DNA of 64,000 nucleotides from the NCBI RefSeq assembly GCF_000003195.3, contig NC_012876.2:48045276-48109275 (forward strand), written 5' to 3'. Numbering within the stretch: position 1 is the first letter of the stretch; every line of letters begins with the position of its first letter. Below the pieces are notes generated by a model. It worked only from the letters and a program-made list of their open reading frames with translations, was not told the origin of the DNA and searched no databases. This DNA is from Sorghum bicolor (Eukaryota > Streptophyta > Magnoliopsida > Poales > Poaceae). A program made the translations under genes and the position numbers. This document shows positions 1-64,000 of the stretch, piece by piece.

Positions 1-346
1 ATAGGTAAGTGATATCATGGTAAGGATCCACAAATACCACATATAGAGAGACTTGAGAGAATCATTGCTGGGAACTCTGAGTTTTATTTTTGAAAACTTA
101 TGAAAAACTCTGGAACAAAGGTGAAGTATAGACAAGAGGGATAGTGCTTGACTTAACTATTTTGTCTTTCGATTACTTAAGATTTAAGTGCAGGTACTAA
201 ACTCCATAACACTTCACTCTAATCTGGAAGAATTTTTATGTAAAAGCATGTGTGCCTGTCAGGAAAGAAAACATCGAAGCAACTTCTGATTCGTCTAAGT
301 ATAGCTATTTGCTCAGGGACGAGCAAAGGGTAAGCTTGGGGGAGTT
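1..346 (+). other. 3' internal end of Athila-type element Z
   Basis: Non-coding. It resembles the sequence just before the 3' LTR of the elements ending at 28754 and 42085, with shared phrases about aaataccac, agagagact and gacgagcaaagg. It ends in a polypurine tract. The rest of Z lies left of the window. Confidence 0.75.
332..346 (+). promoter_or_regulatory. Polypurine tract of element Z
   Basis: The purine-rich run aagcttgggggagtt sits directly before the TGTTGACGG start of an LTR. The same GCTTGGGGGAG core precedes the LTRs at 28755, 30472 and 42086. This is the expected plus-strand primer for reverse transcription. Confidence 0.85.
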
Positions 347-1861
347 TGTTGACGGTCCTTAAGTACTAAAATTAATAATCAAATAAACATGAAAAAGGAT
401 CAATATGAAACAAACATCTAGAATTAGGGTTTTATCTGACAGAATTCCACGAGTTTTGGTGTTTATCTATTTCTGCAGGGGTTTATAAGATAATATGGAG
501 AGAAGGCCCACATGTCATGTTTACAACGAGATAATTACGTGTCGCGCAATTTTCCTCAATCTAGAAGGGTCCAGAAGCCACGGGAATGAACGGGAAGCGA
601 TTCGGGCTCGGGGGCAGGGCGCCTGCCCACCCCCCTTGGGCGCCCGCCCTGGCCAGGAGTTGGATCAAGACTCTGCTTCGGGGCAAGACTCTACCGACCT
701 AAAGGATCAATCTAAACCATACAATATATGTCGGTTTGATCCAATGGCTCACGTTCACTTGAGGGGACTATAAAACCAGACCCCCTGGCCCCTGGAGGAG
801 GAGAAGAGAAATCATTATTCAGAGGTAGCCATCAAAGTTAGGGTTTAGAGCTTCTCTCCCACAGAGAATTAGAATTAGCTACTCCCTAATCCTTCAAGTT
901 TAGAGGTTTGATTAGATAGCAATTAGAGAAGTAGAGCACTACGCTCTGGATTCGGATCTTCGGTAATAAAGATTGGTATTATTCATATCTTTCTCTAATT
1001 CTTTGTTCTAATTGCATTATGTCTCTAATTATTATGTTCTTAGTTTGCTCTAGTTCTATATTTGATATAGTTCTAATTGATAATGAGTTTATGTATAAGT
1101 TTGCAAAGCGCTTAGCTCTTGACGCGAGGGAGTTAGGTGATAGATCACATGTGAGCGTGGTGCTTAGATGTTATTTATCTGCAAATGTATCATATTGGCC
1201 GAGTCGTGTGGTAGTTCGCGATAGTGACAGCTTCGTTGATTCTTATATAGTCCACCCTCCGTTGATAGGACAGGCAGAACCGGTATTGTGGAGTAAGTCA
1301 TGCGATGTTCTGATTTACTTTATCAATGTTCCTTATACATGAATGAAGAGTCTTTTATGCTATATATGATCTTGTAGATAACTAGAGTAGATTATGACTT
1401 AGTAGTTAGTAGATAACTTAGAATCCATTCTCTAGCTAATCCGACATCACCTACATATATGAGGAGTAGTCTATTTTCTAATCGCTGTGCTCTTTATCCC
1501 ATGAACTTATACTTTATTATCATTATCTTTATGGTTTACCCCCTGCTAAAGTATGTGACTGTGTGATGAGTTTCTCATTAGTAATCATGTTCTTGCAAGT
1601 TTATCTCTAGTCTATGCCTTGATAGATTTTGCCCCTTGATTTAATTCCATCTTCTTAAGATCCCTTGAGCGAAATTATAAATAACGATACCTGGAATACT
1701 TATCCTGGTGAAATGCTACAATGAGGTGTTTTATCTGTGCGCTTGCGGATAGAATAGATTATTTTCTAGAGAGCCTTTACATTTATAAATACCTTTGTAC
1801 ACTCTGGCGCCATGCTAGGGATGACAACCTAGTATCTAAGTGGTGTTAGCTAGTGTCAACA
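347..1861 (+). repeat. 3' LTR of element Z (Athila-type, subfamily 2)
   Basis: It starts TGTTGAC and ends GTCAACA, a 7-bp inverted terminal repeat. It has a TATA-like box (ctataaaa, 768-775) and an ACCGAC/GTCGGT pair at 693-698 and 730-735, as in the other Athila LTRs here. Unlike the LTR at 21289, its last 60 bp contain a primer-site-like stretch (1805-1821). Sequence to the right belongs to element A, so Z was inserted in A's LTR. The small ORFs inside are not considered genes. Confidence 0.8.
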
Positions 1862-2552
1862 GAGGTGACGGTTGCCTCTTAAAACCCTCACTAGTTGATG
1901 CCTCTTTACATGTAATTGTGATATAGGGTTTAGTTAACAATGATTTCTAGATGTAATTGCACAAATTAGAGTTATTCATTGGCGTAGTTATAGAATTACC
2001 TTAGATTCAACTCCCTAGTTTATCCATTGGCTAAGTATGATTATAACTAGTAGATGCTCTGATGATTATCCTTTTTTATGATACTTGAAGATTATGCTAT
2101 CACTATTATTTATCTATATTTATCTTGTGAGCTCTGCCTATTATGAGTAGATTATAGGACTTGGGTAATATCATTTATTCATTCTTATCAATATAAAAGA
2201 AATAGTTTAACCCTTAGCCTTCCCTGTAGTATAAGCATAAATCGACAAACTGGATACTTCCCTAGGTAAAATGCTACAACGGTAAAATTATTTGTCCGCT
2301 TGGAGAACCCATTTAGTTTACAATTATATTCATGTCTTTTCCTTCTTCCTACTCACAATAGTATATATGAATCTATAAATTCCTAGCAATATAATTAGGG
2401 ACGACAACCTACTTCATGTTTAGGAATATTAATAAGTAAAGAAGTGGCTAGTTGCTAATTGACAAGTTAATTTTATACCGTGCATTTCTAGTGTTGTTAC
2501 TGGGAGTAGGGTTTATCTCTGTTTTTAGTGATGACGGTAGTAAATGTCAATA
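1862..2552 (+). repeat. Remnant of 5' LTR of element A
   Basis: Non-coding and AT-rich. It contains degraded versions of Athila LTR 3'-end blocks (gatacttccctaggtaaaa, and attagggacgacaacct near 2393-2410). It ends about tgtcaata, 8 nt before a primer-binding site. Its 5' part was displaced by Z and lies left of the window. The exact end is approximate. Confidence 0.6.
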
Positions 2553-2560
2553 AGCATTTT

Positions 2561-2578
2561 TGGCGTCATTGCCGCGGA
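2561..2578 (+). promoter_or_regulatory. Primer-binding site of element A, degenerate
   Basis: tggcgtcattgccgcgga matches the tRNA-Asp-complementary TGGCGCCGTTGCCGGGGA of the other Athila copies except at three positions. It marks the start of A's internal region. Confidence 0.7.
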
Positions 2579-2925
2579 AGGCATAATAAACTTAGGATAT
2601 ATTGATAGCATATTTATGTATGAATAAAGTTATATTACCAATCAATTTCTATTGAATCAGGTACACCCTTCATCGTTATCATTTTCTTATCTTATGCACG
2701 GTGATGAATGAATTGTTTTGCTCTTCCAAGAAACTTTATTGATGATCTAGAGAAACTCCTTAGGAAGAAGAAGTTTGTAGAAGCAAAGGATAATTCGAAT
2801 CTCCATCAAGAACACCCTCTGCTGCTCAAGCCAGCTCTTCAGAGGAGCCAGCTCCAACTTTGGAAGAGGAATTTGAAGAATAAATAGAAGAACAAGCAGA
2901 AGAGTTAGGTGGAAACCTAACTCCT
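2579..2925 (+). other. Leader and decayed gag start of element A
   Basis: From about 2705 there is gag-like coding potential in shifted frames. An in-frame TAA at 2881 lies upstream of the ATG at 2926. The true gag start was probably upstream and has been lost to frameshift and stop mutations. Confidence 0.45.
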
Positions 2926-4050
2926 ATGTTTGAAGACATGGCTGAGAAGACACTGCGAGAGTTCTCTGCCCCAACAACAGCAAACATCCGGACTGGACCA
3001 ACAGTTAACACTGGGGAGAATGGATTCGAGCTCAAGCCTGCTCTCATCACCATGGTTCAAGCCAGCCAATTCTGTGGAAAAGCTCATGAAGATGCTAGTG
3101 CACATTTACAACACTTTTTAGAGATCTGGAGCACCTTCATGATAAGAGGAGTACCAAAGGATACTATTTTACTCCGTGTTTTCCCGTTCTCATTATTGGG
3201 GAAAGCCAAGCAGTGGTTCTATGCCAACAAAGACAAACACAATACATGGGACCTTTGCTCGACTGCTTTCCTGGCAAAATTCTTTCCTACAGCCAAGACA
3301 AATGCTCTGCATGGGAAGATTTCACATTTCCAACAACAACATGATGAATCAGTCACTAAAGCATGGGAAAGATTCCAGAATTACATTGAAGACTGTCCTC
3401 TACATGGAATAGAGGAGTGGCTATTAATGCAGACTTTCTATCATAGACTCATCTCGAGTACCCGTGAGTCTATTGATACTGCAGCTGGGGGAGCTTTCTT
3501 GTCACTTAAGCTCTCAAACGCTAAAGCACTTGTTCAGAATATGGCCTCAAATTCAACATGCAATGAAGAACATACTCAGTCTCAGAACAAAGGAGGAGGA
3601 ATCCATCATCTCAAGGAAGCTGACGTGGTCACTGCCAAGCTAGACCTCATCATGAAGAAGCTTAACATAGAGAAGAAGGAAGTCATGCACATCAATGATT
3701 CCCATGTGACATGTGAATAATGTGGAGACTACGGGCACTCAGCTACCAGTTGCCCTATACAACAAGATGTGATTTTCATCAACAATAACACCTACTATCG
3801 TCCTCAACAAAATCAAGGGTGGAATCAACAACCTCGACAAGGTAATTACCAAGGTAACAACCAAGGTAATAATTTTAATAATAATTTTATGCCTTTAAGA
3901 GAATTAGTTGCTAGTCAATCCAAACTACTAGATCAAATGACTAGGAAACTAGCATCAAATGATAATACATTAGAAAATATCCATACTGGCATGGATACAT
4001 TTGCTTCTGCTATAAAGAATCAACATAGATTCAATAAAATGTTAGAATCA
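2926..4050 (+). pseudogene. gag: gag of element A, broken (Athila-like)
   Basis: The ORF from 2926 to 3720 encodes 264 residues of retrotransposon gag (capsid) type. The block LRVFPFSLLGKAKQWFY is the typical hydrophobic core of plant Ty3/gypsy gag, followed by an FLAKFFP motif. A CCHC zinc knuckle (C-X2-C-X4-H-X4-C) is encoded at about 3712-3753 but has a TAA (3718-3720) as its third codon. Reading continues as an Asn/Gln-rich segment to 4045, where the Athila copy at 4051 is inserted. The frame resumes after that copy at 12373 with protease coding. The product would package element RNA. The zinc-knuckle stop makes this copy non-functional as it stands. Confidence 0.8.
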
Positions 4051-5271
4051 TGTTGGGTATTTTAAACGAAAATAGAAAAATCCGCAAGCGCACGGATACC
4101 GATGTAGATTTCACCCAGGAGTATTCCAGAGTATCGATTTTCCACATGGAACATGAGTGTACTAATTAAGATTCAAGATCACCCAAGGATAACTATATAA
4201 TTATTTTTGGTGGGAAGAGAGGAAGTTTCCTGAGAGTTCTCTAGTTGATCTAAGAATCAAGAATTACTACAAAGATTATTTATTTCGGAACATTAGAACA
4301 CTAACCACAGAAAGAGATGAGAAGGGGGCTAGGAAGTTCTCACTACGGTCCTACAAACACCGATCCGAATGAGGTGGAATACATCGACCATTAGGGCTGT
4401 CACTACCCTAGGGCTACCACAACAATCCGCAGGATTGGGTGCAATTCCAGGTAATTGCAAGACTAAACACCACGTCTAATCTATTAATTACTACTCTAGC
4501 GTTGCAAAGACTAGAGCATTTGATGCAAGCGGGAACCCAATAAATAACTTGATTGTAAATAAAAGTAATTAAAGAACTCAGGAATTATGAATTGAAGAAC
4601 CTGGAGAACGATGAAGAACGAACCAGTTGTTGCAAAAGTACAATGTTAAGGAAGATTCGACAGATCTGGCTCCTCCTCCGCTCTCCTCTTCTCTCTCCCT
4701 ATTTTCTAGATTACAACTAGAACTACCTGAACTAGAACTAGAGGAACTAGAACTAGAACTAGATGAACTAGAGGGATCCTCTGTACTTGGATGAATAATT
4801 GAAACCCTAGCTTTGATTATGTAGAAGAGGTATGTTTTCCAGGGGCCAGGGGCCTTTCTTATATAGTCTTTTCAAATGAATCTGGGCCGTCGGATCAAAC
4901 CGACATTGATTGAACGGTTATCCTTGATCCATTAGATCGGTGAAGCATAATCCGCTAGGCGGACCCTGATTGGGCACCACAGGAGGGCGGGCGCCCTGCC
5001 TAGGGCCAGACCCCGTTCTGCCTCCACTTCGTTCTCGTGGCTTCTGGAGTCTTCTAGATGATAGAAAATTGCGTGGCACGTTAATATCTCTATGTAAACC
5101 CCACATGTGGGCCTTTCCTCCATATTTCCTGATAACCCCCTGTAGAAATAGACAAACAGAAAAAATCGTGGAATTCTGTCAGATAAAACCCTAAGTCTAG
5201 GTGTTGGTTGCATATAGGTCCTTTTCCATGATTAGTTGACGGTTAAATGTGAGCATTAAGGACCGTCAACA
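4051..5271 (-). repeat. 3' LTR of minus-strand Athila copy
   Basis: On the minus strand it runs TGTTGACGG to TACCCAACA. It has a TATA-like box (4858-4865, read on minus), the CTAGTT hexamer array (4714-4774) and GC-rich boxes near 4984-5020. It pairs with 11129-12367. Confidence 0.95.
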
Positions 5272-5286
5272 AGCTCCCCTAAGCTT
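5272..5286 (-). promoter_or_regulatory. Polypurine tract, minus-strand Athila copy
   Basis: On the minus strand aagcttaggggagct directly precedes the 3' LTR. One G of the usual GGGGG run is changed to A. Confidence 0.85.
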
Positions 5287-5747
5287 AACCTTTGCTCGTC
5301 CCTGAGCAAAGCTAAAATCAGCAAGAAAACATGGGTTACTTTTATGCCTCTTACTACAGGGTTTTTAAGTTATCACTAAGGTCTTCAGTGATTGAAAAAC
5401 AGAACGATCAAGTCAAGCACTATGTCTCAAGTTCTTCTGTCTTACCTTTGTTCTGGAGTTTTTTGTAAGTTTCCAAAATAAAACTAAGGAATTTGCCTTC
5501 TTCTCGAAAGATATGTAAGTAGAGCTTTAAAAGTTTTAGCATACTTACTTTGCATTTTGCTATATCAATGCTCAGAGCAAGGGAGAGGAATGTCATACAC
5601 CTAGATCAAGACCTTTGACCTTTTTGAAAAGTTTGTCATCTCTTACTGGCATATTTCTTATTAGAGGGACCATGGGCTATCATTTTTTTCTTTTTTTTTC
5701 AGTCTCTCTCTCTCTTCTTTTCTTTTATTTTTTTTCAAGTGGGCACC

Positions 5748-5865
5748 AAGTACCCCTAATTCTACTATCGGACACGTGTCCATTTTTTCCACTCAGGTGG
5801 GTATCTTTGTACCCCTAATTCTACTTCGGACACTTGTCCATTTTTACCTCTCGTCTCACTTCTTT
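5748..5865 (-). repeat. Two tandem units of about 58 bp
   Basis: Each unit contains GGACA(C/A)GTGTCC followed on the minus strand by tagaattaggggtac. The unit with the perfect palindrome GGACACGTGTCC is at 5770-5781. The plus-strand copy has the same pair at 41559-41672. Confidence 0.75.
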
Positions 5866-6380
5866 TTTTTCGAATCAAATTTTTGCATAGTCCCATGCCT
5901 CTAACGCAATAATACTTCGGAAGAGTGAATCTTTTATATGTTTAAAACAAAAAGATCTTGATCTTTGGAGCATGATAATTCTCTCAACAAAAACTACAAG
6001 AATTAACAATGGCTTGAACAAAGCAAGTGCCCATAGTTTTAATATTTATATCTTATAAGACTCTAGGTATTATGTCAAACAGGATCTCATCATTTTTTCC
6101 TTTGAATTTTTAGATTTTCAAAAGATAAAATCTCCAGAACTCTAGCAATACTTGGAACAAGTTAAATAGTAGCTCAGACCATCTCATATCATGTTTGTCA
6201 AATACCTGGACTTGGATCAAACTTTCTTTTTACTTTATTTAAAACTTAGGATTATACAAAACTATTGTATATTACTCAAAAGAAAAACTTTGTTTGGTTT
6301 CATGGTTATGCATTTTTTTCATTTCCGAATACTAGTAAATAAAACCAAGAAAGAAAAGTAATACTTATCTAGATACACGT

Positions 6381-6393
6381 GGGAGTGCCTCCC
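6381..6393 (-). other. Short hairpin downstream of pol
   Basis: GGGA / loop of 5 / TCCC. It is homologous in position and flanks (catccagct... on the minus strand) to hairpins at 14444, 27066 and 41015, where the stem bases differ but still pair. Confidence 0.5.
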
Positions 6394-6544
6394 AAGAGCT
6401 GGATGTAGACATAGTCGTTCACTCTTGTGGCCTGCATGTTCGGTCCCACTCTTCTTAAGTCTCAAAATCCTGCACAACCCAAATAGACAACAAAACTCGT
6501 GGAGCAAGTTAAGGGTTAGGTAATTGTCTAGAGCTTATGAGAGC

Positions 6545-7939
6545 TTAATGTGAGAATTCTATGAACTCAATCACATCAAGTCCCTCTACCAGGTTGTTTT
6601 GTGGCTCGAGATAGATTTTCAAGCATTGACCATTTACCTTAAAAGTGTTACCTATGTCGTCTTGGATGGTAATGGCTCCATGAGTTGAAGTGTCAATAAC
6701 CTTGTATGGTCCATCCCACTTACTTTGTATCTTACCATGCCCAAAGAGCTTAACTCTTGAATTGAATAGTAGAACCTTATCTCCAGGCTTAAACTCCTTG
6801 TGCTTGATTCTCTTATCATGCCATCGTTTTGTTCTCTCTTTATAGATCCCTGAATTGTGGTAGGCTTTCTCTCTCCATTCTTCTAGCTCAGATAGTTGCA
6901 TCAGACGATTCTCGCTAGCGAGGTGGAGATCAATGTTCCATTTCTTGAGTGCCCAATGAGCCTTAAACTCTACCTCCACACGCAAATGACAAGTTTTTCC
7001 ATATACAAGTTGATAAGGTGACATGCCTATGGGTGTTTTGAATGCAGTTCTATATGCCCAAAGTGCATCAGGAAGTTTGTCCTTCCACCCCTTACCCATC
7101 TCATCTACGGTCTTTTGTAAAATATTTTTTATTTGTTTGTTAGATGTTTCGGCTTGACCGCTAGGTTGAGGATGGTATGGTGTTGCGACGTTGTGTGAAC
7201 TCCATGATCGGCTAGGTACTTCGGAAAGATTTTGTCGATGAAGTGGGAACCTCCATCGCTTATAACTATCCGGGGTATACCAAAGCGAGGAAAGATTACT
7301 TCATGGAACATTCTCTTGGCATGTTTTGAATCAGCTTATCAACAAGGTAGGGCTTCTACCCATTTGGACACAAACTCCATAGCTACTAAAATATACTCAC
7401 AATTCCCAGACATAGGAAATGGCCCCATGAAATCAATGCCCCATATATCGAAAAGTTCTACTTGAAGATTATTTGTGAGAGGCAATTCATTTTGTGAGTT
7501 GATATTCCCATCTTTTTGACATCGGTGGCATCTCCTGACAAAGTCCTTTGTATCTTCATACATCGTTGGCCAGAAAAAGCCACTTTGCCAAATTTTAGCA
7601 TGTGTCCAAAATGCTCCATAGTGTCCTCCATATGGCGAGGCATGGCATCTTTCCATAATTTGAGTAGCCTCAGCCATAGGAACACACCTTCTCAAGAGTC
7701 CGTCAGCGCAGACTCGAAAAAGATATGGCTCATCCCAAAGGTGGAAATGACTATCGTGAAGCAACTTCCTTTTGTTTGTACCAGGTGGGACATAGCCTTT
7801 TACTATAAAGTTTACGATGTCTGCGTACCATGGATCTGCATGTGTTATCTTAAGCAGGGTGTCATCCCTTAGGTAGTCATTTATGGGAAGCTCATCATGT
7901 GTTTCCTTATATTGAATCCTAGACAAGTGGTCGGCTACG
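6545..7939 (-). pseudogene. pol: Integrase, minus-strand Athila copy, broken
   Basis: The N-terminal H2C2 zinc-binding region is in the part read from 7926 ([12 protein letters not shown]... CHRCQ). The catalytic core follows with GIDFMGPFP (first Asp) and VISDGGSHF (second Asp). The catalytic Glu codon is kept (GAA in the stretch reading GQAETSNKQ), but it lies after a frameshift. Two adjacent stops near 7337 and a 1-nt deletion near 7193 break the frame. The C-terminal part is open from 7099 to 6545. The enzyme would insert element cDNA into the genome. It cannot be made from this copy. Confidence 0.88.
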
Positions 7940-9504
7940 AAATTCTCAACTCCCTTCCTATCTCGGATTTCTATGTCAAAGTCTTGGAGTAGAAGAATCC
8001 ATCAAATTAGACGAGGCTTAGCATCTTTCTTAGTGAGCAGGTACTTGAGAGTAGCCAGGTCTGAATAGATGATTATCTTTGCCCCCACTAAGTAAGATCT
8101 AAACTTGTCTATAGCAAAGACAATAGCCAAAAGCTCTTTTTCAGTTGTAGTGTAATTGAGCTGTGGTCCAGACAAGGTTTTGCTAGCGTAGGATATGCCA
8201 TAATGCTTTTTATCCTTGGTTTGTCCTAAAACGGCACCAACCGCAAAATCGCTAGCATCACACATGATCTCAAAAGGAAGATTCCAATCAGGTGGTTGGA
8301 TAATCGGGGCTGAGATGAGTGCTTTCTTAAGAGTTTGAAAAGATTCATGACACTCATCACTAAAGATGAAAGGTGCATCCTTAGCTAGGAGACTAGTTAG
8401 GGGTCTAGCAATTTGAGAGAAGTTCTTGATAAAGCGTCTATAGAACCCTACTTGTCCCAAAAAGCTACGGATTCCATTCACATTCGTGGGAGGTGGAAAT
8501 TTTTCAATAATTTCAATCTTTGCTTTGTCCACCTCTATACCACGTTCGGACACTTTATGTCCTAGCTCTATTCCTTCCTGAAACATAAAATGGCATTTCT
8601 CCCAGTTCAGGATTAAGTGCTTTTCTTCACATCGCTGCAAGACTCTATCTAAATTCTCCAAACAATGATCAAAGGTTTTGCCATAGACGGTAAAATCATC
8701 CATGAAAACCTCCATGATTTTCTCAATCATGTCCGAGAAAATAGACATCATGCACCATTGAAAAGAAGCTGGAGCATTGCACAATCCGAACGACATTCGT
8801 CGGTATGCATAAGTTCCATACGGGCATGTAAAGGTTGTCTTTTCTTGGTCATCTGGGTGGATTCGAATTTGGTGATATCCAGAATAACCATCAAGGAAAC
8901 AGAAGAAAGAGTGGTTTGCAAGCCGTTCCAACATTTCATCAATGAAGGGTAACAGAAAGTGAGCTCTCTTTGTAGCCTTGCTGAGTTTTCGATAGTCAAT
9001 ACACATACGCCACCCAGTGACAATTCATTGAGGGATGAGTTCATTCTTCTCATCCCTAACGACCGTCATTCCTCCTTTCTTTGGCACTACTTGGACAGGG
9101 CTAACCCACTCATTATGTGGCACAGGATAAATAATCCCACCATGATAGAGTTTGAGGACCTCTTTCTTAACAACCTCTCGCATAGCATTGTTAAGTCTCC
9201 GTTGTGGTTCCCTTGAAGGTGTAAAATTGGGATCAATAGGGATACGATGAGTGCAAAGAATGGTACTAATGCCTGTGAGATCTTCGAGAGAGTAGCCAAA
9301 TGCTGATCTATGCCTTTCAAGAACAGTGACAAGTTGTTGTGTTTCATAATCGGAAAGCTTGTCACTGATAATTACTGGAGTTTTTGGGTTGTTGTGCATA
9401 AAGACATATCTAAGGCCAGAAGGAAGAGGTTTTAATTCTATTGAAGGAGGTGAAGGTTGTTCATTTTTGTCTAGCTCAACGGGTTCTATCAACTCTTCTT
9501 CTTC
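7940..9504 (-). pseudogene. pol: Reverse transcriptase-RNase H, minus-strand Athila copy, broken
   Basis: The reverse transcriptase fingers/palm blocks begin at about 9300 (PIDPNFTPSREPQRRL). CIDYRKL, DGYSGYHQI and the catalytic FMDDFTVYG follow, with both aspartates intact (about 8690-8705). RNase H begins with [14 protein letters not shown] and includes a YSDLATLKYL block in which the plus-strand copy has His instead of Leu. In-frame TGA codons at 9025-9027 and 8002-8004 stand where the plus-strand copy has arginine codons, consistent with C-to-T changes at CGA. Together these domains copy element RNA into DNA. Confidence 0.9.
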
Positions 9505-10268
9505 TTAAAGAAAATGTTCATGATTAAAGAATGGTTGGGCCATCTCCACTTGAGTCAGCATTAAGATCTCCTCAATAGGATCTGGTTCAAGTTTGGGTTC
9601 CACTATCGTGTTAATTGATCTAGCAAGAGGAACAACAATAGTGGAATTCCCAACCTTGAAGTCTAAATGACCTCGTTGTGGTTGTTCTTGTAGAAGTTTT
9701 ATGATTGGTCTGCCAATCAAGAGAGGAATCTCCGGTATGTCAAAAATGTGAAAATCTAGAAATATTCTAGAGTCCTTGATTCTAACAGGAACTGCCCTTA
9801 ATACCCCATGGGTTTCTAGAATTAATCTAGATGGACTTTGTAAAAGTTTTTGAGATGGGGTTATGGACTCGTTGGGATAAAGAGTGTCACCTAACTCCTT
9901 GGAAATAACATTTATCCCAACATATGCTTTGTAGTGGACCTTCCTAGTAGACCCTCTAATTTGGCACAGAAGAATGGTTGAAGGAGTGATGATTCGAGCT
10001 ACCTTAGGAGACAGCTCTGCTTCAGTTAGCCATTCATAACTCAGAATAGCCGAAAGGCTTTTGATGTGTTCTATGTCAACAGATTCTACTCTTAGAATGG
10101 ATTGAGTGGTCCCTACTAGAGGTCGTGTTTGGATAGGAAAATTCAAGGTGTTTCCATAATCTTCAAAAAGATCTTCCTCGAATTCAAAGGGATGCTCTAA
10201 AGGTGGTGGTTCATCATCCCTTAGTTGGTTTTGCATTCCCTTATCAGGAAGTTTATCTACAACAAAAT
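9505..10268 (-). pseudogene. pro: Retropepsin-like protease region, minus-strand Athila copy
   Basis: An open stretch from 10236 to 9505 carries the C-terminal retropepsin-like block IPEIPLLIGRPIIKLL. At the expected Asp-X-Gly-Ala active site it reads AYVGINVIS, so the catalytic Asp is absent. The plus-strand copy is alike (PYVGINVIS). A 1-nt deletion near 10269 shifts it out of frame with gag. The reading frame ends in TAA at 9505-9507. Confidence 0.7.
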
Positions 10269-11009
10269 TTATGGTGGGTCAGGTGGAATTTCTAACTCGG
10301 TTGCAGGTTCCTCATCTTTTGGTTTAGGATAAGGCTCGACTTCTTTTTCTTCTTTAGAAAAGTCATCATAAATGCCTGTGTAAGGGGTATTTTCAAGGAT
10401 TCTCTCTAGGATAGCTCTCCGCTCATCTGTGAGTTTGTGTGTGAATGAGCCTCCTGAAGCAATGTTGAGGTGAAGAGCAGCTTCCTTGTTTAGGCCACGA
10501 TAAAAGTGGTAGTACAGTACATGGTCAGGCAGGAAAAGGTTTGGACCAGAATTGGTAAGGCTTGTGAACCTAGCCCAAGCTGCTCCTAAAGTTTCCTTCT
10601 CTCTTTGTTTGAATGTAAGAATTTCGATTCTAAGGTCAACGATTCGAAAAAGTGGGAAGAAAGCGAGACAAAAGTTGTCCCGAAGTTCATCCCAATTTCC
10701 ATTAACGCCTCCTACAGAATGAGGATACCACTTTTTTGCTCTTCCCAAAAGGGAGAACGGAAATATTTTCCATTTAAGGGATTCTTGTGTCATGCCGGAA
10801 ATAGATCGACAAGAGCACAACTGCTCAAACTCTCTAAGGTGGGTGTATGGATCTTCATCTACATGCCCAGAGAAGGGTTGCTCCTGAATCATGGCTACTA
10901 GATCAGGGCCGAGGTCGTAGCCATTTGTAAGAATTGGATGTGATGATGGTGGTGGCTCTAATAACTCGCCCTTTGGATCAAAGAATTTATAGATAGGAGT
11001 GAAATCCAT
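10269..11009 (-). pseudogene. gag: gag, minus-strand Athila copy
   Basis: The start at 11009 (MDFTPIYKFF) is chosen because the same MDFT start follows the same leader in the plus-strand copy (36447) and the non-autonomous element (22688). The capsid-type core includes FSGHVDEDPYTHLREFEQL and KIFPFSLLGRAKKWY. No zinc knuckle is visible before the frame is lost at 10269. Gag would form the particle in which reverse transcription occurs. At about 247 residues this gag is uninterrupted, and the break comes only at the junction with protease. Confidence 0.85.
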
Positions 11010-11103
11010 GTGGTATGGTGCAAATGGTAAGGTGAGTGTGGTAAAAAAAGGAAAAGAAAAAGGATACACGGACGACTTGGTTTGAACCTAGCACAGCTAC
11101 CGT

Positions 11104-11121
11104 TCCCCGGCAACGGCGCCA
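11104..11121 (-). promoter_or_regulatory. Primer-binding site, tRNA-Asp type
   Basis: On the minus strand TGGCGCCGTTGCCGGGGA is complementary to the 3' end of plant tRNA-Asp including CCA. It lies 7-8 nt inside the 5' LTR end. Confidence 0.93.
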
Positions 11122-11128
11122 AAAAGCT

Positions 11129-12367
11129 TATTGGGAATTTTAAACGCAAACAAAAAAATCCGCAAGCGCACGGATACCGATGTAGCTTTCACCCGGGAGT
11201 ATTCCAGAGTATCGATTTTCCACAGGGAACGTGAGTGTACTAATTAAGATTCAAGATCGCCCAAGGATAACTATATAATTATTTTTGGTGGGAAGAGAGG
11301 AAGTTTCTTGAGAGTTCTCTAGTTGATCTAAGAATCAAGAATTACTACAAAGATTATTTATTTCGGAACATCAGAACACTAACCACAGAAAGAGATGAGA
11401 AGGGGGCTAGGAAGCTCTGACTGTGGTCCTACAAACACCGATCCGAACGTGGTGGAATACATCGACCGTTAGGGCTGTCACTACCCTTGGGCTACCACAA
11501 CAATCCGCACGATTGGGTGCAATTCCAGGTAATTGCAAGACTAAACACCACGTCTAATCTATTAATTACTACTCTAGCGTTGCAAAGACTAGAGCACTTG
11601 ATGCAAGCGGGAATCCCATAAATAACTTGAATGTAAATAAAAGTAATTAAAGAACTTAGGAATTATGAATTGAAGAACCTGAAGAACGGTGAAGAACGAG
11701 CCAGTTGCTGCAAAAGTACAATGTTAAGGAAGATCCGACAGATCAGGCTCCTCCTCCGCTCTCCTCTTCTCTCTCCTTATTTTCTAGATTACAACTAGAA
11801 CTAACTAGAAACTAGAACTAGAGGAACTAGAACTAGAATTAGATGAACTAGAGGGATCCTCTCTACTTGGATGAATAATTGAAACCCTAGCTTTGATTCT
11901 ATAGAAGAGGTATGTTCTCCAGGGGCCAGGGGCCTTGCTTATATAGTCTTTTCAAATGAATCTGGGCCGTCGGATCAAACCGACATTGATTGAACAGTTA
12001 TCCTTGATCCATTAGGTCGGTGAAGAATAATCCGTGAGGCGGACCCTGAGTGGGCACCACAGGAGGGCGGGCGCCCTGGTCCCTAGGGCGGGCACCCTGG
12101 GCCAGACCCCGTTCTGCCTCCGCTTCGTTCCCGTGGCTTCTGGAGTCTTCTAGATGATAGAAAATTGTGCGGCACGTTAATATCTCTATGTAAACCCAAC
12201 GTGTGGGCCTTTCCTCCATATTTCCTGATAACCCCCTGCAGAAATAGACAAACACCAAAACTCGTGGAATTCTGTCAGATAAAACCCTAAGTTTGGGTGT
12301 TGGTTGCATATAGGTCCTTTTCCATTATTAGTTGACGGTTAAATGTGAGCATTAAGGACCGTCAACA
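11129..12367 (-). repeat. 5' LTR of minus-strand Athila copy
   Basis: On the minus strand it begins TGTTGACGG at 12367. The 3' terminal bases are mutated (CCCAATA instead of CCCAACA). It has a TATA-like box at 11938-11945 and the CTAGTT array at 11791-11854. Confidence 0.93.
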
Positions 12368-12372
12368 AATCA

Positions 12373-13868
12373 CAAGTAGCTCAATTAGCTGCTGCTATAC
12401 CTCCATCAGAAAAAGGCAAAATTCTAGGCCAACCAGATGATTTAGAAACTGCTAACCTTGTCGATATTCACAATGCAACCCAATGTTATATTGAGCCTGT
12501 AGCTGTACAGTGGATTGACCACTCTCTACCAGAGAAGATGGGAGACCCTAGAAGACCTGTCATTCCTATCTCCATAGGATGCCACAGCTTTCCAGAGGCT
12601 ATCTATGACTTCGGCGCAAGTGTCAACATCATGCCCAGGGTAATTTATGAGAAAATATTAAATGATTCCTTGTTATACACAAATATGCGTTTGCAGCTTG
12701 TAGATCAGTCCATTTGCTACCCTGAGGGAGTATTAGAAGAAGTTGTCATTAGAGTGGGGCAATCATATGTCCCAGTTGACTTCATGGTCATGGAGACAGG
12801 AGTAGATGAGAAGGCACCAATCATTTTGGGCAGGCCATTCTTATGCACAACAAAAGAAATCATCTATGCGGAGCACGCCAAGATTGTCCTATCCATTAAG
12901 GACAAGAAGGAGAGATTTGCATTCAAGAACTGCGTCCTAAAAGCTCTTGTAGCCCCGAAGCAATTCTACCAACAAGGAAAGCAAGAACAACAATCAGTGC
13001 CGAAGAAGGAGAACAATAGAAGATGGAGGAAAACCAAGCAGGTAGAGAGTGCTCAATTGATCACCGCTCTCAACACTGAAACTGATCATATGCTACCCAA
13101 GCCTTGCCCGACCAAGAGAGGTGATCTAGGAGTTCCAATCATTGACTGCACAATCAATAACACCACCTTCCCTTACACAGCAGGTATATGATGAATTATT
13201 TGATTTACCTTTATACCCAACACATATTTAGTTGCAGATGGCAGATCAATCATTAAGATTTCCTAGAAGGAATGGTCAAAGATGTAATGGTAAGAATTCA
13301 AGAACATTATATTCTTACAAATTTTCTAGTACTTGACATGTAGAGAGACGATAAGATCCTGATCCTCTTGGGAAGGCCATTCCTCTACATAGCCAAAGCC
13401 AACATCTACATCGGATCAGGGCATATCCTCTTCAACCTACCCACCGAAAAGGTACGCTGACAATTTAGAACACTATGTAACTGTGAGCAAACGAGGAAGG
13501 AATGCAACAAGAGAAGACGCTGAGCCCACCATTAGGTTGCCCGGCCTCACTACGGATTGGAAGACCTCCCTGGCAAGATCGTGAAGTATGAAGATCACCT
13601 TATGATGGAAGAAGAGAACACGCACACACCCCAATGGAGTGAGTGGGCCGCAGAAGCTAAAAGGATGGACCAGATCGCAAAGAAAGAGAAAGAAGATATC
13701 TTAGCCCGATTAGAAACCTATGAGAAAGAGAACAAAACTGAAGAGTTGGGACTATAGAGAGAAGAAGCAAAAGAGACAGAAGCAAGATGGGAGGAAGACG
13801 CACGTACCACATCACCACAAGACGGGGAGTTGACTGAGGTTACCTTAGACAATGAACCCACTAAGTAA
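12373..13868 (+). pseudogene. pro: Two tandem retropepsin-like domains of element A
   Basis: This continues A's gag-pro frame after the Athila insertion. Domain 1 (about 12538-12950) has YDFGASVNIMP with the Asp codon at 12607-12609, and the second-half motif APIILGRPF. It is followed by a linker and then a second copy of the fold: VPIIDCTINN at about 13131, LQMADQSLRFP at about 13235, and ILLGRPFLYIAKANIYIG at about 13360-13415. Domain 2 has lost its Asp-Thr-Gly-Ser region and carries frameshifts and stops. A charged tail (13557-13757) ends near 13868. No reverse transcriptase or integrase follows, so A appears to be a gag-protease-only element. The same two-domain order recurs at 24384-25250. 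Confidence 0.78.
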
Positions 13869-14503
13869 GTCCTCTCCACTATCTAAGTCCTGTCGGTAGA
13901 ATTTAAATTCCGTACCCTAGCCATAAGGTCAGAATAGTAGTTATCTAGTTAAATTAGCATGCATCAGTAATTTGCTTTAATACTCTTAGTAGCATATTTA
14001 TTTCTCTTTGCATATTAATACAAAATACAAACAAATATTTACTGCTTTAATTACATCATCATAAATACCAAAATCCCATGTGAATAAACTTATGGTAACC
14101 CCTTGGGAATATTTACTGTGGTGGCATAAAAAGTTATATAGCATTTATATTTAATTTCTGCAGCATAAATGGAAAATTCAAAAAAAAAGAAGAACAGAAA
14201 AGTGAAATCCTGCTTAAATCAGACAACATCAAAATTAGCTCATAAGAATAATCAATTGCTCATTGGCAGACCGCTAACTCATTATTAAATTCGAGCCTTG
14301 AGTTTTGGTTTTCTTGTTGGAGTATGACTATGCAGGAATAATATCATAACAAGGAGAGAGTCTATCGGTGGCACCTACCAGGTTGGCACTAGCTAGCTTG
14401 CTCTAAAGGACATCTACACAAAGTATTGCAAACATCCAGCTTGGGGGAGGAGCATCCCCTAGTTATCAGGTAATTATACCTGAGGGATTATCGAGTCTAT
14501 ATA
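13869..14503 (+). other. 3' non-coding region of element A
   Basis: AT-rich with no ORF. The phrase actgtggtggcataaaaa (14115-14132) is shared with element N after its protease region (about 26759-26776). It holds a G/C hairpin at 14444-14459. It ends abruptly at the chromovirus LTR that starts at 14504. Confidence 0.65.
14444..14459 (+). other. Short hairpin downstream of protease region
   Basis: GGGGA / loop of 6 / TCCCC, after the phrase catccagctt. It is homologous to hairpins at 27066, 41015 and (minus) 6381, with the stem kept by compensatory changes. Confidence 0.5.
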
Positions 14504-17231
14504 TGTAACACCCTAAAGTTTGCAAGTATTTAAAATAGGAGAATTTAATTTAATTTTGTATTTTTTATGCTCATGAAACATAGGAAAATAATATTTTTTC
14601 ATTAAAATAAAAGTTATCATAGAACTTAGCAACATGGATGTGCATTCATGCTGGAGCATTTGTACTTTTGTATTGTGTGATTTTGAGCAAGGTTCAAAAT
14701 TGTTTCAAACTGATTTGAAAATAGTTTAAAGATAAATAAACAAAAAAAATAAAATAGAGAAAGAAGAAAACCTCCTTTCCTCGCCCAGCAGAAGCCTAGC
14801 CAAACATTCCTCCTCTCTTCTTCACGCCGTGGGCAAGCGCCCAGCCCAGCTCTCCCGCGGCCTGCCTTTCTTTTTCCTCAGCCCAGCTTCTCAGAGCCAG
14901 CCCAGCAGGACGGCCTAGGGCCCAGGTCGCATGCACCCTCCCCTCTCCTCCTTTTCCTCTGACTGACAGCTCGGCCCCGTGTACAAACTCGCTGACAGGT
15001 AGGTCCTACGCGTTAGCGTCATGATATCGTTTCCTTCATCTTCCCCAACTCGCGAGCAGAATGGACTCTGCTCGGGACCGAGCCCCAACCCCGGTTTCCA
15101 TGGGATTTGATGAAGGGAGCCCCAATTGACCCCTTAAAAGCCTTGTAACCCTCCCTGCGATCCTCTTTCGCGTCTAGCACAGTCGGGAAGCCCTAATTGC
15201 CCTGTTTCGCCGTGCATCGGATCTCGCTGAGCTTGCGTTATCCGCCGCCACCGTGGACCTCCCTACCCATTGCTGACTTGACAAATTCGAGTCCTTGTCG
15301 AGCTTTGCGTTGGGGTAACGAAGTTTCGGAGCCGCTTCTCTTCTTTTTCTTCTGCTTGGGGTGCTCGCTAACTCGGCCATGGCTTGCAGGAACACCGCCG
15401 CCCGCCACCCCACGTGGTCTTATCTCTCCGAGCTGTCCCCGTCCTTTATCTTGGTCTAGGTGAGTTCGCGATCCTCTTATCTTCGTCCCTGTGCTCTCGG
15501 ATTGAGGAACGGTGCACTAAATCGTTGAAACCATGAACTCCGGTGAGGTTCTGGTGTTTTCCAGCCATGGAGCCACCGTGCAGTCCCTGTGCGCCACCGG
15601 CAGTTGCTCTCCCATCCCCTAGATGTGTTCTGGACCATCGGATCGAGATTCAACGGCTCAAATTCGACCATACCCCTTCATCTCTTCTTTTTGCTAAAGA
15701 GCCCCTCGCCTATTTCAATATTGAACCTGCAGTCCTTTACGTGGTTAGAAAATACGTTTTGCTGTGTTGAAAACGTAAACTGTCTCGCCTTGTTTCAAAA
15801 TACGTTTTCAGTATTTACAAAAATACCATTGAGTTTATTTAGGCCGTAAAATATTCGTTTTAATTCTGTTTTGACCGATTCAAATTTCCTTGGATTCGTA
15901 TTCATGAGCTCTACATGTTAGTAAAATTGTTTACTCAGTTTGAAACTTTTTAATTTCGTGACTTTTTTTAATTAATTATTTTTCTATAGGAAATCTTAGA
16001 AAATCCATATCTTCTTCGTTTTAACTCTGATTTTTGTGATCTTTACGTCTGTGAGATCGTAGCGATGCGTAGAATCATTTTACAAACATTTCATACTGTT
16101 TTTATATGATTGGTGTACTGTTCTAATTTTCGCCTTGTTTGCTTCGTGTATGTTGTCTCCGATTGTTTGTGTGACCGATGATCGAGTATAGACGATATGC
16201 AATTCGTGGTGCACAAGAGTACTTTAGTGATCAAGAACAGAGCCTTGGACAACTAGTAAGACCAGCGGGATCAACAAGAGCATTTGGATTAAGGCAAGTA
16301 TAGCATTTGGGTTTTAATTCTGTGACCATGATCCTGTGACTAGATTAATGTTAAGTAATAAATGATAAAAATGACTTTTTAGCAACTTGATGATTTATCT
16401 GTACGTGATCACCCGGGACAATAGTGCAACCATGAGGGCTATAATGGCTCTGGATTTAGCCTAGTATGAAGACCTTTTCTAGCTTGTTAGAGGTTACCCG
16501 AAAGGGCGTTAGAGGGGCCTAACCGTTTTGGGTATAGTGTGGCCTCTGTCTTTATGTGTATAGGCTACGAGTCATTGTGTCATTGGAAGGGGGCTCTATA
16601 TCTGTGCGCCCGGGAAACCTTGCGGCCCTAACATGTTAGACGAACTTTTGAAAGACTTCATAGTGATCCCTGCCGACCTTCCTTGGAAGTGGGTTAAGAG
16701 GCTGATCACCTCGGGTGAAAGGGTAAATCATGACTCATGGGTAAAGATGTACAACCTCTGCAGAGTGTTAAAAACTAGTATACTAGCCGAGCTCACGGTC
16801 AGGAGCGACCTTGGGGACATCTACATTAAGGGTGATGATTCTTGAGTGTTAAATATGCTCATTATTTATTATTTAATGCTTTACATTATTTATGTCACAT
16901 TAATCATGAGATTGTGGGAACTATAGAATCTAGTTGCTATACTTGTGGAGTTCGACATGCACTCACTCTTGCTATTTTCCCCAAATCTCAAGAGAAGTTT
17001 AGGCTTGTGATCAACCAGTCAGTTGGATCCTGTAGAGTGGAGTTAATACCCGAAGTTGGAGTTATCTTCCATTGTTTGCTGCTTAAGGTTATCTCTAATT
17101 TAATATGTACGTTATATAATTTATGCATTGTCTTTTGACATTACCCCTTATTTGTAGCTATATGTGAGAATTGACTTCTAAGACTCACGTATGGTGCATA
17201 TCTGGTTTTATCCTTAAAATCGGGTATTACA
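14504..17231 (+). repeat. 5' LTR of a chromovirus-like element (Tekay/Del type)
   Basis: It starts TGTAACACCC and ends GGTATTACA, followed after 3 nt by a tRNA-Met primer site, which together define a 2.7-kb 5' LTR. A GC-rich island (about 14780-15480) follows an AT-rich start, as in the other long LTRs here, and ends near a possible splice donor (ctaggtgagt, 15457-15466). The short ORFs inside the island do not resemble known proteins. The element is cut at 18882 by the Tat insertion, so its genes lie right of the window or are lost. Lineage is inferred from LTR size and primer only. Confidence 0.8.
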
Positions 17232-17234
17232 AAG

Positions 17235-17246
17235 TGGTATCAAAGC
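17235..17246 (+). promoter_or_regulatory. Primer-binding site, tRNA-Met type
   Basis: tggtatcaaagc differs at one position from TGGTATCAGAGC, the complement of the initiator tRNA-Met 3' end used by many plant LTR elements. It lies 3 nt after the LTR. Confidence 0.85.
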
Positions 17247-18881
17247 AATGCTGCCTATAGGACGCAAGCCTATTTAGAAATTGACCGTCTTAATATATTG
17301 AAATTGTTATAAAATCCTTGTTCTATAAACCTTGATATTTTTCTCTACACTATATCTTTTCCATTGCTATTCATCCTTACCTTGATGCTTATTTTAAAAG
17401 TACTTGTTCTCACCTTCACTCCTTGAGTTGGTATGCTTTTAGAACCTTCTCTTATCATCTTCTTGTGTCTTTTAAAGAGAAGTTTTAGGATTTTTATCCT
17501 TACTATGAAGAGAACGATAGTATCGCAAGTTGAGTGAAGTGTGAACCTTCAATGCTTAGTTGGTTTGTTATTATGTTTATGCTTGATTTGGATCTTTGTA
17601 ATGAGTGCAATGATTTTGTGGGATTTCTCCATAATATCATTTAGTTTATATGCCTAAGGCATAAGGAGTAGTGAAATAAGTAGTTGGGGTTGGTTATATC
17701 ATGTTTCGGTCCCCTGCTGTTTTCTGGAGCAGTCTGGAATTATTCTGGTTTATCTCAAGATTTGGTCGTGCAAAGTTTATCAAATATTTCTGGGAACAAC
17801 TAGACTTCAAGGTCTTTCTCTGACCGCAAGAATCACCCTCATAGCTATTGTGGTTTGGAAGTTACAAAAATCACAAAATGATACAGATGTGCTATCAAGA
17901 ATCTGGACCAGTTTTAGTTGACTACTGTTTGAGACAAATATACTATAGAATTTGGAAAAGTGATATATACAAAAGTTGTAGACCATTTGCGAAGCTTTCC
18001 AACGGTATAAGCTGGAACTTATTTGGATAAGTAGAACCTGAGATATGATATTTACAATTGGATATTTCTGTACTGTTTCAAAATTTGGACAGATCTAGTA
18101 TTTCCTATTTTCAGCGAAGTTAAAGTCAGAATCTGGGTAAATATTGTATACAAAAGTTGCAGAGGATTTCATAAGCTTTTCAACAATATAAGGATCATCT
18201 CCGGATGAGTTAAGTAGCTCGAGATATAACTTCTTGAAGTTACTGCACCTTTGCTGAGACATTGTCAGGATGGATTTCATATTTGGCTATTTTACCTAAG
18301 CTTAAAGACAGAACCTAAGGAAGTTTTCTATATGAAAGTTGTAGGAAATTTCACAAGTTTTCTAGGTATAAGCTACAACTCTATTGGATTGACAGAATGA
18401 GAGTTATATGTGTTTTATTATGCTGATGTTTTTCATATCGCGAAGAAATTTCAGAATACTTGTTTCTTCACTTGCACATAATTTATTTGGGATGTCGGAA
18501 GGTTCCAATGTTAGTTAACTTGTCTGGAAAAGTGCAAGCTACCCTTCATGTGTCCCCTAGTATAACTTTTCTTAAGGGGGGTAGCCTAGTTAAAAGGAGT
18601 TACCAGGAGAAGGATTAGTAAATGTTGGATCATCTGTAGGGACCTCGAGAGTTCAGTAAGTTTGATTTGTGATTCAAGATATTGTTCCATTTGGAGTGTG
18701 CTGATATCGATGGAGATATAAGTCATTGCTGATACTCATATCTTGGAAGTGGTGCTTATGAGGATCAGATGACACCAATGTTTACAAAGCTATATGTGGG
18801 ATGTGAGCACGGAACAACTTAACTGTGATAAAGGTATTGATAGTTGGAATTCAGTGTTGGGACTAACCTTGGATTAAGAGA
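17247..18881 (+). other. Untranslated leader of the chromovirus-like element
   Basis: No convincing ORF in 1.6 kb. It contains a degenerate tandem repeat (17966-18510). The Tat LTR begins at 18882. Confidence 0.6.
17966..18510 (+). repeat. Degenerate tandem repeat, about 181-bp period
   Basis: The phrase tata(c/t)(a/g)aaagttg(t/c)ag starts at 17966, 18147 and 18329, with spacings of 181 and 182. Each is followed by a related sequence (aagctttccaacggtataag, aagcttttcaacaatataag, aagttttctaggtataag) and then by a gagatat-like block. Unit borders are approximate. Confidence 0.6.
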
Positions 18882-19610
18882 TGTTGATGCAAAAGTAGAT
18901 CTACAAACACAAAGGGCTAATACCCGATTCAACGTTAAGTTGTGCCAGCCGATTTGACCTTACAATCGACAAAGGTGATAACTCGAATACTTTGGTCCCG
19001 ACAACAGCGATGCGCCCGGATGTCACGACCAAGGGGTATTCACGCGGAACTCGAGAACTCATCGAGGTTGACTCGAGGAATTCCTAAGAACTCGTAGTAA
19101 AAGGAAAATACGTAAGTTGATGAAGTCGTCGAAAAAGTAGTTGCTGGAATAGATGTAAAAACTTGTGTTTGATTGATTGTGTCTATTACATCGCTACGGG
19201 GCCTACATTTATACCCTGTCCAAAAGAGTTATAATCAGACACGACTAGGACTCAAATTCTAAATTGAACGGAATCCGTATACAAAACAAACTCTAATAAC
19301 TATGGAAAACATTAATCTATCTACCACAACTGATCGGCACACCATCGCCATCCGATTAGCAATTCCTGCGCCTCTCTTTGTGACCATCGGCAATTCACCT
19401 TTCGTAGTCATCGGCAACCATCAGTATCAGTCATCGGCATAGATCCATCATCTCTCTTGGACTTGACCACATTCTGTTGTTCCACCATCGGTATCAACCC
19501 TCATCAGCAGCTCTCCTGTCAACTAGTCACCACTTGTTCGCCTGCCGATCTACGCCTCATTAACTCCCAGATACGTACCCAAAGATATGTGTCCAAAAAC
19601 AGTGTCAACA
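18882..19610 (-). repeat. 3' LTR of the Tat element
   Basis: On the plus strand it begins TGTTGATGC and ends TGTCAACA. On the minus strand it starts TGTTGACACTG directly after a polypurine tract. It is rich in ATCGGC/GCCGAT-type hexamers (several between 19330 and 19550). The matching 5' LTR is outside the window. Confidence 0.8.
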
Positions 19611-19613
19611 CAT

Positions 19614-19626
19614 GGCCCCCAATTTT
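19614..19626 (-). promoter_or_regulatory. Polypurine tract of the Tat element
   Basis: On the minus strand aaaattgggggcc lies 3 nt before the LTR start. This fixes the element's orientation. Confidence 0.8.
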
Positions 19627-20172
19627 GGAGCATAAAATCATTAATGCTCCAAAATTCTCTCCAGTAATGATGCCTTTTCGCAATTACTCCTTCCTGTCAG
19701 CAATTAATTACCAAATCCAAACAACCTCAGCCCAGTCTTCCAGCATGTACCTCGAATCTCTCAACTTCTCGAACCGAATCTTCCCAATATACATTCATCG
19801 GCAACATTTCCATTAGAAAGGATTGCCGATGGGCCAACCTGGAGATCTTGCACAGTGAAACATCTCCCAAAATCATGACCGCTTGCTGTCAAAGCAACCG
19901 CACAATCCCTTGATTATCGTGCGAAAAGTTACCATATCTACATGAACACCCTCGATTTTCACAGATACAGCAAAGAGATAAGTCAGAAATGCCCCTGCCC
20001 TATTTGTCCAATAAATACTTCCTTCTTCAGTACTCTTCCTCCACCTTGTCATTCTACACCCACCAAACCCATCTTCCTAGTGGCGGCACTATTCGAAAAA
20101 CTCAAGAACTCCAGCAAGGATCTCCTCCAACGATTCTTCGAGTCTTCGATCTCTTCCTCCTCTCGGGAAGAG
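19627..20172 (+). other. Spacer and possible promoter of the antisense gene
   Basis: Non-coding. A TATA-like ataaatac near 20009-20016 lies about 160 bp before the ATG at 20173. Nothing else is recognised. Confidence 0.35.
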
Positions 20173-21288
20173 ATGGCCATCAACTTCGTTGTCTCTGAGG
20201 TTAATTCAACATCACTTTTCTTTTTTTTACCGTACTTTTGATTTTTTGCACAGTTATTTACTTGGTATTTTCTCTCCCTCTCTTTTTTTCTTTCAACCTT
20301 CAAACCCTTAGGAATTGGCCGAGAAAATTGTTATTCCCACCGATCAACCCCACTTTCAATGCCTTGGTCCATTAGGAAATCCAGATCCTACCGATTTGAT
20401 AAATGCATAAACAAATACGATCCCCTTCAGAATAGAGAACTTCTCATTAGATCTGTGGAAAGACACCTTTCGATCCTGGCCCAGTTCTACCAAGGGGTGG
20501 AGAGATTGGTTCCTGTGAATCGGTAACTCAAATGAAGTCTAATGGGGCGAGCGTAAACTAGACCAGTGCATTAGGCTATCCATTGCTGATATGCAAAGAA
20601 ATGAATCATTAATGATAGCAGCTTTGTACTTCTGGTTAGACACCCTTAATGCCTTCTTGTTTGGCCATGGCCCTGCTTCACCTACTCTCACCGATGTGCT
20701 CATGCTTACTGGCTTAGACATATCAACTGCCGATGATAGCCATATATATGATCGCAAACCCGAGCGTAAATTAGAAACCCGCAACATCGGCGGTTGGTTA
20801 GGGTACACTCAGAAGTACCAGAGGACAGGACCAGTAGGGCAGAGAGAACATGCCATCTTCCTGCATATGTGGCTGGATAAGTTCGTCTTCTATGGCCGAT
20901 CGGTAGGACCAACATCTGTCTACTTATCGGCAGCAGAAAGATTAGCCGATGGCGGCCAATTTCCCCTTGGCCGATACTTGCTTAGTTCTGCCTATCACCT
21001 CCTCCATCAAGTAACTCAGAAGCTCCTATTGGGCGAACCCATTGGCAACCTAGGAGGTCCTTGGTGGTTCATCAACATGTGGCTTAATGTCCACATGCAC
21101 AAACGTCCTCGGTTCGACCTTTTTGCACAACGATTCCCAGAGATATCATCGAAGACTATGAACTAGCCGATGAAGAATCGGCTACTCGCCCACCCCTGAA
21201 TTACAGTGAGGCAGCTATAGTTCTACCTGGCACTGGTGGCAATGAAGATCAGGTTAGCCGATTTTTCTAGACTCTGTATGAGGGTCTT
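20173..21288 (+). pseudogene. Antisense plant-mobile-domain gene, part 1
   Basis: Exon 1 is MAINFVVSE (20173-20199). A GT-AG intron fits 20200-20311, and exon 2 opens ELAEKIVIPTDQ. Exon 2 contains in-frame stops (first TAA near 20408) before a long open part (20591-21166) with FLFGHGPASPTLTDVLMLTG, the characteristic block of the plant mobile domain (aminotransferase-like, PF10536 type). This domain occurs in host genes and in transposon-carried genes; its molecular role is poorly defined. A frameshift near 21140 moves the tail to another frame. The copy is split at 21289 by element N. The gene runs opposite to the Tat element's own genes, so its introns would not be removed from the genomic RNA of the element. 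Confidence 0.78.
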
Positions 21289-21558
21289 TGTTGACGGTCC
21301 TTAATGCTCACATTTAACCATCAACTAATCATAGAAAAGGATCCAAATGCAACCAACACCTAGACTTAGGGTTTTATCTGACAGAATTCCACGAGTTTTG
21401 GTGTTTGTCTATTTCTGCAGGGGGTTATCAGGAAATACGGAAGAAAGGCCCACACGTCGGGTTTACATAGAGATATTAACGTGCTGCGCAATTTTCTATC
21501 ATCTAGAAGACTCCAGAAGCCACGGGAACGAACGGGAAGGAAATCGGGCTCGGAGGCA

Positions 21559-21717
21559 GGGCGCCCGCCCAACTCTCCTGGGCGCCCGCCCAGCTACAGT
21601 GCCCAATCAGGACACGTTTCGCGGACAACGCTCCACCGACCTAAAGGATCGAGGAAAACCGTGCGATCAATGTCGGTTTGATCCGATGGCCCAGATTCAC
21701 TTGAAGGGACTATAAAA
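21559..21717 (+). promoter_or_regulatory. LTR promoter region of element N
   Basis: Two identical GC boxes start 21 bp apart. An ACCGAC/GTCGGT inverted pair (DRE/CRT-like core) and ctataaaa follow within 160 bp, then the C-rich accccctggcccctggag. The layout is kept in the other Athila LTRs. Promoter function is inferred from order and conservation. Confidence 0.6.
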
Positions 21718-21801
21718 CCAGACCCCCTGGCCCCTGGAGATCATACCTCTTCTACAGAATCAAAGCTAGGGTTTCAATTCTTCATCCAAGTAGAGAGGAT
21801 C

Positions 21802-21904
21802 CCTCTAGTTCTTCTAGTTCTACCTCTAGTTCATCTAGATCTAGTTCTAGTTCATCTAGTTCTAGTTCTAGTTCCTCTAGTTCTAGTTCTAGTTAGTTCT
21901 AGTT
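21802..21904 (+). repeat. CTAGTT hexamer array in LTR
   Basis: Imperfect repeats of ctagtt with a few ctagat, catctagtt and cctctagtt variants, downstream of the TATA-like box. Counterparts are at 29268-29370, 30985-31087, 35584-35667, 42600-42660 and, inverted, at 4714-4774 and 11791-11854, with differing lengths. Confidence 0.85.
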
Positions 21905-22574
21905 GTAATCTAGAAAATATGGAGAGAGAAGAGGAGAGCGGAGGAGGAGCCGGATCTGTTGGATCTTCCTCAACATTATACTTTTGCAGCATCTGGTTCG
22001 TTCTTCATCGTTCTCCAGGTTCTTCAATTTATAATTCCTGAGTTCTTTAATTACTTTTATTTACATTCAAGTTATTTATTGGATTCCCGCTTGCATCAAG
22101 TGCTCTAGTCTTTATAACGCTAGAGTAGTAATTAATAGATTAGACGTGGTGTTTAGTCTTGCGATTACCTAGAATTGCACCCAATCCCACGGATTGTTGT
22201 GGTAGCCCTAGGGTAGTGACAGCCCTAACGGTCGACGTATTCCACCACGTTCGGATTGGTGTTTGTAGGACCGTAGTCGGAGCTTCCTAGCCCCCTTCTC
22301 ATCTCTTTCTGTGGTTAGTGTTCTGATGTCCCGATATAGATAATCTTGAAGTAAATCTTGATTCTTAGATCAACTAGAGAACTCTCAGGAAACTTCCTCT
22401 CTTCCCACCAAAAATAATTATATAGTTATCCTTTGGCGATCTTGGATCTTAATTAGTACACTCACGTTCCCTGTGGAAAATCGATACTCTGGAATACTCC
22501 CGGGTGAAAGCTACATCGGTATCCGTGCGCTTGCGGATTTTTCTGTTTGCGTTTAAAATACCCAACAAGCTTTC

Positions 22575-22592
22575 TGGCGCCGTTGCCGGGGA
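22575..22592 (+). promoter_or_regulatory. Primer-binding site of element N, tRNA-Asp type
   Basis: TGGCGCCGTTGCCGGGGA, 7 nt after the LTR. It is identical to that of the Athila copies at 36343 and (minus) 11121. Confidence 0.95.
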
Positions 22593-22687
22593 ACGGTAGC
22601 TGTGCTAGTTTCGAACCAAGTCGTCCGTGTATCCTTTTTCTTTTCCTTTTTTTTACCACACTCACCTTATCATTTTCACCATACCAC

Positions 22688-22900
22688 ATGGATTTCACTC
22701 TAAGCATTAATGAGCATGGAATTTATTTCATAGCCACTTCATTTACTCCATGCTCATATGCAACATCTTCACAATCCATTGGTCTCTCCAACATCACCAC
22801 ATTCGAGATCTCCAACCCCCTCTTCCTTTCTATTCATAAAAACTTTAAAAGGGCGGTTGTCGATGCATATGTCTATAATAAATTTTGCAGATCTCGTTGA
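22688..22900 (+). CDS. Short ORF with Athila gag start, unrecognised body
   Basis: Seventy residues from an ATG at the same place and in the same leader context as the gag start of the autonomous-type copies. It shares only MDFT with them and then diverges completely (LSINEHGIYFIATS...). No domain, signal or membrane segment is recognised. It may be a remnant left where gag was replaced, or simply the first ORF of a non-coding carrier RNA. I cannot say whether it is translated. Confidence 0.3.
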   Translation: MDFTLSINEHGIYFIATSFTPCSYATSSQSIGLSNITTFEISNPLFLSIHKNFKRAVVDAYVYNKFCRSR

Positions 22901-24239
22901 GTTGATCTTGATATAGGTCAGCGTTGGAGGGGAAACCACTTCACTGACATAAATTGATGGTTTCCCAAGGACAAGCTTAGCGTCCTAAAATAAGCACTGA
23001 TCAGATCGTAACATAAGCTTTTAATTATTTGCAACACTACCTTGTGTATTGAGCATATAAGGATAATTGTAAAAATATTCCTTCGGGTATTCTTGTCACT
23101 AACCTTTGCAGGATTGGAGCAAGAAGATCGGATGAATGACAAGCACAAGGTATGTCCAACCAATCATCATACAACATTGAATTAAATTCATCCAAACTTG
23201 AATTTTGCAAAATTCAAGCTTGGGGGAGTACTTTACATTAAAAACATCCTTTGCCATGTTGCTATGTTGGTTGTCCCTACCTTTGAGACATGCTCAATTT
23301 GTTAAATACTAATCACACTACTTCATCTCCACTTGAGTAGAACTCTATAAATGCTCTCATGCTACCTTTATTTGCTTTAGTATATGTCTAGGTTTGGAGT
23401 AGTTTCATTTATCTCTTAATTAAGCATGCTGCTTAGTTTAGGAATGATGATCTTACTTCCAAAGGATTTTAAATTAAGCATGGTGCTTAGGTTAAAATGC
23501 CCTCCTAAATCAAATTAGACATGGTGTCTAGGTTGATCTTTGAGCCGATAGTATGCTATAGTAGATATTGGATATTTTGTTGGACTAACCCCTGCAGGAA
23601 AACTTTCAATAATCGACCTGGGAAGTCCTTAGATAAACTCACATTGGAGACAAAGAGAGAGACACATAAAGTTTAACAATTTACACAAGTAAGGCATAGC
23701 TCACAAGAGATGATTCATGGAGGGTGCCACAAACACGATGCACAACCGCTAAGAAAGGAAAGCTTCCACAAGGTGATACTGTACCATCACTCTTCAAGTA
23801 AGGTAACATCTTAAGGTACTTGACTATCACTTCTATAAGCTTTTCCTTGGTTCTGGCATTCACATGAATAAAAGAGACAAACATGTATGATTTACAACTT
23901 TAGATTAATCAACCCAATCGATTCAACATGTTTAGTCTTTCTACCTTCGTGATCCCACACTCCTAATCATATAAGCTAAAACGTTGCACATTCAATCTTT
24001 GGAAGATATAAACAAAACATAAGTATACATAGATTATCTTTCCATTAGGTTGAGCGATGTGATCTGACAAATGTTTTAAATATTACACTCATGATCTTAT
24101 TATCCGTCAACTTGGTCTTGCTCATTATGCTTAAGGATAGAGAAGAATAAATACACTTTTGGTTCTGTTGGTGTTTTCCACCAACAGGGCCCATGCACTT
24201 GATCTCTGCTTTGTCTCTATGAGCAGGTACACTTTAAGC
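22901..24239 (+). other. Unrecognised interior of element N
   Basis: AT-rich, no supported ORF, and no relative elsewhere in the window. It holds a polypurine-tract-like caagcttgggggagt at about 23216-23230, and repeats of the phrase ttaagcatg(g/c)tg(c)ttag near 23423-23530. Confidence 0.5.
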
Positions 24240-25453
24240 AAAACATGGAAGAGTTTTACAACTCCCAGACTCCACCAAGTGAAGAACCTAGATCTATGAG
24301 CACAAACACACTGGAGATACTAGACACTCAGGCAATCACTGCCCTGAGATGCTTGAGGACGTAACTACTGGAGTAACCCCGTTGTGAAAGTAATTACTGA
24401 CCTTCTGCCGGTCAAGAGAGACAATCCAGGACGCCCCGTCATCTCGATCTCCATCGGCATGTTTGCAGATCGGACGCTAAGTTTCCCAAACGGAACATTG
24501 AAGAACCTCTGCGTCCGTGTTGGTACCTTGTACGCTCCAGCAGACTTCATGGTGATAGAGACTGGTACTGATGAGAGGGCACCCATCATTCTAGGGAGGC
24601 CATTCCTGAACACCTCGGGAGCTGTCATCTACGTTAGTGCTGCCAAGATCAGTTTCTACATCAAGGGGAGGAAGGAGACGTTTTCCTTCAAGAACAAGAC
24701 TACACAAATCTCAGAGCAATCCCGACATGAACCAAGGAAAGGACCAACAGGAGGAACAGGAACAAGCAATTGTGGACCGAGTCAGCTAAGATGGTCACTA
24801 CTGCTCAAGGCGGTCAAGATTGTCAACTCAAGTCGCCTTTCTTGATCAAGAAGGACGACCCTGGTGTCCCAAGCATCGAGTGCACAATCAACGGATATTC
24901 TTTTCAGAAGACACTCTACAACACCGGATCTAACGTCAACATAATGGCCGCAGTCACTTATCAGCTCCTGCATGGAACCATGTCCCTACAACCAACATAC
25001 ATTCAGCTCCAAATGGCAGATCAGACATTCTGAAAGATTGAAGGTTATTGACATGGGACAAGACGAGTACGATCCACCCATCATCCTTGGAAGACCGTTC
25101 TTTAGCACCATTAAAGCAATCATATACATTGGAACCAGAGAAGTCCACATGCACTTCCCCTCAGAGAAGGTACGCCACTGTTTTACTGACCCTAACTATA
25201 TAGTTGAAGATTCTAAGCAGGTCAGGACAAGAAGACGACGACACAGCCGCAACCAGAGGAGGCAAATCATCAAGGATGAATGGTTAGACAATGAAGGAGA
25301 AGTTGTAAGGTCTGAAGACATACAACTTAAACAGAATTGTCCTGAGGCGACCGTAGCACCGAGTCAAGTGTGGAGAGAGAAGATAGTTATACATGAAGAG
25401 CAGGCTCCACCGGAACCACCGACTACGCCATCCAGCGAATCCCAGGACGATTG
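24240..25453 (+). pseudogene. pro: Two tandem retropepsin-like domains of element N, broken
   Basis: Domain 1 (about 24417-24700) opens RPVISISIG and has APIILGRPFLNT, but the segment that should carry the Asp-X-Gly-Ala site is missing between IGMF and ADRTLSFPNG. Domain 2 (about 24860-25170) has VPSIECTING and an active-site-like NTGSNVNIM, with Asn (24920-24922) in place of the catalytic Asp. Its C half PPIILGRPFFSTIKAIIYIG is in another frame after a deletion near 25030. A charged tail ends at TGA 25452-25454. The order matches element A at 12373-13868, so the domain pair is older than either copy. There is no sign of reverse transcriptase or integrase. Confidence 0.75.
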
Positions 25454-25616
25454 AGAAAACGGAGAGTCCCGTTCGAAGGACGTAAAAACACCGAACGCCC
25501 TGCCAAGAGGTAAACTTGGTAGTTATCTTTTTCCTTTCAATTATTTTAGTTAATCAGGTTCATATCATCTTGAAAATAAAATAAAAATGTTAAGTAAGCC
25601 CCATGTGAGTATGCTC

Positions 25617-25716
25617 NNNNNNNNNNNNNNNNNNNNNNNNNNNNNNNNNNNNNNNNNNNNNNNNNNNNNNNNNNNNNNNNNNNNNNNNNNNNNNNNNNNN
25701 NNNNNNNNNNNNNNNN
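25617..25716. other. Scaffold gap of 100 N
   Basis: Exactly 100 N. The sequence before it (24601-25616) is repeated without visible change after it (25717-26732), so the gap probably joins two overlapping contig ends. Confidence 0.95.
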
Positions 25717-26569
25717 CATTCCTGAACACCTCGGGAGCTGTCATCTACGTTAGTGCTGCCAAGATCAGTTTCTACATCAAGGGGAGGAAGGAGACGTTTT
25801 CCTTCAAGAACAAGACTACACAAATCTCAGAGCAATCCCGACATGAACCAAGGAAAGGACCAACAGGAGGAACAGGAACAAGCAATTGTGGACCGAGTCA
25901 GCTAAGATGGTCACTACTGCTCAAGGCGGTCAAGATTGTCAACTCAAGTCGCCTTTCTTGATCAAGAAGGACGACCCTGGTGTCCCAAGCATCGAGTGCA
26001 CAATCAACGGATATTCTTTTCAGAAGACACTCTACAACACCGGATCTAACGTCAACATAATGGCCGCAGTCACTTATCAGCTCCTGCATGGAACCATGTC
26101 CCTACAACCAACATACATTCAGCTCCAAATGGCAGATCAGACATTCTGAAAGATTGAAGGTTATTGACATGGGACAAGACGAGTACGATCCACCCATCAT
26201 CCTTGGAAGACCGTTCTTTAGCACCATTAAAGCAATCATATACATTGGAACCAGAGAAGTCCACATGCACTTCCCCTCAGAGAAGGTACGCCACTGTTTT
26301 ACTGACCCTAACTATATAGTTGAAGATTCTAAGCAGGTCAGGACAAGAAGACGACGACACAGCCGCAACCAGAGGAGGCAAATCATCAAGGATGAATGGT
26401 TAGACAATGAAGGAGAAGTTGTAAGGTCTGAAGACATACAACTTAAACAGAATTGTCCTGAGGCGACCGTAGCACCGAGTCAAGTGTGGAGAGAGAAGAT
26501 AGTTATACATGAAGAGCAGGCTCCACCGGAACCACCGACTACGCCATCCAGCGAATCCCAGGACGATTG
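25717..26569 (+). pseudogene. pro: Duplicate of protease region across the gap (likely artefact)
   Basis: Same sequence as 24601-25453 at an offset of 1116 bp. It contains the last part of domain 1, all of domain 2 with the same NTGS and the same frame break, and the tail. It should be treated as the same locus as 24601-25453, not a second gene. Confidence 0.85.
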
Positions 26570-28740
26570 AGAAAACGGAGAGTCCCGTTCGAAGGACGTA
26601 AAAACACCGAACGCCCTGCCAAGAGGTAAACTTGGTAGTTATCTTTTTCCTTTCAATTATTTTAGTTAATCAGGTTCATATCATCTTGAAAATAAAATAA
26701 AAATGTTAAGTAAGCCCCATGTGAGTATGCTCATGGCATAAAGCCCATAAGTACATTCACTGTGGTGGCATAAAAATAAAATAAATATATTCCTGTCCTA
26801 TAAAAATAAAATTATAAAAATAAATTTATGATCCTATTAAAGAGAGTAACATTTATTGAGGAGGCTCAACATGATAAAGGCTAGATATTTATGCTAACAC
26901 TTAACCAGTTCCACAAAGCTTTGTTGTCTATTTGAGCTCCACAGAATTCAAGGATCAAAGAAGACTAGCAGACGGAGGACAACCTAATCGCTGTCAGCCG
27001 ACATTCAAATAAACCTCCACCACCTACTAGCTACATCAGAAGAAATTACATCAAAATCCAGCTTAGGGGAGAGCACCCCCATTTACCCAGCTAAGTATTT
27101 TACTCACGTTTATACTTTACTCAAATAATAAAAAGATGCATGATCTTAAAAACCCAAATAAAGATTTTGTGCTTATATATATATATCTTTGCTTAGTTTG
27201 CTAAATAAATAAATAAATAAAGTTTTCTATGAACCCTCATGATAGGCTCTCACATGGAATTGATGAATAGTTGCTCTGCCATGACTAGTTCTAAAAATTA
27301 AAATCTCTCTCAAGTTTAGGCATGACTGTTATTAATTAAGATTTGCTCTAAACCTGAACTTGTGGGAAGAGTACTTGATCTAAAGTCTAAGTCGTTAACG
27401 GATATGATATGGGAAGGTTGAGCTGCTGTTTATCTATTCCTAGAGATGCTAGAATTCTGGAGAATTTTATCTTTGAAAATATTTAAAATGTTGCATGATG
27501 AGTTCCTGTATGATGAGAGTTTAAATTCCTACCACAGCCATATATACATGCTTGCTAGACTATGAACCACACATTTACTTTACTACTTATGAGCATTGAG
27601 TGTGGTCAAGCTGTGTAGACCCTTAGGAGCTTGTCATGTGGTTAAAATCAAGATTCACTTGCACGTTCACTCACACATGCTGCTTCTACTCCAAAAGTAC
27701 GCATCCACATATATCCACCTATTTTCATCTCCAGAACCACCCAAAAATATTCTACTCCTAATCCGGGAGAGAATAGCCAAAAACATTCTCCTATTTCTAT
27801 TTTTCCCTGTGAAATAAATGCTCTAGTTATCTTGGTTACTACCACTTGCTATATTATTTCATGAGATGAGTGCTCTCTAAAAAAAGAAAAAAAAGAAAGA
27901 AAAAAAGAAAGAATACGAGGAAATAAAAAGGGGCAAGTGCCCGGAACCTCGAAAGAAAAAAAAAGTGAGACGAGAGGTAAAAATGGACAAGTGTCCGACA
28001 GTAGAATTAGGGGTACAAGATACCCACCTGAGAGAAGAAAAAGAAAAAAATATATATATAGAGGATCTCATTCTCCTCAAAAAGTTTCAAAAGAGCAAGA
28101 AAGGTATGTATCCTCTCAAAAGAGCACAAGTAGAATTAGACTTTCACCATTGTTATCACCATCATCACCATACACCATTCATTCGCCACACATGCACATC
28201 TTGATTTGTCTTATTGACTTGTTCTTCTGGATCCATGGTTTGACTATGCAATAAATGTCTTGTAAGTATGTATTAGCTGTCTCCCACCTATGAGCTCCAG
28301 ATATCAAAACCTTATTAGAGTAGGGTGAGAGAGAAGGCAATGCCACTATGCTTCATACTACAAATACCACATACTTTGAGAGAAGGCATATACCATCACT
28401 GCCTTGGTAAGGATCCAGAAATACCACAAAAGAGAGACTAGAGAGAGTCATACAAGGAATCTCTAAGTTTTATTTGAAAATCTGCAAAAACTCCGGAGCT
28501 ATAGTTAATCGAAGAACAAGAGACATAGCGCTTGATTAGACCGTTCTATCTTTTAACTACTCAAGACAGAAGTGACGGTTACAAACCCCATGGTGAAAGG
28601 TAATATGAGTAAGTTTTAAGTCTTAACAGTTTACTCTAACCCAGAGATGATATCTTGTTTGAACGCATTTGTATCTTTAAGGCATAAAACCACTGCAGAA
28701 ACTCTTGAGTCCATCTTTGCTCGGGGACGAGCAAAGGTTA
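26570..28740 (+). other. 3' non-coding region of element N
   Basis: No supported gene. It contains a G/C hairpin (27066-27079), a TA run and AAAT repeats near 27175-27225, an A/G-rich stretch (27880-27965), and one unit of the tggacaagtgtccga...tagaattaggggtac block (27982-28030). The last 400 bp match other Athila 3' ends. Confidence 0.65.
27066..27079 (+). other. Short hairpin in element N
   Basis: GGGG / loop of 6 / CCCC, following catccagctta-like flanks (aaatccagctta). Same position relative to the coding part as the hairpins at 14444 and 41015. Confidence 0.5.
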
Positions 28741-28754
28741 AGCTTGGGGGAGCT
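28741..28754 (+). promoter_or_regulatory. Polypurine tract of element N (pre-gap copy)
   Basis: agcttgggggagct directly before an LTR start. It is repeated at 30458-30471 because of the duplicated assembly. Confidence 0.85.
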
Positions 28755-29691
28755 TGTTGACGGTCCTTAATGCTCACATTTAACCATCAACTAATCATAG
28801 AAAAGGATCAAAATGCAACCAACACCTAGACTTAGGGTTTTATCTGACAGAATTCCACGAGTTTTGGTGTTTGTCTATTTCTGCAGGGGATTATCAGGAA
28901 ATACGGAAGAAAGGCCCACACGTCGGGTTTACATAGAGATATTAACGTGCCGCGCAATTTTCTATCATCTAGAAGACTCCAGAAGCCACGGGAACGAACG
29001 GGAAGGAAATCGGGCTCGAAGGCAGGGCGCCCGCCCAACTCTCCTGGGCGCCCGCCCACCTACAGTGCCCAATCAAGACACGTTTCGCGGACAACGCTCC
29101 ACCGACCTAAAGGATCAAGGAAAACCGTGCGATCAATGTCGGTTTGATCTGACGGCCCAGATTCACTTGAAGGGACTATAAAACCAGACCCCCTGGCCCC
29201 TGGAGATCATACCTCTTCTACAGAATCAAAGCTAGGGTTTCAATTCTTCATCCAAGTAGAGAGGATCCCTCTAGTTCTTCTAGTTCTACCTCTAGTTCAT
29301 CTAGATCTAGTTCTAGTTCATCTAGTTCTAGTTCTAGTTCCTCTAGTTCTAGTTCTAGTTAGTTCTAGTTGTAATCTAGAAAATAGGGAGAGAGAAGAGG
29401 AGAGCGGAGGAGGAGCCGGATCTGTTGGATCTTCCTCAACATTATACTTTTGCAGCATCTGGTTCGTTCTTCATCGTTCTCCAGGTTCTTCAATTCATAA
29501 TTCCTGAGTTCTTTAATTACTTTTATTTACATTCAAGTTATTTATTGGATTCCCGCTTGCATCAAGTGCTCTAGTCTTTATAACGCTAGAGTAGTAATTA
29601 ATAGATTAGACGTGGTGTTTAGTCTTGCGATTACCTGGAATTGCACCCAATCCCACGGATTGTTGTGGTAGCCCTAGGGTAGTGACAGCCC
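28755..29691 (+). repeat. 3' LTR of element N, pre-gap partial copy
   Basis: The first 937 bp of the LTR, ending at the N run. No difference is visible from 30472-31408. Most likely the same LTR assembled twice. Confidence 0.85.
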
Positions 29692-29791
29692 NNNNNNNNN
29701 NNNNNNNNNNNNNNNNNNNNNNNNNNNNNNNNNNNNNNNNNNNNNNNNNNNNNNNNNNNNNNNNNNNNNNNNNNNNNNNNNNNNNNNNNNN
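29692..29791. other. Scaffold gap of 100 N
   Basis: Exactly 100 N. The flanking sequence 28139-29691 recurs at 29856-31408 (offset 1717, 1553 bp). Confidence 0.95.
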
Positions 29792-29855
29792 AATACTTCC
29801 CTTTGCTGAGAAAAGGGTCGGGCATCGTGGTCGCTCTGTATTTCGCATCAACTCC
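29792..29855. other. 64-bp unexplained sequence after gap
   Basis: It begins aatacttccctttgctgag and ends catcaactcc. It does not match the corresponding place before the gap (upstream of 28139) or anything else noticed in the window. Probably a contig-end error or foreign sequence. Confidence 0.5.
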
Positions 29856-30471
29856 GACTTTCACCATTGTTATCACCATCATCACCATACACCATTCATT
29901 CGCCACACATGCACATCTTGATTTGTCTTATTGACTTGTTCTTCTGGATCCATGGTTTGACTATGCAATAAATGTCTTGTAAGTATGTATTAGCTGTCTC
30001 CCACCTATGAGCTCCAGATATCAAAACCTTATTAGAGTAGGGTGAGAGAGAAGGCAATGCCACTATGCTTCATACTACAAATACCACATACTTTGAGAGA
30101 AGGCATATACCATCACTGCCTTGGTAAGGATCCAGAAATACCACAAAAGAGAGACTAGAGAGAGTCATACAAGGAATCTCTAAGTTTTATTTGAAAATCT
30201 GCAAAAACTCCGGAGCTATAGTTAATCGAAGAACAAGAGACATAGCGCTTGATTAGACCGTTCTATCTTTTAACTACTCAAGACAGAAGTGACGGTTACA
30301 AACCCCATGGTGAAAGGTAATATGAGTAAGTTTTAAGTCTTAACAGTTTACTCTAACCCAGAGATGATATCTTGTTTGAACGCATTTGTATCTTTAAGGC
30401 ATAAAACCACTGCAGAAACTCTTGAGTCCATCTTTGCTCGGGGACGAGCAAAGGTTAAGCTTGGGGGAGCT
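29856..30471 (+). other. Duplicate of element N 3' internal end (likely artefact)
   Basis: Same sequence as 28139-28754, ending in the polypurine tract agcttgggggagct. Non-coding. Confidence 0.8.
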
Positions 30472-31750
30472 TGTTGACGGTCCTTAATGCTCACATTTAA
30501 CCATCAACTAATCATAGAAAAGGATCAAAATGCAACCAACACCTAGACTTAGGGTTTTATCTGACAGAATTCCACGAGTTTTGGTGTTTGTCTATTTCTG
30601 CAGGGGATTATCAGGAAATACGGAAGAAAGGCCCACACGTCGGGTTTACATAGAGATATTAACGTGCCGCGCAATTTTCTATCATCTAGAAGACTCCAGA
30701 AGCCACGGGAACGAACGGGAAGGAAATCGGGCTCGAAGGCAGGGCGCCCGCCCAACTCTCCTGGGCGCCCGCCCACCTACAGTGCCCAATCAAGACACGT
30801 TTCGCGGACAACGCTCCACCGACCTAAAGGATCAAGGAAAACCGTGCGATCAATGTCGGTTTGATCTGACGGCCCAGATTCACTTGAAGGGACTATAAAA
30901 CCAGACCCCCTGGCCCCTGGAGATCATACCTCTTCTACAGAATCAAAGCTAGGGTTTCAATTCTTCATCCAAGTAGAGAGGATCCCTCTAGTTCTTCTAG
31001 TTCTACCTCTAGTTCATCTAGATCTAGTTCTAGTTCATCTAGTTCTAGTTCTAGTTCCTCTAGTTCTAGTTCTAGTTAGTTCTAGTTGTAATCTAGAAAA
31101 TAGGGAGAGAGAAGAGGAGAGCGGAGGAGGAGCCGGATCTGTTGGATCTTCCTCAACATTATACTTTTGCAGCATCTGGTTCGTTCTTCATCGTTCTCCA
31201 GGTTCTTCAATTCATAATTCCTGAGTTCTTTAATTACTTTTATTTACATTCAAGTTATTTATTGGATTCCCGCTTGCATCAAGTGCTCTAGTCTTTATAA
31301 CGCTAGAGTAGTAATTAATAGATTAGACGTGGTGTTTAGTCTTGCGATTACCTGGAATTGCACCCAATCCCACGGATTGTTGTGGTAGCCCTAGGGTAGT
31401 GACAGCCCTAACGGTCGACGTATTCCACCACGTTCGGATTGGTGTTTGTAGGACCGTAGTCGGAGCTTCCTAGCCCCCTTCTCATCTCTTTCTGTGGTTA
31501 GTGTTCTGATGTCCCGATATAGATAATCTTGAAGTAAATCTTGATTCTTAGATCAACTAGAGAACTCTCAGGAAACTTCCTCTCTTCCCACCAAAAATAA
31601 TTATATAGTTATCCTTTGGCGATCTTGGATCTTAATTAGTACACTCACGTTCCCTGTGGAAAATCGATACTCTGGAATACTCCCGTGTGAAAGCTACATC
31701 GGTATCCGTGCGCTTGCGGATTTTTCTGTTTGCGTTTAAAATACCCAACA
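30472..31750 (+). repeat. 3' LTR of element N
   Basis: 1279 bp, the same length as the 5' LTR, TGTTGACGG to ACCCAACA, followed by the duplication GTCTT. TATA-like box at 30893-30900. Confidence 0.95.
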
Positions 31751-31755
31751 GTCTT

Positions 31756-33564
31756 CCCAAGGACCAGCTGGCATGGATGCCTTACGAAGATCGAGAAACC
31801 AGATTCCCACTGATCTTCCACCCTTTTGATGACGCCCTCAATAAAGATACCGATTTGATGATGGCAATTGTTACTCCAAGGGCTATCCCAGTAAACACCT
31901 TTGGCAGCGGAAAAAACTCTAGTCCCACTTATGAGTTTTACAATCCATCGGCACTGGCTCGCCAACTGGCTTTTGGGCAGCTGCCGATCAGTCTCTCTTA
32001 CACTGATGTGGTGAAACCTAGGGAGACCATAACTAGTGGGCTCGAGTGGATAAGGATAGCCCAGCTTAAACCAAATGCCGATACGTCAGATATCAATCTA
32101 TCGGCTTGGATCCTAGCCCTCTTCATCACTCAGGCGTACAAACAGTGGTGGGAAGAGTGGAAAGAATACCTGTTCTGCACATCGGCTCTGACATACCGCG
32201 GCATGATCGACCCCAACTATAAGGTCCCTGATAACACCGTAAGTCTTCAACCGATATCTCAATTCTTTTGTCATTTCTAACCTTATCGGTAACTTACTTT
32301 CTCCTTTCTAAACAGGTCGAAAACCCACCACCGACAGACAGCAGGAGTGGAAGACCGATCGAACTCCTCCCGTCGGGTCCAATCTCTCTGATCGGTCACA
32401 ACGCACCAAGTCTAGCAGCTTTAATGCACCGGAATGTGCGTTTTAAGAAGAAAACCACCAAGCGGTCAAAGACGTCTCCATCGGTGCCGCTGCTACCCTC
32501 GCAGAGGCTTTCAAGGTAGACTTTTGATTTCCTTTGCTTATACCGATTCTTGTTCCATACTCACATAATCTTTTCAGGATACATCGGCTGTTATGGGAAC
32601 CTCATCGGTAACCTTTATTTTTTAAACAAGATTTCATCAACATTCTTTCATATTTGTACTCAACAAATCTTGGTTGTTGTAACAGAAGTGCTCAAACAAG
32701 TGCCGATGCCCCCCAGCCTAGCCAAGTCAAGAGAAAAGGCCCCAAGAGCACCAAATCACAGCCAAAGCGCCAGAGGACAGCACCATCTTCTCCTCCTCGT
32801 CCAGTGTCGCCGATTCATGTGGAATCGTCCCCCTCTTCACCAGAAATCCAGACACAGCAAGTACTGTCCCTCCTAAATCAGCACCTCAGCCACAAGAAGC
32901 ACCAGCCGATGTACCTTAGCAGACTGCCGATCCAGCTGATTTGAGTGTATCATCGGTTGTTCCCCCAGAACAAACAAGCACTATCCCCCCTCAAGGTAAA
33001 GTGCTAATCATAACATCACTACCGATGACTCTTATTTTTACTAATCATAATCACTTCGTAATTTCTCAGTTGACATCATTCCATCGACAACTTCAGCCGA
33101 TCAACCCATAATGTCGATAGTATCATCAAGCCAGAGGCATGAAATTGCTCTTAAGCAAGTAAGTTATCTGATTTCCATCTTTTACTAATATTTGATCATC
33201 AAATAACTTGTCTTTATTTTCTTTCAGGAACAAGACTCTCTAGACATCTTATTCTCCTTCGCCATCGATATTTCTGATGATGAGGGCGAAGAAGCGAGCT
33301 CCTCCTAGGCAGTAGGGGTCTCATCGGCAGAAATCAAAGCTAAGCTAGAAGACTTGTTGGTCTTGCTGCATCAAGATGCTGCTCAGTTGGTTGACGACTC
33401 CGATCCAGCCAAAGCTCTGTTTAAGACCCTCCACGGTCAAATTCGAGCCGATGCTGAAGAGATTCTTTTCCAAGCCGCCCATCTAGAAAGCCATCAGCTT
33501 CAATACCAAAAGCTACCCAACGTCTTGCCGATAGAACTGCTCATGCCCAACTCGCAGAGGAAGT
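31756..33564 (+). pseudogene. Antisense plant-mobile-domain gene, part 2
   Basis: Continues part 1 after element N. An open stretch (31756-32238) completes the mobile-domain region. GT-AG introns fit 32239-32315, 32516-32577, 32608-32685, 32996-33069 and 33159-33227, all 62-78 nt. The exons encode a Pro/Ser-rich segment with a basic cluster (KRKGPKSTKSQPKRQR, a possible nuclear localisation signal) and an acidic segment (ISDDEGEEASSS). A likely coiled-coil region follows. A 1-nt loss near 32484, a frameshift around 32870 and a TAG near 33307 break the frame. Exon borders are inferred from consensus sites and reading frame only. Confidence 0.68.
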
Positions 33565-34881
33565 AATGCAAATACAACCAACACCCAAACTTAAGGTTTT
33601 ATCTGACAGAATTCCACGAGTTTTGGTGTTTGTCTATTTCTGCAGGGAGTTATCAGGAAATATGGAGGAAAGGCCCACATGTCAGGTTTACATAGAGATA
33701 TTAACGTGCCGCGTAATTTTCTATCATCTAGAAGACTCCAGAAGCCACGGGAACGAACGGGTATGCGATCGGGCCCGGGGGCAGGGCGCCCGCCCTCCCC
33801 CCTAGGGTGCCCGCCCCGAGTTGGAGTCCAATCAGGATCCGTTTCACGGATTACGCTCCACCGACCTAAAGGATCAAGGATAACCGTTCAATCAATGTCG
33901 GTTTGATTCGACGGCCCAGATTCACTTGAGGGGACTCTATAAGCAGACCCCCAGGCCCCTGGAGGAGAACAAGTTCATTGTAGAGTTGAGAGGTGCCCTC
34001 GAAGGATAACCTTTCCTCTACATAGACAGAGCAAAAGCTAGGGTTTAGAGATGAGAGTTCTCCTCTCATCTCTAAACTAGAGTAGATCTAGATAGTAGCG
34101 AGATGGAGAGCGAGGGTGGATTGGAGGAGAGGTCGGCATGTCGGTTCTTCCTCCGGTTGTACTTCGCCATGATCAAGTTCTAATCAAGCTTGCTCATGGG
34201 ATGACTCTGGTAATCTACTTCTAATTCATTATGCAATTACTATTCATGTATGTTCTGGTTCACAACTCTTTTGAGTACTTTTAATCTACAGGACCCTATA
34301 GGTTAGAGTTGTAGTATAGGTGTAAGCGTGGTGCTTAGACCTAGATTACTTGTGGATATCCACTGTCTAGCTAGATCGTGTGGTAGGCCGCGTAGGTGAC
34401 CGTTATGTTGGTCCCCTGTAGTCCAGCTCCTGTTAGCAGGACGAGTATGGTTTATCGACCTATGGATAAGCATCCTTTGTGGTGTATTCTTATCACGTGG
34501 TTCGTCCCAGACATAGACATACCCCTTTGAAGTATAGAAACCATAGTTATCCTCTCTGTTCTCCTACCATCGCCCATATATTAGATTCCTCTACTCTCTA
34601 TTCCCCTATTATCACCCATTGTTATTTTACCTTTAATATTGTTCTTATTCAATTCTACCATCTTTCCTATTTACACTTACCCATCTATCTAGGTTAAGTT
34701 AGAGCGTTGATCAGTTCTCCCGTTTCCCTGTGGATACGATAAAACCTTTAACCGAGTAAAAGCTACAATGGTATCCGTGCGCTTGCGGATTTATCTGTGT
34801 GCGTATAAATACCATAGTACACTCTAGTGCCATGCTGGGGATGACAACCTAGTATTCAAGTGGTGTTAGCAAGTGTCAACA
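33565..34881 (+). repeat. Solo LTR, Athila-type subfamily 2, 5' truncated
   Basis: It lacks the first 65 bp or so of the LTR, then matches element Z's LTR and ends with the same gatgacaacctagtatt... to GTCAACA tail. It includes a degenerate primer-site-like stretch at 34825-34841 and an ACCGAC/GTCGGT pair upstream of a TATA-like box near 33937. No internal region or clear target duplication is seen. It interrupts the antisense gene. Confidence 0.8.
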
Positions 34882-35068
34882 GTCCTCAGGGGAGACACTG
34901 ATACAGAAGATTTCATACCTATCGGCAAGAAGGGAAGCCCTGCTAGCTGAGCTCAAACAAGTGGAAGAGACCCTGTCTCAAGCTCAGCAAGAAGAAAGCC
35001 AGCTGCCTGAGATGATCAAGAATCTTTAGCAAGAACGAAACATCCAGGCTCGTAAGGCACTGCAAATG
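34882..35068 (+). pseudogene. Antisense plant-mobile-domain gene, part 3
   Basis: A short exon piece between two insertions. One frame reads a Glu/Gln/Lys-rich heptad-like segment (ALLAELKQVEETLSQAQQEE), typical of a coiled coil, with a TAG near 35027. It joins part 4 at the AAATG target duplication. Confidence 0.6.
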
Positions 35069-36335
35069 TGTTGACGGTCCTTAATGCTCACATTTAACCG
35101 TCAACTAATCATGGAAAAGGACTTATATGCAACCAACACCCAGACTTAGGGTTTTATCTGACAAAATTCCACGAGTTTTGGTGTTTGTCTATTTCTACAG
35201 GGGGGTATCACGAAATATGGAAGAAAGGCCCACATGTCGGGTTTACATAGAGATATTAACGTGCCGTGCAATTTTCTATCATCTAGAAGACTCCAGAATC
35301 CACGGGAACGAAGCGAAGGCAAAACGGGGCCTGGCCTAGGGTGCCCGCCCTAGAGACCGGGACGCCCGCCCACCTTCTGTGCCCAAACAGAGTCCTTTTC
35401 GGGGATCATGCCCCACCGACCTAACGGATCAATGATAACCGTTCAATCAATGTCGGTTTGATCCGACGGCCCAGATTCATCTGAAAAGACTATATAAGCA
35501 AGGCCCCTTGGCCCCTGGAGAACATACCTCTTCTACAAAATCAAAGTTGTGGTTTTAATTCTTCATCCAAGTAGAGAGGATCCCTCTAGTTCATCTAGTT
35601 CTAGTTCTAGTTCCTCTAGTTCTAGTTCTAGTTCTAGTTCTAGTTCTAGTTCTAGTTAGTTCTAGTTGTATTCTAGAAAATAGGGAGAGAGAAGAGGAGA
35701 GCGGAGGAGGAGGAGCCGAATCTGTCGGATCTTCCTCAACATTGTACTTTTGAAGCAACTGGTTCATTCTTCATCATTCTCCAGGTTCTTCAATTCATAA
35801 TTCCTGAGTTCTTTAATTACATTTATTTACATTCAAGTTATTTATTGGATTCCCACTTGCATCAAGTGCTCTAGTCTTTGCAATGCTAGAGCAGTAATTA
35901 ATAGATTAGACGTGGTGTTTAGTCTTGCAATTACCTGGAATTGCACCCAATCCTGCGGATTGTTGTGGTAGCCCTAGGGTAGTGACAGCCCTAACGGTCG
36001 ACGTATTCCACCTCGTTCGGATCGGTGTTTGTATGACCGTAGTTAGAGCTTCCTAGCCCCCTTCTCATCTCATTCTGTGGTTAGTGTTCTGATGTCCCGA
36101 AACAAATAATCTTTGAAGTAATTCTTGATTCTTAGATCAACTAGAGAACTCTCAAGAAACTTCCTCTCTTCCCACCAAAAATAATTATATAGTTATCCTT
36201 GGGTGATCTTGAATCTTAATTAGTACACTCACGTTCCCTGTGGAAAATCGATACTCTGGAATACTCCCGGGTGAAAGCTACATCGGTATCTGTGCGCTTT
36301 GCGGATTTTTCTGTTTGCGTTTAAGATACCCAACA
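35069..36335 (+). repeat. 5' LTR of plus-strand Athila copy
   Basis: TGTTGACGG to TACCCAACA, 1267 bp. TATA-like tatataag at 35491-35498, CTAGTT array at 35584-35667. Confidence 0.95.
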
Positions 36336-36342
36336 AGCTTTC

Positions 36343-36360
36343 TGGCGCCGTTGCCGGGGA
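36343..36360 (+). promoter_or_regulatory. Primer-binding site, tRNA-Asp type
   Basis: TGGCGCCGTTGCCGGGGA, 7 nt after the LTR end. Perfect complement of the plant tRNA-Asp 3' end. Confidence 0.95.
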
Positions 36361-36446
36361 ATGGTAGCTGTGCTAGTTTCGAACCAAGTTGTCCGTGTAT
36401 CTTTTTTCCTTTTTACCACTCACCTTACCATTTTTACCACACCACA

Positions 36447-37092
36447 TGGATTTCACTCCTATCTATAAATTCTTTGCTCCAAAGGGCGAGTTATTAGAGC
36501 CACCACCATCATCACATCCAATTCTTACAGATGGCTACGACCTCGGCCCTGATCTAGTAGCCATGATTCAGGAGCAACCCTTCTCTGGGCATGTAGATGA
36601 AGATCCATACACCCACCTTAGAGAGTTTGAGCAGTTGTGCTCTTGTCGATCTATTTCCGGCATGACACAAGAAACCCTTAAATGGAAAATATTTCCGTTC
36701 TCCCTTTTGGGAAGAGCAAAAAAGTGGTATGCTCATTCTGTAGGAGGCGTTAATGGAAATTGGGATGAACTTCGGGACAACTTTTCTCTCGCTTTCTTCC
36801 CACTTTTTCGAATCGCTTACCTTAGAATCGAAATTCTTACATTCATACAAAGAGAGAAGGAAACTTTAGGAGCAGCTTGGGCTAGGTTCACAAGCCTTAC
36901 CAATTCTGGTCCAAACCTTTCCCTGCCTGACCATGTACTGTACTACCACTTTTTATCGTGGTCTAAACAAGGAAGCTGCTCTTCACCTCGACATTGCTTC
37001 AGGAGGCTCATTCACACACAAACTCACACATGAGGGGAGAGCTATCCTAGAGAGAATCCTTGAAAATACCCCTTACACAGGCATTTATGATG
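36447..37092 (+). pseudogene. gag: gag, plus-strand Athila copy, broken
   Basis: The start MDFTPIYKFFAPKG lies in the shared leader context. The capsid core IFPFSLLGRAKKWY and the block NWDELRDNFSLAFFPLF match the minus-strand copy closely. An extra T in the run at about 36950-36954 shifts the frame, and a second small deletion near 37090 shifts it again. No zinc knuckle is seen. Confidence 0.85.
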
Positions 37093-37969
37093 TTTCCTGA
37101 AGAAGAAAAAGAAGTCGTGCCTGATCCTAAACCAAAAGATGAGGAACTTGCAACCGAGTTAGAAATTCCACCTGACCCATCCATTAATTTGGTTGTAGAG
37201 AAACCTCCTGATAAGGGAATGCAAAACCAACTAAGGGATGATGAACCACCACCCTTAGAGCATCCCTTTGAATTCGAGGAAGATCTTTTTGAAGATTATG
37301 GAAACACCTCAAATTTTCCTATCCGAACACGACCTCTAGCTGGGACCACTCAATCCATTCTAAGAGTAGAACCTGTTGACATAGAACACATCAAAAGCCT
37401 GTCGGCTATTCTGAGTTATGAATGGCTAACAGAAGCAGGGCTGTCTCCTGAGGTAGCTCGGATCAACACTCCTTCAACCATTCTTCTATGCCAAATTAGA
37501 GGGTCCGCTAGGAAGGTCCACTACAATCCATATGTTGGGATAAATGTTATTTCTAAGGAGTTAGCTGACACTCTTTATCCCAACGAGTCCATAACCCCAT
37601 CTCAAAAACTTTTACAAAGTCCATCTGGATTAATTCTAGAAAGCCATGGGGTATTAAGGGCAGGCAGTTTCTGTTAGAATCAAGGACTCTGGAGTATGTC
37701 TAAATTTTGACATTTTTGACATACCAGAGATTCCTCTCTTGATTGGCAGACCAATCATGAAACTTCTACAAGAACAACCACAACGAGGTCATTTAGACTT
37801 CAAGGTTGGGAATTCCACTATTGTTGTTCCTCTTGCTAGATCAGTTAACACGGTAGTGGAACCCAAACTTGAACCAGATCCTGTTGAGGAGATCTTCATG
37901 GTGACTCAAGAGGAGATGGCCCAACCATTCTTTAATTATGAACACATTGTTCAAGAAGAAGAAGAGTAG
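37093..37969 (+). pseudogene. pro: Retropepsin-like protease region, plus-strand Athila copy
   Basis: Acidic linker, then a retropepsin-like region with PYVGINVIS where an Asp-X-Gly-Ala site is expected, and the second-half block IPLLIGRPIMKLL. A 4-bp insertion at about 37665 truncates the upstream frame at 37677. Reading resumes to a TAG at 37967-37969. Because both copies lack the Asp at the same place, this is probably a lineage trait rather than decay of one copy. Confidence 0.68.
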
Positions 37970-39636
37970 GTAGAACCCGTTGAGCAAGACAAAAATGAAC
38001 AACCTTCACCTCCTTCGATAGAGTTAAAACCTCTTCCTTCTGGCCTTAGATATGTCTTTTTGCACAACAACCCAAAAACTCCAGTAATTATCAGTGACAA
38101 GCTTTCCGATTATGAAACACAACAACTTGTCACTGTTCTTGAAAGGCATAGATCAGCATTTGGCTACTCTCTCGAAGATCTCACGGGCATTAGTCCCATT
38201 CTCTGTACTCATCGTATCCCTATTGATCCCAATTTTACGCCTTCAAGGGAACCACAACGGAGACTTAACAATGCTATTCGAGAGGTTGTTAAGAAAGAGG
38301 TCCTCAAACTCTATCATGCTGGGATTATTTATCCTGTGCCACATAGTGAGTGGGTTAGCCCTGTCCAAGTAGTGCCAAAGAAAGGAGGAATGACGGTCGT
38401 TAGGAATGAGATGAATGAACTCATCCCTCAACGAATTGTCACTGGGTGGCGTATGTGTATTGACTATCAAAAACACAATAAGGCTACAATGAAAGATCAA
38501 TTTCCGTTACCCTTCATTGATGAAATGTTGGAACGGCTTGCAAACCACTCTTTCTTTAGTTTCCTTGATGGTTATTCTAGATATCACCAAATCCTAATCC
38601 ACCCAGATGACCAAGAAAATACTACTTTTACATGCCCGTATGGAACTTATGCATACCGACGAATGTCGTTCGGACTGTGCTATGCTCCAGCTTCTTTCCA
38701 ACGGTGCATGATGTCTATTTTCTCGGACATGATTGAGAAGATCATGGAGGTTTTCATGGATGATTTTACCGTCTATGGCAAAACCTTCGATCATTGTTTG
38801 GAGAATTTAGATAGAGTCTTGCAGCGATGTGAAGAAAACGCTTAATCCTGAACTGGGAGAAATGTCATTTTATGGTTCAGGAAGGAATAGTGCTAGGACA
38901 TAAAGTGTCCGAACGTGGTATAGAGGTGGACAAAGCAAAAATTGAAGTTATTGAAAAACTTCCATCTCCCACGAATGTGAAAGGAATCCATAGCTTTTTG
39001 GGACATTCAGGGTTCTATAGACGCTTTATCAAGAACTTCTCTCAAATTGCTAGACCCCTAACTAGTCTCCTAGCTAAGGATACACCTTTCATCTTTAGTG
39101 ATGAGTGTCATGAATCTTTTCAAACTCTTAAGAATGCACTCATCACAGCCCCGATTATCCAACCACCTGATTGGAATCTTCCTTTTGAGATCATGTGTGA
39201 TGCTAGCGATTTTGCGGTTGGTGCCGTTTTAGGACAAACCAAGGATAAAAAGCATTATGCCATATCCTATGCTAGCAAAACCCTGTCTGGACCACAACTT
39301 AATTACACTACAACTGAAAAAGAGCTTTTGGCTGTTGTCTTTGCTATAGACAAGTTTAGATCTTACTTAGTGGGAGCAAAGATAATCATCTATTCAGACC
39401 ATGCTGCTCTCAAGTACCTCCTCCCTAAGAAAGATGCTAAGCCTCGTCTAATTCGATGGATTCTTCTACTCCAAGATTTTGACATAGAAATCCGAGATAG
39501 GAAGGGAGTAGAGAATTCCATAGCCGACCACTTGTCTAGGCTTCAATATAAGGAAACACATGATGAGCTTCCCATAAATGATTACCTAAGGGATGACACC
39601 CTGCTTAAGATAACACATGCAGATGGTACGCAGACA
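37970..39636 (+). pseudogene. pol: Reverse transcriptase-RNase H, plus-strand Athila copy, broken
   Basis: CIDYQKHNKATMKDQFPLPF, DGYSRYHQI, and catalytic FMDDFTVYG with both Asp residues (about 38755-38781) define reverse transcriptase. A 1-nt indel near 38838 ends the frame after RCEEN. The thumb/connection ([11 protein letters not shown]) and RNase H ([32 protein letters not shown]) are open from 38872 to about 39625. A 4-bp deletion near 39624 breaks the link to integrase. Confidence 0.9.
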
Positions 39637-40871
39637 TCGTAAACTTTATAGTAAAAGGCTATGTCCCACCTGGTACAAACAAACGGAAGTTGGTTCACGA
39701 TAGTCATTTCCACCTTTGGGATGAGCCATATCTTTTCCGAGTCTGCGCTGATGGACTCTTGAGAAGGTGTGTTCCTATGGCTGAGGCTACTCAAATTATG
39801 GAAAGATGCCATGCTTCGCCATATGGAGGACACTATGGAGCATTCCGGACACATGCTAAAATTTTGCAAAGTGGCTTTTTCTGGCCAACAATGTATGAAG
39901 ATGCAAAGGACTTTGTCAGGAGATGCCACCGATGTCAAAAACATTGGAATATCAACTCACGAAATGAAATGCCTCTCACAAATAATCTTCAAGTAGAACT
40001 TTTCGATGTATGGGGCATTGATTTCATGGGGCCATTCCCTATGTCTAGGAATTGTGATTATATCTTAGTAGCTGTGGACTACGTGTCCAAATGGGTAGAA
40101 GCCCTACCTTGTCGATCAGCTGATTCAAAACATGCCAAGAGAATGTTCCATGAAGTAATCTTTCCTCACTTTGGTATACCCCGGATAGTTATAAGTGATG
40201 GAGGTTCCCACTTCATCGACAAAGTCTTCCGGAAGTACCTAGCCGATCATGGAGTTCGACACAATGTCGCAACACCATACCATCCTCAGACTAGCGGTCA
40301 AGCCAAAACATCTAACAAACAAATCAAAAATATTTTACAAAAGACCGTAGATGAGATGGGTAAGGGGTGGAAGGACAAACTTCCTGATGCACTTTGGGCA
40401 TATAGAACTGCATTCAAAACACCCATAGGCATGTCACCTTATCAACTTGTATATGGAAAACTTGTCATTTGCCTGTGGAAGTAGAGTTTAAGGCTCGTTG
40501 GGCACTCAAGAAATGGAACATGGATCTCCACCTCGCTAGCCAGAATCGTCTGATGCAACTATCTGAGATAGAAGAATGGAGAGAGAAAGCCTACCACAAT
40601 TCAAGGATCTATAAAGAGAGAACAAAACGATGGCATGATAAGAGAATCAAGCACAAGGAGAGTTAAGCTCTTTAGTCATGGTAAGCTACGAAGTAAGTGG
40701 GATGGACCATACAAGGTTATTGACACTTCAACTTATGGAGCCATTACCATCCAAGATGACATAGGTAACACTTTTAAGGTAAATGGTCAACACTTGAAAA
40801 TCTATCTCGAGCCACAAAATAACCTGGTAGAGGAACTTGATGTGATTGAGTTCATAGAATTCTCACATTAA
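39637..40871 (+). pseudogene. pol: Integrase, plus-strand Athila copy, broken
   Basis: H2C2 zinc-binding region ([15 protein letters not shown]... CHRCQ), then core motifs GIDFMGPFP and VISDGGSHF with the two catalytic Asp residues. The third catalytic position reads Lys (GQAKTSNKQ, codon AAA near 40304) where the minus-strand copy has Glu (GAA). A 1-nt deletion near 40459 ends the frame. A deletion of about 40 nt near 40665 removes part of the C-terminal domain, which resumes to 40871 ([19 protein letters not shown]). Confidence 0.9.
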
Positions 40872-42073
40872 GCTCTCATAATACAATTACCTAACCCTTA
40901 ACATGCTCCATGAGTTTTGTTGTCTATTTGGGTTGTGCAGGATTTTGAGGCTTAAGAAGAGTGAGACCGAACATGCAGGCCACAAGAGTGAACGAGTATG
41001 TCAACATCCAGCTTGGGGGAGACACCCCCACGTGTATCTAGATAAGTGCTACTTTTCTTTATTGGTTTTATTTGCTAGTATTTGGAAATAAATAAATAAA
41101 AAAAATGCATAACCATGAAACCAAACAAAGTTTTTCTTTTGAGTAATATACAATAGTTTTGTGTAATCCTAAGTTTTAAATAAAATAAAAAGAAAGTTTG
41201 ATCCAAGTCTAAATAATTGACAAACATGATATGAGAAGGTCTGAGCTACTATTTAACTTGTTCAAAGTCTCGCTAGAGTTCTGGAGATTTTATCTTTTGA
41301 AAATCTAAAAATAAATGAGATCCTGTTTGACATAATACCTAGTCTTATAAGATATAAATATTAAAACTGTGGGCACTTGCTTTGTTCAAGCCATTTTTAA
41401 TTCTTGTAGTTTTGGTTGAGAGAATTATCATGCTCCAAAGATCAAGATCTTTTTGTTTTAAAAATATAAAAGATTCACTCTTCCGAAGTATTATTGCGTT
41501 AGAGGCATGGGACTATGCAAAAATTTGATTCAAAAGAAAAAAGAGTGAGATGAGAGGTAAAAATGGACAAGTGTCCGAAGTAGAATTAGGGGTACAATGA
41601 TACCCACGTGAGTGGAAACAATGGACACGTGTCCGATAGTAGAATTAGGGGTACTTGGTGCCCACTTGAAAAAAATGATAGCCCATGGTCCCTCTAATAA
41701 GCAATATGCCAGTAAGAGATGACAAACTTTTCAAAAAGGTCAAAGGTCTTGATCTAGGAGTATGACATTCCTCTCCCTTGCTCCGAGCATTGACATAGCA
41801 AAATGCAATGTAAGTATGCTAAAATTTTTAAAGCTCTACTTATATATCTTTCGAGAAGAAGGCAAATTCCACAGTTTTATTTTGGAAACTTACAAACAAC
41901 TCTAGAACAAAGGTAAGACAGAAGAACTTGAGACATAGTGCCTGACTTGATCGTTCTGTTTTTCAATCACTTAAGACCTTTGTGATAACTTAAAAACCCT
42001 GTAGTAAGAGGCATAAAAGTAACCCCTATTTTCTTGCTGATTTAGCTTTGCTCAGGGACGAGCAAAGGTTTAG
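40872..42073 (+). other. Non-coding region between integrase and 3' LTR
   Basis: No env-like ORF is supported. It holds the hairpin at 41015-41029 and two tandem 58-bp units at 41559-41672 (GGACAAGTGTCC at 41565-41576, GGACACGTGTCC at 41623-41634). Confidence 0.7.
41015..41029 (+). other. Short hairpin downstream of pol
   Basis: GGGGG / AGACA / CCCCC inside catccagcttgggggagaca. The left arm looks like a second polypurine tract about 1 kb before the real one. Confidence 0.55.
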
Positions 42074-42085
42074 CTTGGGGGAGCT
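42074..42085 (+). promoter_or_regulatory. Polypurine tract, plus-strand Athila copy
   Basis: cttgggggagct directly before the 3' LTR. Confidence 0.9.
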
Positions 42086-43328
42086 TGTTGACGGTCCTTA
42101 ATGCTCACATTTAATCGTCAACTAATCATGGAAAAGGACTTATATGCAACCAACACCTAGACTTAGGGTTTTATCTGACAGAATTCCACGAGTTTTGGTG
42201 TTTGTCTATTTCTGCAGGGGGTTATCAGGAAATATGGAAGAAAGGCCCACATGTCTGGTTTACATAGAGATATTAATGTGCCGCGCAATTTTCTATCATC
42301 TAGAAGACTCCAGAAGCCACGGGAACGAAGCGGAGGTAGAACGAGGCCTGGCCCAGGGCGCCCGCCCTAGAGACTAGGGTGTCCGCCCACCTTCTGTGCC
42401 CAAACAGAGTCCTTTTCGGGGATCATGCTCCACCGACCAAAAAGATCAAGGATAACCGCTCAATCAATGTCGGTTTGATCCGACGGCCCAGATTCATCTG
42501 AAAGGACTATATAAGCAAGGCCCCTGGCCCCTGGAGAACATACCTCTTCTACATAATCAAAGTTAGGGTTTCAATCCTTCGTCCAAGTAGAGAGGATCCC
42601 TCTAGTTCATCTAGTTCTAGTTCTAGTTCCTCTAGTTTTAGTTCTAGTTAGTTCTAGTTGTAATCTAGAAAATAGGGAGAGAGAAGAGGAGAGCGGAGGA
42701 GGAGGAGCCGGATCTGTCGGATCTTCCTCAACATTGTACTTTTGCAGCAACTGGTTCGTTCTTCATCGTTCTCTAGGTTCTTCAATTCATAATTCCTGAG
42801 TTCTTTAATTACTTTTATTTACATTCAGGTTATTTATTGGATTCCCGCTTGCATCAAGTGCTCTAGTCTTTGCAACGCTAGAGTAGTAATTTAATAGATT
42901 AGACGTGGTGTTTAGTCTTGCAGTTACCTGGAATTGCACCCAATCCTGCGGATTGTTGTGGTAGCCCTAGGGTAGTGACAGCCCTAACGGTCGACGTATT
43001 CCACCTCGTTCGGATCGGTGTTTGTAGGACCGTAGTCAGAGCTTCCTAGCCCCCTTCTCATCTCTTTCTGTGGTTAGTGTTCTAATGTCCCGAAATAAAT
43101 AATCTTTGAAGTAATTCTTGATGCTTAGATCAACTAGAGAACTCTCAGGAAACTTCCCCTCTTCCCACCAAAAATAATTATATAGTTATCCTTGGGTGAT
43201 CTTGAATCTTAATTAGTACACTCACGTTCCCTGCGGAAAATCGATACTCAGGAATACTCCCGGGTGAAAGCTACATCGGTATCCGTGCGCTTGCGGATTT
43301 TTCCTTTTTGCATTTAAAATACCCAACA
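42086..43328 (+). repeat. 3' LTR of plus-strand Athila copy
   Basis: TGTTGACGG to ACCCAACA, 1243 bp. TATA-like tatataag at 42508-42515 and a CTAGTT array (42600-42660) shorter than in its 5' LTR. Confidence 0.95.
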
Positions 43329-43333
43329 AAATG

Positions 43334-43450
43334 AAAAAGAAGCTGAAGCTAGTAGAGGGTTCTGCCGATGAGGACATCCGAGAGATAGAAGAGGCCGACC
43401 AAATTCGCCTACGCGCCATATCGACCATCCAAGCCTTGCTGAATGCATGA
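43334..43450 (+). pseudogene. Antisense plant-mobile-domain gene, part 4 (C terminus)
   Basis: Resumes after the Athila insertion and reads KKKLKLVEGSADEDIREIEE, then RAISTIQALLNA and TGA at 43448-43450. Charged and helical in character, matching the coiled coil of part 3. It ends about 170 bp from the convergent end of integrase. Confidence 0.6.
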
Positions 43451-43616
43451 GCTCTTTATCGGAAACTTGTTTCGTTCTGCCTTTAGAAACTTTTGATCAT
43501 TCTGGTCTAGCCAATAGGACTGTTATCGACACTTTTTAAAACATCATGCGTGATCTCAAATACATTTCATCTAGCCGATAGGAGTGTTATCGGCACTTAA
43601 ACTTCTATGCATCAAC
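43451..43616 (-). other. Spacer between antisense gene and Tat integrase
   Basis: Two imperfect copies of a block about tctagcc(g/a)ataggagtgttatcggcactt (near 43507-43540 and 43569-43601). No gene. Confidence 0.5.
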
Positions 43617-44838
43617 CTGGGTAATATTTCTTTAAATATTTTCCATTTAACGCTCTGGAAAATTCAACTCCTTTGAGTGTTTCTAGAATATAAGCATTAC
43701 CAGGAGTAGACCGATTTATCCGATAAGGTCCTTCTCAATTAGAAGACCATTTTCCAAACTTTGGACTTTTAGTTCCAATTGGTAAAATTAGTTTCCATAC
43801 TAAATCTCTGTCGGCAAACTCCTTAGTTTTCACTTTCTTATCATACCATCTAGCAACTCTCTTTGTATTCTCTTCTATACTCATCAAAGCTCTCAACCGA
43901 TGTTCTGCCAAATCATCCAACTCATCTCTCATCAAAGTAGCATAGTCATCGGCAGCTAACTGATCTTGAAAAGTGATTTGCCTAGATCTAGCCTTAATCT
44001 CCCATGGCAACACTGCATCGTGCCCATACACCAACTGATATGGTGAAACTTTGGTCGATCCATGACACGCCATCCGATATGACCACAAAGCTTCATTCAA
44101 CAACGTGTGCCATCTTCTAGGATTTTCTTCAATCTTTCGCTCCACGAGCTTAATAATCCCTTTGTTAGACGCTTCAGCTTGTCCATTGGCTTGAGCATAA
44201 TAAGGAGAAGAATTCAATACTTTAATCCCCATACCGATTGCAAATTCATCAAACTCTCCTGATGTGAACATAGTACCCTGATCGGTAGTAATCGTTTGAG
44301 GAATACCAAATTGGTAAACAATATGCTCCTTCACAAAGTCAATCATGTTACCCGACGTCACTTTCTTCAAAGGAATTGCTTCAACCCATTTAGTAAAATA
44401 ATCAGTGGCAACCAAAATGAATTTATGCCCCTTGCTCGATGCTGGATAAATCTGACCGATTAGATCAATAGCCCATCCCCAGAATGGCCAAGGCTTAATA
44501 ATAGGATTCATGACCGATGTGGGTGCCCTTTGAATATTGCCAAACTTCTAACATCCTTGACATCCTTTGAAATATTTAAAACAATCCTCAAGTATAGTCG
44601 GCCAATAATATCCGTTTCTCCTAATCATCCACTTCCATCTTAAAATGTGCTCCACACACTCTTCATGGATCTCACCCATCAAGCTTCTAGCCTCATCATC
44701 ACCCAAGCATTTGAGTAGAATTCCATCTATCGTTCGAAAATATAGCTCTTCTCCAAGGAGTACATACTTGGTAGCTTGAAACCTGACACGCCTTTCAACC
44801 TTTTTAGATGGATCTTTTAAGTAATTAATGATTTCTTT
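43617..44838 (-). pseudogene. pol: Tat-lineage integrase, broken
   Basis: Read from the right: zinc-binding H2C2 (EIHEECVEHILRWKWM... CQGC, about 44690-44550), then a TAG at 44545-44547. The core follows with WGWAIDLIG (Asp), ITTDQGTMF (Asp) and GQAEASNKG (Glu). The second Asp and Glu are 35 residues apart, the classic D-35-E spacing. A TGA at 43735-43737, in place of Trp in the NWEGPY-like block, cuts the C terminus, whose coding continues to about 43617. An ATG-started ORF reaching 44898 is misleading: its first 20 codons come from element B's LTR. RNase H and reverse transcriptase are not in the window. Confidence 0.88.
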
Positions 44839-45263
44839 TGTAACAGAACCGTCCAATTTATAAGAATTCAAGTGAATTAGCGACCACAAAGCAGTCAAGC
44901 CAATGGACTTGAACCCATATAAACCCGGTAGTCCAACGAAATCTCAAAAGACCTCGATTCAACATACATACAACCAAGATCATACATGATCAAGCATCGC
45001 CATCACAGATTACATACATTCATCACAGAACATTGTTTTACAACAAATCGGAGTTCAAATAAAGTTATTACAAACCAGTTTAGTAGCGGAAGCAAAGTAG
45101 TTTTGATACCAACACACACACTTAGTTTAGTTACATGCCAGATCCATGGTCAACCCAACAAAAGCACAACTGAAGGTAATAGAAGTGATCATGCCCATGA
45201 TCTAGTCATCGTCCGATGCCGGATGATGACAGTTAGCACAATAGCCGTGGTAAACGACATCAT

Positions 45264-45318
45264 CTGCAACAAGGGTAAATAAAACCCTGAGTACGAGAAT
45301 GTACTCAGCTAGACTTAC
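45264..45318 (-). other. Candidate mini-intron with hairpin, LTR B
   Basis: On the minus strand GGTAAGTC, then CTGAGTAC-N6-GTACTCAG (45287-45308), then TTGCAG. The same layout occurs in the other three long LTRs on the right side of the window. Confidence 0.4.
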
Positions 45319-45639
45319 CCGTCATAAACCAGGAATAAAGTGACACCAAGGAGTATGCAAGGCTAATATTTGTGGACTGGTTTGACTCACATTTTTGCAT
45401 AAAAGCTTTAGTTGTAAGTAAACTATTTATAACATTTCAGCAGCAGGTTCATTAGTTAACAACTATCTACTAAATTAGCACCTGTTCTAAGCACACACTT
45501 GAGTATTTAAGCATCACAATAATAACCATATCCGGATTATCACTTAGCTATCAACATTCTCATCATAACCATCAAGTTTATTTAGTGAGTTCCACGTTGC
45601 CGCTGCTTGAGTCAAGTTCTCACTATCCGGGAGAGACGG

Positions 45640-45667
45640 CGATTCGAATCGATTCCTATCCAGCTGG
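45640..45667. promoter_or_regulatory. Palindrome pair, LTR B
   Basis: CGATTCGAATCG (45640-45651) and CCAGCTGG (45660-45667), 8 nt apart. Conserved in four LTRs; function unknown. Confidence 0.55.
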
Positions 45668-48600
45668 AGGGGTATTCCTAGCACTCACCCGAGCATACTT
45701 CATAAGGGCAGCTCAGATCACCTTTAGCACAACTCCGGACCAAGTCGCGGGTCTATACGGCGCCGCACCCCTAGGGACCGCCAATCTGCCAGGGTTAGGA
45801 CTCTAACCTGACACCTCGGTCTTACGCCATTGACTCCCCGCACATCCTTACTACCAACCGGGGTGCGCACTTTAACCAGATCGGGGTATCCGGTCGGAGA
45901 TGCACTCGTAGGCTTCGCGGTCGGAATGACTTATCCGACCAGCTAAGTGTTAGGCATGCGTTCAACATGACACGAGGACGTACAACGTATCGGTCCTTAA
46001 ACGACGCAGACGGGGATAGATTCACACCCAAGACCTCCATGCCTTGTTGCTGCACTATCATCATCCCGCCCGGTCTCAAGTTCATTTTTAGCACATGGTT
46101 ATTCCACGATAGCAAATATAGCCAACCGTGATTCATCATCCACCTATCTCTCGCAGGTGACAGGAAATCACCCGGCTTCTACCGAGCTAAGCATGGCTAA
46201 GCATTATTTCGATCCTGGACCTACTTAGGCAAGATGTAAGGTGGACAAGGTAGTCATTATGCAGCAAGGGTGTCATATCAACGCCTAACACTTAATGCAA
46301 CAATACATAACCATAACCAATTGATAGCTGGACATGATAACAAAAATAGTAGGAGGCTTTTAATGCTCCGGGACTTGCCTTCAACGTAGGTGGAAGGGCG
46401 GTGGTCGGGACACTCCGGCAGGTCCTCCTCCTCAACTCCTTGAGGTGGCTCCCCTTGTTGTTCCTCCTGCTCGGGCAGTTCGTACTCCAATACCGTCACT
46501 CCTTTGGGTGCACCTATGTATGCATGACAAGTGATAAACATAGGGAATGCACATAGGATTCAATATGTCATGATGCTGAGCCAAGGAACACATAACAAGG
46601 TATAAACATGAGCATAAACTCCTAAAATTAAGTCAATCACAGAATAACAAGTAAGTGCATACTTCTTCTCTGGTAGAGAGGCTAACCAGACAAGCTAATC
46701 AACCTTAGCTACTCCTACTTAGTCACTGGTTTCGTGGGCAGATTAACTAGTCTCAAGATTCAGTTATAACTTCAGCAACATTTGGCCAAACTAAGCAAGT
46801 AGATACTTTATGGAAAGCTTAGCAAATTGTCTACAATTCACTCTTAGACATCCCAAAATGATTCCCAACCGAAATATACTAATACATACAAAGTTGGCTG
46901 GCTGTCTTGGAAAATCCAGAGAGCAAGCATTTCGCAGTAGCTACTTGTAACATACATAACGTTTAAACTACTCAACCAAATATCATGAAATTTGGACACG
47001 GAGTGGATAAGCAAGTTAGCTACAAGTTTGTTATAGACAAGTTTTCCAGAAAACTTTATTTTCAAGCTGTTCTTGAACAAATGCTCTCAGCTACACAGAA
47101 ATGCTCTAGGAAAGACAAATAGCAAAAATAATATTTTCCACATATTAAGAATGTAACATAGGCTCACCGAATGCACCAGTAGATAGAACTTGTCTAAGAA
47201 ACACCATAAAACATCATGGCAAGGTTTAAACTCATTTCTATCATCACCTTTTCTATTTATTTAAGTATTAAGGTGATTTAATGAGCATACATCACAAGTG
47301 CTCCAAAAAATCTAAGAAACTTACAGCAAGCTATTTAGACTACCACCAGTTCAATGTAAAAATTTCAGGGCACTTGCACATGCAGATTGTGGGATACAAA
47401 AATGTCAAGCTAACAAAGGCATTCAAGGCATAAATGTGAAATCCTATCGAAAAGTGTCAAACAACAGATCTCAGATTTTTCCTAGCTTTTGTTTACTCAT
47501 GATTACATCACCCAGCAAGTTTCACCATCAAAGGAGTTATAATTTATTTACTAAAAATGCCATAAGAAACTCCTATTTAAACAAGAAATATTTATAACTT
47601 CACTAACAGACATCCACAAATCGTGATAAATTTATCAAAGCTTATTCAGGTCATAAGTAACCACACCCTAAATTTGCATGGCTATCATATCCACAGATCT
47701 CCAGATATAATTACCTCCTATTAAATCAAGATTAAATTATATCTATTTATTTCTACAAAAACATGGCATGTCTCACATTTTTAGTAAAAACTAGATCATC
47801 ACAGGAACCTAGCAAAATTGGAATCACATCATTTGGATCTGTATAACTCGAGTTATGGATTTTACAAAATCAACACAGGATCTGCAAAATAGAAAAAACC
47901 AGGCGTGTGAGGGAGAGAGGCTGACAGGGGGACCCACTGGTCAGCGGGACCCGCTGGACAGCGACACAGAGACAGGGGAGAAGCTCGTCGCCGGCGAAAC
48001 TCGACGACGGCGAGGTCTCCGGGGAAGCCAAGGGCACCAACGTGACCCTCTCACCAAGGCGGACCTGCCGAGGTGCGAAAACCTATCACTACCGAGCTCT
48101 AGAGGGCTCGCCGGCGTGAATGGCGGCTCGACGGCGCTGCGGGCGATACGCCGGCGTGCACAGCCGATGCCGTCCCAGTTGAGGTTCACGCCGAGCATCA
48201 GTGAGTCAAGGGGAAGCGCTAGGAACAAGAAAGGAGAGAAATGGTGGAGCAGAGATGCCTAGCCATGTCGCCGGTGAGCTCGGGCGGAACTCCGGTGAGG
48301 AAGAACGGCTCGGAGCTCGGCAATGCCGCCTTACCCATGCTCGACAGTGGCCAAGGAGGTGACGCCGAGGTAGAGGGGGCTCTGGCGAGGCATTTGGCTG
48401 GCTGGCTTGGCCGGAGATGGCGAGGAAAGCTCGGGCGAGGCTGCTGTTCCGCGGCGGAGCTCGCCGAGGCGAAATGGAGAAGGGAGAGAGCGCTGGGGAG
48501 GCGAAATGAGGACGGCCGAGGCTCGGGGTTGCGTCGTGGCGTCCAAGTGGAGGCATCGGGGCTGACAGGCGGAGTCGCCGTCGACGTATGGACGCCACGG

Positions 48601-49362
48601 GTCGTCCACGCGTCGGCTGGCCGGCGACTGACGAAACTGAATCGCGCGATTCAGTCGTCGTCGGTCGTATCTGAAACCCAAAATTCATCGATGTTTTACT
48701 CTTGATCCACTCGACTGTTTTGGCTCGAATTTGTTCCTCTGGATAGAGCTACACGAGTTCTACAAGTTTGCTTAAAGGATCGAAGTCTGGTTCGGCTTGG
48801 ATTTCAATCTACAAAGCTCCCAAGTACCCTACCTCGAAACTGTGTCGACTCTGACTTAGGCAAATTTGGCTAAGTGTGGAAACAGCCCTGATTTTTGCCT
48901 TGTTAGCTAATTTTGAGTCTGTTCCAAGCATTTTCATAAAAAGTCATCAACATAACTTTTGTAGCTTATGAAATTTACTACAACTTTGTTTTAGATGTCA
49001 TTTACATGCAAGGTTTCTAACACCAGTTTCATAAAACATCTTTGAATAGAGGTTTAGGGGGTCAACTAGGTCAACCTAGGGCTAACCATAACTTAGGGGT
49101 ATTTTTGGACAAAACCTCCAACATAAACTTTGCTCAAAATGTTATCCTAAGCATGATTAAGGTATTTTGGAAGACAACGTACACTTATGTGCATTGGTCA
49201 CCCATTACTATCACTCATATCAAGCCACCCAAGCAATTCAATCATACATAGTATACAATAGATGACATGAGATCATGATGGATGATTATGTATGAGCATG
49301 ATGATGCTTATGTTGATGCAATGCTCATGGTTAACATGCAAGCTAACACTAGAAGTGTTACA

Positions 49363-49377
49363 GCCCTCCCCCCTTAC
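49363..49377 (-). promoter_or_regulatory. Polypurine tract of chromovirus B
   Basis: On the minus strand gtaaggggggagggc directly precedes TGTAACACTTC. Confidence 0.85.
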
Positions 49378-49384
49378 AAAAATC

Positions 49385-52300
49385 TCATCTCGAGATTTGA
49401 AAGACGTACCATTTTTCATAGAATGAGGGATAAGTTACTTGTAAATAGTCTTCCCGTTCCCAAGTGGCATCTCTTTCACTTTGGCGGTTCCACAAAACTC
49501 TAAAAAGTTTAATCACTCTCCCCCGAGTAACTCTTTCCTTGACATCAAGAACTTGTACCGGCTTCTCTTCATAGGATAGATCGGACTGCAACTTAAGATC
49601 TCTTGTTTCAACTCTCTCTTCAGGCACACGAAGGCACTTCTCGAGTTGAGACACGTGGAATACAGGGAAAATAGCTCTCATTTATGGAGGTAGTTGTACC
49701 TTGTAAGCTGCCTTGCCGCTCTTCTCAATGATTTGGTAGGGACCCACATACCTAGGGGCGAGTTTTCTTTTTACGCCAAAGCGATTCACACCCTTCATGG
49801 GCGATACCTTGAGGTACACAAAGTAACCTACTTCAAACTCTAGTGGTCTTCTTCTTCGGTCGGCATAGCTTTTCTGTCTAGCTTGGGTAGCTTCCATGTG
49901 TTTCTGGATAATGATGACTTGCTTTTCGGCTTCTTTGACCAAGTCAATTCTGTAGTACCTCCTTTCACCAGGTTCAACCCAGTTTAGAGGAGTTCTACAC
50001 TTGCGACCATACAAAGCTTTGAAAGGAGCCATTTGAATGCTTTCTTGGTAGCTATTATTGTATGTGAATTCAGCTAAGGGTAGCCATTTTTCCCATGCAC
50101 CCTTGGAAGAGATAACGCATGCTCTCAACATGTCTTCCAAGATTTGATTCACACGCTCAGTCTGACCGGAGGTTTGAGGATGGTAGGCTGAACTGCGAAC
50201 CAACTTTGTACCAAGGAGTGAATGCAAATGCTCCCAAAAGCGGGCAGTGAACTGAGGACCTCTATCAGAAATAATAGTGCGGGGTACTCCGTGCAATTTA
50301 ACAATCTAAGAGAAGTACAACTTAGCATAATCAGATGGTCGGTAGGTAGAATGTACGGGAATGAAATGAGCTGACTTGGTCAAGCAGTCAACAATAACCC
50401 AAATAGAGTTGTGTCCCTTTTGAGTAGGGAGAAGTCCAACAATGAAATCCATGCTGATTTCTTCCCACTTCCAACCCGGAATCGACAAGGGTTGCAATGA
50501 AACTACAGGCTTAAGGTGAATTGCATTTACCCTACAGCAAGTATCACACCTAGCAACATAAGCTGCTATTTCCTTCTTCATCTTGGTCCACCAGAAACGA
50601 GGTTTCAAGTCTTGGTACATTTTGCTACTACCTGGATGAATGGACAACTTGGAAGAATGAGCTTCATCTAGAATTTTGCTGCATAATTCACGGTCTTTAG
50701 GTACAACTAGCCGATCGTCAAACCACAACACACCTTTCTCATCTACCCAGAAATGCTTGGTGTCTTGATCTTTCATTTTTCTCTTGATGTGGAAGACACC
50801 AGGGTCAGTCTTTTGGAGCTCTATAATTTGACTCTCTAGCGAGCAACTAACTACAATGTTGTGCAGGACCACAGGATGCAATAAATTGAACCCTTCCTCT
50901 AAGAGAGGTCCAACATGTTGTTTCCGGCTGAGAGCATCGGCTACAACATTGGCTTTGCCTGGATGATAGTGTACTTCCAGATTATAGTCTTTTATCAATT
51001 CCAACCATCTTCTTTGTCTCATGTTTAGTTCGGGCTGAGTGAAGATATATTTAAGGCTCTTATGGTCAGTATAAATGTGACATAGATTACCCAATAGATA
51101 ATGCCTCTAGAGTTTCAATGCATGCACAACTGCTGCTAACTCTAGATCATGAGTCGGGTAGTTGGCTTCGTGCTTCCTCAGCTGCCGAGAGGCGTAGGCA
51201 ATAACTCGGCCTTCTTGCATCAGTACACAACCAAGGCTAGTGCCAGATGCGTCACAAAAGACATCAAATGGATTTTCAATGTCAGTCTGTGCCAAAACAG
51301 GAGCAGTGGTCAGCAGGTGGCGTAAAGCAGTGAAAGCGAATTCGCACTCCTGAGACCACACAAATTTCACATCTTTTTTGAATAGCTTGGTCATAGGCTT
51401 GGCTATTTTGGAGAAGTCTGGAATGAAGCGACGATAGTATCCAGCTAGACCGAGAAAACTCCGAACCTCATGCACTGAAGTCGGGACCTTCCAGTATAGA
51501 ACCTCCTGTACCTTTGATGGGTCAACTGAAATACCATCTTCAGATAAAATATGGCCTAGGAAAGGCACTTTCCTCAGCCAAAACTCACATTTGCTGAACT
51601 TGGCATAGAGCTAATGTTCTCGCAATCTAGTGAGTACAATCCGAAGGTGCTTCTCATGATCTTGGGCATTTTCAGAATACACCAATATGTCATCGATGAA
51701 CACCACCACAAATTTATCCAGTTCAGGCATGAACACCGAATTCGTCAGGTACATGAAATGAGCAGGGGCATTAGTCAGACCAAAGGACATGACTAAATAC
51801 TCATACAACCCATACCTGGTAGAGAAAGCCATTTTAGGAATGTCTTCGGGTCGAATATTGATTTGATGATACCCGGATCTCAGATCAATCTTTGAGAATA
51901 CCTTAGCCTTAGCTAGTTGATCAAACAGAATATCAATGCGAGGCAGAGGATACTTGTTCTTGATAGTCACGGCATTCAGCGGACGATAGTCTACACACAT
52001 ACGTAGAGACTTGTCCTTCTTCTTGACAAAGAGAGCCGGACAACCCCATGGAGAAGAACTAGGCCGAATAAGACCCTTCTCTAGGAGTTCTTGCAGTTGC
52101 TTTTTCAATTCTGCCAATTCATTGGGTGGCATTCGATATGGCCTTCTAGAGATAGGTGCAGAACCCGGAATTAGGTCAATTTTAAACTCTATGTCTCTAT
52201 CCGGTGGCAACCCAGGCAGATCCTCTGGAAAGACATCCGGAAACTCACACACTACCGGAATCTCTGCCACAGTGAGTGGTCTAATAGCATTAGCAGCGTG

Positions 52301-52790
52301 ACGGATGTCATTGTTCTTGGGAAGATGGACTAAGAAGGCTTCTTTGCTATCAGGCTCCCGCAACATGACTACCCTCATGGAGGTATCTATTAACACCCCA
52401 TGCTTACTCATACAATTCATTCCCAGAATAACATCTATCCCCAAGCCTGGCAAGATTACTAAATCTGCTGAATAATTACGCCCTTCAATGGCAATATGTA
52501 CATCCCTCACTAATTGATTTGTAGCGATTTGATTACCAGCAGCACTAATGCAAAATTTGCCACTGTCAAGATCAACTACATGCTGCCCATGCTTAGATGC
52601 GAATGCTTGACTCATAAATGAATGCGAAGCTCCATAATCAAACAAGACAACTGCAGGGTGTTGATTGACAAGAAACATACCAGCGGTGACCACTTCACCT
52701 TCAGGGATTTCTTCGACAGTGGTATAGTGCACTCGGCCAGTACCGTTATTACCCCTAGCTGCAGAATTCCTCTTGGGATAAGGGCAATCC
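49385..52790 (-). pseudogene. pol: pol of chromovirus B, one frame with four stops
   Basis: Domains in order from 52790: end of a gag zinc-knuckle region; protease with FDYGASHSF (Asp at about 52637-52639); reverse transcriptase with [22 protein letters not shown] and FIDDILVYS (Asp pair near 51694-51689); RNase H ([26 protein letters not shown]); integrase with a zinc-binding region, [18 protein letters not shown] and GQTERVNQ; and a C-terminal chromodomain-like block (VLDVKERVTRGRVIKLFRVL... WERE, about 49560-49410). The whole region keeps one frame. It is broken only by stops at 51611-51613, 51107-51109 and 50306-50308 (TAG) and 49682-49684 (TAA). The chromodomain would guide insertion to heterochromatin in active relatives. 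Confidence 0.92.
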
Positions 52791-53204
52791 TGTAACAGAA
52801 CCGCCCAAATTATAAGAGATTAAGCCTAATAGTGACCATTTGCATAGTCAAACCATCGAGCTTAAGCCCATATAATCCCGGTAGTCCGTGAAATCTCGAA
52901 GGATTTCAAACCATAGATCGTGCATACAGCCAAGATCGTAATAAGTTTAGCACAGTTACATCCAGTTCGAAAATAACCATCAAATACCTCGGAGTGCTTA
53001 AAGTTATTACAAATCAAGTTCATAAGTAGCAGAAGCTTCATAGTTCGAAAAAAACACACACATGCTTAGTCTGATACAGTGCCATAGTTTTGGTCATTCC
53101 CACAAAAGCAAAAGAAGAGACGGAGTGACCATCGCCCTTGATCTAGTCATCACCCATAGCTGGGTACAGGCAGAGGATGCAATAACCATAGTACTTTTGA
53201 CCAT

Positions 53205-53262
53205 CTGCAAAACAACATGGGAGTAGAACCCTGAGTACGAGAATGTACTCAGCTAGACTTAC
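53205..53262 (-). other. Candidate mini-intron with hairpin, LTR B'
   Basis: Same layout as in LTR B: GGTAAGTC, hairpin CTGAGTAC-N6-GTACTCAG (53231-53252), TTTTGCAG. Confidence 0.4.
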
Positions 53263-53579
53263 CCGTCATAAACTCAAAAATAAAGACTCTTCAAGGATCA
53301 TGAAGGCTATATAGTGGGGTTGGCTGACGACCTTTGCATAAAAGCACTCTTCTATTAACATATCCTAAAGGAATCCTTCTTCTCTTAATTAGCTCAATGT
53401 TGAAAGTATCATTACCTATTATCTAGGTTTGCACCTGCACTATGCCAATCAAAATGTAATAATATGATGGTACCTCATCATAGCATTCATGCATTTATTC
53501 ATCATATGACTCAAGTGTTCCATAGTCCTTACTACGAGGACGAAGCTCATGTCAAGTGCTCACTGTCCAGGAGCGATGG

Positions 53580-53607
53580 CGATTCGAATCGATTTCTAAC
53601 CAGCTGG
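53580..53607. promoter_or_regulatory. Palindrome pair, LTR B'
   Basis: CGATTCGAATCG (53580-53591) and CCAGCTGG (53600-53607), 8 nt apart. Confidence 0.55.
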
Positions 53608-56600
53608 CGAGGTATTCCCCACACAAACCACACTCATTGATCAAGGGAGCTACAGATCACCGTATTACACTATCCAGGACCAAATCGCGGGTTCGGTAGG
53701 CACCGCCAGTACCCGAGGACCGTTCCGGTGACCGAGGTATCCAAGGTATACCAAGGTTGCGCGCCGCGCCCTCGTCGTTCTCCTCAACCATCACCAATAC
53801 AGCGCATGGCGGCTCGACTCCCGGCCCGAATAGTGTTCAGGCTTCGCGGTCGGAACGACTTATCCTTCCAGCTAAGTGTGGGGCATGCGTTCAACATGAC
53901 AAGAGGGCCGTCATCGATCGGTCCTTAATTGACACAGGCAGGGGCACTACAGTCAACCCACCATAAGACCCTGCCCGGTCTCAAATTCCCATTCCACACT
54001 TGGTTATTCTCTTCCCAAAGCAATCACTGCTTAATCAAGCCGGTATCCACCTATATCTCGCAGGTGACAGGAAATCACCTGACTTTTACCGTACTAAGCA
54101 GGCTAAGCATAGACTCCGTGCCTATCTACATAGGACAAGGTAGATAAACGAGTAGGGATAACAAGGAGTACATATGCATCAATGGTATTGTAACACCCTA
54201 GGTGTTAAGCATGCACTTAGCCTTATCAAAGCAATGCATAAGCATTCTCATCAAGCATAGCATCATGAGCAAGTCATTCATCCCCAAAACATGATTTATG
54301 TGCTTTATTTCATGTGCTTTAAATATGCTAAAAATATGGTGCTTGCTTCTAAAATTGTGGAATATTCAAACTAGGTTGATTTATGTGTAAGAAGAATTAA
54401 GAATATTTTTGTGCAATTTTTGGAGCTATGGAATTTATATAAAAATTCCCAAAATGAATTTATTTGAAAACCTAGAACTAGTTTTAATATGTAATTCAAA
54501 TTCTGTTTGGAATTTGGTCTTGCTTGTTAAAACAAAGTTGTAGGGTTTTTGTTTTTGAACAACTTTGTTTTTGGGAGCAAGAGGTGAAAATGATTTTAAA
54601 TTGGTCCAAATGAATTTAGAAAAGAATTTGAGAAAAGAAATTCAAAAAAAATGGAAAAGGGGCAGGCGCTGCCGGGCCAACCCCGCCTCCCTTTCGGCCC
54701 AGACCGCGGCCCGGCCTGCTTCCCCCTCCCCCTCTCTCCCGCGCGCGCGGCGCCCGCCTCGTCCCAGCCAGCGTCGGCCACGTGGCGGCCGTACGCCGGC
54801 GAGGAGCGCGCCGCGGCCGACCGGTTTCACCTGGTCGGGACGCCGGCCCGGGCTCCCAGGCCACTCCATTCGCCCTGTCGCCCGCGCCCCTCTCCCTCCT
54901 CCCTCCACTCGCGAGCGCAACTGAAGCCGTAGGAGCTCCGCCGCAGCGCCATCGCCGGAGTAGCTCTGCTGCTCACCGCCGGCCACGCCAGTGCCCCAAC
55001 CTCGACGCCAAAACCACCAGAGCACTCGCCGTCGTCGCGGTAAGCTCCTGCGAACGTTCTACCGAGGTGAGAGCCCGTCGAGCGCCGTGAATAGCTCGCC
55101 GGAGTTGCTCCGAGCTCGCCGGAGTGCTCCGCCGTGACGGATCTTGCTGTTTCCGCCCCCTTTTCGCTCGTTCTTTGGTGCGCTAGATCAGTCGTGAGGA
55201 GAGGAAGCTCGTAGGGTGGTTTGTGCGCGCTCTACCGCACCGGAGTGGCATGGCCACGGCGAGCAGCGCCGCTGTGCCGCGATGCATGCTCGACGGAGGT
55301 GCTCCGGCCCTCCTCCGGCCAATCCGAGGGTACCGCCGGGTGCGCCTCGCTGCGGGGAGCACGATGGTGCTCACCCCGTGGCCGGGGACCTCACCGCCGG
55401 CGAGATCTGCTCGTCGGAGGTGTCCTCCCTCTCGGTCTCGCTGACCAGTGGGGTTAGAGGCCCACTGTCAGTCGCAGGGGGACCGTGTTGGGTGTAGATC
55501 TGGGTGTCCTTAGCATTTTCGATCCAGATTTCGATTTGATTTTCAGAAAAGGTTTTTCCAGAAATCGATTTAAAACTTGTAAAATCCATATCTTGAGTTC
55601 TACAGCTCCAAATTTGATGAAATAAATTTTGGTGTGCTCTATATTTTTAGATCTACAGTTTGATGTAATTGCATGTCATGTTTGAACACTTTTTCTGGAC
55701 AGAAATAATTAATCCATGCTTTTGCTAAACTTAGAAAATGCATAGGAATTAAAATATGGCTCAGAAAAATGTGAAACTTGATTTGTTGGCCCTGCATGTT
55801 TGTTAACTCACTGGGAAAATTTTGCTACACCTTATTTGGTGTATAAATGAATTTATAGTGACTTAAATGCTTGCATGACAGTGGTTTATGATTTTTTAAT
55901 AAAGATTTGGATCATGCAATCAGTCTGAAAATTTTTGTGGATATTTCCTATGATATTAAACAAATTGTAAAAATATGAAATCTGCTGTTTGACACTTATA
56001 CCACAGTAGAGTAATTTTACTTACCTTTATTAATTAATCTTGTAATTTTTGTAGCTCAAAACAAGTATCCAAAAATTATGAAAAATTTATAGTAGACTTT
56101 ATGCTTGACTGGAAGTCTCCTGTAATTTTTGTGGAATTTGTAGATGAACAGAACTGCATGCAAATTTTGATGGGCCTAGAAAGGAATAAAGAAAGTTATG
56201 AATTGTTATATATGGGTTAAATAGAATAAAAAGGGGGTTTGGTGTATCTTTGAAGCATCATGTGGGTTGTTGGTTACACTTGAAAACAATTGGTAGAAGA
56301 GAATGCAATGGATGTTTAATTCAATTGTCTGTTCTTGGATGATGTTGACTACCTTGTAATGAGCATGACCAAGTGAATCACCTATGCATCATGTCATGAT
56401 CATTTGGTACCTTCTCATACAAGCATCCACTCAGGCATCTCACACTCCACTCATGCGCACACATGCATCATACAGGCTCGCAGGAGAACGAGGTGGGACC
56501 CGAGGGGCCAGAGGAGATTTAGGAGCAGGAACCTCCGGAAGCACAGGAACCCGGAGAGGAGCTACAGGAGTGTCCGGATCACCGGCCCAGCACGTTTGAG

Positions 56601-57282
56601 AAAGGCAAGCCCTGGAGCATTCTAAGTCTCCCTATTCTCGCTAACTTATACGATATATTATGCTTGTTTTACTATACTGCATTTAAGTGATAGGAATTGG
56701 TTGATACCGTTGATGCATTGGTACTCCTTGATATCACCCCTCGTTTATCTACCTTGTCCTATGTAGATAGGTGCGGAGTCTATGCTTAGTTGCTTAGTCC
56801 GGTAGAAGTCGGGTGATTTCCTGTCACCTGCGAGATATAGGTGGATACCTGCTTGTTTAAGCATTGATTGCTTTGGGAAGAGAACAACCAGGTGTGGAAT
56901 GGAATTGGAGACCGGGCAGGGTCTTATGGTGGGTTGACCATAGTGCCCCTGCCTGTGTCGATTAAGGACCGATCGTTGACGGCCCTCTTGTCATGTTGAA
57001 CGCATGCCCCACACTTAGCTGGAAGGATAAGTCGTTCCGACCGCGAAGCCTGAACACTATCAGGGCCGGGAATCGAGCCGCCATGCGTTGTATTGGTGAT
57101 GGTTGAGGAGAACGATGAGGGCGCGGCGCGCAACCTTGGTATACCTTGGATACCTCGGTCGCCGGAACGGTCCTCGGGTACTGGCGGTGCCTGCCGAACC
57201 CGCGAATTGGTCCTGGATAGTGTAATACGGTGATCTGTAGCTCACTTGATCAGTGAGTGTGGTTTGTGTGGGGAATACCTCG

Positions 57283-57310
57283 CCAGCTGGTTAGAAATCG
57301 ATTCGAATCG
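57283..57310. promoter_or_regulatory. Palindrome pair, LTR C
   Basis: CCAGCTGG (57283-57290) and CGATTCGAATCG (57299-57310), 8 nt apart, in reverse order because C is on the plus strand. Confidence 0.55.
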
Positions 57311-57622
57311 CCATCGCTCCTGGATAGTGAGCACTTGACATGAGCTTCGTCCTCGTAGTAAGGACTATGAAACACTTGGGTTATAAAGATAAATGGTTTC
57401 ATAAATGCTATGATGAGGTACCGTCATATTGTACACTTGATTGTAATAGTGCAGGTGCAAACCTAGATAATAGGTAATGATACTGTCAACTTGAGCAAAT
57501 TAAAAGAGAAAGATTTATGTAGGGCATGTAATAGTAGCTTGCCGTTATGCAAAAAGGTTGTCAGCTACCCCACTATATAGCCATCATGATCCTTGAAGAG
57601 TCTTTATTTTAATTTATGACGG

Positions 57623-57680
57623 GTAAGTCTAGCTGAGTACCTTCTCGTACTTAGGGTTCTACTCCCATGTTGTTTTGCAG
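57623..57680 (+). other. Candidate mini-intron with hairpin, LTR C
   Basis: GG|GTAAGTC at 57623, hairpin CTGAGTAC-CTTCTC-GTACTTAG (57633-57654, one G-T pair), TTTTGCAG ending 57680, followed by ATGG. At 58 nt it is short for a plant intron, so it may instead be an RNA structure that only resembles one. Confidence 0.4.
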
Positions 57681-58106
57681 ATGGTCAAATGTACTATGGT
57701 TATTGCATCCTCTGTTTGTACCCAGCTATGGGTGATGACTAGACCAAGGGCGATGGTCACTCCGTCTTCTCTTCTGCTTTTGTGGGAATGACCGAATTAT
57801 GGCACTGTATCAGACTAAGTGTGTGTGTTATATTTTCGAACTATGAAGCTTCCGCTACCTATGAACTTGGTTTGTAATAATTTTTAAGAACTCCGATGTA
57901 TTTTATGAATGTTGTAATCTGGAGGTATTTGTGGACGGCGACCGCTAAACTTATTACGATCTTGGCTATATGTACGATATGTGGTTTGAAATCCTTCGAG
58001 ATTTCACGGACTACCGGGATTATATGGGCTTAAGCTCGATAGTTTGACTATGCAAATAGTCGCTATCAGGCTTAATCTCTTATAATTTGGTCGGTTCTGT
58101 TACAGC

Positions 58107-58118
58107 TGGCATCGGAGC
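58107..58118 (+). promoter_or_regulatory. Primer-binding site of element C, degenerate tRNA-Met type
   Basis: tggcatcggagc, 2 nt after the LTR, resembles TGGTATCAGAGC with two differences. Confidence 0.65.
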
Positions 58119-58927
58119 AAGGTTTAGCGAGTTACTGTTCATAAGCACGTTCTAAACTAAATCTAAACCGGTTTAATAAAAGATTTTATTAATTAATAAT
58201 GATCAAGGAGTTAAGCTAAGTTTTGGAAAACTATCTTGTGTGCCATGGTCATATCCTTTATGCCCAGTTAAGGACTCTAAGGTGGCTAGTTAAGTACTGA
58301 CTTGGGGGTTAATGCATCATATTTCTATTTCGTCGCTCATACGGCGTGCAATAGTATGAGTGCCATTCATTTGAGTGGTAATGTATGGATCCATTTTTCC
58401 TCTACGCCATGGTAAGTGGGAGCTGTGAGAGCATGATCGGATACACTGCCGGTCTAGGGGAGTGTTGTTAGGTGCTGTGTCATGCACACATGTTTTGGTG
58501 TGTTTTGGGAACAGTACCGCATGTTGGGAATTCCGTCCTGAGAGGCGATGCCGTCATTAGGGCGATGATGTGGGTAGTGACACGTCATATGCATGGACGG
58601 GTGTCTGTGTATGTGGGGTGTATAGTTTTAAAATTCTTGTTCTGCACGATCATACTGTGGGTGGGCTGAAATGAGTTTTCTGCAGGTACGCTAACCACGT
58701 TCTCGCTTAGAGCGCTAGCTACGTTATGAGAGAACGTTGTGTGCCACCGCATATATCGCTTAGTGCTAACTTCTGTTCCTTAAGTTTGTGAGATCGTAAG
58801 TTCGTGCATGCATCATATTCATTTCACATCATTGCTCGCTTTCCCCCTTAATTTAATCTGTCCCAATTCTAAATAAAGTAATTAAAGATAATCCTCGCTC
58901 TTACCCAAGGTATTCCATTTGCAGCAA
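58119..58927 (+). other. Leader of element C
   Basis: No convincing ORF. It ends in a pyrimidine-containing attccatttgcag (58912-58924) that could act as a 3' splice site 3 nt before the ATG of the next ORF. Confidence 0.5.
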
Positions 58928-59221
58928 ATGGCGCGCACTAGGCTCACCGCTCGCAAGTCCACTGGTGGGCGGGCCCCTCGCCATCCGTTGGCAGCTAGGA
59001 GCTCTCGACATAAGAGCAAGTTCCTGGAGGAGTTTGGGATGCCCACTTTGCTTTGGAGGGTGCTCAGTTCGATGGGGTATCCTGAAGGAAGGGAGCCTCG
59101 CTACTATTGGGATAAGGAGCCGCTTGGTGACGAGACACTGGTGGGGATCGAGGCAGTTGTCCCTACCAGTGGAGGTGACCCCGCCTGGGGCGGCTGGGTG
59201 TACGAGTCCCGAGGTGCCACG
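58928..59221 (+). CDS. First ORF of element C with histone-H3-like N terminus, truncated
   Basis: The ATG at 58928 is chosen because it has a good context (caaATGg) and because the protein then begins exactly like a histone H3 tail: after the initiator Met, ARTRLTARKSTGGRAPR against H3 ARTKQTARKSTGGKAPR. The Arg-2, Thr-3, Arg-8, Lys-9, Ser-10, Gly-12 and Gly-13 positions are kept; Lys-4 and Lys-14 are Arg. The likeness fades after about 21 residues. The remaining 75 or so residues (FGMPTLLWRVLSSMGYPEG...) are Trp/Gly-rich, globular in character, and not recognised; there is no histone fold. Sequence from 59222 is element D's LTR, so the real protein was longer. It sits where gag should start, so it may be a gag N-terminal fusion or a separate pre-gag protein. 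Confidence 0.7.
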
Positions 59222-59602
59222 TGTGGCAGAACCTCCTGAATTAAGTGGCCCACATGCACCCATCATTGTCTCCAAGACTTGTGATCGGCATGCACGAGTT
59301 CCAAATGACTCAAGAAGTCTGTCGGGTGCCCTCGGAGGACCCCGAATCATCCACATTTTATCTCATACAGGATCAACATGGAGTTACCACAACATTACAA
59401 CATTTGTTACAAAAATAACTTACATCAGAGTGCGGAAGATTTATAACTCAACTTACAACATATGATGGAATATAAACAACTAAATTTCCAAAATGTGTGT
59501 AGAGTAGCGGAAGCATCCTTGGTGAAGCTTCTAAGGTAGGAGAGGTGGATAATTCATGTCGCGCCCACCGACATGACCTCCATTAGCAGACTAAGTCAGC
59601 AC

Positions 59603-59654
59603 CTGCAACAGGGGTTATAAAACCCTGAGTACAAAAGTACTCAACAAGACTTAC
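59603..59654 (-). other. Candidate mini-intron with hairpin, LTR D
   Basis: On the minus strand GGTAAGTC, hairpin TGAGTAC-TTTT-GTACTCA (59626-59643), TGTTGCAG. 52 nt. Confidence 0.38.
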
Positions 59655-60034
59655 CCGATGAGAAAAGAGGAGAACTTAGGGATGCAGGCTTAGGGTAGAC
59701 AAGGGGTGGCTGAGCAAGGAGCCAAAGTGTTTTGCGTAAAAAGCTTACTAATAGTGCATCCTTATTTTCAAGTTTTACCCACGAATTCCTCCCTCGCAGA
59801 GGCCGAGGAGTTCGAGGATAGTCTAACTGGTTGTTCCCCACAGACGAATCCGTGAGTTCCTAGTCCTATCATAAAGTATTATTTATCGATGGCCATAGCT
59901 TCATGTCGCTATGAGTCCGGGAATTGGGATCCGAACCTCATGGGACATTTCCCCTTTCTCATGTTATCATTCAGTTGCATATTTAACTACGATGAGGGTC
60001 GAAGGAATTGAGTCTCCCAATCGGGGAGCAACGA

Positions 60035-60063
60035 CGATTCGAATCGCTTAGCAATCCAGCTGG
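60035..60063. promoter_or_regulatory. Palindrome pair, LTR D
   Basis: CGATTCGAATCG (60035-60046) and CCAGCTGG (60056-60063), 9 nt apart. Confidence 0.55.
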
Positions 60064-63000
60064 AGTTCCTAACCACCCGACATATGTAGAACCAAATCTT
60101 GCATATGTCAACCCAAATCAAGCTCTCCCCAAATCTGACCAGGTTCGCGGCACCCGAGAGCACAGTACTCCACCATCCTACAGCCGATCTAGATGTTTTC
60201 CGGTCATCTCAGATCCGTAAGGTGGGTACACACTACTCTCGCCATCTTTCCACTCCCAGTGCGCGAGTAGCTGTTCGCGTCGAGGGATCACAAGACTGGG
60301 CTTACCGAGGGCAGGCGGTTAGTACTATAAATTCTCAACCCAGCAGGCCATCAACGGAACGGTCCTTAATCGACACAGTCGGAGACACTACTTTAAGACT
60401 CCATTCTTAGAGCAAGTCCACCGACCGGTCTCAAATTAAAACATCATTGATCATAAGTGTATCCCACAACAACCCTTCAAACTTTCTTGTTTAAAAACCT
60501 ATCTAGTAGCAGGGCTAAGCATCGCTACGCAGTTTTAAAATAAACAGGTGTCAAGGACAGGATAACAGATATCAAGGTAGTAAATGCAGCAAGTAGGTTA
60601 ACCCAATTCTTAACTACATAATGCAGCATTTTCAATTTACAAGTGATAAAAGATTCAAAACATTCAAGGAGGGGTTAATGCATCCGGGGCTTGCCTTGGC
60701 CGGAAGGGAAGTCCGACAACTCAGCAAAACCAGATGGATCCACAAACTCGGAAGCAACCCACTGAGGATCAGATTCCTCCGGAGCGTAGTCTACACGTAG
60801 AAGTGCATATGCATGATCAATGAGATGCTCATGACATGATAAAGACAGGTTACATGTTCTTGGATGATAACAACAAACATAACTACCTCGAGTGCAACTT
60901 ACCTTCATGGTATAGAAACAAACTAATCTAGCTATCAAAGCATAGATTACTACTAAACAAATTTTATCATCTTCATTAAGCAAGGTTGTAAAGATCTCAT
61001 GCCAAGTAACCACTAGTTGTCAATCAATCCCAAAGATCAATCAAAATCTAAAATGATTAGGCTTTCTATTTATCTTAATCAGTTCTTAATTAAATATTAA
61101 TGGCAATAATTAAGTATAACATCAAACAATAATTAAATGCCAAAGGTCATTAACCTTAATGACCTCAGGTCATCACACAATCCCAAAAGCACTCAAATTC
61201 TAATTTGGAAATTAAGCTAATCATTATTTAAGTAAAGGCTAGCTAAAAACAATCAACTCTATTTGCACACATAACCAGGACAGCAGCATATATGCAACTT
61301 TATTCAACCATAATTAGAGATCCAAGCATCCAATAAAGGTGATATTAGACTTTCTGGGAAGCTTAGATAATTTTCTACAACTTTGTTATTATCTTCGAGA
61401 ACTGATTTAATAGATAAAATGGCCAAACAGTATGAATAAACAATTCTGTCCAGACGTTAGACAGAATCAGACCTTAAGCTTCATAGATCTATAACCAGAG
61501 TTCTAGATCACCAAAATTCATGATCCATAACATTTTGGAAATCTTATGAAAATTAATACAATTCATCTTTTATCATGAAAGCATGATTCAAAAGTTTAGT
61601 AGGTCGAAATTGCACAACTACAGAAACTGATCCAGGATTTGACAGAAAGAAACCATTTCTGAAACTTAAATTTAAACAGGCATAACTCAGAAACTATAGA
61701 GCCAAATGCCACCAAAATTTAACACCAGCTAGATACATGAATTCTATACAACTTTGTTATAGACAAGTTTCATATCCAACATTATTTACCTAGAGCAATT
61801 CATAATGCTCCAGAAATTGTCGAGAAACCACTAACATTTGAATTATAGAGAAATCATATTTCATTTATGTTCCAAACTTGAACCTGGGCAAAACCCAGCT
61901 CACCAACAGTTGAAATACATCAAAGGGATACTAGAAAACATCATGGCCATCCCTAAATAAATACCTTTCATGTCTTTATTTATTTATTTAGATAAATAGA
62001 CAAAATAATAACCATATATCAAAAGTACACAGTAAATTCTGAGAAAACTACAGCAGCTCATATATGTTCTCCAAAGTCTACTGTATAAATTTCATGCCAT
62101 TTGGATAAGTATAGCAATTTCCATGAAAAAGATAAATTTCCATCACAAGGAAGCATGTAACGGCAAGATAAATAAGAAACTCAACAATTTATACAAACAC
62201 ATAGCTAAATTATGTATCTATATGTTATAACAACCTCATATAAATGCAGAGGAACTGTATTTTATATTTATTCATTTTTAGTTTAATTGTAAACTATTTA
62301 ATAAGCACTATACAAGATAAATTAATAACTTAATCATATGTCATCCAATGAATCTAAAAACTTAACCACAGCACATACACATAATCATTAGTCTACCATA
62401 AAAGTTGCATCTTAAAAGAAGCTATACAGCAATAGATATGAATTTCTTCCTTTTAAGCATAATTAAAAGACATAAATCATAACCAATTATTTTACTACAA
62501 AACATGGTCAGTTTCATATTTTTAATAAAAACTAGACATTTCAAGGAGCACAACAAAATTTGGTTCACCAAAATTGGAGCTACCAAACTCTAGATATGAA
62601 TTTTCAAAGATTCAACAAAACATCTACAAACAAGTCCTTATAGCACTATTCACCTGAGTCACGGTCTATGCAATTAGACCCCTGGAGAACTTCAAATTGT
62701 CGCGCGAAGTCCCTGGTCGCGAACTGGAAACAGAGCAGCTCGTCGGAGATCGCAGTTTTCGGCGTTGGAGTGCTCGTCGGCGGCAGTGGAGCAGCGGGGG
62801 AGTTCACCTAGACTCACGCACACCCTCTGGTTCCCTCTACTTGGCCACAGGTGGTCTGTGGAGGCATGGCCACGTGAACAGCGACACCGGCGGAACTCTG
62901 GACGGGGCTTAGGGGAAAACGTGGCGCTCCGGCTGCCGGGAAGGCGAGGAGAAGAGTTGGGGAGCATCGGGGACTCAGCACGACTTCGTCAAGCTGCTCA

Positions 63001-64000
63001 GAAGTGGTGGAGAAGCACAGAGGAGGGCTGACCACGGTGGCGGGTGGCAGCGGCGTTTCTGCCGGCTCCGGAGAGAAAGAAAACCGGTCAGGGAATTGGA
63101 GATGGTGGAGGATGCCTTCAACTCGTCCATATCACGGTGACTTCAACCAAGCAGGCAGCTGCGTGTCAGCCATGCTCGAGGTGACGTGGGGAAGCAACGC
63201 CACCGAGCAGGGTCGCCGTGCCCTGCTCCCATTGGTGATGTACTGTAGCATTCTTATCCTCCCCTTTTCTATTTCTAAAATTACTTTTTATTTTGTATAA
63301 AAACTCAAAAATCTACCAAAGCAAGAAATGTGCAGCACAAAATTGCCTACAACATTCATTTAAGACTCAAATTCAGATTTCGAAAGGAAGGTGATGAATT
63401 TAATCAAAACAGTTTGAATTTCAAATCTCAAATTGGGGAAATTCCAATTTTGAAATGGGGCAGATTAGAAATTCTAAAATTACTTTTGATTTTTCTCAAC
63501 AACTTGAAAAACTCCCAACATGAAAGTTGTTCAACTTTTTGAGCCCTACAACTTTCATGTTGACCATTTTTTAAAATTCCAAATAGATTTTGAATTGGAG
63601 ATTCAAATTAGAAAAGGGGACACTTTCCGGAAATCTGTATTTTCAAAATTACTTTGAATTTTGCATTGAAACTTCAAAAACTCAAAACACCAAAGCTGTA
63701 CATCTTGACAAGATCTCCAACTTTGCTTTTGAACACAACTTCAAATTTTGCTTGGTTTTTGAATTACATAAAAGGGGGCAAATCAGGGTTTTAAAATTAG
63801 GGTTTCCCCCCTTAAGCTCTCGGAAACTTTTCACACTAGGGTTTTAAATACCAACACAAGCATCCATACACAAAATAAGCACACTTTAATTCCTAAACAC
63901 ATTCAGCCAAATTAAACTTATTTTAAGTTGATGCATCATGATGTGCTTAACAAATATGCTTTGCAATGCTTATGATGACATGATCCAGTTTTAGTGTTCG

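Follow-up and report, generated by a model that had tools for sequence, protein, structure and literature searches.

A histone H3-like N-terminal tail on a Tekay-type retrotransposon protein of sorghum and its divergent relatives

Why should the first reading frame behind the primer-binding site of a plant retrotransposon begin like the tail of histone H3? The question is raised by an ORF at position 58928 of the window (the whole 64-kb stretch of Sorghum bicolor DNA analysed here), whose translation starts MARTRLTARKSTGGRAPRHPLAARSSRHKSKFLEEFGMPTLLWRVL... A preliminary description had aligned this start without gaps to H3 residues 1–17 and noted Lys-to-Arg changes at H3 positions 4 and 14, all of which we see again. 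Its count of 13 identical residues did not stand: a recount gave 14 of 17, the differences being K4R, Q5L and K14R. Histone H3 was the best match of the window ORF among PDB chains (phmmer, E = 6.4e-5), and P0029 and P0038, relatives from two other subfamilies, share 16 of the 17 residues. The likeness had been said to stop near residue 21; judged by eye, this holds for the window copy (~21–24) and falls short for some deep relatives, where likeness extends to about residue 27, as in P0110 (RLATKLTRK) and P0196 (HLATKAPRCKSKF). The absence of a histone fold past the tail was upheld. The window ORF has zero Pfam matches at E <= 10, histone families are absent from the Pfam matches listed for five relatives (for P0162, the best 25 of 27), and the models of the relatives' bodies are of dsRBD type.

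The reading frame and its host element

We assign the ORF to the N-terminus of ORF0, the accessory protein of grass Tekay-type chromoviruses, because position and element type agree; the equation with the published ORF0 rests on these two features. The frame follows the primer site and precedes gag-pol in a Ty3/gypsy element (Table 1); in the one copy that was followed downstream, gag, a zinc knuckle, protease, reverse transcriptase (RT), RNase H and the beginning of integrase come after it. The primer site, which we take to be of the initiator-Met-tRNA type, stands 808–826 nt 5' of the ORF0 ATG in 21 of 24 loci and was not found in the other three (the L027 distance includes a 21-nt correction, an upstream ATG being present there). 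These loci represent 23 copies, L013 and L024 being a single copy and L010 the window copy. The frame measures 347 amino acids in 10 of the 24 loci; in the remainder, stops or insertions shorten it or its length differs by a few residues.

Table 1. Coordinates of ORF0, its host element and neighbouring features in the window
Feature	Position	Strand	Basis or remark
ORF0, 5' part, element C	58928..59221	+	Translation as first described, confirmed
ORF0 codons 1–23: initiator Met and H3-like residues 1–22	58928..58996	+	
Core H3 residues 1–17 within ORF0	58931–58981	+	
ORF0 codons 24–30, linker	58997..59017	+	Varies among relatives
ORF0 codons 31–98, start of predicted dsRBD-like domain	59018..59221	+	P0029 AlphaFold2 model, Foldseek, VIA-align
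Target-site duplication CCACG, 5 bp	59217..59221	.	ORF0 nt 290–294 on both flanks of the insertion
LTR of nested element interrupting ORF0	59222..64000	.	99.87% identity to second LTR, outside the window
Element C 5' LTR, 3' part (at least)	56704..58105	+	90% identical, inverted, to 52790–54188
Element C primer-binding site TGGCATCGGAGC	58107..58118	+	Initiator-Met-tRNA type
Element B LTR, same LTR family as element C	52790..54188	-	
Element B protease, RT, RNase H, integrase	49682..52732	-	Four decayed ORFs
Element B chromodomain-like stretch, past integrase and an in-frame stop	49430..49540	-	PF00385; coordinates derived by arithmetic

The end of the ORF at 59221, given in the preliminary description, is not natural. 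A nested LTR element cuts ORF0 after nt 294; five foreign codons follow, then a stop at 59237–59239, and the remainder of the window copy's ORF0 lies outside the window, resuming ~11 kb onward. The LTRs of the nested element (59222–64000 and L113:1652–6448; each ~4.8 kb, 4779 bp compared) enclose an internal region of ~1.6 kb, as calculated from the coordinates, and the element is young and apparently non-autonomous.

Just ahead of the ORF0 start (58915–58930), AG occupies positions -5/-4 in 90 of 94 copies, position -2 is A in all 94 and position -1 is G in 93, the window copy reading CAGCAA; in seven relatives with residues ahead of the Met, ...QM precedes the ORF0 body. The site is a possible 3' splice site.

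Element B has Pfam matches in pol to RVP_2, RVT_1, RT_RNaseH, Integrase_H2C2 and SH3_Tf2-1, and its chromodomain-like stretch matches PF00385 at E = 3.7e-4 with 20.8 bits, short of the curated 25.1-bit cut-off. At 52732–52830 its LTR adjoins the protease region directly, with primer site, ORF0 and gag missing; the junction reflects either a deletion of the internal region or a spliced copy that reintegrated. Elsewhere in the window, perfect direct duplications of 1016 and 1553 bp (24601–26732 and 28139–31408) flank two 100-bp N gaps (25617–25716 and 29692–29791). They are probably assembly artefacts, and tandem repeats in these two intervals are therefore not trustworthy.

Conservation of and selection on the tail

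A search of the genome (709,120,108 bases in 846 contigs) returned 2249 candidate matches, and all 150 of those scored span the tail at 97–100% identity, ruling out an H3 fragment inserted in this copy only. On the protein side, 82 relatives came from a first search and 628 from a profile search, whose top 120 were listed; a profile built from the body only, because the tail should not be favoured, gave 60 matches. The resulting set comprises 202 ORF0 sequences, the window's own included, with the relatives drawn from metagenomes. Sequences were taken to extend far enough upstream if at least 26 residues preceded the landmark FGMPTLLW, broken landmarks not being counted. This left 59 sequences (again with the window's own), every one of which, as judged by eye, carries the tail, in two cases degraded; among the body-only matches, eight of 60 reach that far and the tail is present in all eight, one degraded. 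Relatives lacking the tail, an outcome that would have spoken against the original proposal, were thus not encountered among the sequences that extend far enough upstream. Domain identity to the window ORF falls as low as 40% (P0155) in this set. Divergent subfamilies share an H3-like tail right at the N-terminus, and we are nearly certain that it is a conserved part of ORF0.

Individual positions differ in how strictly they are kept. Lys-9 is invariant in the 59 sequences and R2 is retained in 50, with H, C or W in the remainder. At position 4, 33 sequences have K, 25 have R and one has W, so that K or R stands there in 58 of 59; position 14 is mostly R (46 sequences), with W in five, K in two and other residues in the rest. 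The sequence ARTKQTARKSTGG is common to the subfamilies of P0029 and P0038, the domains of which are 57% identical. Four of the 59 sequences (P0110, P0143, P0022 and P0196) have Ala for Ser at H3 position 10, reading ARKATGG or AHKATGG, and a phospho-switch would therefore be lost in them. None of 47 candidates in viral contigs encodes a relative. Seven of 47 candidates in prokaryote genome contigs match, over residues 1–19, 1–24 or 1–30 only, and since these matches are confined to the tail they probably represent H3 genes of eukaryotic contaminants.

Tail and domain were compared in eight divergent members chosen by hand. Mean identity over the 28 pairs was 0.80 in the tail versus 0.53 in the domain, and the tail was the higher in every pair, barely so for P0016–P0022 (0.76 versus 0.76 when rounded); set against the best-kept part of the domain (residues 31–55), it was higher in only 20 of 28. 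The median site rate across the 59 sequences was 0.68 for the tail versus 0.90 for residues 31–128, and the difference between the tail and residues 31–116 in these sequences was not significant (p = 0.11). By pair identities and site rates, the tail does not decay faster than the rest of the ORF, the second outcome that would have told against the original proposal.

Selection within the sorghum genome was examined in 104 loci (80 ORF0 regions and the 24 search loci), of which 103 are distinct in sequence and four cover just ~0.3–0.8 of ORF0. Variants found in a single copy were taken as mostly post-insertion decay and those in at least three copies as mostly inherited through transposition. 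Codons 31–347 have 239 replacement and 102 silent singletons (10 stops apart), and 56 replacement and 132 silent variants in at least three copies (three stops apart). The corresponding figures for codons 2–18 in the 103 copies are 11 and 9 for singletons, 3 and 1 for variants in exactly two copies, and 0 and 6 for those in at least three. In one-sided tests, this shortage of shared replacements gave p = 0.02 against the singletons (Fisher) and p = 0.001 against the neutral expectation (binomial). The shared changes in codons 2–18 stood at 0/5 (replacement/silent) both with the most divergent copies dropped (95 copies) and among stop-free copies (85), and the 18 copies with stops have zero shared changes there. 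The Fisher test was not significant at thresholds of two or five copies (p = 0.18 and 0.12), nor were the shared changes of codons 2–24 (3 replacement, 9 silent; p = 0.115). The singleton ratio in the tail, 11:9, lies under the neutral ratio of 2.08:1; replacements are under-represented because the copies were picked by protein similarity. The H3-like tail appears to be under purifying selection in the Sorghum genome, a conclusion that draws on few events (six shared variants). The family-wide presence of the tail together with these six variants, all silent, favours selection for an H3-like tail, one of the origins first proposed, over a fragment in one copy.

Among the slowly changing tail positions are A, T, S and P residues as well as basic ones (G12 is fast), which fits specific recognition. 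The tail may plausibly derive from the end of a captured H3 gene, as the likeness to H3 reaches further along in some deep members.

The body of ORF0 behind the tail

The part of ORF0 behind the tail, at first described as unrecognised, is given a layout by the models of relatives: after the tail come a predicted dsRBD-type domain with an alpha-beta-beta-beta-alpha fold, two long helices and an acidic end. The best fold matches of residues ~33–122 are the domains of DRB7.2 and DCL4/DRB4 (Foldseek, VIA-align), with 16–17% identity to the DRB7.2, DCL4 dsRBD2 and DRB4 rows in VIA-align. Foldseek with the P0029 model gave no match at E <= 0.001, and neither did a fold search of BFVD, where viral DRBM proteins were among the top rows. 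dsRBD families are absent from the Pfam matches listed at E <= 10 for the window ORF and five relatives; the relatives gave weak coiled-coil-type matches, all below the curated cut-off. Matches of a body profile to PDB sequences were likewise weak; rootletin, myosin and release factor 2 were among them, and none had an E better than 0.17.

The lysines with which dsRBDs contact RNA lie at the start of helix 2, in the pattern KKxAK. A local helix 2 pattern, its register set by eye, is present in 67 of the 202 proteins, and KK occurs in none of the 66 pairs listed, its place being taken by FQ, FH, VE, WE, EE and others. The net charge of the domain is mostly acidic (one of eight domains is positive, at +1) and that of the tail is +6 to +9 in the eight members measured. 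The dsRBD-like domain, mostly acidic and seemingly lacking the RNA-contact lysines, is more likely a protein-binding module, in the way that DRB7.2 or DCL4 pairs with DRB4.

Possible roles of the tail and known systems

Plant transposon silencing runs through H3K9 methylation and small RNAs. ORF0 has Ala after the initiator Met, as H3 does, and its mature end could therefore equal that of H3: removal of the Met would expose Ala-1, and host proteins that recognise H3 residues 1–10 might then bind or modify the tail. Candidate partners are ADCP1-like readers, SUVH/KYP-type methyltransferases and CMT-type readers. LHP1, which had been put forward as a reader of methylated H3K9, has to be replaced in this list: one study assigns it H3K27me3 in Arabidopsis and gives ADCP1, which contacts R2, K4 and K9me2 of H3, as the HP1-like reader of H3K9me (PMC6318295). 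The contacted positions are kept in ORF0, except for K4 to R in the window subfamily. Given K4R and Q5L in that subfamily, and Arg for K14 in 46 of 59 sequences, some H3-tail binders would refuse the tail. We put the chances at about even that the tail is functional through engaging H3-tail-binding proteins. In the nucleus, ORF0 could act as an adaptor or decoy through which the element is connected to H3K9-methylation factors and perhaps also to the DRB/DCL machinery. The likeliest outcome would be a weakened silencing of the element and the second a particle guided to heterochromatin, two roles that are indistinguishable from sequence. More tentatively, a captured H3 tail may have been fused to a DRB/DCL-type domain and kept as a Lys-9-methylated decoy, read by heterochromatin proteins and plugging into both the H3K9-methylation and the small-RNA arms.

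The tail could instead be the end of a captured H3 gene kept only as a basic segment for nuclear import or nucleic-acid binding, its H3 likeness a relic. The charge of the tail (+6 to +9 in eight members) would be accounted for, as would positions 24, 26 and 28, which differ from H3 and are mostly basic, and a study of sunflower elements predicts nuclear localization for grass Tekay 5' extra-ORF proteins (PMC11728184). However, it is the non-basic positions that are mostly slow and the arginines that change, mostly to H, C or W as expected from CpG decay; all codon 2–18 variants in at least three copies are silent, and P0029 and P0038 retain ARTKQTARKSTGG despite their 57% domain identity. We consider a relic rather unlikely.

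A tail that engages H3-tail binders might also serve targeting and not anti-silencing, by tethering the ORF0 particle or the integrase to heterochromatin through H3K9 readers. The family has a chromodomain-like integrase end (below the cut-off), and the insertion pattern of sunflower Tekay elements with the 5' extra ORF is described as differing from that of elements without it. In the same study, however, the sunflower elements with the extra ORF go to chromosome arms and their ORF is without amino-acid similarity to grass ORF0s (PMC11728184), and we rate tethering as unlikely. It is decidedly improbable that the tail is the ligand of the element's own group II chromodomain, coupling ORF0 to integrase. 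Element B, which shares its LTR family with element C, does have a chromodomain-like end, and two papers give the factor that interacts with plant group II chromodomains as not known (PMC3350952; PMC12786077), but these domains are described there as being without aromatic cage residues (PMC12786077) and as general in seed-plant Tekay elements (PMC3350952), and a third reports dicot homologues of Retrosat2 without ORF0 (PMC3485330). A functionless likeness by chance or convergence is barely credible: the match is short (~20 residues), but it begins at the initiator Met, P0029 matches H3 among PDB chains at E = 1.5e-5 (phmmer), and presence in 59 of 59 sequences, conservation of the tail over the domain and the signal of selection rule out chance resemblance.

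ORF0 was described by Gao et al. in 2012 (PMC3485330) and revisited in a 2024 study of sunflower (PMC11728184). The two papers name its bearers among grass Tekay (Del) elements as Retrosat2, RIRE3, RIRE8, FRetro3, ZMsat2, Sorsat2, Brasat2 and Sb7; the functions proposed earlier are mainly hydrolase in the former (PMC3485330), and the latter gives a weak DRBM likeness for the maize Tekay and sorghum Sb7 proteins, with TM of 0.35–0.37 (PMC11728184). The word 'histone' has zero occurrences in the main texts of both and in a survey of additional ORFs (PMC7264820). Subscription papers and preprints aside, our literature search turned up no retrotransposon ORF described as carrying an H3 tail. ORF0 and its weak DRBM likeness are thus already published, and the conserved H3 tail on a retrotransposon protein is, as far as this search reached, new.

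If the proposed role is true, an element protein that couples a conserved H3 tail to a DRB/DCL-type fold would make it possible to study directly how an abundant lineage coexists with silencing. ORF0, whose function is described as unknown, would gain a testable one. The tail further points to what plant group II chromodomains might bind, their partner being described as not known.

The published grass Tekay elements and the one analysed here are alike in the extra ORF 5' of gag-pol; what differs from published accounts is the H3-like tail, the signs that it is conserved and selected, and the match to DRB7.2/DCL4-type domains. DRB7.2, DCL4 dsRBD2 and DRB4 of plant RNA silencing resemble ORF0 residues ~33–122 in predicted fold, whereas the ORF0 domain is just 16–17% identical to them and mostly acidic. 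Viral proteins, such as influenza NS1, also mimic histones. ORF0 is like them in bearing a short histone-tail-like sequence on a parasite's non-histone protein, but whereas the viral case is a short motif, the protein here belongs to an LTR retrotransposon and carries ~20 H3 residues at the exact N-terminus, family-wide.
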